Positions 1 through 64,000 of a DNA stretch of 64,000 bases are shown one piece after another. The position numbers and the translations under genes are program-made. Every line of letters begins with the position of its first letter. Within the stretch, counting starts at the first letter, position 1. The stretch comes from Solobacterium sp. (GTDB taxonomy: Bacteria; Bacillota_I; Bacilli_A; Erysipelotrichales; Erysipelotrichaceae), in assembly GCA_017512725.1 (NCBI GenBank), contig JAFWEW010000031.1, positions 1 through 64,000 on the forward strand, given 5' to 3'. The notes below the pieces were generated by a model that was not told the origin of the DNA, searched no databases, and saw nothing but the letters and a program-made list of their open reading frames with translations.

Positions 1-1
1 A

Positions 2-145
2 ACCGGAAATGAGATCGGGATCGACCTTGGTCTTCATGATTTCGCTGTTCTTTCCGATGGAAGGAAGGAAAACAACCCAAAGTATTTCCAGAAACTGGAA
101 AAGAAGCTTCATAAGGAACAGAAGATCCTTTCAAGACGGATTTAG
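2..145 (+). pseudogene. tnpB: TnpB (IS200/IS605) fragment, cut at both ends
   Basis: An open frame enters from the left edge and stops at 143-145 after about 47 codons. It carries GIDLGLHDFAVLSDG, the first RuvC-type acidic block of TnpB RNA-guided nucleases, followed by the basic KLEKKLHKEQKILSRR helix that normally comes next. The rest of the RuvC domain and the zinc ribbon are absent: the frame ends abruptly and an unrelated amidase gene begins on the other strand. The 5' part may continue outside the window. I read it as a dead remnant of an IS605-type element; family assignment is from motif recognition. Confidence 0.8.
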
Positions 146-175
146 TCATCGGAAGCAGTCAGAGATGTGATCAGC

Positions 176-730
176 TTAAACGGAACTGCTGCGAAGTGCC
201 GCTGTGACCTTGTCGGCCAGATCACCCATTCGGGCGTACATCCAGTCTCCCGGACAGCTTTTGTCTTCAAACCAGCGGTGAACCGTCAGGATCATCTCAT
301 CCGGAGCAGGGGTGTAAGCCAGCGTCTTTTCCCTGTCGCCCAGCCAAAGAAGTTTTTTCTTTCTGTTGCGCCGGCAGATGTCTGCACAGAGCCGGATGAG
401 CGTCTGGTAAACAACATTCCGGAAGGCATAGGGCTCCGTAGTGTCAGAGGCGCATTCGATGGTAATGGCACGCTGGTCATTGGCGCTGGAGGAAGAGCAC
501 CATGAACGATTCTTCTCCTCCACGTACAGACCGACGCGGCCATTGCGGTCAATGCCATAGTTGGAAGAAGCCTTCAGGCTGGGTTCTGCAAACCAGTTCC
601 CAATTCTTTCTGCCGTCCACTGGCCGACCACGCAGTGAGGTGTGATCCGGTCAATCGAATGCGTACGCCGCCCGGAGTGATTCGGACTCAGCTTTGTATA
701 AACGGTCATAGGACTGTTCGCGTATCTCAT
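176..730 (-). CDS. N-acetylmuramoyl-L-alanine amidase (Amidase_2 type)
   Basis: A 184-residue protein when started at the ATG at 730, which has an AGAGGAGG ribosome binding site seven bases upstream; an upstream in-frame start at 757 lacks one. It has an early histidine in TPHCVVGQW, a YGIDRNGRVGLYVEE strand and a later LTVHRW histidine plus SCPGDW, the layout of zinc-dependent amidase_2/PGRP folds that cut the bond between muramic acid and L-alanine. No signal peptide or wall-binding repeats are visible, so it is a bare catalytic domain, as in phage endolysins or their domesticated relatives. It stands alone between a TnpB stub and a VapBC pair, with no holin or phage structural gene nearby. 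The activity is inferred from motifs; the zinc-ligand set was not fully checked. Confidence 0.75.
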   Translation of the reverse strand: MRYANSPMTVYTKLSPNHSGRRTHSIDRITPHCVVGQWTAERIGNWFAEPSLKASSNYGIDRNGRVGLYVEEKNRSWCSSSSANDQRAITIECASDTTEPYAFRNVVYQTLIRLCADICRRNRKKKLLWLGDREKTLAYTPAPDEMILTVHRWFEDKSCPGDWMYARMGDLADKVTAALRSSSV

Positions 731-871
731 TCTTCGTCCTCCTCTTTCTGTGGTCATGAAGCCGAGCCAGTTCAGCCAGCTGTCCTGAAGTATTCATTTA
801 GAGATATCCTTCTTCTTACTATTATCGTTCACAGCGGAAGGATCTGTCACAACAATCAGGCGAGGAAGCCC

Positions 872-915
872 GTCACTTCACTGACTACTCCCGACGACTG
901 AAGGCGCGGGGTTCT
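872..915 (-). repeat. Solo IS605-type right-end hairpin remnant
   Basis: Read on the minus strand this is GAACCCCGCGCCTTCAGTCG followed by TCGGGAGTAGTCAG. It matches the pattern at the right end of the intact element at 38.9-40.9 kb (AAGCC, CTTCAGTGCCGGG, TAGTTGAC). No transposase lies next to it on that strand, so it is probably a left-over end. Resemblance is by eye only. Confidence 0.4.
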
Positions 916-986
916 GAAGGCTGAACATACGGCTTTCGCTTCTCAAGGAAAAGATTGTAAGACCATGGAGGAATAACTAATTGAAA

Positions 987-1010
987 AAGTATATATAGGC
1001 GTATATACTT
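987..1010. promoter_or_regulatory. Inverted repeat, probable VapB operator
   Basis: AAGTATATA and TATATACTT form a perfect 9-base inverted repeat around a 6-base spacer, about 23 bases before the vapB start and over the expected promoter. VapB-type antitoxins usually bind such palindromes to repress their own operon, so autoregulation is the natural reading; binding is inferred. Confidence 0.55.
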
Positions 1011-1032
1011 ACTAAAAAAGGAGGGAAATCTT

Positions 1033-1260
1033 ATGGAAACGGCAAAACTGTTTACTAATGGAGGATCGCAGGCTGTAAGACTGCCAAAGAACTGCCGCTT
1101 TGATGATGATGAAGTATTAGTCAACAGAGTCGGCAATGCAGTCATCCTACTTCCCAAAAATGATCCCTGGAGCACTGCAATGATAGGACTTTCTATGTTT
1201 ACGGACGATTTCATGGAAGACTATGAAAAACTTCCTGTACAGGAAAGAGAGTCGCTATGA
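1033..1260 (+). CDS. vapB: VapB-type antitoxin (AbrB-fold)
   Basis: A 75-residue protein opening with METAKLFTNGGSQAVRLPK, the swapped-hairpin SpoVT/AbrB DNA-binding segment of VapB antitoxins, followed by an acidic C-terminal tail (FTDDFMEDYEKL) that normally wraps the toxin. AAAAGGAGGG precedes the ATG at good spacing. Its stop overlaps the start of the PIN-domain toxin gene by ATGA, the usual coupled arrangement. It should neutralise the neighbouring VapC and repress the operon through the palindrome just upstream. The pair sits in accessory DNA next to transposon debris. Confidence 0.88.
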   Translation: METAKLFTNGGSQAVRLPKNCRFDDDEVLVNRVGNAVILLPKNDPWSTAMIGLSMFTDDFMEDYEKLPVQERESL

Positions 1261-1655
1261 GGTACATGCTTGATACAAACATCATCGTCTATGCTAAGAA
1301 CGCCAGACCGGAGATTGTATTAAAAAGGTTTCAGCAATACAATCCTGGAGATCTTTGTATTTCGGCAATTACAATGGCCGAATTGGAATACGGAGTTTGT
1401 AACAGTTCCAAACCCAAACAGAACAGATTGGCCTTATTGACGTTTCTTTCCAATATTGAGGTCATTCCTTTTGATATGGAAGCTGCAAAAGTATATGGGC
1501 AGATTCGTCATGATCTAAAAGAAAAAGGGGAGTTGATTGGAGCAAACGATATGCTGATTGCGGCTCATGCAAAATCGCTTGGCTTTACTCTAATTACAAA
1601 TAACACGAGAGAATTTGGAAGAGTGGAAGGGCTCAAGTTAAATAACTGGGCGTAA
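1257..1655 (+). CDS. vapC: VapC-type PIN-domain ribonuclease toxin
   Basis: A 132-residue PIN protein, the normal VapC length. The acidic metal ligands are in place: MLDTNIIVYA (first Asp), MAELEYG (Glu), GANDMLIAAHA (Asp) and NNTREFGRV near the C-terminus. VapC toxins are magnesium-dependent RNases that cut tRNA or rRNA and stop translation when VapB is degraded. The gene overlaps vapB by four bases and has no separate promoter, so both are made from one message. No damage is visible, so the module is probably functional. The actual RNA target cannot be read from sequence. Confidence 0.9.
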   Translation: MRYMLDTNIIVYAKNARPEIVLKRFQQYNPGDLCISAITMAELEYGVCNSSKPKQNRLALLTFLSNIEVIPFDMEAAKVYGQIRHDLKEKGELIGANDMLIAAHAKSLGFTLITNNTREFGRVEGLKLNNWA

Positions 1656-1674
1656 CGAAAAGCAACATAGCACA

Positions 1675-1875
1675 TTAGATATTCCTATATCTATACCACG
1701 TCGCTCTGCTGATTTCCAGTTCTTCCCAGGGAACACCTTTCCTGATCTGCTTGATTATTTCAGGCGTGATCTGTTTCGGACGGCCTTCTTTATAGCCTGG
1801 CTTTTGCCGGGCTATTGCTTTGCTTGCAGTTGTGCGTTTTTTAATCATTTCACGTTCAAACCCGTACCCCCACAA
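1675..1875 (-). pseudogene. Serine-recombinase C-terminal helix-turn-helix fragment
   Basis: About 66 codons. The part from EREMIKKRTTASKA through GRPKQITPEIIKQIRKG to EISRATWYRYR resembles the C-terminal linker and helix-turn-helix of small serine resolvases/invertases (a GRPK block, then a helix, then ISRATWYRY). The catalytic resolvase domain is missing; the frame instead runs into a DUF6431-like ORF that it overlaps in another frame. I take it as a stub left by a recombinase-carrying element. The first residues (MWGYGF) are probably not native. Confidence 0.5.
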
Positions 1876-2197
1876 CGTCCTGCTGAGTTATAAACAATAG
1901 AATGAAAACATATGTAGTAATGGTAATTGTATCTTCGAGGGGAACAGATGAGTACGGCACAATCGTTTCCGGAAGGATTGCGTGCGTTTTTTCGCAGAAC
2001 TGACACTGGACCCGAAGCACAAGAAGCCTGAAATACCCGCTTTTCTCTTTGACTGGACGATCATAGTAACAGTGGACTTTAGTGCCAGTATGATTACAGT
2101 GAGGGCATTCCAATTGAATGAGATCGATCTGTTTTATTAATCTATCGTAATTTTCCTGCGATACTTCATTGACCTCATCGCAATGAATGATTATCAT
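1856..2197 (-). pseudogene. DUF6431-like zinc-ribbon protein, 3'-truncated
   Basis: The N-terminal 85 residues contain two Cys pairs, CPHCNHTGTKVHCYY and VQCQFCEKTHAILP, then TIVPYSSVPLED. This resembles DUF6431 proteins, which accompany transposases and often precede a DDE or integrase-like domain. After that the sequence turns into a poor hydrophobic tail (TYVFILLFITQQDVVGVRV), suggesting a deletion or frameshift, and the next ORF in another frame is a recombinase tail. No transposase catalytic domain remains. Likely non-functional mobile-element debris; the DUF assignment is by resemblance. Confidence 0.5.
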
Positions 2198-2292
2198 AAA
2201 AATGTTCTCGTAAGGAACAGGCAGAATCAGCTTGTCAGGGCTTTGGGTTCTGCTTTTTCTTTACTTCTCTCCTATACCGCTCATAATAATAG

Positions 2293-2334
2293 ACTGCAGG
2301 TAACTTGAATAGAATTCATTCAAATCACTGCAGT
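2293..2334. repeat. Inverted repeat in intergenic DNA
   Basis: ACTGCAG at 2293 pairs with CTGCAGT at 2328, and a second small dyad (TGAAT/ATTCA) sits inside. It lies between the DUF6431 debris and the hairpin candidate at 2402. It may be a transposon end or a protein site; no function is clear. Confidence 0.35.
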
Positions 2335-2401
2335 CGTGATTGTATTTATTGTGACTGGATCTATGGCACTGCCCGGGAGATAGCGGGACATTCTACAACC
2401 T

Positions 2402-2441
2402 GGCATGAGCTGTCCGCAGCAGCGGACTGAGTGCTGATGCC
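2402..2441. ncRNA. Candidate structured RNA (nested hairpin)
   Basis: GGCAT (2402) pairs with ATGCC (2437), enclosing GTCCGC-AGCA-GCGGAC, a perfect 6-base stem with a 4-base loop. The segment is GC-richer than its surroundings and lies in a 500-base stretch without a convincing gene. It could be the end of an IS605-type element, since CTGCTCAATATGG follows, or an RNA linked to the nearby reverse transcriptase. Only the pairing is seen; expression and role are guesses. Confidence 0.35.
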
Positions 2442-2524
2442 TAAGTAGCCTGCTCAATATGGACAACCGCTGTATATCAGAGCTTCATAGCTGGTATTCA
2501 AGTATATCCAGTTCGCAGGAATTT

Positions 2525-2564
2525 CCCACTTCTACGTACTATGTGCGTAAGTGGGGGAGGTTCA
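2525..2564 (+). repeat. IS605/omega-RNA-like end hairpin, solo copy A
   Basis: CCCACTTCTACG pairs with CGTAAGTGGG, followed by GGAGGTTCA. The same tail (GGGGAGGTTCA after a CTTACGC-type stem) recurs inverted at 28758 and 29631. It resembles the right-end hairpin and omega-RNA scaffold end of IS605 elements, but no tnpB adjoins it. From 2198 to 2708 I see no convincing gene, only this and the two preceding dyads. Confidence 0.45.
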
Positions 2565-2708
2565 ATAATCCGATTGTTTCAGGGATACTGTCAGGAATTA
2601 CGCACCCCAGGATCACGATAAACGAAATCATTGTGAAACTATCATTGAACGTCGATATATGAGGGGTATATAATGATTCCGGAATCAAGAGGCAGAGGGG
2701 TGACATCT

Positions 2709-2972
2709 ATGGGAAAATCAAAAGAACCGAGACAGTATATTATTGATTTATCTGAGAAAGACCCTGATATCGGGGAAGAATTTGACATTGATTTTACATA
2801 CGAATTATTTCAACTGGCACTGGAAGCTTCTGAAAAACGGAAACATCTGGATGAGATCGAAGACGAGGATGAACGGCTTCAGGCATTAAAGGAAGCGGAA
2901 CTCCTTGACCGTGAGATCATAGCCAGTATTAATGCAGGCAAAAAGAGCAAGCATCCGGAAAAGCTCAACTGA
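2709..2972 (+). CDS. Small acidic protein of unknown function
   Basis: An 87-residue protein started at the ATG at 2709, which has GAGGGG seven bases upstream; a longer in-frame start at 2673 has none. It is very acidic (DLSEKDPDIGEEFDIDFTYE) with a predicted helical, charged middle (ALEASEKRKHLDEIEDEDER) and no signal peptide, membrane segment or cysteines. I do not recognise the family. It converges on the reverse-transcriptase gene and is followed by a small hairpin (ATCCGG/CCGGAT, 2974-2992). An antitoxin-like or nucleic-acid-mimic role would fit its charge but is speculation. Confidence 0.55.
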   Translation: MGKSKEPRQYIIDLSEKDPDIGEEFDIDFTYELFQLALEASEKRKHLDEIEDEDERLQALKEAELLDREIIASINAGKKSKHPEKLN

Positions 2973-3101
2973 AATCCGGCATCATTCCGGATCTTGCAGA
3001 AATATGCTGAATCAGAATTGGAAATAAGGGAAAGCAGATACGTACACCTGTGTTTTAACTGCGTTCCTTCCTTTTCCGTATTCGGCAGAACCAGAGAAAA
3101 A

Positions 3102-3127
3102 GCGGCAGTATCGATTCATACAGCCGC
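3102..3127 (-). terminator. Rho-independent terminator of the reverse transcriptase gene
   Basis: On the minus strand GCGGCTGTAT pairs with ATACTGCCGC (one internal mismatch) and is followed by TTTTT (3101-3097). It lies just past the RT stop codon, so that gene is probably a single transcription unit ending here. Confidence 0.65.
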
Positions 3128-3139
3128 CTGGAAGAACCA

Positions 3140-4390
3140 TCATGGTTCTGCATTTGTTTTTTCGTCTGCCCGTTCGTCTTGGTCGTAGGTTCCTTTCCGA
3201 TAGCGCCAGTAGCTGTTTACCAGACTGTGGTAGCCGAGCTTCTGGATGGTTTTATAGCGCAGGTTATAGGCTTTCTTTGAATAGTTGCCGGCAGCGATAT
3301 ACCGCATGCACTGAACGGAATAATCATCGATCTCTGCGAGCCGGTCATCTTCTGTAAGTAATGGAAAATACCAGCGGGCCCAGGTGATCTCTCCATGGAT
3401 GTGATTGCTGTAGAACTTCCGGTTCAGGTACTTCACAAAGGCTTTGACTGCCCTGATATCTTCTGCATCTTTCTTCTGTTTCCACCGGTACAGGGCACGT
3501 GCTTTCCGGTGCAGCTTTCCTTTGATCTTTTCTACGGAGATCCGGGCAAGATTCACAGACCGGTTATGGAATTCAAATCCGAGGAATTCGATCGTTTCAC
3601 CCGGTACCGTATGAACGACCTTGCGTTCATTGATCTCCAGGCCTTCCCGGTCAAGAAATGCATGAATGACGGTTTCGTATTCCCGGATTTCTTCTTCGGT
3701 TCTGGCAAAGACGATCACATCATCGGAATAACGGATATACGGTATTGCATGTTCTGCGAACCAGCGGTCCATACCGGTGAGATAGAGATTTGCGAAAAAC
3801 CCGGACAGGGGCATCCCTGCCATGATGCCTTTGCGCCATTCCGTGACTTCATCATTCCTTATCACATACGGGTCATTCAGTACATTCTCAAACAGATGGA
3901 TAAACTGCGGTTCTTCCGGCATGGCTTCCTTCAGCAATGCGATCATTTTCTCCGGATCGATGGTATTGAAATAATCATGGATATCCGCTTTGTAGGAATA
4001 CGTATTACGGAAATCAACCCGGCGGCGGATATAGGAAATGCCCTGTTTGACCCCGCGGCTGAACCGGAAGGAAAACAGGTTCTCTTCAAAGAGACCGTCA
4101 TAGGTTCTGGAAGCGAGATACGCCAGCAGTTTCAGCACGAAGTTTTCTTCTTCTGAAAACCGGAAGACGATCCGTTTCTTATCCGTTCCGATCTTGTTGA
4201 TTTCAAGCAGTTCCGGCGTGGAAAGACGGCCGTCTTCTTTGATGCGGGTAACGACCGGTACATACTGCTTTTCTTCGACAAACTGTTTCAGTGCCGCAAG
4301 TTCATTCCGGGGCATGCTGTTTTGTTCGGTCTTATATGCGAGAAACTCGTTCCAGCAGTCTTCCCGGCAGATTGTTTCCATTAATTCCAT
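3140..4390 (-). CDS. Stand-alone reverse transcriptase (unassigned group)
   Basis: About 416 residues from the ATG at 4390; the frame is open to 4438 but neither start has a strong ribosome site. RT blocks appear in order: FSFRFSRGVKQG, motif A KADIHDYFNTID, motif B GIMAGMPLSGFFANLYL, motif C YIRYSDD (YSDD at about 221-224), then LEINERKVV and EFLGFEF. The usual QGxxxSP of motif B is AGMPLSG, and there is no maturase, HNH or integrase domain, so this is neither a normal group II intron protein nor a clear retron. The C-terminus ends with KTIQKLGYHSLVNSYW, a thumb-like region. Stand-alone RTs of this size include defence-associated (DRT/UG) and group-II-like families; membership cannot be settled here. 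It has its own terminator and lies in accessory DNA. Confidence 0.85.
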   Translation of the reverse strand: MELMETICREDCWNEFLAYKTEQNSMPRNELAALKQFVEEKQYVPVVTRIKEDGRLSTPELLEINKIGTDKKRIVFRFSEEENFVLKLLAYLASRTYDGLFEENLFSFRFSRGVKQGISYIRRRVDFRNTYSYKADIHDYFNTIDPEKMIALLKEAMPEEPQFIHLFENVLNDPYVIRNDEVTEWRKGIMAGMPLSGFFANLYLTGMDRWFAEHAIPYIRYSDDVIVFARTEEEIREYETVIHAFLDREGLEINERKVVHTVPGETIEFLGFEFHNRSVNLARISVEKIKGKLHRKARALYRWKQKKDAEDIRAVKAFVKYLNRKFYSNHIHGEITWARWYFPLLTEDDRLAEIDDYSVQCMRYIAAGNYSKKAYNLRYKTIQKLGYHSLVNSYWRYRKGTYDQDERADEKTNAEP

Positions 4391-4646
4391 ACTTCTTATA
4401 TTTCCTGCATCTGTTACATCGGAACAAGCGTTTCTCATCCGGCAGGGGTGTCAACAAACTGATTATACCAATGTACAGGAACAGTGCCGCAGGAGAAACA
4501 TGGCCGGGGTATCGCTTACCCTGAAACAGTTTCTGCGTTCGTTCTGGATTGTTAGTCCGCTTTCTCAGATAATTTGAGGGGATTCTTTCATTTGTGTATA
4601 TAAGATTACAGGGGGTTTAACTCACCGGGGGAAGGAGGAAACAAAC

Positions 4647-5477
4647 ATGATATCTCTGCTGTTAGCGATTCTTTGCAGCAGCGCACTTGCGCTGATTCTC
4701 AAAGCCGCTGATTCGGAAGGCAACCGGTATGGGATTCTGCTTGGCAACTATATCGTCTGTGCAGTCATTGCACTTCTTTCCTGCCGCTTTCAGATTGTCC
4801 TTTCTCCAATCACCGCTGCCCTTGGCATTACCGGCGGAATCCTGTTTCTGTTTGGTCTGCTGGCAATGCAGAAAAGCATTTCCGTCAATGGGGCTTCCCT
4901 GACTTCTGCTTTTTCAAAGCTTGGAATGACGGTATCTCTGTTCATCAGCGTTGTCTTCTTTCACGAAACGCTCCGTCCCGTTCCGCTTGCCGGTATTTTC
5001 CTTTCGATCCTGGCGATCTTCATCATTCACCATGGCACAAACGATGCTGCCGGCACGAAGTTCAGCCTGCTTCTGCTGACCCTGCTTGGAAACGGCCTTG
5101 CCGACTCCATGGCAAGAGTCTTTCAGGCGTTCGGTTCCCCGGAACAGGAAGAGAGCTATCTGTTTGTATTGTTTGCGACTGCCGGCATCCTGACATTTAT
5201 CCTTGCGTTACGGGAATGGCACAGAACCAACGCCCCTGTTACGCCGCGCAGTCTTCTGTATGGCGCCATGGCCGGTATTCCGAATTATTTCAGCTCGCTG
5301 TTTCTGATTCACGCCCTTGCGGTACTGCCGGCGGTGATTGTATATCCCGTATTCAGCGGCGGTACGATTCTTACGGTCATAACCGCAAGCGCACTGCTGT
5401 TTCAGGAACGGATTGACCGGATTCAGAAAGCAGGGCTGGTGCTTGTCCTTGCCGCCCTGGTACTTTTGAATCTCTGA
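4647..5477 (+). CDS. EamA/DMT-family transporter
   Basis: A 276-residue, almost entirely hydrophobic protein with about nine to ten membrane segments in two repeated halves, as in drug/metabolite (EamA) exporters. Each half ends with the typical pattern: a helix with a small-residue GGxL motif (ALGITGGILFLFGL; PAVIVYPVFSGGTIL), then FF/LF-xE (VVFFHETLRPV; ALLFQERIDRIQ) and a final hydrophobic helix. GGAGG lies eight bases before the ATG. EamA proteins export amino acids, nucleosides or other small metabolites at the inner membrane; the substrate is unknown. It is monocistronic, facing away from the reverse transcriptase and converging with the glycosyltransferase. Confidence 0.82.
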   Translation: MISLLLAILCSSALALILKAADSEGNRYGILLGNYIVCAVIALLSCRFQIVLSPITAALGITGGILFLFGLLAMQKSISVNGASLTSAFSKLGMTVSLFISVVFFHETLRPVPLAGIFLSILAIFIIHHGTNDAAGTKFSLLLLTLLGNGLADSMARVFQAFGSPEQEESYLFVLFATAGILTFILALREWHRTNAPVTPRSLLYGAMAGIPNYFSSLFLIHALAVLPAVIVYPVFSGGTILTVITASALLFQERIDRIQKAGLVLVLAALVLLNL

Positions 5478-5609
5478 ATTACTGTTCTGCGATTCCAGTT
5501 ACAACATTGCGCAGCGAAAATCCCTGACTTCCATCATGGGAGGAAAGGGGCAGTGCTGTAATGCATTTTCGGATGTATGTGAAACAGGTATGTACTTAAC
5601 ACGTATGTG

Positions 5610-6659
5610 TTAAATCATCCCGAGTTTTCTCAGATCCGGCCTGTGATCGAGATCCGGGTTCTTCCGGATTTCTCCGACAAAGTCATACAGGGATGCATAA
5701 TCTTCGTTCAGAAGAAGGCGGAGGCCTTCTTTTTTATAGTCTGCCAGCGTAAAGCGGTCGATCCGTTCCGGCAGGTATGCGGTGAATGCAAACCCGTGCA
5801 TATCCCGGAAGATTGCGATCGCTTTTTCCTTTTCGTATGTACGGTTTGTCTTCAGCAGGATCTCCCACATCACGGAACCATAGTTTTCCACGAGCAGTTC
5901 ATAATATGGCGTACGGTCATAGCCGGTGCGCTTTAAAAACTCCAGCATCGGCGGGTAGGTATACTGCAGGGTGTAATGTTCGTTTTCATGGGTGCGCAGC
6001 GTGATCGAAGAGAGATTCGTGCGGTACCGATACAGAACATGCGAGAGATACCAGAAGGTCTTTGCATTTTCAAACAGCTGGATGCTCATGAGCTTGTCTT
6101 CCATGAGATATCGCTTTCCGTTGTCGCTGCGGTCGGTATCTTCGGTAAACAGTTCGCGCTTTACGACCTTGAGCGGAAGGCCGTTCAGACGCTGGGATGA
6201 GACAAAAACCTTTATAAGGTCATCTTTACGGACTTCACCCGTTTCAAACAGCGGCGGCCGGTCCGTCTCAAACAGATGTCCTTTATCATCGAATTTCAGC
6301 CAGCGCAGAACAATCATATCCGGATCGTATTTCTCGATCACCGAAACGATATCTTCATACCAGCTCGTTTCGACAAGGTCATCCGAGTCAAGAAAGCCGA
6401 TATACCGGCCCTCAGACTCCCGGATCGCCGCATAGCGTGCAACCATATTTCCCCGGTTTTCCTCATGGAGAACCGTTACGATATCCGGATACCGTCTTCT
6501 GTATTCTTCCATGATCTTCGGACAGCCGTCGGTGCACCCGTCATCCATGATGATCACTTCTGCCCGTGCATCGAGCTGGGGAAGCAGCGATTTAAGACAG
6601 TCTCTGAAATAGGTTTCGGTATTGTATACCGGAATAATGATACTCAGCAGTTTTTCCAT
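5610..6659 (-). CDS. Family 2 glycosyltransferase
   Basis: A 349-residue protein started at the ATG at 6659 (AAAGGA upstream); an in-frame TTG at 6680 is the weaker choice. It begins with LLSIIIPVYNTETYFRDCL, then EVIIMDDGCTDGC and FLDSDD, the nucleotide-sugar and metal-binding DxD of GT-A fold family 2 enzymes. No membrane segment is visible, so it is probably a soluble or peripheral enzyme adding sugars to wall or capsular polymers. It is divergent from the GrpB-fusion gene and has no other polysaccharide genes beside it. Its stop lies in a small dyad (TTAACAC/GTGTTAA) that may help end transcription. Donor and acceptor sugars cannot be told. Confidence 0.85.
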   Translation of the reverse strand: MEKLLSIIIPVYNTETYFRDCLKSLLPQLDARAEVIIMDDGCTDGCPKIMEEYRRRYPDIVTVLHEENRGNMVARYAAIRESEGRYIGFLDSDDLVETSWYEDIVSVIEKYDPDMIVLRWLKFDDKGHLFETDRPPLFETGEVRKDDLIKVFVSSQRLNGLPLKVVKRELFTEDTDRSDNGKRYLMEDKLMSIQLFENAKTFWYLSHVLYRYRTNLSSITLRTHENEHYTLQYTYPPMLEFLKRTGYDRTPYYELLVENYGSVMWEILLKTNRTYEKEKAIAIFRDMHGFAFTAYLPERIDRFTLADYKKEGLRLLLNEDYASLYDFVGEIRKNPDLDHRPDLRKLGMI

Positions 6660-6742
6660 GGGATTGGTTTTTCCTTTCAAGAATCATATCATGCGGGGAA
6701 CGCTTTCCTTTACAATGAGAAACAGGGAAAAAGATAACAGTT

Positions 6743-7885
6743 ATGACAGTACTCGGAGTTGAAGACGGAAAAGTAAAACTCTGTCCCCATGATGAAGCGT
6801 GGGAGACCATCGCAAAGGATATGATGGAAAAAATCAGAGCGGTCATGCAGGAGGACGTCCTGGAGATCGATCATGACGGCGGTACTTCCATCCGCTGTGC
6901 CTGGGCAAAGCCGATCATCGATCTGATCGTTCTGGTACCGGATTTCAGCGTCATTCAGAAGCATCTCCCGGCGCTTTCAAAGCTCGGCATCGAATATATC
7001 GGTGAAATACTCCCTCAGCAGCATCTTGCCTTCATCCGCACCGAAGACGGAAAGGGACAGACCTTTCATATTCACTTTGCCATACCGGAGTCGGAATTCC
7101 GCAGGGAACACCTGGATATCCGGGATCTTCTGAACAGCGATCCCGTGATCGGCCGGATTTACAGTGATTCCAAGCTCAGGTATGCAAAGGGCAGCGAGGA
7201 TGCACGCCTGAACTACCGGGCAGCGAAAGAAAACATGTATGCGGTGATCTGCCAGATCGGATGTTCCAGACGGGAACAGCAGGAAGGGACAAGAAAAGAC
7301 CCGAGCTTTCTGGACGATCTCTTTGAGACCACGATTACCGCACTGGAAGAACCGGCAATCCGATACCAGGACGGCAGAGAGCCGTTCCTGCGGAAGGAAC
7401 TTGCGGGCAATCTGGTCCGTACTGCTGCACGGCTGAAGGAGTGCGGTATTTCGAAACAGGAGCGGGTACTGATCGCAGTCGATGATATCGCAAAGCAGCT
7501 TACTTTGATCCTGGGTGCTGCCTATGCCGGCATTGCCGCAGTTCTCACGGAAGAAACGGATGCGGAAAAACTGGAAGAGCTCTGTGCCCGTACCGGAGCC
7601 CGGATGATCCTGCGGGATGATTTCTTCGAAGATTTTTACAGCCTTCGGCCGCACCAGCGGGAAGCGGTGCATCAGGAAGCGGATGAGGTGCTTCTGGTTC
7701 CGCAGGAAGACGCCTTTCATCCGGTTTCCTTCGGCGAAATCACAGCCGCAGTGGAAAGGGCTGCCGGGGAAATCCGGGAAAACCCGGAATATGCCTGCCG
7801 CAACGACCACCGTCTTACTTCCGAGGCAGAGGTTATTTCGATTCTTGCGTGCCTCTGCAGCGGCGGTACGCTCACCATCCTCTGA
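6743..7885 (+). CDS. GrpB-family protein fused to a truncated adenylation (ANL) lobe
   Basis: 380 residues. The N-terminal 170 are a GrpB/UPF0157 domain: VKLCPHDEAWETIA, IDHDGGTSIRCAWAKPIIDL (the nucleotidyltransferase-like GSTSVPGL equivalent) and YIGEILPQQHLAFIR. Residues about 195-380 look like the N-terminal part of an AMP-binding enzyme: LVRTAARLKECGISKQERV, LILGAAYAGIAAVLTEET and a final LCSGGTLTIL. The P-loop (TSGTTGKPKG) expected between these is absent and the domain ends before the catalytic core, so it should not adenylate anything. GrpB proteins are of unknown biochemical role, sometimes glutamate-rich or nucleotidyltransferase-like. The gene is single and followed by a terminator at 7990. 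Ribosome site weak. Confidence 0.72.
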   Translation: MTVLGVEDGKVKLCPHDEAWETIAKDMMEKIRAVMQEDVLEIDHDGGTSIRCAWAKPIIDLIVLVPDFSVIQKHLPALSKLGIEYIGEILPQQHLAFIRTEDGKGQTFHIHFAIPESEFRREHLDIRDLLNSDPVIGRIYSDSKLRYAKGSEDARLNYRAAKENMYAVICQIGCSRREQQEGTRKDPSFLDDLFETTITALEEPAIRYQDGREPFLRKELAGNLVRTAARLKECGISKQERVLIAVDDIAKQLTLILGAAYAGIAAVLTEETDAEKLEELCARTGARMILRDDFFEDFYSLRPHQREAVHQEADEVLLVPQEDAFHPVSFGEITAAVERAAGEIRENPEYACRNDHRLTSEAEVISILACLCSGGTLTIL

Positions 7886-7989
7886 ACGGTTCAATCCATA
7901 CAAAACCTTCCTCTTCCGTCATCACGGTATTCATTGTTCTCATACTGCACAATCTCCATACCATTGGGTTACCCATGGACAGCGAAATG

Positions 7990-8020
7990 CCCAGTCTTTG
8001 GAAGGACTGGGTTTCGTTCT
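7990..8020 (+). terminator. Rho-independent terminator after the GrpB fusion gene
   Basis: CCCAGTC (7990-7996) pairs with GACTGGG (8005-8011) around an 8-base loop, followed by the T-rich TTTCGTTCT. It ends the 6743-7885 unit. Confidence 0.6.
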
Positions 8021-8083
8021 GTTTGCCGGGCAGATACACATGAAAATACCTCCGACATCGTTCGGAAAGCTTTCAAATCCTGA

Positions 8084-8242
8084 AATTTTTCGTTTGCGGG
8101 TGTTTCTGATATTAATATTCTTTCTTCACAAGGCAGGGAGATTATTGATAAGATTCAGGAGATATCTGTCCTTCTCAGCGCAGGCAAAGAAGAACAGCAA
8201 ATAATGAGTCGAACAATTGCTGCATTTCCGGCTCTCGTTTAA
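8084..8242 (+). pseudogene. Possible gene-tail fragment
   Basis: A frame of about 52 codons with no start codon, containing REIIDKIQEISVLLSAG and EQQIMSRTIAAFPALV, reads like the helical end of a larger protein. It begins right after an in-frame stop and has no ribosome site. The rest of 7886-8257 holds only the terminator at 7990. Weak: it may be chance. Confidence 0.25.
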
Positions 8243-8269
8243 CCGCATACTATCGAAATGAGGAACTAT

Positions 8270-8944
8270 ATGACAGAACCTTTTACCGCGAAAGAAAATC
8301 AGAAGGAATCAATCTTCCTCAATGAATCCTTTATGGCGGCGATATGCTTCCTTGCGACTGCTACAGGTCTTGTTTTCCTGTTTCTGTGCATTTCTGACAG
8401 GGATTATTTCGGAATGTTTGAAATCGTGGTAAAGCTGACAACCGCTGTTTCCATGTTCATCGCATTCCGTTCCTATAAATGGGATGTGGCCAAAGGTCTC
8501 ATGGGCGGTGTTCTTTTCTGCCTCATGTATCAGGAGGCACATCTGGCACTGGCGCAGCTTTGGAGCGAACAGGATTTCAATGTTTATCTGATGGCTGGCG
8601 TACAGGGAAGTGTTTATCTTGCGGCGGCAGGAATGTCATGTCTTATGACGGTTGTCATTACCCTCAATCACTTTTTCATTAACTACGCATCGCACGGCAA
8701 TCCAAAGGAAGTGATTTTCAACCGTATTGCGCTCATCTTTAAATTCGCTGTATATCTTCTCCTTCTCACGGCAAACAGCCAGCTTGGATTCGCGCCATCC
8801 ATTCTGTGGAAAAATGCGGTCCGTTATCTGACAGATATCTCACTGCTTCTTCTGCTGGTCAGTGTTGAATCACAGATCGACTCGTTCAAAACGATTCGCG
8901 GAGAACTTCTGCAGCTGAGGAAAGAAAGAAATAAACATGAGTAA
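8270..8944 (+). CDS. Integral membrane protein of unknown function
   Basis: A 224-residue protein from the ATG at 8270 (GAGGA seven bases upstream); the ATG at 8258 overlaps that ribosome site and is unlikely. It has about six membrane segments (AAICFLATATGLVFLFLCI, GLMGGVLFCLMY, SCLMTVVITLNHFF, FAVYLLLLTANSQL and others) and a charged, coiled C-terminal tail (SQIDSFKTIRGELLQLRKER). I do not recognise the family. Its end overlaps the next gene by eight bases, so the two are translationally coupled and probably act together at the membrane with the phosphodiester-glycosidase-like protein. Confidence 0.7.
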   Translation: MTEPFTAKENQKESIFLNESFMAAICFLATATGLVFLFLCISDRDYFGMFEIVVKLTTAVSMFIAFRSYKWDVAKGLMGGVLFCLMYQEAHLALAQLWSEQDFNVYLMAGVQGSVYLAAAGMSCLMTVVITLNHFFINYASHGNPKEVIFNRIALIFKFAVYLLLLTANSQLGFAPSILWKNAVRYLTDISLLLLLVSVESQIDSFKTIRGELLQLRKERNKHE

Positions 8945-9911
8945 ACGGGAACTTCTGACCGGAATCTGGCTGATGTCCATGGCACTGCTCTCTTTGTTTA
9001 CCTTTACCGTATTTTTTGTCGCGCAGATGTCTCCGGATATTCTTGACATCATATGTCCGATTCTCGCCGCAGTGCAATGCATTACGCTTGTGATCTATCT
9101 GTGGGGTCCTGAAAAACTGAAGTCCAAGCCGCTGAAACTCCTTTACAGGCTGATGTATGCAACTTCCATACTGGTGATCCCTGTTTTTGTCTTTTCATTC
9201 TCAGGGCTTGTCTCCCAGTATCATGTCCGCATTCCCGACAGTATCGATGCATCTGACATGCCGGTTCAGGAAATTCTTCCGGCAGATCGGACAACGGTTT
9301 ACAATACCGGAACGGTCTATGTCATCTTTCCGGAATATTCCAATGTTGAGCTGGTATGTGAGAAGCGTCCATCCAAATCGGATACGTCCATAACCTGGTG
9401 CAGCGGAGCGGCATTCCAGCATACGATCAGTCTTGGATTTTCCCAGGAAAATGTTGAGGGGGATCATGCGGTCAACGGCACGCTGTATCAAAGCCCGTAC
9501 AATCATGATGAATTTGCGGCATTTGTATTCCATGACGGAATGTACGAATTTGAATTTGAAAACCCTTCAGACGCGATTGCCCGCGCCGCAGATGCAGGCG
9601 GAAACGGATTCATGCAGTTTGGTCTGATCAAAGATGGGGTAACCGTCACAAGCTTCGGCCGGCTGAGAGCCCGCTGTTACCGGGCACTTGCAGAACTGAA
9701 CGGAAACCTTTGCATCATCGATTCCGCCAATATGATGCATTTTGACGGATTTATGGATGAACTTCGACGGCTCGGTGTAACCAATGCCCTGTATCTGGAT
9801 ATGGGTGCGGGCTGGAATTACTCCTGGTATCGGAATACATCCGAAAAAGTAATTACACTTTTCGATCTGCCGGTGCCCTGGTCACATAACTGGGTGGTGT
9901 TCCGGAAATGA
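8937..9911 (+). CDS. Membrane-anchored phosphodiester-glycosidase-like (NAGPA/DUF2233) protein
   Basis: 324 residues. Three membrane segments fill the first 100 (GIWLMSMALLSLFTFTVFFV, LAAVQCITLVIYL, ATSILVIPVFVFSFSG), followed by an outside domain. The C-terminal 120 residues carry FQFGLIKDG-like and LCIIDSANMMHFDGFMDELR, then TNALYLDMGAGWNYSWYR, which match the end of NAGPA/DUF2233 domains that remove or expose sugars from phosphodiesters in wall polymers (there typically an L-D-G-G strand; here LDMGAG). The GG pair being MGAG could mean altered activity. Overlap with the upstream membrane protein shows an operon. Substrate unknown; exopolysaccharide or teichoic-acid turnover is a guess, encouraged by the BcsB remnant downstream. 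Confidence 0.65.
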   Translation: MSKRELLTGIWLMSMALLSLFTFTVFFVAQMSPDILDIICPILAAVQCITLVIYLWGPEKLKSKPLKLLYRLMYATSILVIPVFVFSFSGLVSQYHVRIPDSIDASDMPVQEILPADRTTVYNTGTVYVIFPEYSNVELVCEKRPSKSDTSITWCSGAAFQHTISLGFSQENVEGDHAVNGTLYQSPYNHDEFAAFVFHDGMYEFEFENPSDAIARAADAGGNGFMQFGLIKDGVTVTSFGRLRARCYRALAELNGNLCIIDSANMMHFDGFMDELRRLGVTNALYLDMGAGWNYSWYRNTSEKVITLFDLPVPWSHNWVVFRK

Positions 9912-9950
9912 CCGCCGTTAATGCGTTGCAGATTGTGAAGATAATTAAGC

Positions 9951-10085
9951 ATGAGTCGTTTGAAAACAACTGCGATAGAGGCTGCCCTGGATGGATTCTG
10001 TGAACGATTGGACAGGTTTATTGAAAAAGCAGCAGATAAAGCAGAAGGGGATATGCACAAATATCTTGAATACCTTTTGAACTGA
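9951..10085 (+). CDS. Small helical protein, 44 aa, doubtful
   Basis: ATG at 9951 opens MSRLKTTAIEAALDGFCER and continues with LDRFIEKAADKAEGDMHKYL to a stop at 10085. The composition is that of an amphipathic helix pair. It starts 39 bases after the phosphodiester-glycosidase gene with only a weak GAAG upstream. It may be a real small protein at the end of that operon or the remains of a larger gene next to the IS1380 scar. No family recognised. Confidence 0.35.
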   Translation: MSRLKTTAIEAALDGFCERLDRFIEKAADKAEGDMHKYLEYLLN

Positions 10086-10092
10086 TCTTCTT

Positions 10093-10302
10093 ATGCAATT
10101 CATTCCGACGCAGGTATTTGGTGACTTGTGTGCAGATACTTTAAAGAAAAGTCTGAACGAGAAAAACTATTCCTTAATGCAGGCAGCGATGAATTTTGTA
10201 AATAAGTCAGATTTACTATGGAGCTCCCAAAACGGATGCGATCATTCGTTTATGGCTTATCATATCGTTCACTATCTTTCGTCCGCAAAATATGAAACCT
10301 GA
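10093..10302 (+). pseudogene. ORF truncated by IS1380 left end
   Basis: A 69-codon frame (starting MQFIPTQVFGDLCADTLKK) runs directly into the conserved left end of IS1380 at about 10299, where a TGA supplied by the element ends it. The body (NEKNYSLMQAAMNFVNKSD, HSFMAYHIVHYLSSAKYE) looks like a soluble alpha-helical domain cut short. I do not recognise it. The start has no good ribosome site, so the 5' end may also be lost. Confidence 0.4.
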
Positions 10303-10562
10303 ATAATTCACCAAATCGTTTTGAAGCCGGTAATCTCGCATGATTATCAGCTTTTTGAATCTATGTTGCCAAACCCATTGGGTTTGTATGCATGTATAGA
10401 AAAGGTTCCTTATAATGTAATTGCTAAAGTCACAAGAAAGGAACCAATTACATGTTAGAACAGACACCGCAATTTGCTAATATCAACTTTAACGGGGGTA
10501 ATCTCTCCAGCGACGGCGGAGCCATTCTCTTACTGCACTTCCTCAGCAAACTGAAGATCATG
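10299..10562 (+). mobile_element. IS1380-family left end, truncated copy 1
   Basis: From CTGAATAATTCACCAAATCG to the transposase start at 10452 the sequence is nearly identical to 11552-11709, including GGTTTGTATGCATG and GAAAAGGTTCCTTATAATG. The transposase frame begins MLEQTPQFANINFNGG and SSDGGAILLLHFL and is cut after 37 codons at about 10562, where unrelated sequence joins. It retains the promoter (CCTTATAATG) so could still fire transcription into the DNA that follows. Confidence 0.82.
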
Positions 10563-10570
10563 TCTCACAA

Positions 10571-10735
10571 TTGAATCGTGTGCTGAACAAATACAGCATC
10601 TCTGACCAGTATTTCGATCTTGTCAATCTGATGGTCATGAAGCTTATCAGTAATTTCTGTTGTAAGGATAATTCCCATATTCTGTGCCTCGTGCTTACAG
10701 AATATGGCATGGTTACAGTTACAGAGCCGCTGTAA
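10571..10735 (+). pseudogene. 3' fragment of an unknown gene
   Basis: Right after the IS1380 break a frame of about 54 codons reads LNRVLNKYSISDQYFDLVNL, then KLISNFCCKDNSHILCLVL and TEYGMVTVTEPL before a TAA. It has no start of its own and looks like a gene tail whose 5' part was lost when the IS fragment was joined. A terminator overlaps its stop, consistent with a true gene end. Family unknown. Confidence 0.45.
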
Positions 10736-10740
10736 CTTTT
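10712..10740 (+). terminator. Terminator overlapping the gene-tail stop
   Basis: GTTACAG (10712-10718) pairs with CTGTAAC (10730-10736), followed by TTTT. The stop codon of the 10571 fragment lies in the right arm. Confidence 0.6.
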
Positions 10741-10823
10741 ATCGTGCAGCGAATAAATCACCAATTTGCGTGAATTACATTTATTTTTTTCGTATATATT
10801 AATGAAAGAAGGAGTGAATACTT

Positions 10824-11105
10824 ATGAACAAAGAAATAGAATTGTCTGATGAAGAACTAGAAGAAGTTTCTGGCGGAGCTTGGTCAGTTAATGGAATGAA
10901 GCGTATTGGAGAGATAACTATTAAAGGAAAGGGAATAGAGATTAAAACTCAACCTAGCAATAGCGCTAAAACAACTTTAACACTTGATTTTAGATGGTGT
11001 CCAGTATATGAAATTGAACAAAATGAAGGTTTAATTTGGTATAGAGTATCTGAAAAAATGTATGTTGCTCAACAAGCAGGTGTAACTTTCAAAATGTTAG
11101 GTTAG
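10824..11105 (+). CDS. Double-glycine leader peptide with SH3-like core (1)
   Basis: 93 residues. The N-terminus MNKEIELSDEELEEVSGG is a textbook double-glycine leader, the kind cut by peptidase-containing ABC exporters (PCAT/bacteriocin type). The 75-residue core after GG is not a short bacteriocin but a beta-rich segment (IGEITIKGKGIEIKTQPSN, then WCPVYEIEQNEGLIWYRV and MYVA) that follows the bacterial SH3b pattern. AAGAAGGAG lies nine bases before the ATG. It is clearly more AT-rich than the surrounding genes, pointing to recent transfer, and is tandem with a diverged paralogue 22 bases downstream. No exporter or modification enzyme is in the window. A secreted effector or wall-binding peptide is inferred. 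Confidence 0.75.
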   Translation: MNKEIELSDEELEEVSGGAWSVNGMKRIGEITIKGKGIEIKTQPSNSAKTTLTLDFRWCPVYEIEQNEGLIWYRVSEKMYVAQQAGVTFKMLG

Positions 11106-11127
11106 ATTAATCAACGGAGGTCAAACA

Positions 11128-11418
11128 ATGACAAAAGAATTAATAATTGATGATGAATTAGAAGAAATATCTGGTGGTACAGATCATAAAATAGATGGTA
11201 AAACTCCTATTGGTAAGTTAATAGTTTTAAAAGAAAATATATATTTTAGATATGAACCTGATAAATATTCTTCAGATTGGGGAACAGCGCAAACTGGTAT
11301 TACATATTCAGTTTATGAAATAAAACAAAACAATGGCTTAAAATGGTATTTAGTAGATAATCATTCATGGTTTGGTGATGATGGAACGAATTGCATATTT
11401 ACCTTTGGAGCAAACTAA
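11128..11418 (+). CDS. Double-glycine leader peptide with SH3-like core (2)
   Basis: 96 residues, a paralogue of the preceding gene. The leader MTKELIIDDELEEISGG ends in the same double glycine. The core repeats the pattern PIGKLIVLKENIYFRYEPD, SVYEIKQNNGLKWYLVDNHS, against IGEITIKGKGIEIKTQPS and PVYEIEQNEGLIWYRV in the first, so both keep the SH3b-like strand order while differing at most surface positions. CGGAGG sits seven bases upstream. A strong terminator closes the pair at 11453. AT-rich codon use matches its partner. Divergence of two tandem cores suggests a target-specific or immunity-linked pair, but nothing here proves that. Confidence 0.75.
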   Translation: MTKELIIDDELEEISGGTDHKIDGKTPIGKLIVLKENIYFRYEPDKYSSDWGTAQTGITYSVYEIKQNNGLKWYLVDNHSWFGDDGTNCIFTFGAN

Positions 11419-11452
11419 ATCATCAAACAACGAAAATTTATCAACAAATAAT

Positions 11453-11484
11453 CCTGATTGAAGCAACATTCATCAGGGTTTTTT
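11453..11484 (+). terminator. Terminator of the double-glycine peptide operon
   Basis: CCTGAT (11453) pairs with ATCAGG (11472-11477), followed by GTTTTTTG. Confidence 0.75.
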
Positions 11485-11548
11485 GTTACAGTTCCCGATC
11501 ATGGCTGAATTTCTGTGTATTACTCCTCATATCTGCCGTCATACTTAT

Positions 11549-12239
11549 ACCTGAACCTGAATAATTCACCAAATCATTTTGAAACCAGTAATCACTCATG
11601 ATTATCGGCTTTTTCAATATTTCTCATCAAACCTATTGGGTTTGTATGCATGCATAGAAAAGGTTCCTTATAATGTAATTGTCCAGACCACAAGAAAGGA
11701 ACCAATTACATGTTAGAACATACTCCGAAGTTTTCCAATATCAATTTCAACGGAGGCAATCTCTCCAGCGATGGAGGAGCTATTCTCTTACTTCATTTCC
11801 TCAATAAATTGAAGATCATGGATAAGTTCAGACATATCCCGTTCTACGATCTTCGGGCAGTTCCCATATATTCAAACAATGAAATCCTTTCACAGTTGGT
11901 ATCCAGAACTCTGCTCGGATACTTCAATCAGGATGATCAGAAAGTTCTTTTGGAAGATCCACTGCTGTCCAAGTACTTTTCTCCCTGCTCTCAGCCTACT
12001 GTATCAAGATTCTTTGACCGGGTCGTCAATCAGACCAATGTAGCACTCCGTGAACAACTGATCGAAATGGCCTGTCAGTATGTTAATAAGAACGTTCGTG
12101 ATCCCATCATCGATGCGGATTCAACACTGATTGAGACATACGGAAATCAGGAAGCCAGTGCTTATATTCATCACTATGACGAAACGGGATATCATCCTTT
12201 AATGATCAATGAGTTTCATTCAAAGCTTCTTCTTTCTGC
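11549..12239 (+). mobile_element. IS1380-family element, truncated copy 2
   Basis: The left end (CTGAATAATTCACCAAATCA onward) matches copy 1 at 10299 in the same orientation. The transposase starts at 11710 and is intact for about 170 codons, then breaks at about 12210-12239 into the interior of a bcsB-like gene. No right inverted repeat is present. Two same-direction truncated left ends around a foreign cassette suggest successive insertion/deletion or recombination between IS copies. Confidence 0.8.
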
Positions 12240-12267
12240 GGTACCGAGATCCCTCTGGACCGCCTGA
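11710..12267 (+). pseudogene. IS1380 transposase, 3'-truncated
   Basis: The frame begins MLEHTPKFSNINFNGGNLSS and includes SRFFDRVVNQTN and DPIIDADSTLIETYGNQE, the first catalytic Asp block (DADST) of IS1380/IS4-like DDE transposases. A full IS1380 transposase has over 400 residues; here recognisable sequence stops near residue 168 and the last codons (KLLLSAVPRSLWTA) are read from bcsB DNA in the wrong frame. It lacks the later Asp and Glu and cannot be active. Confidence 0.82.
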
Positions 12268-14042
12268 AAACCGACGGCACTCTGAACCAGCTGTCCATTA
12301 TCACGGCCCAGCGGTCCATTCTCGGAGACTGCGCCGATATTGATAACCCGAGCAACTGGATCACGATCCTGGAAGACTCCTCTCTTTCACTTTCGGTTAC
12401 GAAACAGGGCACCTGTTCCATCGCATCGATGTATCCGTACTATTTCAACCGGATCGATGTTATGGATTCGCTTTCCTGTGAAATGATCGTTCCTTCCTCT
12501 TCAGCACTGGCAGAACTCTCTGCCGCCGCATCGATTGCCTCCGCTGCCGGATACCGCTATCTGTATAAATCCGATATTAACTTCCCGGTATCGTTTGGAA
12601 GTGCAGCGGAAGACATTCATAACCAGATGGTATTTGCGATTGACCCGGAGATTCAAAAGGGCACCGGATATCTTCGCCTCTCGCAGACGGAGGACAATAC
12701 CATCCTTCTGGTTTCGGGAGGAGATGAAGAAGGGCTTCTCAAAGCCGTGAATCTGTTACGGAACGAGGATTATATCAAACAGTTCAGCGGCAGCGAATAT
12801 ACGATCGAAAGCATGGTATCCAATGAGGACCGGGAATTTTCAGCCCGGGAAGACGGCCTCTATATGCTTTCCGATTTCGGGTATTCGGATGTGAACCTGG
12901 AAGGGGCGTTCCACCAGCAGACGTCGTTTACCATCAAACAGCCGGATGCGATTGCCGGGGACCGGGGATCCAACGTTGAGATCCATTTCCGGCATAGCGA
13001 TGCCCTGGTAGGAGATACGTCGCTTCTGACCGTATACTTTGACAACGTTGCGGCCGCAAGCATTCAGCTGTCTTCTGCCAATGCGGACGGGGGATCCCTG
13101 AAAGTACGGATTCCCGAAGAAAACCTGAAACGGGATGTCATAAATATCGGAATCGATGTCTACAACTATCTTGGAAAGATCGACTGTTCCAAGGACTGGT
13201 ACGATGTTGCCTGGACGGTAATCGACAGTGATTCGATCATCTGTTTTGAGCCGAGTGATTACAACACCCTTGCCACACTGGATCATTTCCCTTCATTCAA
13301 CGCAACGACGAGAGACCAGGAACATGTCGTTCTGGCAGTGACTCCAAAAGTGAATGAAGAAACGGCAGAGATCCTCACTTCCTTTGCGGCAAGAGCAGCC
13401 CAGAACAGCCTGAGCAGCCCCCGCTATGAAATCCGCACCGGTTTTTCCGCAGCGGAACACGAGGATCTGGTCTTCCTTGGCACAGCCGGTTCGCTTAAGA
13501 TTCCGGAAGAGATCAAATCCCTTCTGTATGTGTCGTATGAAACAGACGGATACAAAATCAAAGATGATATTCATACGATACCGGAGGCACTGCAGGATCA
13601 GATCGTGATCCAGACCGTCCGTTCTCCCTATGATTACACCCGTAAGGTGTATGTGATTACCTATCCGGATGATTCTTATGAAACCGCCGTATTGAACCTT
13701 CTGAAGGATAAGAAACAGCTCAGTAAAATCGGGGGAGTGGTATCCCTTCTCAGCAAAGACGGTACCGTTTCAGTCCTGGAAACGGAAGAAACCGCAGAAC
13801 GGAACATTCCGGTCACCTTTGAACGGCTGGTCAATAAGGTGGTACGAAAGACCGGAATCTCAAGAACGGGTCTGGTGATTATCGCCGTATGCCTGCTTGT
13901 GATTCTGATGATGCTGATCCTTGCCTCACGAAAGAAGAACCGTTTCTCAGAAGCGGAGAAGAAGATGAAGAAAACCAATGATTCTAACCCGGATTCTTCA
14001 GAAGAAGAGGATGAAGAAGACTTTGAACAGGATGACCGCTGA
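12240..14042 (+). pseudogene. bcsB: BcsB-like cellulose/exopolysaccharide synthase regulatory subunit, 5' end lost
   Basis: The coding frame is open from the IS1380 junction at about 12240 (TEIPLDRLKTDGTLNQL) through a would-be internal start at 12429 to 14042, about 600 residues. It shows the BcsB pattern: PDAIAGDRGSNVEIHFRHSD, SLLTVYFDNVAAASIQL, RIPEENLKRDVINIGID with C-x-D-W (DCSKDWYDVAW), two carbohydrate-module/ferredoxin-like repeats, and one C-terminal membrane helix (LVIIAVCLLVILMMLILA) with an acidic cytoplasmic tail. BcsB anchors the catalytic subunit and guides the glucan outward. The signal peptide and the first domain are missing and no BcsA is nearby, so the locus is most likely dead, although an internal ATG at 12429 keeps a long readable frame. 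Confidence 0.7.
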
Positions 14043-14251
14043 GCGGATACCGGACCGGTGAACCCTCTCCACCTGATCCAAAGAATCAGATGGAGCTTCC
14101 AAAGCTTGTGTGCTTCGGACTTCCCGACAGCTGATACAGCAGAATGTACAGACATATACTCCGAAGAAACATATATCCCATCATCCCCTAACAACAGCCG
14201 GGTGCTTTGAGATTCTCTTACGGTATACAGGATCTTCTGCCTGTATGCCGC

Positions 14252-14283
14252 ACCATTCGCTTATGTATTTGCGAATGGTTTTT
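14252..14283. terminator. Hairpin at the tnpB end of the IS605 element
   Basis: ACCATTCGC (14252-14260) and GCGAATGGT (14271-14279) form a perfect 9-base stem followed on the plus strand by TTTTT. It abuts the tnpB stop and is placed where the right-end hairpin/omega-RNA region is expected. Confidence 0.55.
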
Positions 14284-15622
14284 ATGATACTAATCCAAGT
14301 TCTCTGTTTGCTTTCCAGAGATCAGATAACGTCCGTTTCGGTGTCGCAGGAAGAACATAGTCTTTATACTGGATGGAGATCTCCCGCAGGTAGTATCTTG
14401 CGCCGATATTGTACGAAGCAGAAAGATCACAGTTATACTGCTTTTCATTCCTAAAACAGCACACATTGTATGGCGTTGTCTTTGACACTTCCTTTCCCCG
14501 TTTAACTTCTCCGCTTCCATCAAATGCCAGCTTCGATGTTCCCCATGCACAGACATGACTGATCCGCATCCCAAGCTGATGCGCTTTATACTCCGTCAGC
14601 TTCTGAATGTCACGGTGCTTCCACAGGTGCAGCTTCTGCTTTCGGCTTCCTTTCTTCTTTCCGCTGGTATCCAGATGCTCAAATACGATTACATCTGCTT
14701 CATGTTCCACCGCAAAAGAGATGATCGCATTCGCCACCTTCCGGGAAAGCATTGTGTTGAAGTTCTGTGCATATGACCACAGGCTTCTTACGGATCTCCC
14801 TGCTTTCTGATTCTTCCGGATTCGGTTGCACAGATGGCTGATCTGGTCTTTTTCATACGCGAAGTTGATTACATTCCTCGCATAGACAGTTCCAGTCGAA
14901 TCCATCATCGTACACGCCGCATCCGAACAGATACCCAGATCAACTGCACAGATTCTGCAGTCCATGCCTTCTTTATCACTCAGTTCAGCCTGTTCTTCAA
15001 AGGCCCAGGTTATGTAATACCTGCCATGAGACTTCTTTAATGCAGGACTGTACTCTTTTCTTCCTGCACAATGCCGTTCGATATAGGAAACATCATTGTT
15101 TCCAAGTACGATACTCATCCATACCCAGTCATGGTTCTTATATACCTTGAGACGATATACCAACCGGCTGTTCTTTTCGATCTCTCCTCCGGCATAAGAG
15201 GGGTTCTTCCGATAAATGGCCGGCATCCAATAATGATCAAAGGACAGTTTTGGTTCGTTCCCTTTCTTTTCTGCTTCCCAGTTCTTATGGTTCGAACGAT
15301 AGGAACAGACGATTCCCATCGCTTCGGATACTGCTGATCTGCGAATACCGGAAGGAAACTTATAAAACAATCTGTCGAAATCACATATTGCGATATTGTT
15401 CCTTGTGCTGTGGATCAGATGTTCACAATAGTTATTCCGGTCTGTTCCTTTCAGATCGACCCATTCTTCATAATGATCGTTCAGAACCGAAATGATATAG
15501 GCAAGCGCATTACGGCATACGGAAAGCGTGTCATCCAGGATTCTCTTATTCAGAGAGATGATGACACCATTTTCATTCATACTGCTTTTGATCTCTGTAT
15601 CATAAGCCGAAAACAGTCTCAT
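14282..15622 (-). CDS. tnpB: TnpB RNA-guided nuclease, variant zinc-ribbon subfamily
   Basis: 446 residues from the ATG at 15622, which has AGGAAG eight bases before it (in-frame ATG at 15649 has none). The RuvC acids are present: ICAVDLGICSDAA (Asp), VIVFEHLDTSGKKKG (Glu), YNCDLSASYNIGARY (Asp). The usual CxxC-CxxC ribbon between the last two is replaced by CAWGTSKLAFDGSG and NVCCFRNEKQYNC, the arrangement of a known subfamily. TnpB cuts DNA next to a motif under guidance of the omega-RNA made from the element's right end, which helps the element persist. It is divergent from tnpA, 116 bases apart. Confidence 0.85.
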   Translation of the reverse strand: MRLFSAYDTEIKSSMNENGVIISLNKRILDDTLSVCRNALAYIISVLNDHYEEWVDLKGTDRNNYCEHLIHSTRNNIAICDFDRLFYKFPSGIRRSAVSEAMGIVCSYRSNHKNWEAEKKGNEPKLSFDHYWMPAIYRKNPSYAGGEIEKNSRLVYRLKVYKNHDWVWMSIVLGNNDVSYIERHCAGRKEYSPALKKSHGRYYITWAFEEQAELSDKEGMDCRICAVDLGICSDAACTMMDSTGTVYARNVINFAYEKDQISHLCNRIRKNQKAGRSVRSLWSYAQNFNTMLSRKVANAIISFAVEHEADVIVFEHLDTSGKKKGSRKQKLHLWKHRDIQKLTEYKAHQLGMRISHVCAWGTSKLAFDGSGEVKRGKEVSKTTPYNVCCFRNEKQYNCDLSASYNIGARYYLREISIQYKDYVLPATPKRTLSDLWKANRELGLVS

Positions 15623-15738
15623 AAAATCACTTCCTGCAATTAGTTCCATAATTCATCAAATTTACATGAATCATGTATTTATACTGGTAGAATTTTATCA
15701 TTTTTATTATTGGTTCTACGATGTTGGAGGCACTTTTA

Positions 15739-16157
15739 TGAACCTGAAAACAGACCGCAACTGCCACTCTTTATACAATCTCCAGTACCACCTCATCCTT
15801 GTCACCAAATACCGCAAAAAATGTATCAACGAAGATGTATTTGCCATCCTTAAAGATCAGATCGCCAAAGTACTTAAAATGAACGGTGCCTGCCTGGAAG
15901 AGATCAACTATGAACCGGACCACGTCCATATCCTCTTATCCGCTCCTCCTCAGGCATGCCTTGCCAAACTGATCAACTCTATAAAGACAACGACTTCCAG
16001 AAGGATCCGAAAAGAGATGCCGGATTATATTAAAGCGTTTTATTGGAAACCGTTATTCTGGAGCAGGAGCTATATGATCCTGAGTTCCGGAGGTGCACCT
16101 ATCGAAGTAATAAAACAGTACATACAGGAACAGGGATCTGAAGAACACTACGGCTAA
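15739..16157 (+). CDS. tnpA: TnpA, Y1 HUH transposase (IS200/IS605)
   Basis: 139 residues from the ATG at 15739 with GGAGG at good spacing; the longer ORF start at 15666 is not needed. It has YNLQYHLILVTKYRKK, the HUH pair in PDHVHILLSAPP and the single nucleophile tyrosine in VIKQYIQEQ, at the normal spacing and length for Y1 transposases. These enzymes move single-stranded element DNA by cutting at folded ends without target duplication. Everything needed for activity seems present. Confidence 0.9.
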
Positions 16158-16181
16158 GAAGAAAAGAAAAGCGGCTTGAAC

Positions 16182-16205
16182 CACCCAATCCATTGGTTGG
16201 ATGGA
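16182..16205. repeat. Left-end hairpin of the IS605 element
   Basis: CCACCCAATCCATTGG then TTGGATGG forms an imperfect stem just downstream of tnpA; GCGGC/GCCGC outside (16172-16217) may extend it. Position fits the TnpA-recognised left end. Confidence 0.45.
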
Positions 16206-16279
16206 GAATGCGCCGCCCGGAGGGGTTTATTCAAAAAAGCACCGGGAACAGTGCATTCCGATGAAAGAGCCTGAAAAAT

Positions 16280-16326
16280 AACGAAAACGACCCCTGCCGC
16301 AGGCAGAGGTCATTTTCGTTGTTTTT
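16280..16326. terminator. Long bidirectional terminator-like hairpin
   Basis: AACGAAAACGACCCCTGCC and GGCAGAGGTCATTTTCGTT form a 19-base stem with a 3-base loop; its two mismatches become G-U pairs in the minus-strand RNA. GTTTTTAC follows on the plus strand and ATTTTTC on the minus. The rest of 16158-16619 shows no gene. Confidence 0.55.
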
Positions 16327-16619
16327 ACAAATTTCGACTGATTTAATAACCTCGGAGAGGTTACGAGATTCAACAGGGCCGGCATCCAGCAATGCCGTAC
16401 ATACGTGGCCATGCTTCATCCCAGGCTGGAGCGCTGAGTATTCGTATTTATGCGCATCGAAATCTGTACCGCGTACCGGAAATACGCAATACCAGTATAC
16501 TGCTATTTTACGGAGAGTACAGACCTTTTCGGAAAAAACACCGGAAGTTGCCGATTACTTTATACTGAATGCAGAGAACCAGCGAGGGAATACGTCTGGT
16601 ACTGCGGAGTTCCTTTTTT

Positions 16620-18896
16620 ATGAATCAAAAACACGGTTACATGAAAAAACTGCTGCTTTGTGTGAGTCTTTTTCTGTCGTTTCTTACGGGATGCACACCG
16701 AAAACCAGTACCGGTACCTGTTATGCGGAAAAGATCCGCTTTGAAGAGATCCGTACCGGTGATCAGATCGTTATTACAGGCAATGACACGGAAACAGCAC
16801 TTTCAAAGTGGGAACGCTCCTATGGAATCGAACCGGCTGTAATACGCAAGGGAACCGAAGAGGGCAGAGAAGTACTGACCTATATCTCCGACAATACCGA
16901 AGTGTTCCATGCCGAAGTATCGGATAAAGGGGTCCTGTTACAGGGCGAAAAGGGGTATCTCGGCATTGCGGACAAAGACAAGGCGGTACAGTTCCGTACG
17001 GAAGAAAATGACGGCTGTTACTGGAACAGTAACGAAGAAGGAAAGATTCATGTGCGTTCTTCCTGGAGTGACGGAAACGATGTTGATATTTATCTCGGCT
17101 ATTACTATAAATACCGCGTCTATTACGGATTCTATACGAAACAGGACGGATCTGCCCCCGGGGTGGAAACATATTCTGTTTACCGTGTTACCGATGCCTG
17201 GAAGAAACGGAATACCTATGAACACGGGTATCGGTTAAAACTGTTTGAAACCTCGGATATTCACGGGGTGATCTCGTATGACGATGGGACCGACTGGCAG
17301 CTGCGCATGGCAAAGACTGCCTGGATCGTGAACCAGGAACGAAACAGAACCGGTGAAAAACGGAACGATACCGTACTGTTGCTGGATGGAGGCGATGTGT
17401 TCCAGGGGAGCCTGTTTTCCACACTGCTCGGCTGGGAACCGATGTCTGCGGTATTCGATACGATGGACTATGATGCCGTAGCAGTCGGCAACCATGAGTT
17501 TGACAAGGGCCTCGATTACGTTATGGACCCGGATGGCACCATGATGGACTATACCCGCAACGGTACCGACTACCGGAATGAAATACCGTATGTACTGTGC
17601 AATCTCTATCAGAACGGGAAGAAGGTAAAAGGACTGCGGGATTATGTGATCCTGGAAAAGACAGCGGTAAACGACAAAGGAAAGGAACTGCCGGTAAGAA
17701 TCGGAGTCATCGGCTTTGCGGAAGACTATTCCGGCAGTGTCAGCAAACAATACTTCACCGAGGCAGGCTTTGCGATCCGGGAAGATTATGACGATGCGAT
17801 GAACCTGGCAAAACAGCTGAAAGAAGAGGAAGGCTGCCAGGCAGTAATATTACTGGCACATGGCGACAGCGGGGGTATCGCAGAAAACCTGAAGGAAGGC
17901 TGTGCCATTGATCTTATACTTGGGGGCCATAAGCATATCCTCATAAACGGAGAAACCCCCTGGGGGCTGAAATACGCTTCTCCCGGAAACAAGGCAGACT
18001 CCATTCTGAATGCAGAGCTTGTCTTTGAACCGGAACAGGGAAAACCGGTACTGCGGGAAGTACAGAACGTACACCCGTACTACATCACGATGAATGCATC
18101 ACTTCTGTACGATACCGAAGAAAACCGGAAGACCATGGATAAAGAGGTCTATGTACTGGGGAATGACTACTGGCTGTTGCTGGCAAGTATGCTCAATATC
18201 AAAATCGGCTATATTACCACCTCCGCATTACGCTATGAATACCTTCCGGGCAGCCGCAAGAGTTCTTGCACAGCCGGCAACTGGATGGCTTCCATTATCC
18301 AGAGAGCCGGGAATGCGGACATCGGCTTTGTCAACAGCGGGGGCATCCGTCAGGATGTTGTAATCCCTGAGGGCAGTGATCACCGGGATATCAATGCCGG
18401 TGATATCTATACGATGTTTCCGTTTGGGGATCATATCGATGTATTTGAACTGACGTATGAGGAGTTGGTGAAGGGGTTTGAATATGCAATCTCAGACGGG
18501 GGCTGGGGCTTATTATCAAGAATGGTAGGGATTGACTGTATCTTTGATTCGATCAGTGAACCCAGAGTAATACTGAAGCTGGTTACGTATGATGGAGAAA
18601 CCATCTATGACAACGGGAACTGGAAGGAAGGCTGGAAAGACAAGAAGGTAACCGTTGCCATGCCGCAGTACAGTGCAGAAAGTGACCGGGAATCATCAAC
18701 CGGATTACACAACCCGTTTGTGGAATGGATCAATACCGACCGGTTAGTAAGAGATGATATTACCGATGTTGAGGCGGCAATCACAGTCCTGTCAGAAGAA
18801 GCAGAATTAAAGAACGGTCTGCTTGAGATCGATCCCAACCCGCATATGCTGGATGTAGGCGTAGAACCGGAAAAGCCCGCAGAACAGCCGGAATAA
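16620..18896 (+). CDS. Lipoprotein 5'-nucleotidase / 2',3'-cyclic phosphodiesterase family
   Basis: 758 residues from the ATG at 16620 (GGAG ten bases upstream; 16641 is an alternative). A lipobox, LFLSFLTGC, anchors it outside the cell. Residues about 30-190 are an unassigned N-terminal region. From about 210 the metallophosphoesterase signature runs in order: TSDIHG (Asp about 213), LLDGGDVFQGS, AVGNHEFDKG, ILLAHGD and ILGGHKH, giving all two-metal ligands. The 5'-nucleotidase C-terminal domain follows with GNWMASIIQ, GFVNSGGIRQDV and AGDIYTMFPFGDHI. Such enzymes strip phosphate from external nucleotides for salvage. It is monocistronic, between the IS605 element and a convergent serpin gene; about 260 bases after its stop hold no gene. 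Confidence 0.88.
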   Translation: MNQKHGYMKKLLLCVSLFLSFLTGCTPKTSTGTCYAEKIRFEEIRTGDQIVITGNDTETALSKWERSYGIEPAVIRKGTEEGREVLTYISDNTEVFHAEVSDKGVLLQGEKGYLGIADKDKAVQFRTEENDGCYWNSNEEGKIHVRSSWSDGNDVDIYLGYYYKYRVYYGFYTKQDGSAPGVETYSVYRVTDAWKKRNTYEHGYRLKLFETSDIHGVISYDDGTDWQLRMAKTAWIVNQERNRTGEKRNDTVLLLDGGDVFQGSLFSTLLGWEPMSAVFDTMDYDAVAVGNHEFDKGLDYVMDPDGTMMDYTRNGTDYRNEIPYVLCNLYQNGKKVKGLRDYVILEKTAVNDKGKELPVRIGVIGFAEDYSGSVSKQYFTEAGFAIREDYDDAMNLAKQLKEEEGCQAVILLAHGDSGGIAENLKEGCAIDLILGGHKHILINGETPWGLKYASPGNKADSILNAELVFEPEQGKPVLREVQNVHPYYITMNASLLYDTEENRKTMDKEVYVLGNDYWLLLASMLNIKIGYITTSALRYEYLPGSRKSSCTAGNWMASIIQRAGNADIGFVNSGGIRQDVVIPEGSDHRDINAGDIYTMFPFGDHIDVFELTYEELVKGFEYAISDGGWGLLSRMVGIDCIFDSISEPRVILKLVTYDGETIYDNGNWKEGWKDKKVTVAMPQYSAESDRESSTGLHNPFVEWINTDRLVRDDITDVEAAITVLSEEAELKNGLLEIDPNPHMLDVGVEPEKPAEQPE

Positions 18897-19127
18897 AACA
18901 GGGTCAGACAAAATTACCATGATATATCGCAGCTGAAAGAATTGCGGATTGCCGCAAACATTTCGTTTTGCGATTCAGGTATATGATTTTTTCTTTTCGC
19001 CTGACAAAGACATCCGCTGTGGTTTTTGTCCACTGAATTAAGAGCGAGTGTCTTCGAAGTGTACTTTACGCTCGATAAGAGAAGGCAGAATACAGCGTTC
19101 TGGTCAGTCCCAGTGGGACTGTTCTTT

Positions 19128-19142
19128 CAGGAAGTTAAGAAT
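19128..19142 (+). repeat. Copy of the dispersed CAGGAAGTTAAGAAT repeat
   Basis: CAGGAAGTTAAGAAT on the plus strand; a frame across it reads VGLFFQEVKNE. The same core appears inverted at 28000, 28829, 29678 and 41341. Here it lies in the intergenic stretch 18897-19163. Confidence 0.45.
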
Positions 19143-19163
19143 GAAAGCAATTTTGCATATGTG

Positions 19164-20462
19164 TTATTCCACTATTTGTCCACAGAAGAGGGGTTCTGGC
19201 GTTTCGCTGCCGGCGAAGAGAATGAACTTGAAGGGATGATCTGCGGTAAATACTTTGATTACAGGTTCTTCCTCAACAGGTGCGGCACCTTCAACCATCA
19301 TGATCACGGTTGCGGCCGCCGCTTCAATACCGCCTTCATCCGTTTTTATCTTTGCTTTCTGAATGATATCGGTAATATACAGTGCCATTTCTTCACTCAT
19401 GCCGGAGAAATCTGCATCGGGTGTAAATGCCCGTTCGGCACCGCGTGCTTTGCAGAAATTAATTAATTCATTTTCAGAAAGAGCAGATTCTGTTTCAAAC
19501 TTCGGAAGGGTAACATCAACGGTTTCAATACTTGCGGCACGAAGCTTCTCCAGAGCATTATCCTCATTTCCCAATACAAACACAGCATTTACGCCGCCCT
19601 GCATGGGAAGAGAGATCAGGGTTGTTTCATCATCTTCATAAAATGCGAATTCCCCTCTCAGGTGCATGAACTCCTTCTTTACTGTTCTTCCGTCATATGC
19701 AGTAAAGTCTCCTTCCGCGGTCAGATACTCATCGAATGCCTCTTTCCAGGCAGTGCGAAGATATACCGTATTTGCCAGAACCAGATCAGAACTGGAAAGA
19801 TCGTTGCTGATCTTTGGAATAAGTCCATTGGTACTCTCATTGATCCATCCATTAACCGCATCCGTAATCTTTTCTGCTGAGACATTCTCTGCCATAGCAT
19901 TGTAGTGTTCTTTCACATATGCCTTATATGTATCCGAGAGTTCACCGGAGGACTTTGTATTTCGCCAGACCGAGTTTTCAAGGCTGAACGCTCCATCCGG
20001 TGCCTTAACAGAGTCGCCAAAGTATTCCTTATTGTCTTCATATTCTTCAATCGCACCCTGCAGCCACTTATTAAAGTTGTCTTCCGAGGCAATAACGGAG
20101 GAATACCATTGATTCAGTTCCTCCATATCCGCAAATCCCATTGCGGAAAGAAGTTCAGCCTTTGTTTCGGTATCCGCACCTGCAGCCGCAAGCGCAAGAG
20201 CAGCCCGGAAAGATGTTGGAGAAATGATGTAATTCTGATTCTCATAACCGCTGGCTTCAATAAAACGTACAAGAGAAGAATAATAGTCATCCGTTACATC
20301 CACATCCGGAATAACAGCAGCAGGGTCTTCCGTTTCTTTTTCAGCAGATTGCTCTGCTGTCGGATTGGTTTCCTGTGATATCGGACGGGCAGTGCCGCAT
20401 CCGCTCAGTAATGCGGCAAATAAAGACAATAACGTTACGGAAGAAAACAGTTTTTTTCTCAT
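19164..20462 (-). CDS. Secreted lipoprotein serpin (serine protease inhibitor)
   Basis: 432 residues from the ATG at 20462, which has AAAGGAGAT five bases upstream; the open frame extends to 20597 without that. A signal peptide ends in LFAALLSGC, a lipobox, followed by a Glu/Thr-rich linker. The serpin core follows with NYIISPTSFRAALALAAAGA, LVLANTVYLRTAWKEAFDE, FMHLRGEFAFYEDDET and the closing HPFKFILF. The reactive loop hinge is DEGGIEAAAATV; counting from the family pattern puts the scissile bond near Gly-Ala in VEGAAPVEE. P14 is Ile where Thr/Ser is common, so inhibitory speed is uncertain. Serpins trap serine or cysteine proteases; in gut bacteria they may protect against host proteases. 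Confidence 0.9.
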   Translation of the reverse strand: MRKKLFSSVTLLSLFAALLSGCGTARPISQETNPTAEQSAEKETEDPAAVIPDVDVTDDYYSSLVRFIEASGYENQNYIISPTSFRAALALAAAGADTETKAELLSAMGFADMEELNQWYSSVIASEDNFNKWLQGAIEEYEDNKEYFGDSVKAPDGAFSLENSVWRNTKSSGELSDTYKAYVKEHYNAMAENVSAEKITDAVNGWINESTNGLIPKISNDLSSSDLVLANTVYLRTAWKEAFDEYLTAEGDFTAYDGRTVKKEFMHLRGEFAFYEDDETTLISLPMQGGVNAVFVLGNEDNALEKLRAASIETVDVTLPKFETESALSENELINFCKARGAERAFTPDADFSGMSEEMALYITDIIQKAKIKTDEGGIEAAAATVIMMVEGAAPVEEEPVIKVFTADHPFKFILFAGSETPEPLFCGQIVE

Positions 20463-20600
20463 AATGATCTCCTTTAAGCGTAAATTGCTCCAGCAGCCGG
20501 TTCCTCTCAATAACCAGAAAAGAACTGCCGGAAACAAGCAAACCAGCAGAACGGCTTTAAGCGAAGAAGCCGGAATTACCGGAACACTTCGCAGCAAATG

Positions 20601-20618
20601 CCGCCTTTGTAAAGGCGG
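20601..20618. terminator. Small GC-rich hairpin between serpin and unknown gene
   Basis: CCGCCTT-TGTA-AAGGCGG is a perfect 7-base stem. It follows the stop of the 20656 minus-strand gene but has only ATTT after it on that strand, so terminator function is weak. Confidence 0.35.
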
Positions 20619-20655
20619 GAATTGTTATCGATGCTTAACGATAGCTCTTTTCCTG

Positions 20656-20871
20656 TTATTCTTCCCGATTTGACCGAACCAGTTCGGCATGGCGGACCGC
20701 CTTATCCCAGGCTGCTTTAATCTGTTCATCGCTGAGTCCGGCATCGATCATCTGGTTAATTGCGGCGCGGGACTGAAACGCTTCACGCAGCGCTTCGGTT
20801 ACGGAAACACCTGCGTACTGATGCAGCATCCTGCTTGTTTCAAGTGCTTTGGAAAATGTAATTCGTTTCAT
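20656..20871 (-). CDS. Small soluble helical protein, unknown
   Basis: 71 residues from the ATG at 20871. The sequence (MKRITFSKALETSRMLHQYA, SVTEALREAFQSRAAIN, GLSDEQIKAAWDKAVRHAEL) is rich in helices, with no cysteine, signal or membrane segment. I do not recognise the family; the repeating AxxM/L pattern may indicate a small helical bundle. Ribosome site AGAAGA is moderate. It is followed in the same direction by the serpin gene some 190 bases on. Confidence 0.55.
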   Translation of the reverse strand: MKRITFSKALETSRMLHQYAGVSVTEALREAFQSRAAINQMIDAGLSDEQIKAAWDKAVRHAELVRSNREE

Positions 20872-21024
20872 GATTCGTCTTCTTTCTGTTGTTGTAGTGA
20901 AAACAAAATTATCCATTACTCTGCATATTTCCTGCAGAATCTGCGGATAGGAATCTGAATCTATTTTACTCCCTGGCTCATGATCCCGAGCATAAAAGCG
21001 ATTGTCGAAGCAAAAAGAACAGCC

Positions 21025-21252
21025 TTAATGGATATCGGAAGAAGTATCATACAGGCTTCCGGCATGTTTACCATTAACACTGCAGGTTTCAGACCAGGTA
21101 ATTATATGATTCTGTTCATTAACGGCTGCAGCAGGTACTCCGTGCAGGAAGCAGATAATAATCTGTTCAAGCCGGGCCTGGCTCCATTCCCGATCGAAAC
21201 GAGAAAGGGCAAGACACAGTACGGTAATACCTGTGTATTCTTCCCACTTATG
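21025..21252 (-). other. Open in-frame extension beyond the TAG stop of the 21253-22431 gene
   Basis: After the amber stop at 21253-21255 the same frame stays open for 75 codons (starting HKWEEYTGITVLCLALSRFD, then REWSQARLEQIIICFLHG) to a TAA at 21025. It has no start of its own. It may be the true C-terminal end of the upstream protein lost to a nonsense mutation, a readthrough product, or chance. The opposite strand also has an open frame here, which lowers confidence. Confidence 0.3.
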
Positions 21253-22431
21253 CTAATCCATCTCCCCCGAATGACTGATTTCGGATGCGCCGGCTTCCAG
21301 TAAATCGTTTTCCAGGTCTTTCTGAATAGACATCATAAAGCCTTCATCAAATGGCTCCGAACCCAGTCCAAGATCTTCGGGATAAATGGTATATCGGGTT
21401 CCATACAGACAGAATGATGTGTTCACCAGTTTTGCAGGCCATCCAGGCTTTTTGTCCCACTCGGCTTTGGCATCCCTGTATTTCTCTTTCCAGTCTTCCA
21501 GAAGCATGTGAACCGTAATATCACTGATGATTTCCATTGCAGTTCCGTAATCGATTGGTTTAAGTTCATCCATAATGGAAGTATTTCCGATTCCGTATGG
21601 AGATCCTTCAGGTTCGGAGGGATCATATCCCATGATTGCGTCACTGATCCGATTCTTAGTATCGAAAACCCATTCCCGTTTCACAAAATCATAGATCCAA
21701 TAATGTAATCCACTGCCCTTGGCAAGAACGCCTCTGTCATGATCCTCATAGTAGTTCAGCCTGTTAAACTCCATATGTTTTTCTTTTGTTTCCTTCTTTT
21801 CTTTACAGAACCACCAGCCACCGCCATATTCATATCCGTACTGATCCATAAAGGGTATCAGTTTAACGTCCGGATCACTGCTGACAGATGCTTCATCATA
21901 CAGGCCGGCATCTTTCGCCTGCTGTGTCACCATTTTTTCAAAGCGTTTTCTCAATGCGTACCATGACTGTTCTCTGGCATAGGCGCTTTTCCACTCATCA
22001 CTGTATTCTTCATAGTCATAGACTTCATCTTCCGCAATCGGCCATTGATTATGTGCTTCAACAAACGCATCAACAAGTTCTTTTGTTTCAAGATTCTGTT
22101 TTGAAATTGCCCAGTATTCTTTCAGTTTTTCGTCTTTGACATTTCCTCCGTTTTCCTGGAATGCAAAGATTTCATAAAACTCTTCGGGTGTCAGAATCAC
22201 ATCGTTTGATGCGGCAGCTGCAGATACGGTTGCATTACCAAGTCTTCCGATTGTTTTCTCATCCAGATGAACGGTAACTGGAAACGGTGAATTCAGAATA
22301 TCCTCTTCTGTAAATCCATTACTTACACGAAATCCGATTGCCTTAAGAAATTTCATCAATTCCATTCGTTCTTCCTTTGAAGCATTAACATAGTGCTGGT
22401 TCCGGTTTAGTTCACTGTAGTCATTTCTCAT
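21253..22431 (-). CDS. Hypothetical soluble protein, 392 aa
   Basis: The ATG at 22431 is preceded by GAAAGGAAGG at usable spacing. The protein is acidic and aromatic-rich (YDYEEYSDEWKSAYAREQSW, FMDQYGYEYGGGWWFCKEK) with no signal peptide or membrane segment. A short Ala-rich helix (NATVSAAAASNDVIL) is near residue 70. I do not recognise a family. Aromatic density suggests a carbohydrate- or protein-binding globular protein, but this is only composition. The frame stays open past the stop (see 21025-21252). Confidence 0.6.
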   Translation of the reverse strand: MRNDYSELNRNQHYVNASKEERMELMKFLKAIGFRVSNGFTEEDILNSPFPVTVHLDEKTIGRLGNATVSAAAASNDVILTPEEFYEIFAFQENGGNVKDEKLKEYWAISKQNLETKELVDAFVEAHNQWPIAEDEVYDYEEYSDEWKSAYAREQSWYALRKRFEKMVTQQAKDAGLYDEASVSSDPDVKLIPFMDQYGYEYGGGWWFCKEKKETKEKHMEFNRLNYYEDHDRGVLAKGSGLHYWIYDFVKREWVFDTKNRISDAIMGYDPSEPEGSPYGIGNTSIMDELKPIDYGTAMEIISDITVHMLLEDWKEKYRDAKAEWDKKPGWPAKLVNTSFCLYGTRYTIYPEDLGLGSEPFDEGFMMSIQKDLENDLLEAGASEISHSGEMD

Positions 22432-22643
22432 CTGTACGTTCCTTCCTTTCTTTGTTGCATCTTTACAATAGAATCGTGATAGTGCAAAAAAAATGCCTAG
22501 GTAGTTTGAGGGGGTTCACTTGGCATCCAGGAAAATACTGGCACTTTTTTTGCCATTTCCAGATTTTATGATTCCTGTAAAGAAAGATATTGAAACGGAT
22601 CGATACCTGAACGAACGTTTCAGTATATTTGAGGAATCGGTCG

Positions 22644-22832
22644 ATGAGATTATTCAATAACAGGAAAGAAACCAAAATAGAGCTTCCGGAAGGGAGTAAA
22701 TGCTGCAGATGCGGGAAGAAGATAAAGGGATCAGAGTTTGCGTATATTGATGGAAAGATATACTGCGTGAACTGTTATCAGGCAAAAAGGGATTGGGAAT
22801 TTCTGGAGTTTCATGCACTTATTGATGATTGA
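22644..22832 (+). CDS. Small LIM-like zinc-binding protein
   Basis: 62 residues from the ATG at 22644 (GAGG nine bases upstream; the frame opens earlier at 22629). It has CCRCGKKIKGSEFAYIDGKI followed by YCVNC, a CxxC...CxxC treble-clef/LIM-type zinc knuckle found in small bacterial proteins. No other domain. It stands alone at the left border of the low-GC lipoprotein island; the 280 bases after it carry no supported gene. Zinc binding is likely; the biological role is unknown. Confidence 0.65.
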   Translation: MRLFNNRKETKIELPEGSKCCRCGKKIKGSEFAYIDGKIYCVNCYQAKRDWEFLEFHALIDD

Positions 22833-23115
22833 TGTGATCGGAAATGAATTGTGTGCCAGATCATCCACTCGGGATAACTTCATTGTTATTGTTAGGTATA
22901 GGTATTTCTCTATGTTTGGTCGACCAATGCGAGGATCTATTATGGAAAAAATGTTGTTATTCGAATCATAGGTGTCGAAGTCGTAGTATCCTTCTCCAGC
23001 GATGATAATGAATTAGAAGAGAACAGATATTAAATGACTTAAAACATTCTAAAGAAAATACACACACCAAGCTTTGAGCTAAGCAAATAAAGAATGCTAT
23101 CTGGAGGAAAATAGA

Positions 23116-24177
23116 ATGAAAAAGATTATTTCAATTATTTGTGCGACGTTTTATATGCTTACGTTATTAGGCTGTTCTGGATCAGCAAATGGAGGAACAG
23201 CTTCTTCGGACAATGGATCCAGTGATCCTTCCGAAGAGTCAAGTGAAACTGTCAGTTCAGAGGGAAGTGAACAAAGTCTGATTAATATTACCGGAATCTA
23301 TTATGGAGAGATTACCGGAGATTATTGGAAATCTTTCTGGAGTTCAACAGAAGGATTGTCGGACTGCATAGTCACTTTTGAATTAACAAATGATGATACT
23401 AATCGAACAATGCCTGATGCAAGCGACTATTCATATTGTGATAGCGTTATGCTTACTGTTGGTCCAAATTCGTATAAATCAGTTAAAGCTGCATTTTATA
23501 GCAACTCGTTAGACAGATACTCTACGATGTCTCAGGTTTTGGGATATGGAAATGTTCTGGGCGGTGCTGACACAATTAAAATGTTTGCTTCCTTTTATGT
23601 GAATCCTAATGATCTGGCTAAAGACAATACTGTCGAATTTGATTTAGATGGAATTAAAGCGACAGCTGATACTTCTATTGCAAAGCCGATTTCACATGCT
23701 ATTGAGTGCCTTGGTGATGAAAACAGTGAAGAAAGAGTAGCGGCTGATTTGCTTGGCAGATGTGATACTGCATTTGTGAATTTTGCTGCATTGATCAAGA
23801 AGGATAAGATTACGGTACGCGTAAATCCTGGGCCTGAGTTCAGTCTTATGAAGGATTGTATGAAGAATTGCTGGAGTGCAGAGATCGGTGCTTCTCTGGA
23901 CTCAGATGCAGAATATGGCGGAGATATGGATTTAAGATACGAAAAGCACTTCTTCTCAGCAGATCTTAAAGGTTTCGATTTGGATTTGGTAAAAGAAATG
24001 TATCCAGAAATTGCAGAAAACATCGATGGTGCGATTGCTGCAACCAACGAGGGTGCTGATGCCTGTGTAAATCCGTCAACTACAACAAATCAGTTCCAGG
24101 CAATTGCTGATAGGTTTACTGATAATTACGTTGCGATCATCAATTATTTCTCTATTGATGTGATTGATTTTGATTGA
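23116..24177 (+). CDS. Lipoprotein of unknown function (paralogue A)
   Basis: 353 residues. TCTGGAGG precedes the ATG, and the N-terminus has a lipobox, MLTLLGCSG, then a Ser-rich linker. The mature part has two regions: residues 55-170 (INITGIYYGEITGDYWKS, YSTMSQVLGYGNVLGGADT, SFYVNPNDL) shared with the next gene, and a C-terminal 170-residue region found only here (RCDTAFVNFAALIKKDKI, WSAEIGASLDSDAEYGGD). I do not recognise either. Codon use is AT-richer than in genes outside 22.8-26.9 kb. Probably attached to the outer face of the membrane. Confidence 0.7.
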   Translation: MKKIISIICATFYMLTLLGCSGSANGGTASSDNGSSDPSEESSETVSSEGSEQSLINITGIYYGEITGDYWKSFWSSTEGLSDCIVTFELTNDDTNRTMPDASDYSYCDSVMLTVGPNSYKSVKAAFYSNSLDRYSTMSQVLGYGNVLGGADTIKMFASFYVNPNDLAKDNTVEFDLDGIKATADTSIAKPISHAIECLGDENSEERVAADLLGRCDTAFVNFAALIKKDKITVRVNPGPEFSLMKDCMKNCWSAEIGASLDSDAEYGGDMDLRYEKHFFSADLKGFDLDLVKEMYPEIAENIDGAIAATNEGADACVNPSTTTNQFQAIADRFTDNYVAIINYFSIDVIDFD

Positions 24178-24223
24178 GCATATGAGTTTACCAAATAATC
24201 TAAGGAGGTTAACTATAGGTTTT

Positions 24224-24763
24224 ATGCTGAAAAATAAGATAATTCATGTATTGGCATTTGTTTTGCTAAGTTCACATTTGATTGCATGTAACGGTACCGT
24301 ATCTTCTGGTTCTGCTGAAGGTACACAATCCGATCAGGCTAATGATAATTCGAATGCTGAGATTGTAACTGAGGAGACTGCACTAGATTTAATAGATATC
24401 ACCGGAGTTTATTATGGTGATATAACAAGCGAATATAATAAAGATTACTATCCATCTATTCAAGGCTTGACAGATTGTATCGTCACGTTCGACTTCAAAA
24501 ACGACGATTTGAATAGAACAATGCCGGATACCGAGTATGCGAATACTTCTGCCATAAAACTGATAGTCGGTCCGAATGAATATAAAGCATTTAAAGATGT
24601 TGAGTATATTGAGGTACTTGATCGATACTCCACAATGTCTCACGCGATTGGTTACGGGAATATTCTGGGTGGATCAGATCCAATCAAGATGTTTGCTGTT
24701 TTCTTTGTGAATCCAAATGATCTTACAACTGATTGTATTGTTTTCATGCGTAACAGTAATTAA
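24224..24763 (+). CDS. Lipoprotein, shortened tandem paralogue B
   Basis: 179 residues from ATG 24224. The lipobox is LLSSHLIACNG. The body DITGVYYGDITSEYNKDYYP, IQGLTDCIVTFDFKNDDLNR and YSTMSHAIGYGNILGGSD aligns along its length with the first half of the preceding gene, then ends with DLTTDCIVFMRNSN where paralogue A continues for 170 residues, so it is C-terminally truncated. An AAGGAGG lies 15 bases upstream of the ATG, too far, so the true start is unsure; no other Met fits. Tandem duplication followed by decay, or a naturally short version, are both possible. Confidence 0.6.
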   Translation: MLKNKIIHVLAFVLLSSHLIACNGTVSSGSAEGTQSDQANDNSNAEIVTEETALDLIDITGVYYGDITSEYNKDYYPSIQGLTDCIVTFDFKNDDLNRTMPDTEYANTSAIKLIVGPNEYKAFKDVEYIEVLDRYSTMSHAIGYGNILGGSDPIKMFAVFFVNPNDLTTDCIVFMRNSN

Positions 24764-24837
24764 ATAAATTCGATATCTCTGAAGGAAGAATAAGTGACTA
24801 TCCTGATTAGCAACAGTAAGAATTGGAGAGTGATACT

Positions 24838-25734
24838 ATCAAAAAAGTATGTGTGATAATTAGTGCTTTAGCACTTTTGACAGCATGTTCAGGTTCGAGC
24901 AATTCACATGAGCACGTTTATAACGATCCGGATTGTGAAAATGCTGCTGTATGTACTATATGTGGAGAAGAAATAGAACCTGCTCTTGGGCACACTACTG
25001 AAATAGGTGCGTGTGCCCGATGTGGAAAAGTACAAAATGAGAAACTGCTTGAGACACTGAATGAGGGCTTTGCAGTCATCATGGATGCTGGAAATAAGAT
25101 GATGGGTTTTGTAACAAACGTTTCTACCCAAAACATTGAGGACCAGTACACAAGTTTTCTTGATGCAGATGTTTATGCTTCAGAAATGAAAGCTAAATAT
25201 AATGAGTTGATTGATGCTTGTGGAAATTATGAAGAACTGGCTTTCATGAAGTATCAGCTACAGGTTCTTAATGATGCAAATCCGGCTCCAATTACCGGGA
25301 ATGATGAGGCATCGATTGCGAATCAGACGGTGCAATACCAGCTATATCTAAATCAGATTTCCAGTTCCTTTAACTATCTTTCAAACGAAATGGATTATCT
25401 TGCAGGAAATGGCGGAGAGCCAGGTAAGGTTTTATATTTTGATGAAGTTGAAGAGATGCCTACCCCTGATTCTGTGATTTATGGAATTTCTTTTGATAAT
25501 AAATCTGAGCAGCCTGGAAATATCCAGTATCTGTATTTGATTGGACCTGATGAGAATACTGCAATTATGAACTATAACAATTACTTGAATATTTTAAGGA
25601 ACACGGACGGATTAGACGTGGTTCTGCAGGATAATTATTCAATTGTTAACAGAAACGGTACTATGGTTTCGGCAATGATGGCAGGTACTGATCCTAAAAA
25701 AGGTTATTTCCTAATGGTGACATTTCAAGGATGA
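24838..25734 (+). CDS. Lipoprotein with zinc-ribbon-like segment, apparent ATC start
   Basis: About 298 residues. The expected start, judged by GGAGAG seven bases upstream and by the shape xKKVCVIISALALLTAC (lipobox), is ATC at 24838. The only ordinary start in frame is TTG at 24823, which overlaps the ribosome site. After the signal comes CENAAVCTICGEEIEPALGH and CARCGK, a treble-clef-like metal site, then a helical region and an alpha/beta C-terminus (YLIGPDENTAIMNYNNYLN). Family unknown. The ATG-to-ATC change may have silenced the gene or reduced its expression. Confidence 0.55.
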   Translation: MKKVCVIISALALLTACSGSSNSHEHVYNDPDCENAAVCTICGEEIEPALGHTTEIGACARCGKVQNEKLLETLNEGFAVIMDAGNKMMGFVTNVSTQNIEDQYTSFLDADVYASEMKAKYNELIDACGNYEELAFMKYQLQVLNDANPAPITGNDEASIANQTVQYQLYLNQISSSFNYLSNEMDYLAGNGGEPGKVLYFDEVEEMPTPDSVIYGISFDNKSEQPGNIQYLYLIGPDENTAIMNYNNYLNILRNTDGLDVVLQDNYSIVNRNGTMVSAMMAGTDPKKGYFLMVTFQG

Positions 25735-25736
25735 TT

Positions 25737-25913
25737 ATGAATATTGAAGAATTGCGAGCATATTTATTGGATTATTACGGAACAGCTGTGTTCTCTGGAA
25801 TGCCAATGGCGTTGATTGATGTTTCGAAAGTGAAAAATGCGTCGGCTGAAGAGCTGATTAAAATAGCCGAAAAAGAGCATATCGATTTATCAAAGTTTAT
25901 AAAGTAGTTTAGG
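25737..25913 (+). pseudogene. Small conserved-type protein with a probable homopolymer frameshift
   Basis: ATG at 25737 opens MNIEELRAYLLDYYGTAVFS and continues to SAEELIKNSRKRAYRFIKVY. Shifting frame by one base within the AAAAA at 25860-25864 gives ELIKIAEKEHIDLSKFIK ending at 25908, which looks native (regular helix, compact end). The frame as read is therefore probably the product of a one-base insertion, real or from sequencing. It follows the preceding stop by two bases, so it belongs to that operon. Function unknown. Confidence 0.5.
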
Positions 25914-25921
25914 AGGAAACT

Positions 25922-26884
25922 GTGAAAAAGCATCTAAGCAGCCTGGTTATAAAATCATTATGTCTTGTGTGTTTGTTTTTTCTGGGTTGTTCAACTGAGA
26001 ATACAAGTGTGAGTTCGAATAAATCTAAGACAAAAGAAATTGAGATTTTTAATGATGTTTTCAAAGTCCCTGATAGTGCGTTTATTATTCCGACCGAGGA
26101 ACGTCCAGACAAAGATAACTATAACGAGAATGTTGAATATTTGGTGTTTGAAGACGATGTAAATGATTCTGAAGAAAAATGGAGAAACCAAGTGATTTTT
26201 TATACTACTGAATGGAACTCTACTCCTGATATAACATATGACATGGCTAAAGTAGTACTTGAAGATTACGTTAATGCTTGGGAAAGTACAAATTCTTCAC
26301 TCTTAAAAGGAAAGAAAAAAGAATATTATGAACTATCGCAAACTCCTGCTTATAAAATTTCAAATGAATGGGAAGACGGTGGGGGAACAAATATATTTTG
26401 GTTTTATATGAATAACTATCATGATATTGTTCAGGTTAGGTTTGTTCATAATAATAAAGCAAAACACGATTATTCGGATGACTATAATAACATGATTCAG
26501 AATATGTTCATCAAAGGGTTAGACGGAGATCTTGCATTCAAAGATACTTTTGGCCAAGAAACTTCTAAACCATCAAGTTCTGAATCTACTGGAACTAAAG
26601 CCTGTGATGGAGAACCTTATGGTGCGGGAAGTGATTGGGCAAAATATGACAAGAATAAGGACGGGTGTATTAATGATTCTGAGTTCCAGGCGGGAATGGG
26701 AGATGCTATTGATGAACGTCTAAATGGAACTTCTTCTAGAACAAGTACATCAGATCGTACCGGACTTTGCGAATTTAAGTCTAACGGAAAGTATGTTTGC
26801 AATAAAAAGGCTATGAGCGGTTATTCATTCTGTAAGGAACACTGGGATATGTTATACGATACATACAAAAGTCTTACAGATTGA
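25922..26884 (+). CDS. Lipoprotein with EF-hand loop and C-terminal Cys site
   Basis: 320 residues from GTG at 25922 with AGGAGG upstream. The leader ends CLVCLFFLGCS, a lipobox. Residues 35-200 are an unassigned domain. Near residue 248 is DKNKDGCINDSE, a canonical 12-residue calcium-binding EF loop (dockerin-like, but single). The last 40 residues hold LCEFKSNGKYVCNKKAM and SFCKEHWDMLY, a C...C...C-H cluster that may bind zinc. Last gene of the low-GC lipoprotein island; 260 bases after it hold no supported gene. A calcium-stabilised surface protein is inferred. Confidence 0.68.
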   Translation: MKKHLSSLVIKSLCLVCLFFLGCSTENTSVSSNKSKTKEIEIFNDVFKVPDSAFIIPTEERPDKDNYNENVEYLVFEDDVNDSEEKWRNQVIFYTTEWNSTPDITYDMAKVVLEDYVNAWESTNSSLLKGKKKEYYELSQTPAYKISNEWEDGGGTNIFWFYMNNYHDIVQVRFVHNNKAKHDYSDDYNNMIQNMFIKGLDGDLAFKDTFGQETSKPSSSESTGTKACDGEPYGAGSDWAKYDKNKDGCINDSEFQAGMGDAIDERLNGTSSRTSTSDRTGLCEFKSNGKYVCNKKAMSGYSFCKEHWDMLYDTYKSLTD

Positions 26885-27149
26885 TACTAATCGAAAAAAT
26901 GTGATTATCAATCAATAGTGCAGGGGCTCCATTGTCAATATGACTGTGAAATATCTGCGGATGGTGAAATTCAGTGAACTCAAATTAGAAAAATTCTCTG
27001 GTCCCTGAATGGCTGTTTTCTTCAGGCGCTAACAATGATAAGTATGGCCAGGCAAAAAGATAACTTTAGAAAGCACGGATATTGGATTTGCAAACGTGTA
27101 AATGATGATAAATACGTTGCCGGGCGATAATAGGCTGAGAGAGTTGGTT

Positions 27150-27419
27150 ATGATTTTTCAATGTAATGAATGCTGGCATAGGTTTGACGCAGACAGCAAC
27201 CCCGAAACGTGCCCTTTCTGTGGTGCTGCAGACGGATTTGCACAAATCCGAATTACGGATAAAACGGGCAGAGAATTGACGTACAAAGAGCATATTGAGG
27301 AAACCCGCAGGTACTACCTTGCACATCCACCAATAGGAGTAAAACGAAAGGATATACTTGCCATGACACCAAATCAGTTGGAAGACATGGATGATATTAT
27401 GAGTGAATTGGATGAGTAA
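27150..27419 (+). CDS. Small zinc-ribbon protein
   Basis: 89 residues from the ATG at 27150 (GAGAGAG just upstream; an earlier in-frame ATG at 27102 lacks a site). It opens MIFQCNECWHRFDADSNPE, TCPFCGAADGF, a CxxC-CxxC rubredoxin-like ribbon, followed by a helical tail ending in an acidic LEDMDDIMSELDE. The end overlaps the next gene. It may serve as a small adaptor, but I know of no specific role. Confidence 0.65.
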   Translation: MIFQCNECWHRFDADSNPETCPFCGAADGFAQIRITDKTGRELTYKEHIEETRRYYLAHPPIGVKRKDILAMTPNQLEDMDDIMSELDE

Positions 27420-27861
27420 AACAGTTAAGAAAGTACCACTGCATCTTGTTCATGATGCAATCGAAAGTGCAAATGAAGTATTTGATCAGTACCTTGATAC
27501 CAAAGAGATGAAAGTGATCATGCTGCCGAACATGGAAACAGGGGCTGCTGATTTTGAAGATGGTGATGAAGAACTGATGGCTCAGATAGAAGACGATGAA
27601 GAGAATCGTTTTTATGCACTTCCGAGCCAGTATGACATCCATGAGTATCGGATTATGGAAGCTTATATCGATGAACTCAAGGATGACCGGCTCGCACACG
27701 AACTTCTTATAGCAATCAGGGGTAAAAGGGCATTCCGAAGATTTAAGGATACACTAATCGGTTACGGGATGATTCAGTCCTGGTATGACTATGAAGATCA
27801 GTATTACTGGAAGCTTGCACGCAGATGGTGCATAGAACGTAATCTGGAGTTTACTTTGTAA
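27412..27861 (+). CDS. UPF0158-family protein
   Basis: 149 residues from ATG 27412, overlapping the preceding gene's end. Features of UPF0158 are visible: an N-terminal helix (VPLHLVHDAIESANEVFDQY), an acidic stretch, FYALPSQYDIHEYRIMEAYI, AIRGKRAFRRFKDTL and YDYEDQYYWKLARRWCIERN. The family is widespread in Firmicutes, small and cytosolic, of unknown function. Translational coupling with the zinc-ribbon protein suggests joint action. The 280 bases that follow hold a copy of the dispersed repeat and a hairpin. Confidence 0.82.
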   Translation: MSKTVKKVPLHLVHDAIESANEVFDQYLDTKEMKVIMLPNMETGAADFEDGDEELMAQIEDDEENRFYALPSQYDIHEYRIMEAYIDELKDDRLAHELLIAIRGKRAFRRFKDTLIGYGMIQSWYDYEDQYYWKLARRWCIERNLEFTL

Positions 27862-27900
27862 ATCGAAGTTCACCAAATCGGCAGTTTACCGAATGAAGAT

Positions 27901-28101
27901 TCATGAAAGTGCTGGGCAGTGTATTTTCGGTAAACGAAACAAGCTAATATTTGCCGCTTTTTCTTTTTCGATGATGCGTTCCAACCTTGCGGGAGGGAAA
28001 TTCTTAACTTCCAAGTAAATACCCACTAAAACCATTGAAATCTCACAAAAAGTCTCTGAAAGCCGCATAATATTGCGGTTTTCAATTGCTTTAGTGGACA
28101 T
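27901..28101 (-). repeat. Dispersed repeat copy with degenerate coding frame
   Basis: On the minus strand a 66-codon frame reads MRLSETFCEISMVLVGIYLE, VKNFPPARLERIIEKEKAA. The same peptide pattern, with nucleotide core GGAAGTTAAGAAT, recurs at 28829 (MRLQDDFYSLL...EQAVKNVLFARIP), 29678 and 41341. A CCGCA/TGCGG hairpin (28062-28080) with a T-run lies at its start. The family looks like the residue of an IS605-related or other mobile gene rather than an active protein. Confidence 0.45.
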
Positions 28102-28120
28102 AAAGTATGGTTCAGGACTA

Positions 28121-28149
28121 TTGTCACATATAACGTTACGGGTTACAAT
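28121..28149 (+). promoter_or_regulatory. Strong sigma-A promoter of higBA
   Basis: TTGTCA (28121-28126) and TACAAT (28144-28149) are separated by exactly 17 bases. The higB ATG is at 28158, so the message would be nearly leaderless. Confidence 0.7.
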
Positions 28150-28157
28150 GAGAGCGT

Positions 28158-28436
28158 ATGATCAAATCATTCGCGCATAAGGGTCTGAAGGATTTTTTTG
28201 AAACAGGATCCAAAAAAGGAATACAACCAGGTCATGCGCCAAAACTGGCAAGAATGCTTGATAGATTAGATGCAAGCACAAGTCCTCAGGATATGAACCT
28301 GCCGGGTTACAGATTGCATCAGTTAAAGGGCGGTAGAAAAGACATGTGGTCAGTTACTGTGAATGGAAACTGGAGAATGACATTTTATTTCGAGGGTCAG
28401 GATGCATATCTTGTTGACTACATGGATTATCACTGA
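28158..28436 (+). CDS. higB: HigB-type (RelE-superfamily) toxin
   Basis: 92 residues with the HigB pattern: MIKSFAHKGLKDFFETGSKK, KLARMLDRLDAS, PGYRLHQLKGGRKDMWSVTV, NGNWRMTFYFEG and a closing DYMDYH. HigB toxins are ribosome-dependent mRNA interferases of RelE fold, here of the toxin-first order usual for higBA. The promoter sits so close that the message begins at or near the start codon; GAGAG is only two bases from ATG, so translation may be leaderless. Antitoxin gene follows after 15 bases. Confidence 0.9.
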   Translation: MIKSFAHKGLKDFFETGSKKGIQPGHAPKLARMLDRLDASTSPQDMNLPGYRLHQLKGGRKDMWSVTVNGNWRMTFYFEGQDAYLVDYMDYH

Positions 28437-28451
28437 AAGGAGAAGAACAAT

Positions 28452-28742
28452 ATGATTAGAAAACCAACGCATCCGGGAGTTGTTTTCCGGGAAGATGTAA
28501 TGAAGCCTTTAAATATGAATATAACTCAAACCGCGAAAATGCTTGGCGTAAGCAGGAAAACACTTTCGGAATTCATCAATGGGAAAGCTGCATTAAGCCC
28601 CGAAATGGCATTGCGGATTGCTGCAGCAACGAAAACATCTGCTGAAAGCTGGATGAATATGCAGCAAAAGCTGACTCTATATAATGCCAGAAAACATGAA
28701 CCGAAAAACGTAACAGTATTCCCTGTAGAAATTGCCTATTAG
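28452..28742 (+). CDS. higA: HigA-type antitoxin (XRE helix-turn-helix)
   Basis: 96 residues: RKPTHPGVVFREDVMKPLNM then TQTAKMLGVSRKTLSEFINGK, a typical HigA/VapI helix-turn-helix, and MALRIAAATKTSAESWMNM. AAAGGAGAAG precedes the ATG. HigA binds HigB and represses the shared promoter at 28121. The pair is followed by a copy of the dispersed repeat and then another toxin-antitoxin pair. Confidence 0.92.
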   Translation: MIRKPTHPGVVFREDVMKPLNMNITQTAKMLGVSRKTLSEFINGKAALSPEMALRIAAATKTSAESWMNMQQKLTLYNARKHEPKNVTVFPVEIAY

Positions 28743-28757
28743 AAGTTAATAAGGACG

Positions 28758-28915
28758 TTGAACCTCCCCTCCACTTACGCCCGTTGTACACAGCGTGCGT
28801 TGAAGCGGGGGATCCTTGCGAACAGGACATTCTTAACTGCCTGTTCAATTTCCACTATAACTGTTAATAAACTGTAAAAATCATCTTGAAGCCGCATTCT
28901 TATGCGGTTTTCTGT
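28758..28915 (-). repeat. Dispersed repeat copy B, with omega-RNA-like end hairpin
   Basis: On the minus strand: ATGCGGCTTCAAGATG, then CAGGCAGTTAAGAATGTCC, TGTTCGCAAGGATCCCCC, a long stem closed by GGCGTAAGTGGAGGGGAGG and GTTCAA. The end matches copy A at 2525-2564. A CCGCA/TGCGG hairpin with a T-run (28892-28911) may serve as a terminator of higBA. Resembles a solo IS605 right end. Confidence 0.5.
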
Positions 28916-28974
28916 TGCGAAAGCAGAATTACAGGGCCAAAATAACGACGAGGATAGCCGGGATTGTATTAGAT

Positions 28975-29001
28975 TAGTATAATTATGATAAAATAATACT
29001 A
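28975..29001. promoter_or_regulatory. Inverted repeat, probable operator of the phd-relE pair
   Basis: TAGTAT (28975-28980) and ATACTA (28996-29001) flank an AT-rich core holding TATAAT- and TAAAAT-like boxes, 20 bases before the antitoxin start. Autorepression by the antitoxin is inferred. Confidence 0.45.
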
Positions 29002-29020
29002 CGAAAAGGAGGGCCGTGAG

Positions 29021-29287
29021 ATGATTATCCGTCCATCTGCAGCAATACGCCAGAATTACAACGAAATCGGAGAGCTTTGTCGGAAAACTGCTGAACCGGT
29101 ATTCCTGACTAAGAATGGTGAAGGTGATTTGGTTGTAATGGATTTGGAAACCTACAATCGAAGGGAAAAAATGCTGAGTTTAAGAGAGCAGTTAATTGCT
29201 GTCGAAGAAGATAGGCTTGCCGGAAGAAACGGCTGCACAGTTGATGAGCTGGATACATACCTCGATCAGGTGATTTCAGAGGTGTGA
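29021..29287 (+). CDS. Phd/YefM-family antitoxin
   Basis: 88 residues: MIIRPSAAIRQNYNEIGELC, EPVFLTKNGEGDLVVMDLET, the Phd/YefM DNA-binding half, then a charged helical C-terminal part (LREQLIAVEEDRLAGRN) for toxin contact. AAAAGGAGGG precedes the ATG by eight bases. It probably represses its own promoter via the palindrome upstream and blocks the RelE/ParE-type toxin encoded five bases downstream. Confidence 0.9.
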   Translation: MIIRPSAAIRQNYNEIGELCRKTAEPVFLTKNGEGDLVVMDLETYNRREKMLSLREQLIAVEEDRLAGRNGCTVDELDTYLDQVISEV

Positions 29288-29291
29288 CTGT

Positions 29292-29606
29292 ATGACTCAG
29301 CCGAAATACAATGTCATTATTTCAGATAAAGCAAAACAGATGCTTGCCGTACACTTAAGATTTCTTGCGAATGCGGATAAACAGGCAGCAATGAAGAAAA
29401 AGAAAGATATTATTAAAGCGATTCGTTCTTTAGAACATACCCCTAATCGTTATCCCTTTTTTGAGGAAGCGTATATTCCACATAATAAGTATCACAAGAT
29501 TTTTGTTGAAAACTGGTATCTTGTGCTGTACCAGATTCAGGACAATACAGTTTATGTGGATTATATCGTTGACTGCAGACAAGATTACAGCTGGCTGATT
29601 CACTAG
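29292..29606 (+). CDS. RelE/ParE-family toxin
   Basis: 104 residues: YNVIISDKAKQMLAVHLRFL, KKKDIIKAIRSLEHTPNRYP, IPHNKYHKIFVENWYLVLYQ, VYVDYIVDCRQDYSWLI. The helix hairpin plus beta-sheet with the terminal DCRQDYSWL is the ParE/RelE plasmid-stabilisation form. It either cuts mRNA at the ribosome or poisons gyrase; sequence alone does not decide. Four bases separate it from the antitoxin. Third toxin-antitoxin pair in the window. Confidence 0.9.
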   Translation: MTQPKYNVIISDKAKQMLAVHLRFLANADKQAAMKKKKDIIKAIRSLEHTPNRYPFFEEAYIPHNKYHKIFVENWYLVLYQIQDNTVYVDYIVDCRQDYSWLIH

Positions 29607-29630
29607 CCTTTGCTTGAGTTTCTCAGGGCG

Positions 29631-29690
29631 TGAACCTCCCCGCAGCCTTCCGATGATGCCCGTCAGAATCTTTTTCTCTTTACTTCCTGG
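29631..29690 (-). repeat. Dispersed repeat copy C
   Basis: On the minus strand: ATTTACCAGGAAGTAAAGAG, then GATTCTGACGGGCATC and, at the end, TGCGGGGAGGTTCA. It has the same beginning (CAGGAAGT-AAG) and end (GGGGAGGTTCA) as copy B, with a shorter, diverged middle. Confidence 0.45.
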
Positions 29691-29728
29691 TAAATTCCTG
29701 CTGAAACGAACAAATCGTAGAAGAATTA

Positions 29729-29760
29729 ACACCGGATAGATCTCTACCCGGTGTGTTTGT
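29729..29760 (+). terminator. Terminator after the phd-relE pair
   Basis: ACACCGG (29729) pairs with CCGGTGT (29748-29754), followed by GTTTGTG. Confidence 0.6.
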
Positions 29761-29795
29761 GATTACTCAGACGTCTTTGACTTCAGGAATGCACT

Positions 29796-29827
29796 CCGAG
29801 ATTTTATTAATTCCGAAAAAATCTCGG
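29796..29827. terminator. Second, symmetric hairpin
   Basis: CCGAGATTTT pairs with AAAATCTCGG (one more base pair inside). The A- and T-rich stem would act in both directions, ending the minus-strand operon 31532-29986 as well. The remaining DNA from 29828 to 29985 shows no gene. Confidence 0.5.
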
Positions 29828-29985
29828 AATATTTGGCCATATGTGATCCGCTGACGTGCCAATGAAAAGAGCCGAAAACCCCATTCATTGGGAATTCCGG
29901 CCTGAAGTGCATCTTTATGAATCAGCAGTCTGTACGGATTCTTATCAATGTTCTGTCATGAACGGTCGGTATTCTCTGAAACGGA

Positions 29986-30801
29986 TCAGAACCATCCGCG
30001 TCTATGGGCAAACCGGTCATCTTCCCGGGTTCCGCACAGGCGTGACATCAGGTTCCAGAACGGTTCAAAGTCATCCAGTTCATAACAGACCTCGCCTCTG
30101 CGCATTGGCAGGGTAAGATTCTTTAACAACAGACTGATGCCGGTTACTTCTCCGTCATCAAAGGTAAACCGTACCGAATTGTAGTTGTCGGTGACCGCTG
30201 CTCCGTGATCATTCCGGATCCGGATCTTCACAAAGGCATCGATTACTTCAGCCAGTCCGTTTTCACTTGTCACATGAGCAACCGAACGTGCTCCCATCCG
30301 GTCGATCGTAAGATCTGCGGATACCGGAGGATGTTCTTTTATATTAGCCATATGAGAATTGCTTAAGGCCTGATACAGGTATTCTCCGGCAATCGGCCGA
30401 TGGGTTGGAGGGAGTTCTTCGGTGGTGAATACCTGTGTAATGCGTACCTGCACGGAAAGGACCGGCGGTACGGTTTCACTGTTGTAGCTGCGATAACCCC
30501 GGCAGCCCAGTTCTTCTTCCGGGCCAAACGGGATATCATATCCGTTCCAGACCCGTTCAATGACTTCCAGTACGGTTCCGTTGGGATCTTTTACTTCTGC
30601 CTGCCAGGAGATCTTACTGATCGATGCGGAAGATGTATTCTTCAGGGTCAGGTGCAGATCTACACCGACGGATCCCGGGATCGTACGGTAACGGTATTCC
30701 CCGGTACCGGTTACTTCAATGCCATCGAGGCCTTCAAAGGAAAGCTGTTCGATTGAAACTGTTACTTCCGGATTGTCTGTTTGTGCTGTAAACCGTGTCA
30801 T
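29986..30801 (-). CDS. Hypothetical beta-rich protein, 271 aa
   Basis: Third gene of a minus-strand operon; its ATG overlaps the stop of the 84-residue gene (ATGA at 30798-30801). The sequence alternates short strands (YRTIPGSVGVDLHLTLKNTS, ISKISWQAEVKDPNGTVLEV, LSVQVRITQVFTTEE, FVKIRIRNDHGAAVTDNYN), suggesting two immunoglobulin-like beta sandwiches. There is no signal peptide or membrane helix, so it acts in the cytoplasm or is exported some other way. I do not recognise the family. Together with its two partners it may form a complex. Confidence 0.7.
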   Translation of the reverse strand: MTRFTAQTDNPEVTVSIEQLSFEGLDGIEVTGTGEYRYRTIPGSVGVDLHLTLKNTSSASISKISWQAEVKDPNGTVLEVIERVWNGYDIPFGPEEELGCRGYRSYNSETVPPVLSVQVRITQVFTTEELPPTHRPIAGEYLYQALSNSHMANIKEHPPVSADLTIDRMGARSVAHVTSENGLAEVIDAFVKIRIRNDHGAAVTDNYNSVRFTFDDGEVTGISLLLKNLTLPMRRGEVCYELDDFEPFWNLMSRLCGTREDDRFAHRRGWF

Positions 30802-31052
30802 AGATATCCACGCTCCTCCATTCCGTTGAGAAATTCCTTCAGCAGGTCCCTGCAGAGATCCTGTGTTTCCGCTTCGGCCATCACCATGTTTTCCGTGGGG
30901 ATACCGGACCAGCGGATCAGAATACGCCCGTGTCCTTCCCAGGCTTCATTCAGCTTAATGACCATACTGCGGAGATCTTCATCCTGATGTGCTCTGGCCA
31001 CATCCTGAATTCTTATTTTTTTCACAAGATAATACGGATAAGACTGTTCCAT
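30798..31052 (-). CDS. Hypothetical small protein, 84 aa
   Basis: Middle gene of the operon; three bases after the upstream gene and four-base overlap with the downstream one, so all three are coupled. The sequence (MEQSYPYYLVKKIRIQDVA, HQDEDLRSMVIKLNEAWEGH, RILIRWSGIPTENMVMAEAE) mixes helix and strand, soluble. No family recognised. The moderate ribosome site and tight coupling make it real. Confidence 0.65.
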   Translation of the reverse strand: MEQSYPYYLVKKIRIQDVARAHQDEDLRSMVIKLNEAWEGHGRILIRWSGIPTENMVMAEAETQDLCRDLLKEFLNGMEERGYL

Positions 31053-31055
31053 GGA

Positions 31056-31532
31056 CTACCATCCTCTTTCGCTTACGATGCGTTTTGTTAATTCCTGTTT
31101 TTCTTCTTCCGAAAGACCTTCCAGGATTCCGCATTCATAGGTACGGTGACTGATCCGGTCCTCGTTCGGGGAAGGGAAGACATGACCGGTAAGCCTGGAC
31201 AGGGCAAACCTTGCGGTCATATCAGGGCCGTGTTCAGCTGCTTCTTTTAGTATCTCAATAGAACCAACCCGTTTAACCTGTTCCTGAAGAAGCAGATATT
31301 CTTCATCAAAGAAGCCATCGGAAACCAGTTCCGGTTTTGGTACAGTATCACTCTTCAGCTGGCGCAGTGCAGCCTTTTGTACGGTACCGCTTGCATTTCG
31401 GGCAATGTTTTCCAGAAGGAGACGGTCGAGAACAGGGTCAAGACGGAGTATTTCGGATGCAGCATAAAAAAGGTGAAGGGTTGTTGCCGTCCAGCTATTC
31501 AAATACGCTGGTTCAAACAGCTTGCCTGGCAT
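31056..31532 (-). CDS. Hypothetical helical-repeat protein, 158 aa
   Basis: First gene of the operon, AGAAAGGAGAATC before its ATG. The residues form successive helices (LNSWTATTLHLFYAASEILR, LLLENIARNASGTVQKAALR, EILKEAAEHGPDMTARFALS), similar to HEAT/ARM-type helical pairs, with a late RTYECGILEGLSEEEKQEL tail. Not assigned to a family. It has its own promoter region shared divergently with a TetR gene 196 bases away. Confidence 0.65.
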   Translation of the reverse strand: MPGKLFEPAYLNSWTATTLHLFYAASEILRLDPVLDRLLLENIARNASGTVQKAALRQLKSDTVPKPELVSDGFFDEEYLLLQEQVKRVGSIEILKEAAEHGPDMTARFALSRLTGHVFPSPNEDRISHRTYECGILEGLSEEEKQELTKRIVSERGW

Positions 31533-31672
31533 TGATTCTCCTTTCTGTTCAAACAGTTCTGTGAGTTCTTATAAATATTTTAGATCAATTTTTGTATGGG
31601 AATATTGGTCAATCCGGATACTCTTATAAATTACCAGGTGATTTGAGCTGGAATAAGAAGTTTTCTAACAGA

Positions 31673-31701
31673 TTGTAGGGTGACCTGCCGTTCACTATAA
31701 T
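31673..31701 (+). promoter_or_regulatory. Promoter of the TetR gene
   Basis: TTGTAG and TATAAT with a 17-base spacer, 27 bases before the ATG at 31729. Confidence 0.65.
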
Positions 31702-31728
31702 TGAAGATAAGTTAATCAGGAGGTGCTT

Positions 31729-32328
31729 ATGGCAAAGGGCACAAAAGAACGAATCCTTGCGGCAGCGCTGGTGATGTTTTCAGAGAACGGCTATACCGGT
31801 ACCAATATCCGTGAGCTGACTTCCTCACTGGGACTTGTTAAGTCATCGATGTATAAGCATTTCCGCAGTAAAGAGGAAATCTGGAACACGCTGTTTGATG
31901 AACTGGTGGTCTACTATGATGAACACTTTGGTTCTCCCGAACATCTGCCGCCCATCCCGGAATCGGGGGAAGAACTGGTTGCTCTGACAAGAAAGATGGT
32001 GGAGTTTACGGTAACGGATGAAAAGATCATCCGGGCAAGAAAACTGATCACCATCGAACAGTTCCGGGATGAGCGGATGCGGGAGTTTGCGTCGAAGTAT
32101 TTCCTGAGCGGGCCTGCAGATATCTTTACGCATATCTTTGCGGGAATGATGGAAAAGGGAGTGATTTGGAAAGAAGATCCGGCGATGCTGGCATTTGCCT
32201 ACACTGCACCGATCTCTTCTTTAATCCATCAGTGTGACCGCACACCTCAGGAGAAAGAAGAACTGCTCGCAAAGGCAGAAGCCTTCAGCCGGCACTTCAT
32301 TAAAAACTATGAAACGAAGCAGAAATGA
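31729..32328 (+). CDS. TetR/AcrR-family transcriptional regulator
   Basis: 199 residues from the ATG at 31729 with AGGAGG six bases before; an ORF start at 31723 overlaps it. The N-terminal helix-turn-helix is complete: TKERILAAALVMFSENGYTG, NIRELTSSLGLVKSSMYKHF, RSKEEIWNTLFDEL. The C-terminal half, helical, is a ligand-binding/dimer domain without a recognisable ligand. It is followed 66 bases on by a GNAT gene, a plausible target or partner. A sigma-A promoter lies upstream; self-repression is usual for the family. Confidence 0.9.
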   Translation: MAKGTKERILAAALVMFSENGYTGTNIRELTSSLGLVKSSMYKHFRSKEEIWNTLFDELVVYYDEHFGSPEHLPPIPESGEELVALTRKMVEFTVTDEKIIRARKLITIEQFRDERMREFASKYFLSGPADIFTHIFAGMMEKGVIWKEDPAMLAFAYTAPISSLIHQCDRTPQEKEELLAKAEAFSRHFIKNYETKQK

Positions 32329-32394
32329 CCGTTCCTGCTTTGGCAAACCGGGAAGGGATTCTTAAACGAACAGGAATACGAAGGGAATCTAACT

Positions 32395-32850
32395 ATGGAA
32401 TTTACCTGCCGAAAACTCAGACCAGAAGATCTTGAGATATTTATACAGATGCGCATTCGCCAGCTCAAAGAAGAAGGGGCAGAAGCGACGGTTGATCTTG
32501 TGCCGGCACTGCGGGATTACTATGAGCGTCATATGAAAGACGGAACCTTTGTATCCTGGGTTGCACTGGATCAGGAGAAGATCATTGCCACAAGCGGAGT
32601 TTCCTTTGTGGAGAAGCCGCCGTATTATTCCTGCCCCAGCGGTAAGATCGCACTGCTGTCCAGCATGTATACCGATCCCGGCTATCGCCGCAAGGGTATC
32701 GCGAAAGAACTGCTAAGGCGTATCTCGGAAGAAGCGAAGGCATATGGCTGCGGGGTGATACAGATTACCGCATCCGATCAGGGGGTTCTGCTGTATGCGG
32801 ATTTTGGATTTGTAAAAAACAAGAACTTCATGGAGCTGAAGCTTCATTAG
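32395..32850 (+). CDS. GNAT-family N-acetyltransferase
   Basis: 151 residues. FTCRKLRPEDLEIFIQMRIR opens a GNAT fold; YSCPSGKIALLSSMYTDPGY, RRKGIAKELLRRISEEAKAY is the acetyl-CoA pyrophosphate loop (R/Q-x-x-G-x-G/A, here RRKGIA), and VLLYADFGFVKN closes the fold. The substrate is not indicated. It follows the TetR gene in the same direction and probably shares its transcript. Confidence 0.88.
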   Translation: MEFTCRKLRPEDLEIFIQMRIRQLKEEGAEATVDLVPALRDYYERHMKDGTFVSWVALDQEKIIATSGVSFVEKPPYYSCPSGKIALLSSMYTDPGYRRKGIAKELLRRISEEAKAYGCGVIQITASDQGVLLYADFGFVKNKNFMELKLH

Positions 32851-32976
32851 TTGATTCTGTTTCTGTGGTGGAGAAAAACAGAAACGCTCTCCCTCCTGCC
32901 CGGTCTGCGCATCAGAATCGCAGCGGGATTCAGGAAGAAGAGCGGTTTTAATACCTGAGATAGTTGCACAGCAAGA

Positions 32977-34443
32977 CTATTCCAGCTGTGCCTTCATTTC
33001 CTGTTTGTGAAGATACATTGCCCGATCGGCCCTCCGGAATGTTCCCCCGGGGGTTTCATCTTTTTCCGGATCAAATACCGCATAGCCGATGGAGGCGGTA
33101 ACCTTTTCCCATGGATCAAGGCTGTCATTTTCTTCCAGTTTCAGCAGAGAAGCGTTGAAACGGTCTGTCAGGGTTTCAATGTTGTTCAGATCCTGCTCCT
33201 TAAGGATTACAGTGAATTCATCTCCGCCGAACCGGTAGACCGGTGAATGTGAGAATACCGAGCAGACGATACTGCACAGTTTCTTTATAGCCATATCACC
33301 TTTCTCATGACCATAGGTGTCATTGATCCGTTTTAAGCCGTTCAGATCGATGACTGCCAGTCCGAAATCAGAAGCTCCCTCCGAGCCCTCGTTCAGAGAC
33401 TGTTCCAGTACCTGCATGTCATTATCGTAGGCCCGCTTGTTGCGGACACCCGTCAGACCGTCCTTCATGGCAATCTCGCTCAACTTGCTGACTTCCATGC
33501 GGGATGCGTTAAGCTCTTTGGTTGTCTTAAGAAGATTTGCGATTTTGTCGTTCAGATCATGTTCCATCTTTTTCATCGATTCGGACAGATCTTCGATCTC
33601 ATCATTCGTATGGATATCGAGTTCCTTGAAGTGGCTGTGATTTGCCAGATCTTCATCATTCTGATAATTCCGGGCAGCCTGTGAAAGCTGATTGACCGGT
33701 TTAACGACAGCACGGTTTACCAGCATCGTCGAAAGGGCAATGACCGCTGCGATGACCAGTGCCTGCAGTCCCAGCAGGATCGTAAGCATTCGGTTGCGTG
33801 CAGAAGCAATATACGGCATGGCAACATCTACCATTGCATAGGCAACTACGTTTCCCTCATCGTTGTAAATTGAAGTACCGGATGTGGCCAGATAACCGTA
33901 TTCCTCGGTATTGGTTGTATAGGTCGGAAATCCGATCGTCGGATCTTCCAGGAGTCTCCGGTTTTCTTCATAGAGCGGATCGAAACAGCCGATCGGGCAC
34001 GGATCCTCTTCGGCGGCGTCTACCAGGTAAACGAATTTTTCGGATTCCGTTTCCACAAAGGAAAGATAGATGCAGTCGACATTATTTACATCCTGGATCT
34101 TCCGGATCTGGTTATAAATTGTCTTGTAATCTTCCGTATCGGCGAGTGCTTCAAAATTAGCCAGATACGCATAGAAATCATCGGAACCCCAGTCATCGCT
34201 CGAGACGCGTTTCTCCGCATCGATCGAATCATATATTTTTTCTGTCGCATTCCGCAGATTTTCCACCGCATCTGCATCTACGACAGCGGCTACTGTACGG
34301 GACAGATTCGTAGCTTCGTTTTCAAAATTGTTCCGGATAATATCCGAAACGAATCGTACGCTGACGATAATTGAGATCGCGCTCAGAACCAGAGTGATCG
34401 CGATGATTATCAGAACTGCTTTATGCTTCAGTGAAAATCTCAT
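32977..34443 (-). CDS. Membrane diguanylate cyclase (sensor-HAMP-GGDEF)
   Basis: 488 residues from the ATG at 34443 (AGAGG seven bases upstream); the frame is open to 35082 but that part lies antisense to the next gene. A first membrane helix (VLIIIAITLVLSAISIIVS), an outside sensor of about 170 residues (cache-like: IRKIQDVNNVDCIYLSFVE, YAMVDVAMPY), a second helix (LLGLQALVIAAVIALSTML), HAMP (NRAVVKPVNQLSQAARNY) and GGDEF follow. RFGGDEF is intact (about residue 405); the inhibitory RxxD five residues before is absent (SHSPVYRF), so product inhibition is probably lacking. It makes c-di-GMP in response to an outside signal. Divergent from the SDF-fusion gene. Confidence 0.92.
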   Translation of the reverse strand: MRFSLKHKAVLIIIAITLVLSAISIIVSVRFVSDIIRNNFENEATNLSRTVAAVVDADAVENLRNATEKIYDSIDAEKRVSSDDWGSDDFYAYLANFEALADTEDYKTIYNQIRKIQDVNNVDCIYLSFVETESEKFVYLVDAAEEDPCPIGCFDPLYEENRRLLEDPTIGFPTYTTNTEEYGYLATSGTSIYNDEGNVVAYAMVDVAMPYIASARNRMLTILLGLQALVIAAVIALSTMLVNRAVVKPVNQLSQAARNYQNDEDLANHSHFKELDIHTNDEIEDLSESMKKMEHDLNDKIANLLKTTKELNASRMEVSKLSEIAMKDGLTGVRNKRAYDNDMQVLEQSLNEGSEGASDFGLAVIDLNGLKRINDTYGHEKGDMAIKKLCSIVCSVFSHSPVYRFGGDEFTVILKEQDLNNIETLTDRFNASLLKLEENDSLDPWEKVTASIGYAVFDPEKDETPGGTFRRADRAMYLHKQEMKAQLE

Positions 34444-34698
34444 GGTTGAACCTCTGCTTTTTACTATAGTAACAGATTTGCGTGCATGAATGAACCGGAC
34501 CGTGACTTTCAGGGCCGTTCTGTATGAACCAGTGGTTTCCCTTGTACTTATGCTGGGATCGGAACAGGTACTGTTGGATACTTCTTCGTTTCTGTACCCG
34601 GGGTTTGCCGATGCTGTTCTCTCTGCCGGGAATAAAACATTATTTTGTGGAAAATGCTGTATCTGCGATAATGACGAAGTGAAACGGAGGCGTCCGTT

Positions 34699-36291
34699 AT
34701 GAAGAATTATGAAAAAAGCATCCGGCTGGACCGTGCAGGAGTGGATGAAGCATCCGAGACGATCCGCAGCTGGCTTGAGGGTGCCGGCATTAAGAATACG
34801 GATATCCTTCGCATCCGTATGACGATGGAAGAGCTTCTGAACAATATCTGTATACACGGAAAGGAACCGGTGGAAGCGGTACTGTATTTCCAGAAACGGT
34901 TTGGTATCTGCAGGCTGAGAGTCGCTTACAGCGGGGAACAATATGATCCCACAAAGCCTTCCGACAATGAGACAGAAGAATTTACAGCCGTTCTCCTGGA
35001 ACACACCGGCATCCTGCCGTTCTGGCGCTGGAGAGGCGGGAAGAACGAGCTGATTCTCCGGGTCCCGGGGCCAAAGTTCCATCCGGAATGGATCCTGGTC
35101 GGCAGTTTTCTTGCGGCAATCGTGATCGGTTATCTTGGAAAGTATCTGCCGGCAGGCGTAAAGACCGGGATTTCCGACTATGCGCTTATATTCCTCAAAG
35201 ACGGATTTCTGAATCTTCTGAATACGTTTATTGGGGTTTTGATCTACCTGAATGTCGTGACCGGTATCTGCGGGATCGGAAGCACTGCAGCACTGGGCCG
35301 GGTCGGGAAAAAGATGATCTCCCGCTTTCTTGTGATAACAGTACTGTTTTCCATCGTCTGTACGGCTGCAGTGCGCTTTGTTTTCCCGCTGAAGTCCGGG
35401 GGAAGCGGAGGTGCACCGGTATATGCGGTACTGAACATGCTGTTTGGGATCCTTCCTTCCAATCCGGTTCTTCCGTTTCTGGAGAACAATACACTGCAGA
35501 TCGTCTTTCTGGGAGCCGTTACCGGCGCAGTTCTGTTAATGATGGGAAATCATACCGACGAGCTGCGGAGGCTGTTCGTGCAGGCACAGCTTGTGATGAT
35601 GCGCATCCTGATGCTTGTCTGCGGGTTCCTGCCGGTATATATCTTCGCTTCTCTGGTCATTCAGTTCTGGAATGACGGCGGCCAAAGGCTGATGCAGTTC
35701 TGGAAGCCGCTGCTTCTCTGTGTGGTTTTCTCAGCAGCAGCCCTCGTGATTTATCTTGGGGTAACCTGCCGGAAGCTGAAGATAAAACCCGGGAAACTCT
35801 TATCGATTGTCCTGCCCGATTTTCTGATCGCGCTTACCACTGCTTCTTCCTCTTCGACCATTGTTTCCGCACTGAAAATCAATGAAACGAAACTGGGCAT
35901 CGATTCTTCCTATTCCGAGATGGCTTATCCCATCGGTACGGTTCTGTTTGGAGGCAGTTATACGTCGCTGTATATTATTGCCACGGCATTTCTGGCAGAG
36001 TGCTACGGGGTAAACGCAGATGCCGGGTGGTGGGTTACACTGGCGATCCTCGGTACGCTGTTTGCCGTGGCAACCCCTCCGGTGCCGGCCGGGAATATCT
36101 CTGGTCTTTCGGTCATGATGGCCCAGCTGCTTATACCGGCAGAAGGGCTTGCGATCGGAGCGGCACTTGTGATGCTTATGGATTTTCTGTGTACCGGGAC
36201 CCGGGTCATCCTGCTTCATCTGGAACTGCTGCTGCAGGCCGACAGCCTGGATCTGTTAAACCGGGAAGTACTGCAGAAAGAAGCTTCGTGA
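34699..36291 (+). CDS. ATPase-like domain fused to an SDF (dicarboxylate:cation) symporter
   Basis: 530 residues, GGAGG before the ATG. The first 125 form a soluble HATPase/RsbW-like domain: MTMEELLNNICIHGKEPVEA (N-box E-x-x-x-N), FQKRFGICRLRVAYSGEQYD, RWRGGKNELILRV. The rest has about eight membrane helices and SDF/DAACS marks: ALTTASSSSTIVSALKINE (serine-rich hairpin 1), TVLFGGSYTSLYIIATAFL, ATPPVPAGNISGLSVMM and LCTGTRVILLHLE. Such symporters take up glutamate, aspartate or C4-dicarboxylates with sodium or protons. The N-terminal kinase-like piece may sense nucleotides or regulate transport; the G-box is not clear so it may not hydrolyse ATP. Confidence 0.82.
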   Translation: MKNYEKSIRLDRAGVDEASETIRSWLEGAGIKNTDILRIRMTMEELLNNICIHGKEPVEAVLYFQKRFGICRLRVAYSGEQYDPTKPSDNETEEFTAVLLEHTGILPFWRWRGGKNELILRVPGPKFHPEWILVGSFLAAIVIGYLGKYLPAGVKTGISDYALIFLKDGFLNLLNTFIGVLIYLNVVTGICGIGSTAALGRVGKKMISRFLVITVLFSIVCTAAVRFVFPLKSGGSGGAPVYAVLNMLFGILPSNPVLPFLENNTLQIVFLGAVTGAVLLMMGNHTDELRRLFVQAQLVMMRILMLVCGFLPVYIFASLVIQFWNDGGQRLMQFWKPLLLCVVFSAAALVIYLGVTCRKLKIKPGKLLSIVLPDFLIALTTASSSSTIVSALKINETKLGIDSSYSEMAYPIGTVLFGGSYTSLYIIATAFLAECYGVNADAGWWVTLAILGTLFAVATPPVPAGNISGLSVMMAQLLIPAEGLAIGAALVMLMDFLCTGTRVILLHLELLLQADSLDLLNREVLQKEAS

Positions 36292-36357
36292 AGCAGATGC
36301 CATACAATATCTGCAGAAAACGATGGAATTATTACTAAGAATAAAATGGAGACTTCT

Positions 36358-37209
36358 ATGAAACATACGATATGCAAAATGATAATGCTCAGCCTGGTTC
36401 TGTTCCTGTTTGCCGGCTGTCAGAAGAAACCGGCAGAGGTACCGGAAGAAACTGAACCGCCGGTAACGGAAACGGAAGTGCCGGTCGAAGAAACCGCAGA
36501 GCCGACACCGGAACCCACGTTTGATCCTTCTTCGATTAAGTGGATCGTACTTGGTGACAGCATCACCGAAAAGAATATCGCGGCAGATACCCACTACTAT
36601 GACTATGTTCAGGAAGACTTTCAGTGTGAAGTTGAGAATTACGGGCGCAGTTCAACCGGGTATAAAGTACCTGCCACCTATGAGCCGTTCTATGAGCGGA
36701 TCGAACAGATCGACTTTACCGATGCGGATGTAATCACGATATTCGGAAGCTTTAATGACCTTGGACGGGGATATACCGTTGGTACGGCCGAAGATGAAGG
36801 AACGGAAACCCTTGGCGGCTGTATGAACCAGACGATTGTAAACATACGGGAGAAGGCACCGGATATCGCAATCGGCATCGCAACCCCGACCCCCTGGAAC
36901 CTGGGAGAAGGCTACAGCAGTGCAACGGATTCAATCATGTACTGGGGCGTAACCAAAGAAGAGTGTGATCAGTATGTGGAACTGCTGAAAGCCGTGGCAG
37001 AGCGTCATGGAATACCGGTACTGGATCTCTATAATGCGCATCTCTTTGATCCGAATTATGATATGGACCGGCTGGAGTATTTCAATGAGAACGGCAGGCA
37101 GGATCCGGGTGTTCACCCCAACAGTAAAGCCCACAGTCTGATGGCACCGCTCTGGAAAGAATTTCTGCTGAAACTGCTTGGGGCAGATGAGATCGCGCAT
37201 ACTTATTAA
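36358..37209 (+). CDS. SGNH-hydrolase lipoprotein
   Basis: 283 residues from ATG 36358 (GGAG six bases upstream). A lipobox LVLFLFAGCQ, then a Glu/Pro/Thr-rich spacer (VPEETEPPVTETEVPVEET). The GDSL/SGNH blocks are IVLGDSITEKN (nucleophile Ser), GRSSTGYK (Gly), FGSFNDLGRG (Asn) and DPGVHPNSKAH (His). These enzymes remove acetyl or acyl groups from carbohydrates or lipids; surface placement suggests wall or diet polysaccharide. Follows the transporter gene by 66 bases in the same direction, then the CorA gene. Confidence 0.88.
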   Translation: MKHTICKMIMLSLVLFLFAGCQKKPAEVPEETEPPVTETEVPVEETAEPTPEPTFDPSSIKWIVLGDSITEKNIAADTHYYDYVQEDFQCEVENYGRSSTGYKVPATYEPFYERIEQIDFTDADVITIFGSFNDLGRGYTVGTAEDEGTETLGGCMNQTIVNIREKAPDIAIGIATPTPWNLGEGYSSATDSIMYWGVTKEECDQYVELLKAVAERHGIPVLDLYNAHLFDPNYDMDRLEYFNENGRQDPGVHPNSKAHSLMAPLWKEFLLKLLGADEIAHTY

Positions 37210-37273
37210 CAAAGATAAAGTAAATAATGAAAGAAAGAACGTTCCGATAAACGGAACGTACGGGAAGAGAACA

Positions 37274-38206
37274 ATGGGACATTATTACTTGCTGGATGAA
37301 AATATGCGGGAGTGTACCGCAGAGGAGCTTCACAGTCAGAAGAAGTTTCAGTACGCGGCAGTACTGACGACGCTGGAGTGGGAAGCGGAATGGGATCTGT
37401 TTGATCTGGGCATCGACCTTGATCTGGATCTGGATATCGAGGGAATTCATAATACCAAGGCAGAAGTAAACTATGATTCCCTGACCGGATCCTTCCAGAT
37501 ACCGGACCGGAACAACTTCCAGGCTCCGCCTGCCTGTTTTGCATTTGCGCTGGATGAAAAGGGCGTCGTGTTTATCGACAACAGCGGAACGGCAGAAGCG
37601 ATGATAGGGGAAATCAAGCGACGGAAACACTGGCGGGAGCCATGTCTTGAACGGTTCCTGTATGACTTTCTGGAACAGATCGTAGAAACCGACCTGCCGT
37701 TAATGGAAAAATACGAGCAGGAACTGAACCAGATCGAAGATACGATGCTGGAATCTTCTACAAAAGATGGTCTCATCCGGGTAAATGAGATCCGCAGTGA
37801 TGTACGTGAGCTGCTGGTTCATTATGAACAGGTAATCGATATGACACAGGAACTGGAAGAGAACGAAAACGAGTTCTTCCAGGAGAAGAACCTGCGGTAC
37901 ATGCACCTGTTCATGAACCGGATTATGCGGCGTTATGACTCGGCAAATTCCCTTCGGGAACATACCATTCAGGTACGGGACCTGTATAATTCCCAGATTG
38001 AAGTGAATCTGAACCAGACGATGACGATCCTGACGGTAATCACAACGATCTTCATGCCGCTGACATTAATTGCCGGGTGGTACGGTATGAACTTCCGCTA
38101 TATGCCGGAACTGCAGTGGGAATACGGTTATCCGGTCGTAATTCTGGTCAGTATTCTGATTGTTATCCTGTGCCTGGTGATTTTCCGGAAGAAGAAATGG
38201 CTGTGA
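37274..38206 (+). CDS. corA: CorA-family divalent cation transporter
   Basis: 310 residues from the ATG at 37274 (GAAGAG upstream; the open frame to 37178 overlaps the SGNH gene). The N-terminal cytoplasmic domain is acidic (FDLGIDLDLDLDIEG), then long helices (LPLMEKYEQELNQIEDTMLE, QVRDLYNSQIEVNLNQTMTI), and two C-terminal membrane segments: ILTVITTIFMPLTLIAGWYG, MNF, and VVILVSILIVILCLVIF. The selectivity motif YGMNF is present. Takes up magnesium or cobalt, or, in some members, exports zinc. A small gene follows. Confidence 0.92.
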   Translation: MGHYYLLDENMRECTAEELHSQKKFQYAAVLTTLEWEAEWDLFDLGIDLDLDLDIEGIHNTKAEVNYDSLTGSFQIPDRNNFQAPPACFAFALDEKGVVFIDNSGTAEAMIGEIKRRKHWREPCLERFLYDFLEQIVETDLPLMEKYEQELNQIEDTMLESSTKDGLIRVNEIRSDVRELLVHYEQVIDMTQELEENENEFFQEKNLRYMHLFMNRIMRRYDSANSLREHTIQVRDLYNSQIEVNLNQTMTILTVITTIFMPLTLIAGWYGMNFRYMPELQWEYGYPVVILVSILIVILCLVIFRKKKWL

Positions 38207-38258
38207 ACCGTTTCGTTCAGAAAACAGTAACCGTACAGAAGAGAAACGGAGGGGAATC

Positions 38259-38432
38259 ATGAACCTGGATGAATACTACGATATGGCATTTCAGTTATTG
38301 CGGAATGCGTATACCGAACTTGAAATGCTGGCGGCAGAGAATCAGCTGATCGATCTGCTGATGGAAAAAGGTGCCAGTGAAAATGAAGCGATTCATTTCG
38401 TTGCGGCCGTAAAGGAACGGCTGCACAGCTGA
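38259..38432 (+). CDS. Small conserved-looking protein, 57 aa
   Basis: ATG at 38259 with CGGAGGGG five bases upstream. MNLDEYYDMAFQLLRNAYTE, ENQLIDLLMEKGASENEAIH and VAAVKERLHS: an acidic, all-helical small protein without cysteine or signal, possibly a two-helix pair. It follows corA by 52 bases and probably shares its mRNA. I do not know its function. Confidence 0.65.
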   Translation: MNLDEYYDMAFQLLRNAYTELEMLAAENQLIDLLMEKGASENEAIHFVAAVKERLHS

Positions 38433-38465
38433 GAACAGCATGGAAACAAGTGCACTGACTGAAGT

Positions 38466-38552
38466 ATTCGTGCCAAAAAGTGTGACTATTTACTTAATTT
38501 TCGTGCCAAAAAATGTAACAAATCAGGTATTATTCGTGCCGAAAAATGTTAC
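38466..38552 (+). repeat. Three tandem ~22-bp repeats with 33-base period (IS21-end-like)
   Basis: ATTCGTGCCAAAAAGTGTGA (38466), TTTCGTGCCAAAAAATGTAA (38499) and ATTCGTGCCGAAAAATGTTA (38532) are spaced 33 bases. Reversed, they read TAACATTTTTCGGCACGAAT. Multiple repeats of this kind are typical of IS21-family transposon ends; no istA/istB lies here, so it may be a leftover end. They could instead be operators for the AAA gene starting 42 bases downstream. Confidence 0.55.
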
Positions 38553-38593
38553 CTTTGTATGATTATTCGCCTGTTTTTATGTAAAACGATGAT

Positions 38594-38901
38594 ATGAGAA
38601 GACAGGTATTCGAGAAATTAAAGGCTTGGAAAACGAATCCTGATCGTAAGTCCCTTATTCTTCGAGGTGCTCGTCAGGCGGGGAAAACCTGGGTGCTTAA
38701 GGATTTCGGAAGACGTGAATTCCTCAATACGGCATATCTGAACTGCGAAAAAAACGAATCCGCAAAAACACTGTTTCAGGATGATTTTGATGTTCAGCGA
38801 CTGATAAGGGGGATCAGTGCATTAACAAGGGTGGATATTCAGCCGGAGACAACATTAATAGTTCTTGATGAAATTCAGGAAGTGCCACGGGCAATTCAAT
38901 G
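38594..38901 (+). pseudogene. AAA/DUF4143 ATPase, 5' part (split by IS605)
   Basis: The frame starts MRRQVFEKLKAWKTNPDRKS and contains the P-loop ILRGARQAGKTWVLKDFG and Walker B TTLIVLDEIQEVPRAIQ, the AAA_14 signature, then stops where the IS605 element begins. Its continuation (SLKYFCEDAPEYCVCAAGSL) resumes at 40921 in the same frame, so the gene was intact before insertion. AAA_14/DUF4143 proteins are common in anaerobes, of unknown role and often horizontally spread. As it stands the product is a 102-residue stub. Confidence 0.85.
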
Positions 38902-38928
38902 ATTGCCGTAGCGAGGAATCCTGGGATT

Positions 38929-39381
38929 TCAATCCCGGGAGGAATCGCCTTGTTTTCCGTCATACTGGTTAAGAATGTATTGCCGTACTGTTTCTTTGCT
39001 CATATTGCCAACACTTCCGACATAATAACTTGGTGACCAGAGTTTACCACCCCAGAAAGAATCTTTTCTGATTTCCGGATGATTGGAAAGAAAGATTCTG
39101 GCAGAGTGTCCTTTCAGGTTCTTAACTACATCCGTAATGCTGTATTTGGGTTTGAAGCTAAGCAGAAGATGTACATGTTCCGGCATTACTTCCAGTTCTT
39201 CGATCTCGATCTCGGAAGTACTGGCAATGTCGTTCAGGATCTGTTTCATCTCATTGACCAGTTCTTCTGAGACAAAACAGGGGTTGCGGTATTTTGTTAC
39301 CCAGATCAGATGATAGTGAAGGTTATAAACATATCCACGTTCATAATGTGCTTCCGGAATCTTGTCTATATGCCGCTTCAT
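38929..39381 (-). CDS. tnpA: TnpA, Y1 HUH transposase
   Basis: 150 residues: VYNLHYHLIWVTKYRNPCFV, HUH in PEHVHLLLSFKPK, LWSPSYYVGSVGN and the nucleophile tyrosine in TVRQYILNQ. Length and motif spacing are normal for IS200/IS605. The ATG has AAAGGAGAT upstream. Divergent from tnpB, 75 bases apart. Likely active. Confidence 0.92.
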   Translation of the reverse strand: MKRHIDKIPEAHYERGYVYNLHYHLIWVTKYRNPCFVSEELVNEMKQILNDIASTSEIEIEELEVMPEHVHLLLSFKPKYSITDVVKNLKGHSARIFLSNHPEIRKDSFWGGKLWSPSYYVGSVGNMSKETVRQYILNQYDGKQGDSSRD

Positions 39382-39456
39382 ACGAAATGATATATCTCCT
39401 TTAGTTAAAGACAGTATAACATATCTTTCTTATGTCATATGTAGTATAATTTAGAT

Positions 39457-40749
39457 ATGAAATCCATGCATGATATGTTCTTCCGTGCGGGTATTGTTCT
39501 CAGAATCTATCCTTCTGACAGACAGAAGGAAATCATCCGCAAAAACGGAAGTGCCTCAAGATTTGTCTACAATCGTCTGGTTGCTGTAAACCAGGAGATT
39601 TTTCTGTTGAAGAAGACAGCACATCTTTCTCCTGCAGATCGCGACAGACTTTCCTATCTTAAAAATGCTTATCAGGACGCAGTACATATCAAGAATGCGG
39701 TTCCTTTTCTATCTGGTGACGGTATCGATTCCGATATGGTGCTTAATGCGATCAAGAACTACCGCAGCGCATGGGATATGTATCGCAAGGTTCCCGGAAC
39801 GAGACTTCCTTCGTTTCACAAAAAAGGAAATGATTATTCCTATAAGACAAGCAATCACTACACCTCGAAATCTTTGAAGAACGGGATCGGACTGTTTGAG
39901 GGATCTGTGCGTTTTCTGGATAAACAGCACATCCATCTTCCTGTGCTTGGAAGAGTCCGGCTTAAGGGATCGAAACAGAAGATCGAAAGTCTTTTTAACC
40001 GTACTTCGCCAACACGTATCGGTTCTGTAAAGATCTGGATCGACTGTGCTGGTGATTGTTTTGTTTCCCTTGCGCTGGGGTCTGATGAACCATTTGAAGC
40101 GTATTATCCAAAAACCGAAAGTGCCTGTGGGATCGATATGAATCTTTCGAATTTCCTTACCGATTCTGAAGGCAATGTTGTAGAGAATCCCCGTTATCTG
40201 AAGAACTCCGAGCGAAAGCTGATCAAGGCGCAGAGAAAGCTTTCGAACAGGAAGAAACGGGCGGAGAAGGAAAACCGTAAGTTCTATGAATCCAAAGGAT
40301 ATCAGGAACAGAGACTGAAAGTAGCTGAAATCCATCGCCATATCTCCAGACAGAGACTGAACTTTCAGAGAACAGAAGCAGACAAACTGGTCAAAAGCCA
40401 CGATCTTTTGTCCGTGGAAGACCTGAAAGTAAAGAATCTTCTGAAGAATCACAAGGTGGCAAAAGCGATTTCCGATGTCAGCTGGGGTCAGTTCCTGCGT
40501 ATTCTGGAACAGGACTGTGACAAGCGGGGAAAACTCTTTATCCGGATCGATCCGAAGTACACGACACAGACATGCAGTGCCTGTGGGAATGTGATGGAAG
40601 GAGATTCCCGTATTAAGCTTGGCACGGAAGAATGGACATGTCCGAAATGCGGGGTGTTCCATTTACGGGATGTGAACGCTTCGGTAAATATCAGGAATGC
40701 TGGTCTTGCGTCATTTCATGAAGCAGGGATCGCATTAAACATTACGTAA
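39457..40749 (+). CDS. tnpB: TnpB RNA-guided nuclease (canonical zinc ribbon)
   Basis: 430 residues. The N-terminus AGIVLRIYPSDRQKEIIRKN is the usual TnpB start, with HTH; RuvC residues are GIDMNLSNFL (Asp), LLSVEDLKVKNLL (Glu) and RDVNASVNIRNA (Asp), and the zinc ribbon QTCSACGNVMEGD, WTCPKCG is intact. TATAAT lies at 39445-39450, only six bases before the ATG, so the message may be leaderless from this promoter. With omega-RNA from the right end it should cut DNA next to the element's target motif. The 170 bases after its stop form the structured right end. Confidence 0.92.
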   Translation: MKSMHDMFFRAGIVLRIYPSDRQKEIIRKNGSASRFVYNRLVAVNQEIFLLKKTAHLSPADRDRLSYLKNAYQDAVHIKNAVPFLSGDGIDSDMVLNAIKNYRSAWDMYRKVPGTRLPSFHKKGNDYSYKTSNHYTSKSLKNGIGLFEGSVRFLDKQHIHLPVLGRVRLKGSKQKIESLFNRTSPTRIGSVKIWIDCAGDCFVSLALGSDEPFEAYYPKTESACGIDMNLSNFLTDSEGNVVENPRYLKNSERKLIKAQRKLSNRKKRAEKENRKFYESKGYQEQRLKVAEIHRHISRQRLNFQRTEADKLVKSHDLLSVEDLKVKNLLKNHKVAKAISDVSWGQFLRILEQDCDKRGKLFIRIDPKYTTQTCSACGNVMEGDSRIKLGTEEWTCPKCGVFHLRDVNASVNIRNAGLASFHEAGIALNIT

Positions 40750-40892
40750 ACAGATTTGATTCGTAGTTTGGCAACTCACTACGATAACCGCCCGTCCATT
40801 GGTAAGACCTCTGTCGCTTGGATATCATCCGGCTGACAAGTCTGCTGTATTCGGGTAAGTTGATGTGCACGCTATTACAGGTGCCCTTCAAG

Positions 40893-40920
40893 CCTGGTAC
40901 TTCAGTGCCGGGTAGTTGAC
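40893..40920 (+). ncRNA. Right-end hairpin / expected omega-RNA 3' end
   Basis: CCTGGTAC-TTCA-GTGCCGGG then TAGTTGAC ends the element. In TnpB systems the omega-RNA scaffold ends here and the next bases act as guide; these would be TCATTGAAATACTTCTGC from the AAA gene. Transcription from 40750 onward is inferred. Confidence 0.55.
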
Positions 40921-41292
40921 TCATTGAAATACTTCTGCGAAGACGCTCCGGAGTATTGCGTGTGTGCTGCAGGTTCTTTGCTTGGTCTTAAGCTGCGGAG
41001 TGAATCATCCTTTCCTGTAGGGAAAATTGACGAAATCAATATGTATCCAATGAATTTTGAAGAGTTTGTCCTTGCGGTTGATGGCGATATCTCATGCCAA
41101 ATGATTTGTAAGTCCCAATTGGACGAATTGTCCTCTATCAGTTTTAAGTGGAAAGAATTACTTCGGCAATATTACTTTACAGGCGGAATGCCTGAGGCAG
41201 TAAAGGCATATATTGATGGAAAAAGTCTTGAGAGAGTTAGAAAAATACAAAATACGATTTTATCGTGTGAACACGAAAAAATACAATATTAA
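40921..41292 (+). pseudogene. AAA/DUF4143 ATPase, 3' part
   Basis: Continues the 38594 gene in frame: SLKYFCEDAPEYCVCAAGSL, LGLKLRSESSFPVGKIDEIN, MYPMNFEEFVLAVDG and LRQYYFTGGMPEAVKAYIDG, the conserved middle of AAA_14 proteins. It ends at 41292 after RVRKIQNTILSCEHEKIQY; normal members continue with a DUF4143 nuclease-like domain of over 150 residues, so the 3' end is lost too. This means the gene was already broken or was damaged after the IS605 entry. Confidence 0.82.
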
Positions 41293-41340
41293 TAATCGTT
41301 CGCATACGACGGTTTTTGACGAACAATATTGCACACAAAT

Positions 41341-41500
41341 ATTCTTAACTTCCTGTAAAATTACCACTAAACGTAATTATCTTGATGTACCGGCTGCACT
41401 CAAAGAACTGGATAAGATTGAGATGGTCCAATATAGTGATGGCATTCCTGAACTCAAAGCCATCGAAGATTCAGTTTTTTATCCGGTACCGGCTGGCTGA
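41341..41500 (+). pseudogene. Dispersed-repeat core plus transposase-like tail
   Basis: ATTCTTAACTTCCTG at 41341 is the inverted core of the dispersed repeat. The plus frame goes on as NYLDVPAALKELDKIEMVQY, which resembles the C-terminal end of IS1634-type transposases, then GIPELKAIEDSVFYPVPAG and a stop. It is a scar of several mobile pieces. Assignment is tentative. From 41501 to 41632 no gene is seen. Confidence 0.35.
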
Positions 41501-41632
41501 TTAATATTCCCTTATATTGAGTGGAGAGCTGGCTTCTTCATATTTATCCATCTTTAGACTAAATTTAATGACGACAGTTAAAGCAGACAGATAAATTCGT
41601 CGTCTGCCACACCCATTAAGGAGACAATTCAT

Positions 41633-42418
41633 ATGAAACCTGTTACGAAAGAGGAACTGGTACAGGCATTTCAGGATACCGGTGCTCAAAAGGGAGAGAC
41701 CCTGATGGTACATACTTCCCTGGGTTCATTGGGATATGTATGCGGCGGGGCCCAGACGGTTATTGAAGCCCTGATCGAAACCGTTGGTAAAGAAGGGACC
41801 ATTATGATGCCCACACAGTCCTGGAAGAATCTTGATCCAGTGGATGGAGTGCACTGGACCGTGGAAGAAGAATACTGGGATATGATCCGGGAAAACTGGC
41901 CTGCTTATAACAAACGCATTACCCCGACCAATACGATGGGGGCAGTGGCAGAACTGTTCCGTATCTGGCCGGGAACATGCCGCAGTGATCATCCGGCCCG
42001 TTCTGTGGCCGCTTGGGGAAAATATGCAGAGTATCTTACAGAAGATCATGACCTGTCCAATATCTTTGGAGACGGATCTCCGATCGGAAAGCTCTATGAA
42101 CTGGATGGAAGCGTACTTCTGATCGGTGTTGGCTATGACAAGAACACTTCGCTTCATCTTGCGGATGCACGTGCAGACTACCCTGGAAAACACCTGGTAA
42201 CAGAACACAGTGCCGTGCTTGAGGACGGAAAGCGTGTCTGGAAGGAATATGAAACCCTGTATGTGGACGGAGAGGATTTCGATGCAATCGGTACGGCATT
42301 TGAAACGACCGGGAAAGTCCGTTATGGATCGCTTGGGAATGCCAGGCTGCGGCATATGCGTCAGAGGGATCTTGTAGACTTCGCAGTTCAATGGATCGAA
42401 AAAAACCGAAGGGGATGA
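41633..42418 (+). CDS. AAC(3)-family aminoglycoside N-acetyltransferase-like protein
   Basis: 261 residues, AAGGAGAC before ATG. It has the AAC(3) antibiotic-acetyltransferase pattern: LMVHTSLGSLGYVCGGAQTV, EGTIMMPTQSWKNLDPVDG, ITPTNTMGAVAELFRIWPGT, RSDHPARSVAAWGKYA (catalytic His) and LLIGVGYDKNTSLHLADA. Acetyl-CoA-dependent 3-N acetylation of aminoglycosides defines the family, but many chromosomal members in Firmicutes have unknown natural substrates, and sequence alone does not show resistance. It is not inside the IS or any integron. The gene stands alone; the following 300 bases contain no gene before the small ORF at 42716. Confidence 0.88.
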   Translation: MKPVTKEELVQAFQDTGAQKGETLMVHTSLGSLGYVCGGAQTVIEALIETVGKEGTIMMPTQSWKNLDPVDGVHWTVEEEYWDMIRENWPAYNKRITPTNTMGAVAELFRIWPGTCRSDHPARSVAAWGKYAEYLTEDHDLSNIFGDGSPIGKLYELDGSVLLIGVGYDKNTSLHLADARADYPGKHLVTEHSAVLEDGKRVWKEYETLYVDGEDFDAIGTAFETTGKVRYGSLGNARLRHMRQRDLVDFAVQWIEKNRRG

Positions 42419-42715
42419 GGGTATACAGCTGGTGTTTCAGATGACCTGCTCATGAATGAAATCGGGTGAATCAGAGTGCATATAATGCATGGAATGCCGC
42501 TGTTCATTCCGTATAATGATCTGTGATTCAGAGAATGATTCCGCATTGTTCTTTGTATCGGATATGTTCAAAGACGCGCATCCGGAATACTTCTGAGCTG
42601 TCTGAAATCCACCGGATTGCCGGATCTGCAGGTTCCCCGCACGGATAAAACACGCTGTGGGTGGATCGTTCCGGGACCGGACGTATATAGAAATGAGAAG
42701 GAAATGGAGGACGAG

Positions 42716-42838
42716 ATGATCGCTAATGCTGCAGTTACCTTCAGGCCACTACTCTGTTACTTCAGTCTGGTTCTTGAGATGATCTCAAAGAACCCGTGGG
42801 AAACCATGAAAGAGATGATACTCTGTGCGTATGCATGA
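42716..42838 (+). CDS. Possible leader peptide, 40 aa, overlapping a terminator
   Basis: ATG at 42716 has GGAGG five bases upstream. The peptide is MIANAAVTFRPLLCYFSLVL followed by EMISKNPWETMKEMILCAYA. Its last codons form the left arm of a strong terminator hairpin (42814-42853). Such an arrangement, 115 bases before the phosphorylase gene, is what attenuation would look like. It could also be a small membrane-active peptide. Expression is not shown. Confidence 0.45.
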   Translation: MIANAAVTFRPLLCYFSLVLEMISKNPWETMKEMILCAYA

Positions 42839-42853
42839 GCATCATCTTTTTTT
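42814..42853 (+). terminator. Terminator, possible attenuator before the phosphorylase operon
   Basis: GATGAT (42814-42819) pairs with ATCATC (42841-42846), followed by eight T. It lies between the AAC(3) gene and the GH94 gene and overlaps the ORF at 42716. Confidence 0.65.
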
Positions 42854-42967
42854 TACGAAGAACAGCGGTACCGGAAACCCAAAATCATACAAAAACTGAC
42901 AATCTGAGTTATGGGATAACTGCAGTGTATTACTGATAATAAAAGTGAAATCAACCGGAGGAATACT

Positions 42968-45373
42968 ATGCGCTGCGGTTACTTTAACGAAACAGAAAAT
43001 GAATATGTGATTGAACAGGTGGATCTGCCGGTCTCCTGGACAAACTATCTCGGGGTTGAAGAGATGGCGGCAGTTGTCAATCATACTGCCGGAGGCTATC
43101 TGTTCTACCGGAGTCCGGAATACCATCGGATCACCCGGTTCCGGGCAAATGCAGTACCGATGGATCGTCCCGGATTCTACATCTATCTGAGAGATGCAGA
43201 AAACAGCGATTACTGGTCCGTATCCTGGCAGCCGGTGGGGAAACCGCTGGATCAGGCAGAGTACCGGACCCGGCACGGACTTTCGTATACGGTATATGAA
43301 TGCAATTACGATCATATCCGTGCCAGCCAGAAGATGTCGGTACCGATCGGAGAAACCGCTCTGGTATGGGATGTAACGGTTACGAATACCGATGACCGTG
43401 TACGGACACTGGATCTGTTCTCCTATACGGAGTTTTCCTTTCACCATATTGCCATTGATAACCAGAACTTTCAGATGTCACTGTACTGTGCGGGCAGTTC
43501 CTATAAAGACGGAGTTATTGTCCATGATCTTTACTATGAAGAAGAGGGATATCAGTACTTTACGGGGAATTTCATACCGGATGGTTATGATGCAGTAAGA
43601 GATGCATTTCTGGGTACCTATCATACCGAAACCGATCCCCAGGCAGTACTGCTTGGAAGGTGTTCGGGATCTACAGAGCTTGGAGGCAATCACTGCGGGG
43701 CACTGCAGAAACGGCTGACCCTGAAACCAAATGAAACGGCACGTCTGCTGTTTTTCCTTGGCGAAGGCGGATATGAAGAAGGAAGAAAGATAAGGGAGAA
43801 ATATGCGGATCCCTCGGTATTGGATCAGGCATATGGAACCTTAAGACAGTACTGGAAAAACAAACAGGACTGCCTTCGCATCCATACACCGGATGAAGGC
43901 ATGAATACGATGATCAACACCTGGACGCTCTATCAGAGTGAGATCAATGTGATCTTCTCCCGGTTTGCCTCCTTTATTGAAGTGGGCGGAAGAACCGGTC
44001 TTGGCTACCGGGATACCGCACAGGATGCGATGACCGTCATTCACTCCAATCCGGAAAAATGCCGGCAGCGGATCGTGGAACTGCTGCGGGCACTTACCTC
44101 GGAAGGATACGGGATCCATCTCTTTGAGCCTTCCTGGTTCGCACCAAAACAGGAAAACAAGAAGAAACCGTTCCGTTCTCCGACCGTCATACCGGAGCCG
44201 GAAGGGAAGTCCAAAGTACATGGTATAAAGGATGCCTGTTCGGATGATGCGCTCTGGCTGATTCCTTCCATTACCGAATATGTAAAGGAAACCGGGGATG
44301 AGGGATTCCTGCTGGAAAGTTTCGGCTATTGTGACGGAGGAGAGGGAACCGTTTACGACCATATGAAGAAGATCCTGGATTTCTCGCTTCGTCAGGTCGG
44401 GGACCACGGTATCTGCAAGGGTCTGCGGGCCGACTGGAACGACTGCCTGAACCTTGGCGGAGGAGAATCTGCACTGGTATCGTTCCTGCTGTATGAAGCA
44501 CTGAACCGGTTCCTTGAGATCGCCTGCCGGCTGGACCGGAAAGCAGACATCAACCACTACAATGATGAGAAGCTGCGCCTGAAACGGGAACTCAACGAAG
44601 TTCTCTGGGACGGGAAGTGGTACCTGCGCGGGTTTACTGCCGATGGAAGAAAGATCGGTACCGATGCCAACGAAGAAGGGAAAGTACACCTGGAATCCAA
44701 TGCCTGGGCAGTACTCTCCGGATGTGCAGAACCGGAACAGGCCGAACAGGCACTGGAATCCGTAAAAAAATATCTTTCGACACCGTGGGGCATCATGCTG
44801 AATGCACCGGCATATACCAGACCGGATGATGAGATCGGCTTTGTGACAAGAGTCTATCCCGGCATCAAGGAAAACGGCTCGATCTTCTCCCACCCGAATC
44901 CATGGGTATGGGGAGCGGAGTGCCGGCTGGGACACGGCAATCAGGCAATGGAGTACTATCATGCCCTTACCCCGTATTATCAGAATGACAGGATCGAGAC
45001 TCGTTATGCGGAACCGTACAGCTACTGTCAGTTCATCAGTGGAAAAGATCATACGACCTATGGCCGTGCCCATCATCCGTTTATGACCGGATCCGGCGGC
45101 TGGAGCTATTTCAGCGCCTCCCACTACATGCTTGGGATCCGCCCGGATTTTGATAAGCTGATCGTAGATCCGTGCATTCCATCCGACTGGGAAGGCTTTG
45201 AAGCTTCCCGGATCTGGAGAGGTACCGAATACCGCATTACGGTGAAAAACCCGGACCATGTTCAGCATGGAATACAGAAGATCCTGGTGGACGGCCTGGA
45301 AACGGCTTCGATTCCTGCCCAGCCTTCGGGCAGTGTACATGAAGTAACGGTAATCATGGGAGAGAGAAGATGA
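42968..45373 (+). CDS. chbP: GH94 phosphorylase, N,N'-diacetylchitobiose phosphorylase type
   Basis: 801 residues, the same length as characterised chitobiose phosphorylases. CGGAGG precedes the ATG. GH94 features: beta-sandwich N-terminus (MRCGYFNETENEYVIEQVD), GRTGLGYRDTAQDAMTVIHS, LHLFEPSWF, GIKDACSDDALWL, LRADWNDCLNLGGGESALVS (general acid Asp492), TRVYPGIKENGSIFSHPNPW, YAEPYSYCQFISGKDHTTYG and SGGWSYFSASHYMLGIRPDF. The enzyme splits a beta-1,4 disaccharide with phosphate into a sugar and a sugar 1-phosphate. Motif similarity is closest to chitobiose phosphorylases, giving GlcNAc and GlcNAc-1-P; cellobiose cannot be excluded. It overlaps the mutase gene by four bases. Confidence 0.88.
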   Translation: MRCGYFNETENEYVIEQVDLPVSWTNYLGVEEMAAVVNHTAGGYLFYRSPEYHRITRFRANAVPMDRPGFYIYLRDAENSDYWSVSWQPVGKPLDQAEYRTRHGLSYTVYECNYDHIRASQKMSVPIGETALVWDVTVTNTDDRVRTLDLFSYTEFSFHHIAIDNQNFQMSLYCAGSSYKDGVIVHDLYYEEEGYQYFTGNFIPDGYDAVRDAFLGTYHTETDPQAVLLGRCSGSTELGGNHCGALQKRLTLKPNETARLLFFLGEGGYEEGRKIREKYADPSVLDQAYGTLRQYWKNKQDCLRIHTPDEGMNTMINTWTLYQSEINVIFSRFASFIEVGGRTGLGYRDTAQDAMTVIHSNPEKCRQRIVELLRALTSEGYGIHLFEPSWFAPKQENKKKPFRSPTVIPEPEGKSKVHGIKDACSDDALWLIPSITEYVKETGDEGFLLESFGYCDGGEGTVYDHMKKILDFSLRQVGDHGICKGLRADWNDCLNLGGGESALVSFLLYEALNRFLEIACRLDRKADINHYNDEKLRLKRELNEVLWDGKWYLRGFTADGRKIGTDANEEGKVHLESNAWAVLSGCAEPEQAEQALESVKKYLSTPWGIMLNAPAYTRPDDEIGFVTRVYPGIKENGSIFSHPNPWVWGAECRLGHGNQAMEYYHALTPYYQNDRIETRYAEPYSYCQFISGKDHTTYGRAHHPFMTGSGGWSYFSASHYMLGIRPDFDKLIVDPCIPSDWEGFEASRIWRGTEYRITVKNPDHVQHGIQKILVDGLETASIPAQPSGSVHEVTVIMGERR

Positions 45374-46782
45374 TCAAATTTGGAACAGGCGGATGGCGTG
45401 CAGTCATCGGCGATGAGTTTACAAGAGAAAACCTGCAGATCCTGGCAAAGGCAATGGCAGAGAAAATGCGTGCCGAGCTGGTCGGGGCAGAAGGCATCGT
45501 AATCGGCTATGACCGGCGCTTTCTTGCCAAAGAGGCGATGCAGTGGATGGCAGAAGTATTTGCAGAAGAAGGCATTTATACCAGACTGATGGCGAACTCC
45601 TGCCCGACGCCGCTGGTCATGTACTATGTACAGCAGAAAAACATGCATTACGGAATGATGGTTACCGCAAGCCACAACCCGGCACTCTACAACGGGGTCA
45701 AGATCTTTACGCTGGGCGGACGGGATGCGGATCTTTCACAGACCGAAGATGTGGAACGTTATATCGCAGCAGTCAGGCCTCCGGTAAAGCACATGGATTA
45801 TGAAGATGCCGTAAAGAAAGGGATGGTCGAGATCATCGATCCGATCGATGATTACATTGACTCCATTCTCGACGATATCAATACCTCCGCGATCCGCAAG
45901 GCAAATCTTCATATCGCACTGGATCCGATGTACGGCGTATCGGAACCGGCACTGAAAACCATTCTGATCACAGCCCGCTGTGATGTGGATACGCTGCACG
46001 GCAATCATGACACGCTGTTTGGGCGGCAGATGCCGGCACCCAATCCGGAAGCCATGCGCGAGCTCAGCAATTACGTGATCCGCAATCAGTGTGATATGGG
46101 TATTGCGACGGATGGTGATGCGGACCGTATCGGGATCATCGATGACAAGGGCCGTTACCTTTCGCCGAATGATGTACTGGTACTGCTTTACTGGTACCTG
46201 GTGAAATACCGCGGGATGAAGGGGCCGTGCGTGCGTAATCTCTGCACGACCCATGTTCTGGATCAGCTGGCGGAATCGTTCGGGGAGAAGTGCTATGAAG
46301 TTCCGGTCGGATTCAAGTGGATCTCGGCAAAGATGGATGAGACCCATGCGATCATCGGCGGAGAATCTTCCGGCGGTATGGCGATCCAGGGACGGATCAA
46401 AGGCAAGGACGGCATCTATGCGGCTGCACTGTTAACGGAAATGATCGCAGTGACCGGAAAACGCATTTCGGAAATCCATGACCAGATCCATGCGGCCTGC
46501 GGCAATCCGTATATGGCAGAACACAATTACCGGTTCTCGGAAGAACTGAAGGAAGAGTTCCAGAAGAAGATCCTGGAAGATAAGCTGGTGCCGGAATTTC
46601 CGTTTGAAGTGGAATCCGTATCTTATATGGATGGCTGTAAAGTCTGTTTCAAAGGCGGCGGATGGGTATCAGTACGTTTCTCCGGCACGGAACCGCTCCT
46701 GCGGGTATTCTGTGAGATGAAGGATCAGGCTTCCGCAGAGACTGTATGCAATATCTACCGGGAGTTCCTGGACATCGAATAG
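45370..46782 (+). CDS. Phosphoglucomutase/phosphomannomutase-family phosphohexomutase
   Basis: 470 residues. All four functional loops are present: IKFGTGGWRAVIGDEFT at the N-terminus, VTASHNPALYNG (phosphoserine Ser101), ATDGDADRIGIIDD (metal loop, Asp248/250/252), IIGGESSGGMAIQGRIKGKD (sugar loop) and VRFSGTEPLLRVFCE (phosphate loop). It moves phosphate between C1 and C6 of a sugar. Coupled by ATGA overlap to the phosphorylase, it should convert the sugar 1-phosphate (glucose-, or GlcNAc-1-P) to the 6-phosphate. A hairpin at 46834 follows. Confidence 0.92.
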   Translation: MIKFGTGGWRAVIGDEFTRENLQILAKAMAEKMRAELVGAEGIVIGYDRRFLAKEAMQWMAEVFAEEGIYTRLMANSCPTPLVMYYVQQKNMHYGMMVTASHNPALYNGVKIFTLGGRDADLSQTEDVERYIAAVRPPVKHMDYEDAVKKGMVEIIDPIDDYIDSILDDINTSAIRKANLHIALDPMYGVSEPALKTILITARCDVDTLHGNHDTLFGRQMPAPNPEAMRELSNYVIRNQCDMGIATDGDADRIGIIDDKGRYLSPNDVLVLLYWYLVKYRGMKGPCVRNLCTTHVLDQLAESFGEKCYEVPVGFKWISAKMDETHAIIGGESSGGMAIQGRIKGKDGIYAAALLTEMIAVTGKRISEIHDQIHAACGNPYMAEHNYRFSEELKEEFQKKILEDKLVPEFPFEVESVSYMDGCKVCFKGGGWVSVRFSGTEPLLRVFCEMKDQASAETVCNIYREFLDIE

Positions 46783-46833
46783 TGCAGCTCAAAGAAGTTG
46801 ACCTGCATAAGAAATATTGATTAATACTACATG

Positions 46834-46860
46834 CATGCCGGATGATGTCCGGCATGTATT
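46834..46860 (+). terminator. Terminator after the mutase gene
   Basis: CATGCCGGA (46834) pairs with TCCGGCATG (46848-46856) around a short loop; T-rich TATTGTAT follows. It separates the enzymes from the sensor kinase, perhaps partially. Confidence 0.55.
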
Positions 46861-46881
46861 GTATCCATGGCAGGAGTTTCT

Positions 46882-48690
46882 ATGCCGGATAGACCGCAGG
46901 AACCGCAAAGCACTGTGTTTTTGAGCCGATTCTGTCATAAGATGAGATTAACGATGAAAAAACAACGGTCACTGAAATGGTCCATGTTAAGCATGCTGGG
47001 AGTGGGCTGGCTGCTTCCGCTTCTTTTAATGACGGTCATGATCACGGGCATGGTCTCTCACAGCCTGAATGCGCAGATCACCCGTACGATCACCACAACC
47101 ATGGAAAAAGCAGCCGAGATCTGTACGCTCCGGCTCAGTGACTGTATTACCCAGTCAAAGGATATTTCCTATAACGGACAGCTCCGCAGTGTATATGAGA
47201 AGTACCTGAAAGACGGCAATGAGGCGGATCTGTATTCCAGTACCAGCAGTCTGCTGGGAGAAAAATACAAGTTTAATGAAGACTACCGGCTGACCGGCCT
47301 GTACTATACCGATATGCCGGACCGTTTTTACTTTACCGGCAGCACCTATCTTGCGGAGGGGCAGCGGTATTTTAATACCTATGGAGTAACGGCAGTCCGG
47401 GAAGCCTCTGCTGCGATTGATACCGATACGGTACTGGTCAAGGCCGGAGAGAGGGTCTATCTGGTACGGAACATCATGGATCATAACTTCCATCCGTATG
47501 CCGTGCTGTTTATGGAACTGAATGATGAGCGGATCTTTGAATCGCTCCGTTCGGTCTGGCAGTGCAGAGACTTTGAAGTGTTCTGCGGCAGGGAACTGTT
47601 ATTCCGGGAAAATGAATCCTTTATGGAAGAAACCGAGGCAGCTTCCCTGAACAACGGGGAGATCCGGATGAGCGGATCAGATCGGGTGATCCACCGGAAA
47701 GATCTCGGTTCCAATCAGATGGTTTATGCCGTGCGGTTCGACCGGGAAGCGGTGGATCAGGAACGGCGGGGACCGGTGAACCTGTTCTTATTGGTACTGC
47801 TGTTTCTCATTCCGTTAATTGCGATCCTGGTACATTTCTTCAATCAGCGGATCTCGGTACCGGTGGAAGAACTGGCAGCTGCTTCGGAAGAGATTACGAA
47901 AGGAAATTACGGAATTACGGTTCCGGTTCATCAGGAAAACGGTGAGATCTCTGATCTGGACCGGAACTTCAATGAGATGAGCCAGAAGCTGAAAGATCAG
48001 TTTGAAAAGATCTATGTGGAAGAGATCGCCCTGCGGGATGCGAATATTCATGCCCTGCAGTCCCAGATCAACCCGCACTTCTTAAACAACACCCTGGAGA
48101 TCATCAACTGGGAAGCACGCCTTGGCGGAAATGAAAAGGTCGCAGAGATGATCGAAGCACTTTCCACGATGATGAGTGCGACCCTGAACCGGGAAAAGAA
48201 AGATATCATTCCGCTGCGGGAAGAACTGGAATATGTCGATGCCTATTTATATATCATTAAGACCCGCTTCGGTGACCGCTTTGCCTGCACGACAAAGATC
48301 GAACATGAGGAGGCCCTGGATTATATGGTGCCGAGACTTATCATTCAGCCAATCGTGGAGAATGCGGTGGAACACGGCCGCAATTCTTCCGGGGAAGGAT
48401 TTGTGTCGATCGTCATTGAGGGCGGAAAAGATGCAGGAGATGATCTGCGCATTATCGTTACCAACCCGGGAGAACCTTCTGCCGAAGACATGGAACGCAT
48501 CCATGCGCTGCTGGAAGATACCGGTACGGAACCGGTCAGTGCCAGCCAGATCGGCATCCGCAATGTAAACAAACGGCTGAAAATGGTGTACAGCGAGGGA
48601 TCCGGACTGAAAATTGAACCGGATGGCCAGGGAAATACCACATCAACAATAATCGTCAAAAAGTCACAATCTCAGCAATTCAAACCGTAA
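46882..48690 (+). CDS. YesM-type sensor histidine kinase
   Basis: 602 residues from ATG 46882, which has AGGAG five bases before (46867 has none; 46954 is a fallback). One helix near residue 45 (MLGVGWLLPLLLMTVMITGM), an outside sensor (residues 70-290), a second helix (LFLLVLLFLIPLIAILVHFF), HAMP (VPVEELAAASEEITKGNYGI), then the His_kinase signature HALQSQINPHFLNNTLEII (His in QINPHF) and ATPase N-box PIVENAVEHGRN. YesM kinases pair with AraC-type response regulators to control carbohydrate uptake, as here. It senses the disaccharide or a binding protein, by inference. Confidence 0.9.
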   Translation: MPDRPQEPQSTVFLSRFCHKMRLTMKKQRSLKWSMLSMLGVGWLLPLLLMTVMITGMVSHSLNAQITRTITTTMEKAAEICTLRLSDCITQSKDISYNGQLRSVYEKYLKDGNEADLYSSTSSLLGEKYKFNEDYRLTGLYYTDMPDRFYFTGSTYLAEGQRYFNTYGVTAVREASAAIDTDTVLVKAGERVYLVRNIMDHNFHPYAVLFMELNDERIFESLRSVWQCRDFEVFCGRELLFRENESFMEETEAASLNNGEIRMSGSDRVIHRKDLGSNQMVYAVRFDREAVDQERRGPVNLFLLVLLFLIPLIAILVHFFNQRISVPVEELAAASEEITKGNYGITVPVHQENGEISDLDRNFNEMSQKLKDQFEKIYVEEIALRDANIHALQSQINPHFLNNTLEIINWEARLGGNEKVAEMIEALSTMMSATLNREKKDIIPLREELEYVDAYLYIIKTRFGDRFACTTKIEHEEALDYMVPRLIIQPIVENAVEHGRNSSGEGFVSIVIEGGKDAGDDLRIIVTNPGEPSAEDMERIHALLEDTGTEPVSASQIGIRNVNKRLKMVYSEGSGLKIEPDGQGNTTSTIIVKKSQSQQFKP

Positions 48691-48699
48691 GCGCTTTCG
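48686..48699. promoter_or_regulatory. CcpA cre-like site
   Basis: CGTAAGCGCTTTCG is close to the cre consensus TGNNARCGNTTNCA (symmetrical AAGCGCTT core). Located between the kinase gene and the binding-protein gene, it could mediate glucose repression of uptake. One or two positions differ. Confidence 0.4.
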
Positions 48700-48816
48700 A
48701 ATACTCTGAAACTGTAAATGAAGAACATGCGCAGTACTTCAGGGGATGAATGCACGAACTGATCCGCGTGCAGGTCTTCCTCAAACGAAACATTCAGTAT
48801 AACAATGGAGGGAATC

Positions 48817-50184
48817 ATGAAACGCATTTGGAATCTGGCGCTGAGCGCACTGCTGGCAGGAACACTCGCTGCCTGCGGCACCGGCACAGCAGAACCGGCA
48901 GATAATTCTGCAGACGGTTCATCTACCACTGCTGACACAACAGAATCCGTCAGCCTCAATGTCACTACCACCTTTGCCGGAGAAGACGGCAATGCACAGA
49001 ACTTCAAGAACTCCGTCGCTGCCTGGGAAAGCAAGACCGGCAACAAAGTTGTGGATACCTCCGCAACTTCCGACGAGAACTTCAAGACCAGAATCATCAC
49101 CGACTTTGAAACCGGTTCGGAACCGGATGTCCTGTTCTTCTTCAACGGCGCAGATGCCAATGATTTTGTAAAAGCAGGCAAGGTCGTATCGATCGATGAG
49201 ATCCGCAAGAGCTATCCGGAATACGCATCCAACATGGATGACGGACGTATCAGCGCATCTCCGGCCGACGGCGTGAAGTACGCAGTACCGGTCAACGGCT
49301 ACTGGGAAGCAATGTTTGTAAACAAGGAAGTTCTCGATGCGGCAGGCGTTACAATGCCGGATGAGAACACTACCTGGGAAGAGTTCCTGGATGACTGCGA
49401 GAAGATCAAGAAAGCAGGCTATGCGCCGATCGCTGCAGCACTCGGAAACATACCGCACTACTGGTGGGAATACGGCATCTTCAATCATCAGACACCGGAG
49501 AACCATCTTGAGATCCCGGGTGCCGCTGACGATACAATCGGCAAGGAATGGGTTGCCGGCCTCGAAGATGTAAAACAGCTGTATGAACTCGGCTATTTCC
49601 CGGATAACACCTTATCCGCAACCGATGATGAAACCTTCGCAATGTTCACCGATGGCAAGGCAGCGTTCCTGCTCGACGGTTCCTGGAAAGTCGGCGGCAT
49701 CGTCGCCAACTGCCAGAGCAATCCGGAAGATCCTTCCACGCTCGACACCGAAAAACTGGATCACTTCGATGTGACTTACTTCCCGGCACAGAATGCCCGC
49801 AAGACAACCGATCTGATCGGCGGTCTCTCCATGGGTTACTACATCACAAAGAAAGCCTGGGATGATCCGGCGAAGCGTGATGCGGCAGTCTCCTTCGTCG
49901 AATACATGACAAGTGATGAAGTTGTACCGCTGTTCGCACAGCATACCGCTACCGCACTCAACAACGCACCGAAAGTTGATGAAACACAGTTCAATTCACT
50001 TCAGGTCAAGGCAATCGCCATGATGTCCAAGGTCTCCAGCTTCACCGGAGCAGTACAGGATTCCTTCAGCGGCGAATGCAGAACTTCTACCTTTGACGGC
50101 ATGCCGGAACTCGTAACCGGGAAGAAGGATATTGCCGCTGCGGTTCAGGAAGGTATTGACGCCTACAAGGCAATGCAGGACTGA
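48817..50184 (+). CDS. Sugar ABC transporter substrate-binding lipoprotein
   Basis: 455 residues from the ATG at 48817 with GGAGGG upstream. Signal with lipobox LAGTLAACG, then a Thr/Ser linker. It is a family 1 (cluster B) binding protein: FAGEDGNAQNFKNSVAAWES, TDFETGSEPDVLFFFNGADA, VNGYWEAMFVNKEVLDAAGV, KAAFLLDGSWKVGG and SMGYYITKKAWDD. It captures an oligosaccharide outside the cell and hands it to the permeases encoded next. Gene position within the phosphorylase cluster suggests chitobiose or cellobiose. A cre-like site lies upstream. Confidence 0.9.
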   Translation: MKRIWNLALSALLAGTLAACGTGTAEPADNSADGSSTTADTTESVSLNVTTTFAGEDGNAQNFKNSVAAWESKTGNKVVDTSATSDENFKTRIITDFETGSEPDVLFFFNGADANDFVKAGKVVSIDEIRKSYPEYASNMDDGRISASPADGVKYAVPVNGYWEAMFVNKEVLDAAGVTMPDENTTWEEFLDDCEKIKKAGYAPIAAALGNIPHYWWEYGIFNHQTPENHLEIPGAADDTIGKEWVAGLEDVKQLYELGYFPDNTLSATDDETFAMFTDGKAAFLLDGSWKVGGIVANCQSNPEDPSTLDTEKLDHFDVTYFPAQNARKTTDLIGGLSMGYYITKKAWDDPAKRDAAVSFVEYMTSDEVVPLFAQHTATALNNAPKVDETQFNSLQVKAIAMMSKVSSFTGAVQDSFSGECRTSTFDGMPELVTGKKDIAAAVQEGIDAYKAMQD

Positions 50185-50274
50185 TCAGCCTCTGCAGTAA
50201 TCTCTCAATTAATGGGGAACCGGCTGTCTGCCAGAATCGCTACAGATGGCCGGTTTCTTTCAAAGGAGCCGAAT

Positions 50275-51159
50275 ATGCCGAATATCTACAAGAAAAAAAC
50301 ATGGCTGCCGCTGTTTCTCATACCGGCATTCGCCTTCATGGCGGTATTCCTGTATTATCCGTTCTTCATGAACATTCTGAACAGCTTTCAGTCGATTCGT
50401 ACGCTTGGGGTTCCTTCCGGTGCCTGGAATGATCCCTGGTACACCAACTATGTGAATATTCTCCACGATCCGGAGATCTGGACCAGCCTTAAGAATACCG
50501 GCCTGATGATCATCGTCACGCTGATCTTCCAGGTAGGAATTGCGCTGGTGCTGGCACTGATCGTGGATAACGTAAAACACGGAACCGGATTCTTCCGCAC
50601 CGTCTATTTCTTCCCGATCGTCATCAGTGCGACGGCGCTCGGACTATTGTTTAATCTCATCGTGCTCTATGACAAGGGCATGCTCAACCAGATGCTGGAG
50701 GCACTGGGAAAGACAACACTGACCGACTGGAAGGATGAAAGCCATGCCCTGGCAACCATGATGATCCCGGTTGCCTGGCAGTATGTGGGCTTCTACTTCG
50801 TCATCATCGAGACCGGCCTCAACAGCATCTCTTCCGAACTGTATGAATCGGCAATGATCGACGGCGCTTCCCGCTGGCAGCGGGTCCGCTATATCTCACT
50901 GCCGCTCATCCACAATGTGCTGGTGACCTGTTCCATTCTGGGCGTCACCGGTGCCCTCAAGGTATTTGACCTTCCGTGGACGATGTTCCCGAAAGGCATG
51001 CCGGTCAAAACAACCTTCCTGACCGGTACGTACATGTATTACCAGACAATGGAAGTAAAGAATGTCGACTACGGATCTGCTATCGCAGTGATGATCGTCA
51101 TACTTGGCATTGTCCTGTCACAGGTTGCCGGAGTCATCTTCCGGGAGAAGGACTACTGA
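50275..51159 (+). CDS. Sugar ABC transporter permease, MalF/UgpA type
   Basis: 294 residues from the ATG at 50275 with AAAGGAG six bases upstream. Six membrane helices (PLFLIPAFAFMAVFLYYPFF, LMIIVTLIFQVGIALVLALI, VYFFPIVISATALGLLFNLI and others) with the EAA loop ESAMIDGASRWQRVRYISLP contacting an ATPase. No ATPase gene is present; such transporters often share one (MsmK/MalK) encoded elsewhere. Next gene begins one base after its stop. Confidence 0.92.
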   Translation: MPNIYKKKTWLPLFLIPAFAFMAVFLYYPFFMNILNSFQSIRTLGVPSGAWNDPWYTNYVNILHDPEIWTSLKNTGLMIIVTLIFQVGIALVLALIVDNVKHGTGFFRTVYFFPIVISATALGLLFNLIVLYDKGMLNQMLEALGKTTLTDWKDESHALATMMIPVAWQYVGFYFVIIETGLNSISSELYESAMIDGASRWQRVRYISLPLIHNVLVTCSILGVTGALKVFDLPWTMFPKGMPVKTTFLTGTYMYYQTMEVKNVDYGSAIAVMIVILGIVLSQVAGVIFREKDY

Positions 51160-51160
51160 T

Positions 51161-52018
51161 ATGAAACCAGAACGCAGAGACAGCGATCCGAAGGGTCTGT
51201 ATATCATACTGATCCTTTGGGCACTTACCACGATTTACCCGATCATCTGGGTCATCATGAATTCCTTCAAGGCAAAGGACAAGATCCTTTCCAATTCCTT
51301 TGCGCTTCCGACCGGTGATCTCTTTACGCTTGCGAATTACCGCAAAGCCTTCAGCAACCTCAGCATCTTCAGCGCCTACCGCAACTCCCTGGTGATTTCC
51401 GGTACCGTTGCGCTGGTTGTTGTGGTGATTGCGGGCATGGCTGCGTATGCGCTGTGCCGGTATGAATTCCCCGGCAAGAAGCTGCTGGAAACCCTGGTCG
51501 TTGCCGGAATGATGTTTCCGGTATTTGCGACGATCATCCCGGTCTACCGGATGGAGACCGGATGGGGCATCACCAATACGGAGTCCTGGCCGCTGACCAT
51601 GTTAAGCATTATTCTTCCATCGATAGCCGGTAATCTGTCGTTTGCGATTATCGTACTGAGACGCTATATTCAGACCCTGCCGGTAGAACTGGAAGAAGCA
51701 GCTTATCTGGAAGGCTGCAGCACCCTGCAGATCTTCTTCAAGATCATTGTTCCGCTGTGCAAGCCTTCGTTTGTGACCGTAGCGGTATTCTCGTTCCTGT
51801 GGTCGTACAACGATCTGTTTACGCAGATGTTCTTCCTGCGCAGACCGGAAATGATCGGTATTACGCGGTTGCTGAATGAGCTGACTTCCCAGGAGGGAAC
51901 CAACTATGGCCTTATGGCAAGTGCCGTAACCCTTGTCATCATCCCGGTCATCATTGTCTATATCTTCCTGCAGAAGTACATCATCAAAGGTATGACAGCC
52001 GGAGCGGTAAAAGGTTAA
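51161..52018 (+). CDS. Sugar ABC transporter permease, MalG/UgpE type
   Basis: 285 residues from the ATG at 51161, which follows the previous stop by one base. Helices include LYIILILWALTTIYPIIWVI, VALVVVVIAGMAAYALCRYE, LTMLSIILPSIAGNLSFAII; EAA loop EEAAYLEGCSTLQIFFKII. It completes the channel with the MalF-like partner. GGAGAAG lies within the end of the upstream gene. Confidence 0.92.
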   Translation: MKPERRDSDPKGLYIILILWALTTIYPIIWVIMNSFKAKDKILSNSFALPTGDLFTLANYRKAFSNLSIFSAYRNSLVISGTVALVVVVIAGMAAYALCRYEFPGKKLLETLVVAGMMFPVFATIIPVYRMETGWGITNTESWPLTMLSIILPSIAGNLSFAIIVLRRYIQTLPVELEEAAYLEGCSTLQIFFKIIVPLCKPSFVTVAVFSFLWSYNDLFTQMFFLRRPEMIGITRLLNELTSQEGTNYGLMASAVTLVIIPVIIVYIFLQKYIIKGMTAGAVKG

Positions 52019-52045
52019 AATTAGTTTCAGAGAGGAACCACATGC

Positions 52046-52786
52046 ATGTATAAAGTCGTGATCGTCGACGATGAACCGATCATTGCAGAGGGACTGACAA
52101 AAATGGTTGACTGGGCCAGCTTCGGATGCGAAGTGGCAGGTACGGCAGGAAGCGGTACCGAAGGCCTGAAGATCATTAATGAGCTGAAGCCGGATATTCT
52201 GTTTTCAGATATCCGTATGGGAGATCTCAGCGGTCTCGGCATGATCGCCGCATTGAAGAGCGAGCATAAAAACATGGAGATAACGATCTTGACCGGTTAC
52301 CGGGATTTTGATTATGCCCGGGAAGCGGTAACACTCGGTGTCCGCCGGTTTCTGCTCAAGCCGTCCAAGATGCAGGAGATCAATGAAGCGATCGAGGTCA
52401 TGACTGCAGCACTGCGGGAACGGGATAAGTCAGAAGATTCTTCCGAGAGTGAACAGACTGCGGTGGCGGGCAATTTCATCGTCAAATCCGCACTGAATTA
52501 CATGGAACAGCATTATGCCGAGAAACTGCAGCTGAGCGATGTCGCAGAACATGTATTCGTCAGCCCGTGGCACCTGTCCAAACTGATCAACAGCGTATGC
52601 GGCGTGAGCTTTTCCGAGGTCATGAACGGCATCCGGATCCGCCATGCAAGAGAACTGCTGAAAGAACCGGGCTTACGGGTCGGGGATATCAGTGAACAGG
52701 TCGGGTTCCAGGATGTGGCGCATTTCTCCAGAGTCTTCAAAAAGATGACCGGAATGTCGCCGAACGATTACCGGAAAACACTCTGA
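52046..52786 (+). CDS. AraC-type response regulator (YesN-like)
   Basis: 246 residues. Receiver domain: KVVIVDDEPIIAEGLTKMVD, PDILFSDIRMGDLSGLGMI (phospho-acceptor Asp in FSDIRM), ITILTGYRDFDYAREAV and FLLKPSKMQE (Lys). The C-terminal AraC domain has two helix-turn-helices: LQLSDVAEHVFVSPWHLSKL and VGDISEQVGFQDVAHFSRVF, ending SPNDYRKTL. It is the partner of the YesM kinase and would activate the transport and phosphorylase genes. Last gene of the cluster, followed by a terminator. Confidence 0.92.
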   Translation: MYKVVIVDDEPIIAEGLTKMVDWASFGCEVAGTAGSGTEGLKIINELKPDILFSDIRMGDLSGLGMIAALKSEHKNMEITILTGYRDFDYAREAVTLGVRRFLLKPSKMQEINEAIEVMTAALRERDKSEDSSESEQTAVAGNFIVKSALNYMEQHYAEKLQLSDVAEHVFVSPWHLSKLINSVCGVSFSEVMNGIRIRHARELLKEPGLRVGDISEQVGFQDVAHFSRVFKKMTGMSPNDYRKTL

Positions 52787-52810
52787 GGAACCTATTATCA
52801 TGAAAAGAGA

Positions 52811-52834
52811 GAAGACCGCGGGTGCGGTCTTTTC
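52811..52834 (+). terminator. Terminator of the sugar-uptake operon
   Basis: AAGACCGC-GGGT-GCGGTCTT followed by TTC; perfect 8-base stem 24 bases after the regulator's stop. Confidence 0.75.
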
Positions 52835-52986
52835 AGTTGGACGGAGTACAGGAACCGTTATTCTGTGCAGCGGGAATCGATCACGGCAGCGATCCGCTTT
52901 CCGTCAGTCTCCAGTATTTACAGAGATCATTATCGTTTCTTCAAACGATTCATTTTGTAAATCGGTATCTGCGCTAAAATGATTTC

Positions 52987-55584
52987 ATGAAAATACAGCG
53001 AATCCGACCCGTTCTTATGCCGCTGATCCTGATTCCGGCAGTATTCATCTGTTTGTTTTCCTCGTTAATGCATGTTCATGCGGAAGAGGAAGATATCCGT
53101 TATATTACAGCGGTCTATCCATCCGCGACCGTCGGCTCGAACCTTGAGGTCAAAGTCCCTTACTCCGACAGATGGTTCTTTGAATCGTCTTCGGTATATA
53201 ATCACCGCCTGGCGCAGGCTTCGATCGGGCTTACCTTATCCGCTTTTCGTCTTGCGGATTATCAGGCAGGACTGGAAGGGCAGGATGAACATATCCGTTC
53301 GTTTCTTTCCGAAGCCGGCTTTACGGATGTACGCACCAATGATTACGACCGCATGTCAGGACGCTATACAATTGCCAGCGCAATGGGGCATAAGGAAATC
53401 AAACGCAACGGCGAAACCTATGAACTGATTGCCATCGGCATCTCAGGTCAGGGATATAACAATGAATGGCTTTCCAATTTATCAATCGGAGATCAGGATC
53501 TGCACAGGGGGTTTGCGGATGCGGCGGAAGATATCTATGACCGTTTCTTTGGATACATTGCACTGAACGGACTGGATGAGAAAAACATCCGGGTATGGGT
53601 GAGCGGCTTCTCCAGGGCAGCGGCAGTTGCCAATGTCTTTGCGGCTCAGGTCATAGACAGTGAATGGTTTGAACCGCAAGATGTCTTTGCCTATACGTTT
53701 GCCACCCCCGCAACAACCAGAAATCCGGAAGCCGGCAGTTACTCCGGGATCTTCAATATCGTCGGCGCAACCGATCCGACCCCGATGGTACCGTTTGAAA
53801 ACTGGAATTATGGCCGCTTTGGCACAACCCTTCTGAATCCCACTCAGCAGACAGACAGCGACTGGTATGAAAAAAAGGAACGGGCGAATCAGATCTTTCA
53901 GAATCTTACCGGCATTGCCTTCTGGAATAATGTGGAGATAGACATGGCGCTCCATACCGCTTTGTATTATCTGTCGAATATCGTGCCCTCTGTGGATATT
54001 TACGCGAAGAATATGGAAGGACGGGTGCTGAACCTCTGGAATAATAAATCACTGGGTAATGCCCTGCGTACACTGTTTGACTTTTCCGATGATAAGAATC
54101 TCATTAACGATGAGAACCGGGATATGGCTAATGAGCTGATGGATTTCATATTTTCTGAGGTGATCTACTCGATCAGCGATGACAATGAAACGTTAGACTG
54201 GAAAGAAAGCGTCTCTGTTGGCGGCAACCTTATGCATGAACACACCCCGGATGTATATATCGCATGGCTGTTTTCTTCCGATAACCCGGATGAAATCTAC
54301 TGCCCGAATCAGAAATTTTCCCTCATCACTGTGAGCGGGAATACCGATGTCTGTATATACGAAGGGGAACGTGAAGTATTTCACGCAAACAAAACGGAAA
54401 GCGGACCGGCAGAGGGAAGCTCCTCGGTCTTTGCCGTATTTTCCGCTGCAGAAGGGGTAAAGATCATCGTGCCGGAAGACCGGGGCTATTCGGTCCGTCT
54501 GGTTTCCAATGCGGATCAGAATGTGAAGTTCATCCGCGACTGCATGACATCGAATGAATTCAGCCGGAATGTCCGCTGTCAGATCGAGTTCAATATGAAA
54601 GCCGGAGATGAAACGATGATCGCGTTTGAAGGGGATGACACGGTTTATGAAAAACGTGACGCCAGCAGTGCAGATACGGGAGAAACACCGGGTGATATCG
54701 GGATTATGGACAGGGGAAGAATCACCTTTCAGGATTTCAACATTCTCCATCTCAGCTGGAAGAACCTGGTCATCTCATGCATAAGCTTTATCGATCTGAT
54801 GATCAGTCTGTTGCTCTTCTGTATCCTTGCAGTATGGAAATCGATCCGTGTATCGCAGAAGATTCGTGAGGGGGTTCTTCCCGAAGGCACAAAACCGCAT
54901 CTTCCGGTTCTGTTTGCGCTAACCTCAGTGTTTGCGCTGTACAACCTCATGCACGGATACAGCACACTGTATCCATTCGATACAATCACCCGTTTCTGTT
55001 TCAAGGCAGTGATCGCTGTGATTCTGATTCTGGTCATGTGGTATGGGTATAACAAAGTGAAGTCCAGCCTGCATCGGACTACTCTGATCAGTCTGATCCT
55101 GATTACGGCAGGGGATCTGCTGATGGTACTGCCGTTTTATCCCGGACTCCTTCTTGAATGGCTTGGAATATTACTGCTGGGGATTGGATTTGTCCGGTAC
55201 GAAAAACCTTCTGCCCCGCAGTGGATCGGCTTTGCGTGCATGAGCCTGCTTGGCTCATTCGCACTCATCCGTTCCACGGATGGAGATATCCTCCAGAAGG
55301 CCGCTGCAGTCATTTATTTCTCGACGCTGGTATTCCTGCTGTTTGCGTCGCTGCGGGCTCCAAAGCGGTACAGCTTTGGCTCAGCGTTCCTGCTTTCTGC
55401 CGGTGTTCTTAACATCTATTCCCAGATCTTCCTGACGGATGTCTTCTCGAATGTGATGATCGGATACTTTGTCGGCGGCTTCTTCTACATCGGGCTTGGT
55501 TTCTTTGTTACTGCACCGCTGAAAGTAATCGATTCATCGGAAACAAAACCGGCTGCGGATACCAGTCTGGCGGTTTCCGCCTGA
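52987..55584 (+). CDS. Secreted lipase-like domain fused to a polytopic membrane domain
   Basis: 865 residues. A signal peptide ends near residue 32 (ICLFSSLMHVHA). Residues 60-330 form an alpha/beta hydrolase like class 3 lipases: an early YTIASAMGHKEIKRNGE, ELIAIGISGQG, then the nucleophile elbow VWVSGFSRAAAVANVFA (Ser209) and FATPATTRNPEAGSY, NIVGATDPTPMVPFENW with a plausible acid. A beta-rich region with charged loops follows to about 580. From 595 there are eight membrane helices (FIDLMISLLLFCILAVW, FAVIAVILILVMW-like, LISLILITAGDLLMVLPFYP and more), with AGDLLM resembling the YhhN/TMEM86 lysoplasmalogenase motif. Probable membrane phospholipid or host lipid hydrolase. No close functional context. 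Confidence 0.65.
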   Translation: MKIQRIRPVLMPLILIPAVFICLFSSLMHVHAEEEDIRYITAVYPSATVGSNLEVKVPYSDRWFFESSSVYNHRLAQASIGLTLSAFRLADYQAGLEGQDEHIRSFLSEAGFTDVRTNDYDRMSGRYTIASAMGHKEIKRNGETYELIAIGISGQGYNNEWLSNLSIGDQDLHRGFADAAEDIYDRFFGYIALNGLDEKNIRVWVSGFSRAAAVANVFAAQVIDSEWFEPQDVFAYTFATPATTRNPEAGSYSGIFNIVGATDPTPMVPFENWNYGRFGTTLLNPTQQTDSDWYEKKERANQIFQNLTGIAFWNNVEIDMALHTALYYLSNIVPSVDIYAKNMEGRVLNLWNNKSLGNALRTLFDFSDDKNLINDENRDMANELMDFIFSEVIYSISDDNETLDWKESVSVGGNLMHEHTPDVYIAWLFSSDNPDEIYCPNQKFSLITVSGNTDVCIYEGEREVFHANKTESGPAEGSSSVFAVFSAAEGVKIIVPEDRGYSVRLVSNADQNVKFIRDCMTSNEFSRNVRCQIEFNMKAGDETMIAFEGDDTVYEKRDASSADTGETPGDIGIMDRGRITFQDFNILHLSWKNLVISCISFIDLMISLLLFCILAVWKSIRVSQKIREGVLPEGTKPHLPVLFALTSVFALYNLMHGYSTLYPFDTITRFCFKAVIAVILILVMWYGYNKVKSSLHRTTLISLILITAGDLLMVLPFYPGLLLEWLGILLLGIGFVRYEKPSAPQWIGFACMSLLGSFALIRSTDGDILQKAAAVIYFSTLVFLLFASLRAPKRYSFGSAFLLSAGVLNIYSQIFLTDVFSNVMIGYFVGGFFYIGLGFFVTAPLKVIDSSETKPAADTSLAVSA

Positions 55585-55608
55585 ACCGCTTTGAAAAAAG
55601 GACGATAC

Positions 55609-55684
55609 AAAAAAAGGGGCTGTAACGAATAGGTGAATTGAGAAACAGAATTCTCAAGGATCCTGGAGTTACAGCCCCTTTTTT
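55609..55684. terminator. Large bidirectional terminator
   Basis: AAAAAGGGGCTGTAAC and GTTACAGCCCCTTTTTT pair over 16 bases, with an inner TTGAGAA/TTCTCAA stem. It ends the lipase gene and, on the minus strand, overlaps the stop of the c-di-GMP gene. Arms resemble IS/MITE ends but no duplication was found. Confidence 0.75.
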
Positions 55685-58600
55685 AACTCTGACGATAGTA
55701 TTCAAACAGCTTCTGCGGATTATCCTTTACGCTGTCTGCCGCTGTTTCCGCACGGACAAAGCGTTCTTCAATATCCTTTTCCTGTTTTGCATCGGTGAAT
55801 ATGCCAAATCTCAAGTGGATGTTTTCTGCCATCTCATTATCCGTAAATACGTGAGCCACGAATTCCCGGAACAGTTGTTCATAGTCATCCTGATGCGGGC
55901 AATACAGCAGGAAGGTATCTCCGTCTTCCCGGCATCCGATCCCGCCAAGCTCCCGTGCCAGCTTTTTGATCCCCTCGCCGATACTGCGCAGCACACGTTC
56001 ACCATACTGGCGGCCATATTCTTTTGTTATGATGTGGTACCGGTTCACATCACAGGCAATCGCATCTAAAACGGCATCTCTGTAAACATGATCGAAGCGG
56101 CTGACATACCGGAAGAAGTACTCCCGGTTCAGCAGTCCTGTCAGCTTGTCCCGCTCCGTATACCGGATCAGCTTACGGTCTTCCGACAGTTCGATACATC
56201 TTGCAATACGGGCTTTAACAATATCAATATCCGGATACGGTTTCGGTATAAAGTCCATGGCTCCGATCTTCAGGCAATCCAGTTCGGATTCCTGATCAAC
56301 GGTTATTACGACAACCGGAATCAACATCAGATCTTCGTCAAACTGCATTTCTGCCAGTACTTCTTTGCCGCTCTTCTTCGGCATCTGCAGGTCCAGAATG
56401 ACAAGATCGATCTCGCCGATATTATTCCGCATCTCTTCCAATGCTTCTTCGCCATCCGCAGCGTAGGAAATATTATATTCATCCTGAAGCAGATCACCCA
56501 GTATTTCGCGATTGGTTTCCAGGTCATCGACAATCAGGATATGTTTCCGATCATTGATCACCGGAATATATTCGGAATCGGTTATCGTTCCGGCTTCCGT
56601 ATCCACAATCGATGCAGATGCTTTCATGAGCTGTTTTCGTGCATACATGGCTCTGTCAGCCTCTTCGAAAACCTTTTGAACCGAATCATGCCTGGTTTTA
56701 CTGTATTCAGCCATGCCGGCGGCAATTGTTTCTCCGATCCGGATTTTCGACGGATCCCCCGGAACCGCAGTGACCCGTTCCAGCAGTTCTTCCCGCTTTG
56801 CATAATCCGTTCCGGTCAGAAGAACCACAAATTCGTCTCCGCCCACCCGGAATACCGGACTGTGGCTGAAGATACGGCAGATTTTTGCGCAGCCATTCCG
56901 GATACAGGTATCCCCTGCTTTGTGTCCGTACAGATCGTTGACTTCCTTCAGGTTATTGATATCACAGAGTACTAACGCAAACGGTTTCTGCTCTCCCTTT
57001 TTGATTTCTGTATTGATATTCTCTTCCCATTCCGAATAGGCATGATTGTTTTTCACCCCGGTCAGGGCATCGATCGTTGCCATCTTTCGAGCAACGGAAA
57101 GATTGTGCGTGTATTCCTGTTCGGTTCGAATCTGTGCGTCTACATCAAACAGTCCGATAATCAGGAAGGTGCGATCCTCTTCTTCGATCTTTGCGGCTTT
57201 CAGACGAACATAGGTAGGCAGCCCCTCACTCAACAGACGATAGTCGAGCTCAAAGATACCGTCCCGCTCAATGGTTGAAAGGATATTCTCCTTTGTAATC
57301 TGCGCATGGAACAGTTCCTGATCTTCCGGATGAATTGTACGCAGACTGTTTTCCTCGGTCGACTTGAAGAAATCCGCTCCCTGATTGGCAATGCCAAGCT
57401 CCTTGTATTCTTTGGAGGAATTGAATTCGGTATACTGATTATCCGCAGCATCCACAAAATACAGTACGATCAGGTTTCCGTTCAGGGCACTGATACGCCG
57501 GTAGGCCTTTTTCTCTTCTACTGCACGTTCTGCCGTCAGACGGTCTTTTACCTGGGAATCGACATTGCTGATGCCGATAATGATGTGCTGGCCGATGCGT
57601 GTCGCCTTCATACTGACATAGGAAGGTGTACCGTCAATCAACAGACGGTAGTGAAGAATATAGGAACCATGTTTATTGATTTCTTCCAGCAGTTTTTCCT
57701 TCTCGATACTTTCAATAAACTGCTTCTGATCTTCTTCATAAACATAGATCCGGGCATTCTTTTTCGCTTCCGCGAAGAAATCACTTCCCCGCACTTCGCT
57801 GATGTATTCACCGGTTTCTGTCCGGGAACCATACTCAATATAATCGTCTGTTCCAAGATTCACGTAATACAGATTGAAAAAATCCCGGGACAAAGCATTG
57901 ACAATACTTTCGTATATCGCACTATTATTCAGAGCTTCCTGATAAGCAGCCCGCGTCTGTTCATTTTCTTTTCGAATACTGACAACCTCAGTGACATCCA
58001 TGCACATACCGAGAAGGCACAGCCGTCCGGTTTCATCAATGAATTTCAGTTTTGTTGTCTGAAACTGTTTCTGACTGCCTGCCCCATCGGGCACATCTTC
58101 AAAGAAGACATACGGCTCATCCATCGAAAGTGCCTTCTTATCATCCTCTGTGAAGTGCTTCGCCGTTTCCGGATCAAAGATGTCATAGTCCGTAAGTCCC
58201 ACGACTTCGGAAACCTTTTTATTCGCATATTCCGCAAACGCCTGGTTGCAGGCAAGATAAACACCGGTTTTCGCATCCTTGTAAAAGCTCAGAGCAGGCA
58301 TATGGTTCAAAAGCGCACTCTGTGTCTCTTTCTGAAGATTCAATTGTTTTGTCAGTTTATCCACCGCTTCAAATTCGCGGATTTCTTCCTTTTTCAGGGA
58401 ACAGACAAACACCATATCCGCTACGATGCCGATCAGTGAAACAATGACCTTCTGCATATTCTGCGGTGTGAACTCTGTAAAATTGTTATCCGTGGAGAAA
58501 AAGAATAACGTATATCCCAGCATGATCAGTGCTGCGACGATCCCGCCGCCATATCCGAATAAGGCGGAACACAGAACCAGTCCCGCAATCAGAATCATAT

Positions 58601-58730
58601 TCGGGTTAGGAACTTTGAAATAAAACACAAACAGGATCAGTGTGATCATAATTGCAATCGTTAAAATGATTTTTCTGGACAGGCTAACCTGCAATTGCAT
58701 CAGTGTCGTCTTTCTCGGTTTATCCGTCAC
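55683..58730 (-). CDS. Membrane PAS-GGDEF-REC-GGDEF signalling protein
   Basis: 1015 residues from GTG 58730 (AAGGAAGGG upstream; ATG 58700 is possible). Several N-terminal membrane helices (IILTIAIMITLILFVFYF, LILIAGLVLCSALFGYGGGI), then PAS-like domains around 130-260, 270-390 and 400-525 (YDIFDPETAKHFTEDDKKA), a GGDEF domain with intact VGGDEF at 630-634 and no RxxD upstream, a receiver domain (ILIVDDLETNREILGDLL; phospho-acceptor Asp780 in VILDLQMPKKSG), and a last GGDEF-like domain with its motif reduced to REDGDTF. The first GGDEF should make c-di-GMP; the last is likely regulatory. Receiver partner kinase unknown. Follows the EAL gene by 53 bases, one operon. Confidence 0.88.
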   Translation of the reverse strand: MTDKPRKTTLMQLQVSLSRKIILTIAIMITLILFVFYFKVPNPNMILIAGLVLCSALFGYGGGIVAALIMLGYTLFFFSTDNNFTEFTPQNMQKVIVSLIGIVADMVFVCSLKKEEIREFEAVDKLTKQLNLQKETQSALLNHMPALSFYKDAKTGVYLACNQAFAEYANKKVSEVVGLTDYDIFDPETAKHFTEDDKKALSMDEPYVFFEDVPDGAGSQKQFQTTKLKFIDETGRLCLLGMCMDVTEVVSIRKENEQTRAAYQEALNNSAIYESIVNALSRDFFNLYYVNLGTDDYIEYGSRTETGEYISEVRGSDFFAEAKKNARIYVYEEDQKQFIESIEKEKLLEEINKHGSYILHYRLLIDGTPSYVSMKATRIGQHIIIGISNVDSQVKDRLTAERAVEEKKAYRRISALNGNLIVLYFVDAADNQYTEFNSSKEYKELGIANQGADFFKSTEENSLRTIHPEDQELFHAQITKENILSTIERDGIFELDYRLLSEGLPTYVRLKAAKIEEEDRTFLIIGLFDVDAQIRTEQEYTHNLSVARKMATIDALTGVKNNHAYSEWEENINTEIKKGEQKPFALVLCDINNLKEVNDLYGHKAGDTCIRNGCAKICRIFSHSPVFRVGGDEFVVLLTGTDYAKREELLERVTAVPGDPSKIRIGETIAAGMAEYSKTRHDSVQKVFEEADRAMYARKQLMKASASIVDTEAGTITDSEYIPVINDRKHILIVDDLETNREILGDLLQDEYNISYAADGEEALEEMRNNIGEIDLVILDLQMPKKSGKEVLAEMQFDEDLMLIPVVVITVDQESELDCLKIGAMDFIPKPYPDIDIVKARIARCIELSEDRKLIRYTERDKLTGLLNREYFFRYVSRFDHVYRDAVLDAIACDVNRYHIITKEYGRQYGERVLRSIGEGIKKLARELGGIGCREDGDTFLLYCPHQDDYEQLFREFVAHVFTDNEMAENIHLRFGIFTDAKQEKDIEERFVRAETAADSVKDNPQKLFEYYRQS

Positions 58731-58783
58731 TTTCAGTCACCCTTCCTTTCTGTTTCCCTTTATAGAGTATCTGTTAAATCCGT

Positions 58784-61708
58784 TTACGATTTCTTAATGA
58801 CCGTTTCTTCAAATTCCGCTGCTGGAAGCGGACAGGAGAAGTAGTATCCCTGAACAAGGGCACAGCTGAGTTCCTTCAGCACCTGAAGCTGCTTTTCGGT
58901 TTCAACACCTTCTGCCACGACTGGCACTTTCAGATTGCGTGCGATATCAAGGATCAGCTTCACCAGGTTGAGATCCTGTTCACTGTGTTCCATATTCCGG
59001 ATGAAGGCCATATCCATTTTCAGTACATCTACCGGCATCTGTGACAGCATATTCAGCGATGAATATCCGGACCCGAAATCATCCATTTCAATCACATAGC
59101 CTTTCTCACGAAGCTTTCCGATGACGCGGATCACCTGATCCGAATCTTCGGTATAGGCTGATTCGGTAATTTCCAGGTGAAGCGCACTGCGGTCAAGACC
59201 GTTACGCTTTAAGATTTCATCCAGTTTATCGGACAGCGTGGGTTCAAACACATCGATACGGGACAGATTGACGGATACCGGAAGTGTAATGCCGTACCGA
59301 TCCCGCCATAATGCGACCTGCCGGGCAGCTTCCTCACATACAAAGCGATCCACTGCACTGATCTGACCGCTCCGTTCAAACATCGGGATAAAGTCTCCCG
59401 GCATCAGTCTTCCAAGCACCGGATGGTTCCAACGGATCAGTGCCTCTGCACTGTTCAGTACCGGCTGATCCGGCCGGATGTCGAACTTCGGCTGATAGAA
59501 TACTTCCAGCTCTCCATTTTCGAGTGCGGTTGCCAGATCACTGTGAAGACGCTGGTTCAGCTCATCTTTGCGTCGAAGTTCTTCGTCATAGACCAGAAGA
59601 TGCCGCTTATAATCCCCGCGTACCGCACCGCAGGCAGACCAGGCCTGAACAAACATCTGTTCGGGTGTTAATCCGTTCTGCCATGGCATGACACCCATAC
59701 GGATCCGGACTTTTCCAACCCGGGAATCATCATCCAGCCGCGACTGGAACCGGTTGAACAGGGATTCATAGTCCTCCTGATGGGCACAATAGAGTTCAAA
59801 GGAATCTCCTTCGGTACGAGCCGCAATTCCAACGGTTTCCGAAATGAATTCGGTAATTTCGGCAGCGAGTGTTTTTAAGACCTCATCTCCGTACTCCCGG
59901 CCATTCAGAAGATTCAGCGTGCGGAACCGTTCGATATCCATCACGATCGCATCCATCGGTTTCTCCGGATGGTCACGATAAAGCCGTTCCGCATAGGCGT
60001 TGAAGAAGTTCTTGTTATACAGCTGCGTCAAAGAATCACGTTCCGTTTCCGTAATCAGCCGGTGTTCTTCCATCGCTTTGGCTTCCGATTTCACATTTCG
60101 AAGCACCAGGAAAAGGATCACAGCGGTTACTACTGCAATCGCAGCGATCACGGCAGCGAGATTATCCCGCATATACGACATGAAGGTGACCCGTTCATCA
60201 TTAAGGGCATATTTTGTAAGCGAAGCGTTAAGATCTGTTTCCGGCATTAACCGATTGACTTTGTTCAGGATCGAATACAGACAGTCATCATCCCGGCTCA
60301 ACGCAAAGGCAAGATCCATCGACTGTCCGGTCGCAAGCGGAGAGAGATGATATTTCGAAAACAGTTTACTGAACCGGCTGATGCGGTAGCTGCTTACGAG
60401 CCCACAGTCCGCCTCACCCTGCGATACCGCCTGAAGTCCTTCTTCACTGGAATCAAAGTAAGCAATCTTCCAGTTCGGATAATTGTCTTTGACAAAGGTC
60501 TCATGATTCAGGTGGCCCTTGACCGTCGCGACCGTCTTCTCAATGTCCGGAGATATAACCGGATCATCTGCCGTTCGTACAATTACATACATTACGGTAC
60601 TTACAAACGGATCCGTGAGAATGACGCCCAGCTGCTCACCATCATAGGCACTGAGGGTGACCGGAAACAAACAGTCAACCTCTCCATCGGCAAGCGCCTT
60701 CAGTCCCTCATCTGCCGTATCAAACCCGATCGTTTCAAAACTGAGACGGGCATTCTTTTCACATGTTTCGGCAAAGGAGAGATAATCCGCCAGCGCACCG
60801 CGAAGTTCTCCAGTCTTTTCGTCCTGATCACAGAACGGCAGGAATCCTTTGCGATAACCGATCCGGATGGTTCCGTGTTCCTCAAGCCAGTCCTTTTCTT
60901 CCGCATTCAGGAAGCTGTTGACAGCGCTGGCCCGGTTGAACTTCTCGGTCATCTGCTGATTAAAGTCACGGTTATCCTCCAGAAGACGAATCATTGCGAG
61001 ATCCAGCTCCTCTTTCAGATCCGGACGGTTTTTATTGATGCCGAAATAGGACACCGCGGAACCGACCTTACAGACAGGAACGATGTCAGCGCTGTTTCCG
61101 TAGGTATCAAGGGTCACGAGCATATCGATCTCACCGTTCTCAAGCATTTCCAGCAGTTCCGGTGTTTTCACGGACAGCTCGACAATGACCGGCTGGACAT
61201 TGTGCTTTTCGGCCCATTCGATGAAGAGCTGTTCCTGAATACTGTTCTTATTGACACCGACCCGTTTTCCGTTAAAGGAAGTAAAATCGTCCGGACGGAT
61301 CTCTGTATTATCAGGGGCAATAAACACATGGTAGTCTTCCCCGCCCATTGGCTCGGCAGAGTAGAGTATTTTCTCTGCCCGTGCTTCGGTATAAGACACA
61401 TCACTCAGCAGATCGATCTCTCCTGCCACAAGCATTTCAAACAGTTCTGACCAGCTGCCTTCAACGTATTCATAGGTCCAGCCGGTATAGGTCGCAATCC
61501 GCTGCTGATATTCATAGCCGTATCCGGAACGGCGGCCAAACTGATCCGTACGGTGAAACGCTGATTCATACCATCCGACACGAACCACTTTAGAGGGAGT
61601 CTCAGCCGACGCCCTCAGCGGAACCAGGAGTGTTGTGATTCCTGCAAGACACAGCAAAAAAAGCAAAAACTGTTTTTTTGCGGTGAATAAACGATTATTA
61701 GGTTTCAT
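58784..61708 (-). CDS. Double periplasmic-binding-domain GGDEF-EAL phosphodiesterase
   Basis: 974 residues. A signal helix (FLLFLLCLAGITTLLVPL) precedes two SBP_bac_3 domains: VRVGWYESAFHRTDQFGRRS, ELFEMLVAGEIDLLSDVSYT, and IRIGYRKGFLPFCDQDEKTG. One helix near residue 520 (LAAVIAAIAVVTAVILFLVL), a GGDEF-like domain with motif ARTEGDSF (inactive), then EAL: AEALIRWNHP (755-757), VNLSRIDVFEP, LEITESAY, EMDDFGSGYSSL and VVAEGVETEKQLQ, all catalytic positions kept. It should break down c-di-GMP when an amino-acid-like ligand is bound outside. GGGGGG before ATG. Divergent from the peptide gene at 61964. Confidence 0.92.
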   Translation of the reverse strand: MKPNNRLFTAKKQFLLFLLCLAGITTLLVPLRASAETPSKVVRVGWYESAFHRTDQFGRRSGYGYEYQQRIATYTGWTYEYVEGSWSELFEMLVAGEIDLLSDVSYTEARAEKILYSAEPMGGEDYHVFIAPDNTEIRPDDFTSFNGKRVGVNKNSIQEQLFIEWAEKHNVQPVIVELSVKTPELLEMLENGEIDMLVTLDTYGNSADIVPVCKVGSAVSYFGINKNRPDLKEELDLAMIRLLEDNRDFNQQMTEKFNRASAVNSFLNAEEKDWLEEHGTIRIGYRKGFLPFCDQDEKTGELRGALADYLSFAETCEKNARLSFETIGFDTADEGLKALADGEVDCLFPVTLSAYDGEQLGVILTDPFVSTVMYVIVRTADDPVISPDIEKTVATVKGHLNHETFVKDNYPNWKIAYFDSSEEGLQAVSQGEADCGLVSSYRISRFSKLFSKYHLSPLATGQSMDLAFALSRDDDCLYSILNKVNRLMPETDLNASLTKYALNDERVTFMSYMRDNLAAVIAAIAVVTAVILFLVLRNVKSEAKAMEEHRLITETERDSLTQLYNKNFFNAYAERLYRDHPEKPMDAIVMDIERFRTLNLLNGREYGDEVLKTLAAEITEFISETVGIAARTEGDSFELYCAHQEDYESLFNRFQSRLDDDSRVGKVRIRMGVMPWQNGLTPEQMFVQAWSACGAVRGDYKRHLLVYDEELRRKDELNQRLHSDLATALENGELEVFYQPKFDIRPDQPVLNSAEALIRWNHPVLGRLMPGDFIPMFERSGQISAVDRFVCEEAARQVALWRDRYGITLPVSVNLSRIDVFEPTLSDKLDEILKRNGLDRSALHLEITESAYTEDSDQVIRVIGKLREKGYVIEMDDFGSGYSSLNMLSQMPVDVLKMDMAFIRNMEHSEQDLNLVKLILDIARNLKVPVVAEGVETEKQLQVLKELSCALVQGYYFSCPLPAAEFEETVIKKS

Positions 61709-61784
61709 TTTGAATTCCCCCCGCAGACCAGAATGAGCATGTCCCCGCCATACTTCATCCCGGCTATCGATAATGTTCTTTTGT

Positions 61785-61803
61785 CCGGAGGATTTCTCCG
61801 GTA
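61785..61803. promoter_or_regulatory. Small hairpin in the divergent promoter region
   Basis: CCGGAG-GATTT-CTCCGG lies 80 bases before the EAL gene, next to an AT-rich stretch (61808-61855). It may be part of the leader RNA or an operator. I find no match to a known riboswitch. The rest of 61709-61963 shows no gene. Confidence 0.3.
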
Positions 61804-61963
61804 TCTATTTTTTATATTATTCCCAAAATATTGCTTTTGTTAATTTTTTTGAAGGGTATTATCCGAAAAGTCCGGGACTGTACGGGTGGATTCTGTCAAA
61901 ATAATACGTATAAACGGATGAAACCATAAAAGGTAGTCCAGTCAGCAGAAAAGGAGGATACCA

Positions 61964-62194
61964 ATGATGAACACAAAACTAACGGAAATGGATCTCATGC
62001 AGGTTAACGGCGGACTGAAGCCGGACTGGAAGCGAATCATAGATGACGCGATTTCGAACATGAAAGACTACGGACAGTCCAAAGATGTCCTGCTGCGAAT
62101 GCTGGAACGAAGCAGAAACAGTATCGACATTAACATTGAAAATGATTCAGAGTACAGCGTAGTAATCGAGTATATCAACTCTCACTGGGACTGA
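61964..62194 (+). CDS. Double-glycine leader peptide, 76 aa
   Basis: AAAAGGAGG sits seven bases before the ATG. The N-terminus MMNTKLTEMDLMQVNGG fits the LSxxELxxIxGG leader consensus; the 59-residue core is helical and charged (LKPDWKRIIDDAISNMKDYG, QSKDVLLRMLERSRNSIDIN) ending EYINSHWD. It has no sequence match to the two SH3-type peptides at 10.8-11.4 kb but the leader type is the same, suggesting one exporter could handle all three. No transporter nearby. A pheromone, bacteriocin or modified peptide precursor are options; nothing decides. Confidence 0.65.
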   Translation: MMNTKLTEMDLMQVNGGLKPDWKRIIDDAISNMKDYGQSKDVLLRMLERSRNSIDINIENDSEYSVVIEYINSHWD

Positions 62195-62222
62195 TCCGGA
62201 CCATTTGTACCGCCCGGCATAC

Positions 62223-62247
62223 AAAGGGATGCGAGTTCATCCCTTTT
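62223..62247 (+). terminator. Terminator after the peptide gene
   Basis: AAAGGGATG pairs with CATCCCTTT around GCGAGTT-type loop, followed by TTCTT. It overlaps the last codons of the DUF2779 gene. Confidence 0.65.
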
Positions 62248-63727
62248 CTTCTGCGGCTTCATACAGTTTCTGAAGCACCTTTACCATTGCGTACGTATCC
62301 AGTTCACAGTACTTCAGCAGGTGCTGACGGGCTTCCTCCAGTGCCTTTGGATCCATACTGCTCATGAGTTTGAAGGTATCAGAGGCTTCCCGGCCGTTAT
62401 GGACTCCTTCCAGGTTCTGATAATCCAGTTCCGGATCCCCCGGGAATAATGCCGGAAGAACATACTTGATGGAGTAAGACCCCTGCATCGCTTTGTTGTT
62501 GTACCAGTTCTGCTGGAAGGGAACGATGAGGTCTTTGATATTGTCATGGATGCTCATGAGATGACGGCTGAGATCCGGGAACAGTTCTGCCAGTTCCTTT
62601 ATCCGCGATTTTTCAAAGGTCATACTGTAGGCAAGAACGCAGACATCATCGGGGATATCTTTACATAACTGCTCTGCCAGACCTCTTCTTGGATCTTTAT
62701 ACGGATAAGCAAGATATTCTTTGTGATAGAGTTTCCCGTTCTGTTTCTTCTGATAATGGAGCGAGTACTGAAACGGGATCTGGTCATAAGGCGAAGAATA
62801 ATCATACAGAGGCACGGCAGGCTGGAACGACTCAAAGTCCAGGAAGTACAGCGGGTAGGTAATGTCCTGAAGGTACTGCCGGATGGATTCCCTGTTGATC
62901 CGGTCCGGAAGATCTTCCAGCTCATAGCTCACCTGCATCGCGGCCTGTTTTCCCAATGCGCCGGACGCATGAAGATCCTCATAGGATACCAGTCCCTGAT
63001 CGTACAGCTTTGTTTTGGTGTTCAGCTGGGTCCGTTTCAGATCAAAGACGTTCGGTTTTGGCAGTGCTTTTGAGCAGTAGGGCCAGAATCCGCATCCATA
63101 TGGAGAAAAGCACTGTGCTCCAAGGTTCTGTTCCGGTTCCTTCCGCTTCCGCATGTACCGGCGGAAGGATTCAATGTTTTCTTCAACGCTGTGGTGGTTC
63201 CCAACTGCGATTTCCGTAAGGTCTTCAAAGGTAAACAGTTCCTTCAGGTTCAGTTCTCCAATGCGTACATATTCCCGGTTTAAGTGAACCAGACATGCCC
63301 GCTTTACCTGACAGCCAAGCTGGGTAAGAACATAAACCTGATAGGATACATCATCGATGTAAATATCATGAATTGCGGTAGAACTTTTCACTTCATACAG
63401 CTCCACCTGTTTTCTTCCCAGATTCTTCAGGATATCCACACTGCAGAAAAGACCGTCATACGAAAACGATGCCTCACAGATGACAGGTGTTTTCCTGCGG
63501 ATCAGTTCTTCGGTCGTATGGATCATTTCGGAAGGATTTCCATAAGGGACCTCAGTGAAATCCCCGAATAATCCCATGGCAAGATCGCCGACTTCATTGC
63601 CGGTCTGAAGCACCGCTTCATTCATGACGGAGTCATCAAAAACCTCCGGCTTATACTGTTTCAGCCAGAGCATTTTCGGGCATTGGACCGCATTGCAGTA
63701 TCTGGTTTTCGATAATGTGAATGGCAT
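62237..63727 (-). CDS. DUF2779 protein with PD-(D/E)XK-like and DnaQ-like parts
   Basis: 496 residues, GGAGAG eight bases before ATG. N-terminus LSKTRYCNAVQCPKMLWLKQ is the Cas4-like opening; VELYEVKSSTAIHDIYIDD carries the E-x-K of a PD-(D/E)XK nuclease and four cysteines (CPK, FSPYGCGFWPYCSKA) may hold an iron-sulfur cluster. The C-terminal half has YFLDFESF, VLAYSMTFEKSRIKELA and CELDTYAMVKVLQKLY, the acidic triad of a DnaQ/RNase-H-like exonuclease (DUF2779). Function is unknown but a nuclease role in repair or defence is reasonable. A WYL regulator lies just upstream on the same strand. Confidence 0.85.
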   Translation of the reverse strand: MPFTLSKTRYCNAVQCPKMLWLKQYKPEVFDDSVMNEAVLQTGNEVGDLAMGLFGDFTEVPYGNPSEMIHTTEELIRRKTPVICEASFSYDGLFCSVDILKNLGRKQVELYEVKSSTAIHDIYIDDVSYQVYVLTQLGCQVKRACLVHLNREYVRIGELNLKELFTFEDLTEIAVGNHHSVEENIESFRRYMRKRKEPEQNLGAQCFSPYGCGFWPYCSKALPKPNVFDLKRTQLNTKTKLYDQGLVSYEDLHASGALGKQAAMQVSYELEDLPDRINRESIRQYLQDITYPLYFLDFESFQPAVPLYDYSSPYDQIPFQYSLHYQKKQNGKLYHKEYLAYPYKDPRRGLAEQLCKDIPDDVCVLAYSMTFEKSRIKELAELFPDLSRHLMSIHDNIKDLIVPFQQNWYNNKAMQGSYSIKYVLPALFPGDPELDYQNLEGVHNGREASDTFKLMSSMDPKALEEARQHLLKYCELDTYAMVKVLQKLYEAAEEKG

Positions 63728-63774
63728 TGATCGGCTCTCCGTTTCAGTTGGTGGCAGGATCTGCGCGCAGGGGT

Positions 63775-64000
63775 CTACTTTTTATATCGCTTCATCGAAT
63801 CACTCAGGATCTGAGTCATCTGCTGACGTAGTTCTGCCGGTTCCACGATTTCCGCCGCATCCAGGTACTGCTGGGCAAACAGCAACAGGCCGGAGGAACT
63901 GCCTTTGACGTGAAGGGTAAAGTGATTTTCATCCTCCGGAAGGATCCTGCAGTCAGTGCCGAAGGTATCGATGACATGATCCAGTACGCGTTTCTCACAG
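63775..64000 (-). CDS. WYL-domain transcriptional regulator, C-terminal end (partial)
   Basis: About 74 codons enter from the right edge and end at 63775. HFTLHVKGSSSGLLLFAQQY and LDAAEIVEPAELRQQMTQIL match the C-terminal WCX part of WYL regulators (strand, then LLxxxLQxG-like turn, then EPxELRxxM). The DNA-binding and WYL parts are outside the window. WYL proteins sense nucleic acids and regulate defence or DNA-damage genes. It lies 48 bases before the DUF2779 gene and probably shares an operon. Confidence 0.7.
   Translation of the reverse strand, partial: CEKRVLDHVIDTFGTDCRILPEDENHFTLHVKGSSSGLLLFAQQYLDAAEIVEPAELRQQMTQILSDSMKRYKK

Follow-up and report, generated by a model that had tools for sequence, protein, structure and literature searches.

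A tandem pair of small genes in the window (the whole 64,000-nucleotide stretch of DNA analysed, part of contig C12 of a 2.7-Mb draft genome, G000) encodes two proteins, P1 and P2, in which a double-glycine (GG) leader is followed by a predicted SH3b domain. These proteins are probably exported in trans by an NHLM-type exporter encoded on contig C45 of the same genome and act outside the cell. The pair would be transcribed from an ECF-type promoter common to some 20 other scattered genes for small GG-leader proteins, perhaps under the control of the sigma factor linked to the exporter; the pair arrived recently inside a block bordered by insertion sequences (IS). The C39-peptidase ABC exporter would cut behind the GG, and the freed SH3b barrels of 75-79 amino acids (aa) would have as their likeliest ligand wall material, either from the producer itself or from neighbouring cells. 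Export, with cleavage behind the GG as a predicted step, is considered probable, and the chance of wall binding is put at about even.

Double-glycine leaders are export tags usually borne by bacteriocins, and here such a tag appears to be joined to a folded domain of a wall-binding type. The exporter, the leader and the SH3b domain are each already known. In the literature searched, the coverage of which was incomplete, no family of GG-leader SH3 proteins was described, and neither were the joining of a GG leader to SH3b, the recurring pair or the promoter-linked gene set reported below.

Gene pair and leaders

The features of the window that bear on the pair are collected in Table 1. An initial sequence-only reading had reported tandem GG-leader genes at 10824-11484, and both open reading frames (ORFs) are indeed present and intact, separated by a 22-bp gap and each preceded by a ribosome-binding site. 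The two proteins are paralogues (33% identity over 92 aa, E 4e-12).

Table 1. Features of the gene pair, its surroundings and a further GG-leader gene in the window
Feature	Position	Strand	Details
IS1380-type left end, copy 1	10297..10562	+	starts CCTGAATAATTCACCAAAT; 85% identical to 11554-11820
Mobile block common to window and G032	10297..11467	+	1,171 bp, 99.2% identical, 9 differences
ECF-like promoter TGAAT-N15-CGTATA	10771..10796	+	27 bp before P1 ATG; one mismatch to TGGAT-N15-CGTATA
P1, GG-leader SH3b protein 1 (predicted)	10824..11105	+	93 aa = 18-aa leader + 75-aa core
P2, GG-leader SH3b protein 2 (predicted)	11128..11418	+	96 aa = 17-aa leader + 79-aa core
Intrinsic-terminator-like hairpin and T run	~11450..11485	+	RNAfold -16.6 kcal/mol
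Left part of second IS1380-type element	11554..12264	+	truncated transposase 11710-12264
Promoter of a further GG-leader gene (exact TGGAT-N15-CGTATA)	61887..61912	+	
GG-leader gene, same putative regulon	61964..62194	+	76 aa, leader MMNTKLTEMDLMQVNGG

The leader consensus of PCAT substrates is L(-12)xxxE(-8)L(-7)xxxxG(-2)G(-1) (PMC6959990). The leader of P1, MNKEIELSDEELEEVSGG, fits it completely, and that of P2, MTKELIIDDELEEISGG, fits it except for Ile instead of Leu at -12, which makes the proposed processing by a PCAT-type peptidase likely. Bacteriocin-leader models of NCBIfam match the two proteins weakly, and attempts to name them directly with Pfam or NCBIfam yielded nothing past these weak leader matches.

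SH3b cores

The proposal that the cores follow an SH3 pattern and not that of a bacteriocin helix is supported by homology, by AF2 models and by alignments to lysin domains. In phmmer searches, the cores of P1 and P2 show homology to domains at the C-terminal end of larger proteins from the same genus, several of which are WG-repeat proteins with lipoprotein-like N-termini and contain PF08239 (SH3_3). The suggested HMM comparison gave a divided result, in that PF08239 directly matches seven of the 11 GG-SH3 family proteins (best E 4.8e-5), whereas P1 and P2 themselves have no match at the gathering score. In AF2 models of 11 sequences, the cores reach a pLDDT of about 90 and the leaders stay below 50; the cores are predicted to fold as SH3, as the sequence-only reading required. 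The modelled cores align to the SH3b domains of lysostaphin, PlyPy, Ly7917, PlySb and ALE-1 with Z of about 7-9 and an rmsd of about 2.5 A over 65-70 residues. Foldseek alone returned E-values of about 0.1 or worse for the core models, and for this reason the assignment of P1 and P2 to SH3b leans on homology to accepted members and on the predicted fold jointly. The Trp that is conserved in the KWIAND motif is missing from P1, whose ligand site may therefore differ.

The wall-targeting SH3b domains of lysins (lysostaphin, ALE-1, PlyPy and PlySb) share the predicted fold and a distant sequence similarity with the cores of P1 and P2. They are C-terminal parts of enzymes, whereas the putative SH3b domain of P1 and P2 stands alone behind an export leader.

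Related genes in other genomes

The genomes used for comparison are drafts and mostly metagenome-assembled. The recommended search for further GG-leader SH3 genes, performed with a profile of leader and core, detected stand-alone genes (90-100 aa) in a second Erysipelotrichaceae genus. Seven genomes of that genus carry them, and the genus is represented by MAGs labelled Erysipelotrichaceae or Solobacterium whose hosts are mainly goat and cattle. Such genes are also found in G032. The family is known from two Erysipelotrichaceae genera, and its leaders, on whose conservation in homologues the sequence-only reading depended, are kept across both. In an even sample of 392 genomes of the wider phylum, no further stand-alone GG-SH3 genes and only larger SH3 proteins were found. 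The peptide pattern of the family had no match in IMG/VR, and therefore no phage link was found for it.

Three genomes of the second genus (G224, G223 and G219) share one syntenic group of GG-SH3 genes, with dN/dS of 0.06-0.07 at dS of 0.8-1.2, and these genes are under strong purifying selection. A tandem pair is present in G250 (L082), with the gene order reversed relative to the pair in the window. Its gene L082a groups with P2 (support 91/91), and L082b is placed with P1 (98/92) in a group that includes a long-branch row. By sequence, the two-type pair is likely to recur, the remote pair holding one probable relative each of P1 and P2. That all GG-SH3 cores share one origin was also considered, but the tree, which needs four changes and has few columns, does not show it.

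A candidate exporter on another contig

A co-located PCAT exporter had been proposed as a check, and the genes around P1 and P2 include no exporter beside the pair. The candidate is an NHLM exporter on contig C45, and since it is found only on another contig, export of P1 and P2 would be in trans. The C45 operon comprises an ECF sigma gene, a gene for a short HlyD-like protein, ABC1 with a peptidase domain, and ABC2. ABC1 matches TIGR03796 with 923 bits, over the cut-off, and its catalytic Cys and His are intact (ECGAAC and HFVV motifs), so that the genome of the window encodes an exporter with the intact C39 peptidase expected for PCAT substrates.

In G250, a GG-SH3 gene lies within an exporter cluster (contig C81) together with matches to TIGR03796 (920 bits vs a cut-off of 853) and TIGR03797, a short HlyD-like protein, an ECF sigma factor and further GG-leader genes. 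Across the second genus, a TIGR03796-type exporter is encoded by six of the seven GG-SH3 carriers and by none of the 14 non-carriers (Fisher p of about 1e-4, worked by hand and ignoring the relatedness of the genomes). The exceptions among carriers are G219, which shows no NHLM exporter, and G220, which is one of the six and has a divergent type only. In the genus of the window, both carriers (2/2) have the exporter type, compared with 17/70 genomes over the cut-off.

These data bear on the possibility that the GG motif is no export signal at all, and that the proteins are intracellular and the pair is a domesticated, IS-carried fragment of a lipoprotein SH3 domain. The lack of a linked exporter is compatible with this explanation, and so are the cytoplasmic-looking cores (zinc ribbon and ferredoxin) of several sister proteins. 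Against it stand the full PCAT consensus in P1 and the nearly full one in P2, the conservation of leaders across genera, the association of GG-SH3 carriage with the exporter and the one GG-SH3 gene within an exporter cluster; we consider it quite improbable.

A second ABC1/ABC2 set, at C12:126022 and 62 kb beyond the window, was set aside as the exporter; its C39 domain has neither the catalytic Cys (ENGAAAL) nor the His. ABC1 proteins with such a Cys/His-less C39 domain are conserved in G000 (C12:126022-128190, L044), G010 (L222) and G032 (L224), and NHLM-type ABC1 proteins of this kind may be exporters that bind leaders without cutting them. In addition, two genomes encode a small GG protein (69-75 aa, ...FAAGGK...; L081:1351-1560 and L078:12024-12251) whose gene overlaps or abuts one for an ECF sigma factor; the protein is perhaps a regulator of that sigma factor.

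An ECF-like promoter and a putative regulon

The motif TGGAT-N15-CGTATA is common to the upstream regions of GG-leader genes in the genome of the window. This genome contains 13 exact sites, compared with none for a reversed-pattern control, and 74 sites with at most one mismatch, compared with 24 for the reversed pattern. A GG-leader ORF is headed by 10 of the 13 exact sites (one of the remaining sites lies at a contig end) and by 12 of the 61 one-mismatch sites, while the chance rate, estimated from random window positions, is 3.5%. These own-genome counts are not fully independent, because the motif was first spotted on these same genes. An independent repeat is provided by G010, with 14 exact sites, 10 of them before GG-leader ORFs. 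Both the excess of exact sites over the control and this replicate point to a shared promoter of the kind expected for an ECF-sigma regulon.

Elsewhere in the genus, exact sites number 0-6 per genome, and the regulon in its exact form is therefore not general. The ECF sigma gene that heads the C45 exporter operon has no promoter motif in its own upstream region, and G032, with both the same sigma factor and the pair, has just three exact sites; for these reasons, this sigma factor is a candidate regulator only.

On this point the sequence-only reading needs correction: the pair does not stand alone, but is part of a numerous group of GG-leader genes that differ in their cores and have a promoter motif in common. 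The genes behind 10 of the 13 exact sites encode GG leaders followed by varied cores, and the cores of the set range from a 4Fe-4S ferredoxin and zinc ribbons to unnamed ones. The SH3 pair therefore seems to be a mobile part of a scattered, apparently co-controlled regulon of exported small proteins. A broader interpretation, to which we give slightly less than an even chance, is that a single ECF-type promoter together with a single NHLM exporter serves a scattered secretome of small, folded and unmodified proteins, which can grow as IS-bordered cassettes add members, and that this is a general export programme of gut Erysipelotrichaceae and no bacteriocin cluster. Export of the set would make C39/NHLM exporters general secretion systems for small proteins in gut Firmicutes, and their cargo could be listed directly from promoter motif and leader.

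Mobile block

The cassette had been described as AT-rich, terminated, flanked by two IS1380 left ends and recently moved, and these points are borne out. Its G+C content is 30%, compared with 46.5% for the window. The two IS left ends enclose it (Table 1), and the transposase of the second element (PF13701 DDE_Tnp_1_4, E 5e-35) is truncated at profile position 183 of 435. The block recurs in G032, a Solobacterium MAG of another species from sheep gut, where the flanks are unrelated on both sides and the left border is exactly that of the IS left end. Between the two genomes, ABC1 and the sigma gene are about 72.5% identical, far below the identity of the block, which was therefore exchanged recently between species. 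The terminator-like hairpin at the end of the cassette is not listed by a simple consensus terminator scan, and its 3' arm is missing from the G032 copy in the flank comparison.

Known systems and possible roles

Clostridium thermocellum CtA, a GG-leader protein of about 90 aa, is a substrate of the C39-peptidase ABC exporter PCAT1 (PMC6959990), and it resembles P1 and P2 in size and leader consensus. In the complex, the CtA cargo is reported to be unstructured (PMC6959990), whereas the core of P1 and P2 is a predicted SH3b domain, and the candidate exporter here, of the NHLM type with two ABC proteins, is not linked to the pair.

The NHLP and Nif11 (N11P) RiPP precursors, with leaders of about 70-83 aa, pair with TIGR03794/03796/03797 exporters (PMC2887384). 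The same exporter families recur here: in G250, both TIGR03796 and TIGR03797 score over their cut-offs, as does TIGR03796 in the window's own genome. Those long leaders precede a modified peptide, whereas the 17-18-aa leaders of P1 and P2 precede a domain predicted to be folded. P1 and P2 do not fit such precursors in leader length and lack a long nitrile-hydratase- or Nif11-like leader; TIGR03798 matches P1 over its last 13 profile positions only (E 0.19). Inspected by eye, the gene neighbourhoods of the pair and of the C45 exporter showed no RiPP modification enzymes (LanM, cyclodehydratase or radical SAM), and none appeared at the exporter loci examined. A class IIb two-peptide bacteriocin is likewise a poor fit, since the cores are predicted beta-barrels of 75 and 79 aa and not short amphipathic peptides.

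An antagonistic role, with P1 and P2 released as a bacteriocin-like two-component pair that binds and disturbs the cell wall of competitors, is considered unlikely. It would agree with the bacteriocin-type leader and its weak model matches, the tandem occurrence of two paralogous types in two genera, the movement of the pair between species, and nearest solved structures that are targeting domains of wall-lytic enzymes. On the other hand, neither a catalytic domain nor a membrane-active helix was seen at the pair, and no immunity-like gene was seen beside it, where IS remnants flank. Killing would also have to be achieved by a lone binding domain, and we know of no binding domain that kills by itself.

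Toxins usually change fast, unlike the GG-SH3 genes under strong purifying selection, which would fit better with non-toxic surface, matrix or signalling proteins. Same-genus SH3b domains on proteins with lipoprotein-like N-termini also favour such a role. A direct precedent is found in Synechococcus elongatus, where, according to the part of the report consulted, the GG-leader proteins EbfG1-4 depend on a C39 exporter (PteB) and are needed for biofilm, so that several small GG-leader proteins pass through one exporter for a purpose other than killing and GG-leader proteins need not be bacteriocins (PMC4997328). The same part of that report describes the EbfG cores as having no known domain, in contrast to the putative SH3b cores of P1 and P2, and, unlike for the present set, mentions no ECF-type promoter set (PMC4997328). 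By this analogy, a surface, matrix or signalling role for the regulon, and for P1 and P2 within it, is possible but doubtful.

Other proteins of the promoter set

Several other members of the promoter-linked set have recognizable cores. One GG-leader protein (L178, G000:C23:300-1300) has a 4Fe-4S dicluster ferredoxin core (Fer4, E 1e-9), which is an odd cargo for a C39 exporter. Three more from the same genome (L033, L034 and L118) have zinc-ribbon-like cores (CPxCG...CxxCG); zinc-ribbon and ferredoxin cores look cytoplasmic and are odd for exported proteins. Moreover, in G010 (C160, L216), two tandem GG-leader genes have identical promoter copies, and their cores resemble those of GG proteins in L042 and L082.
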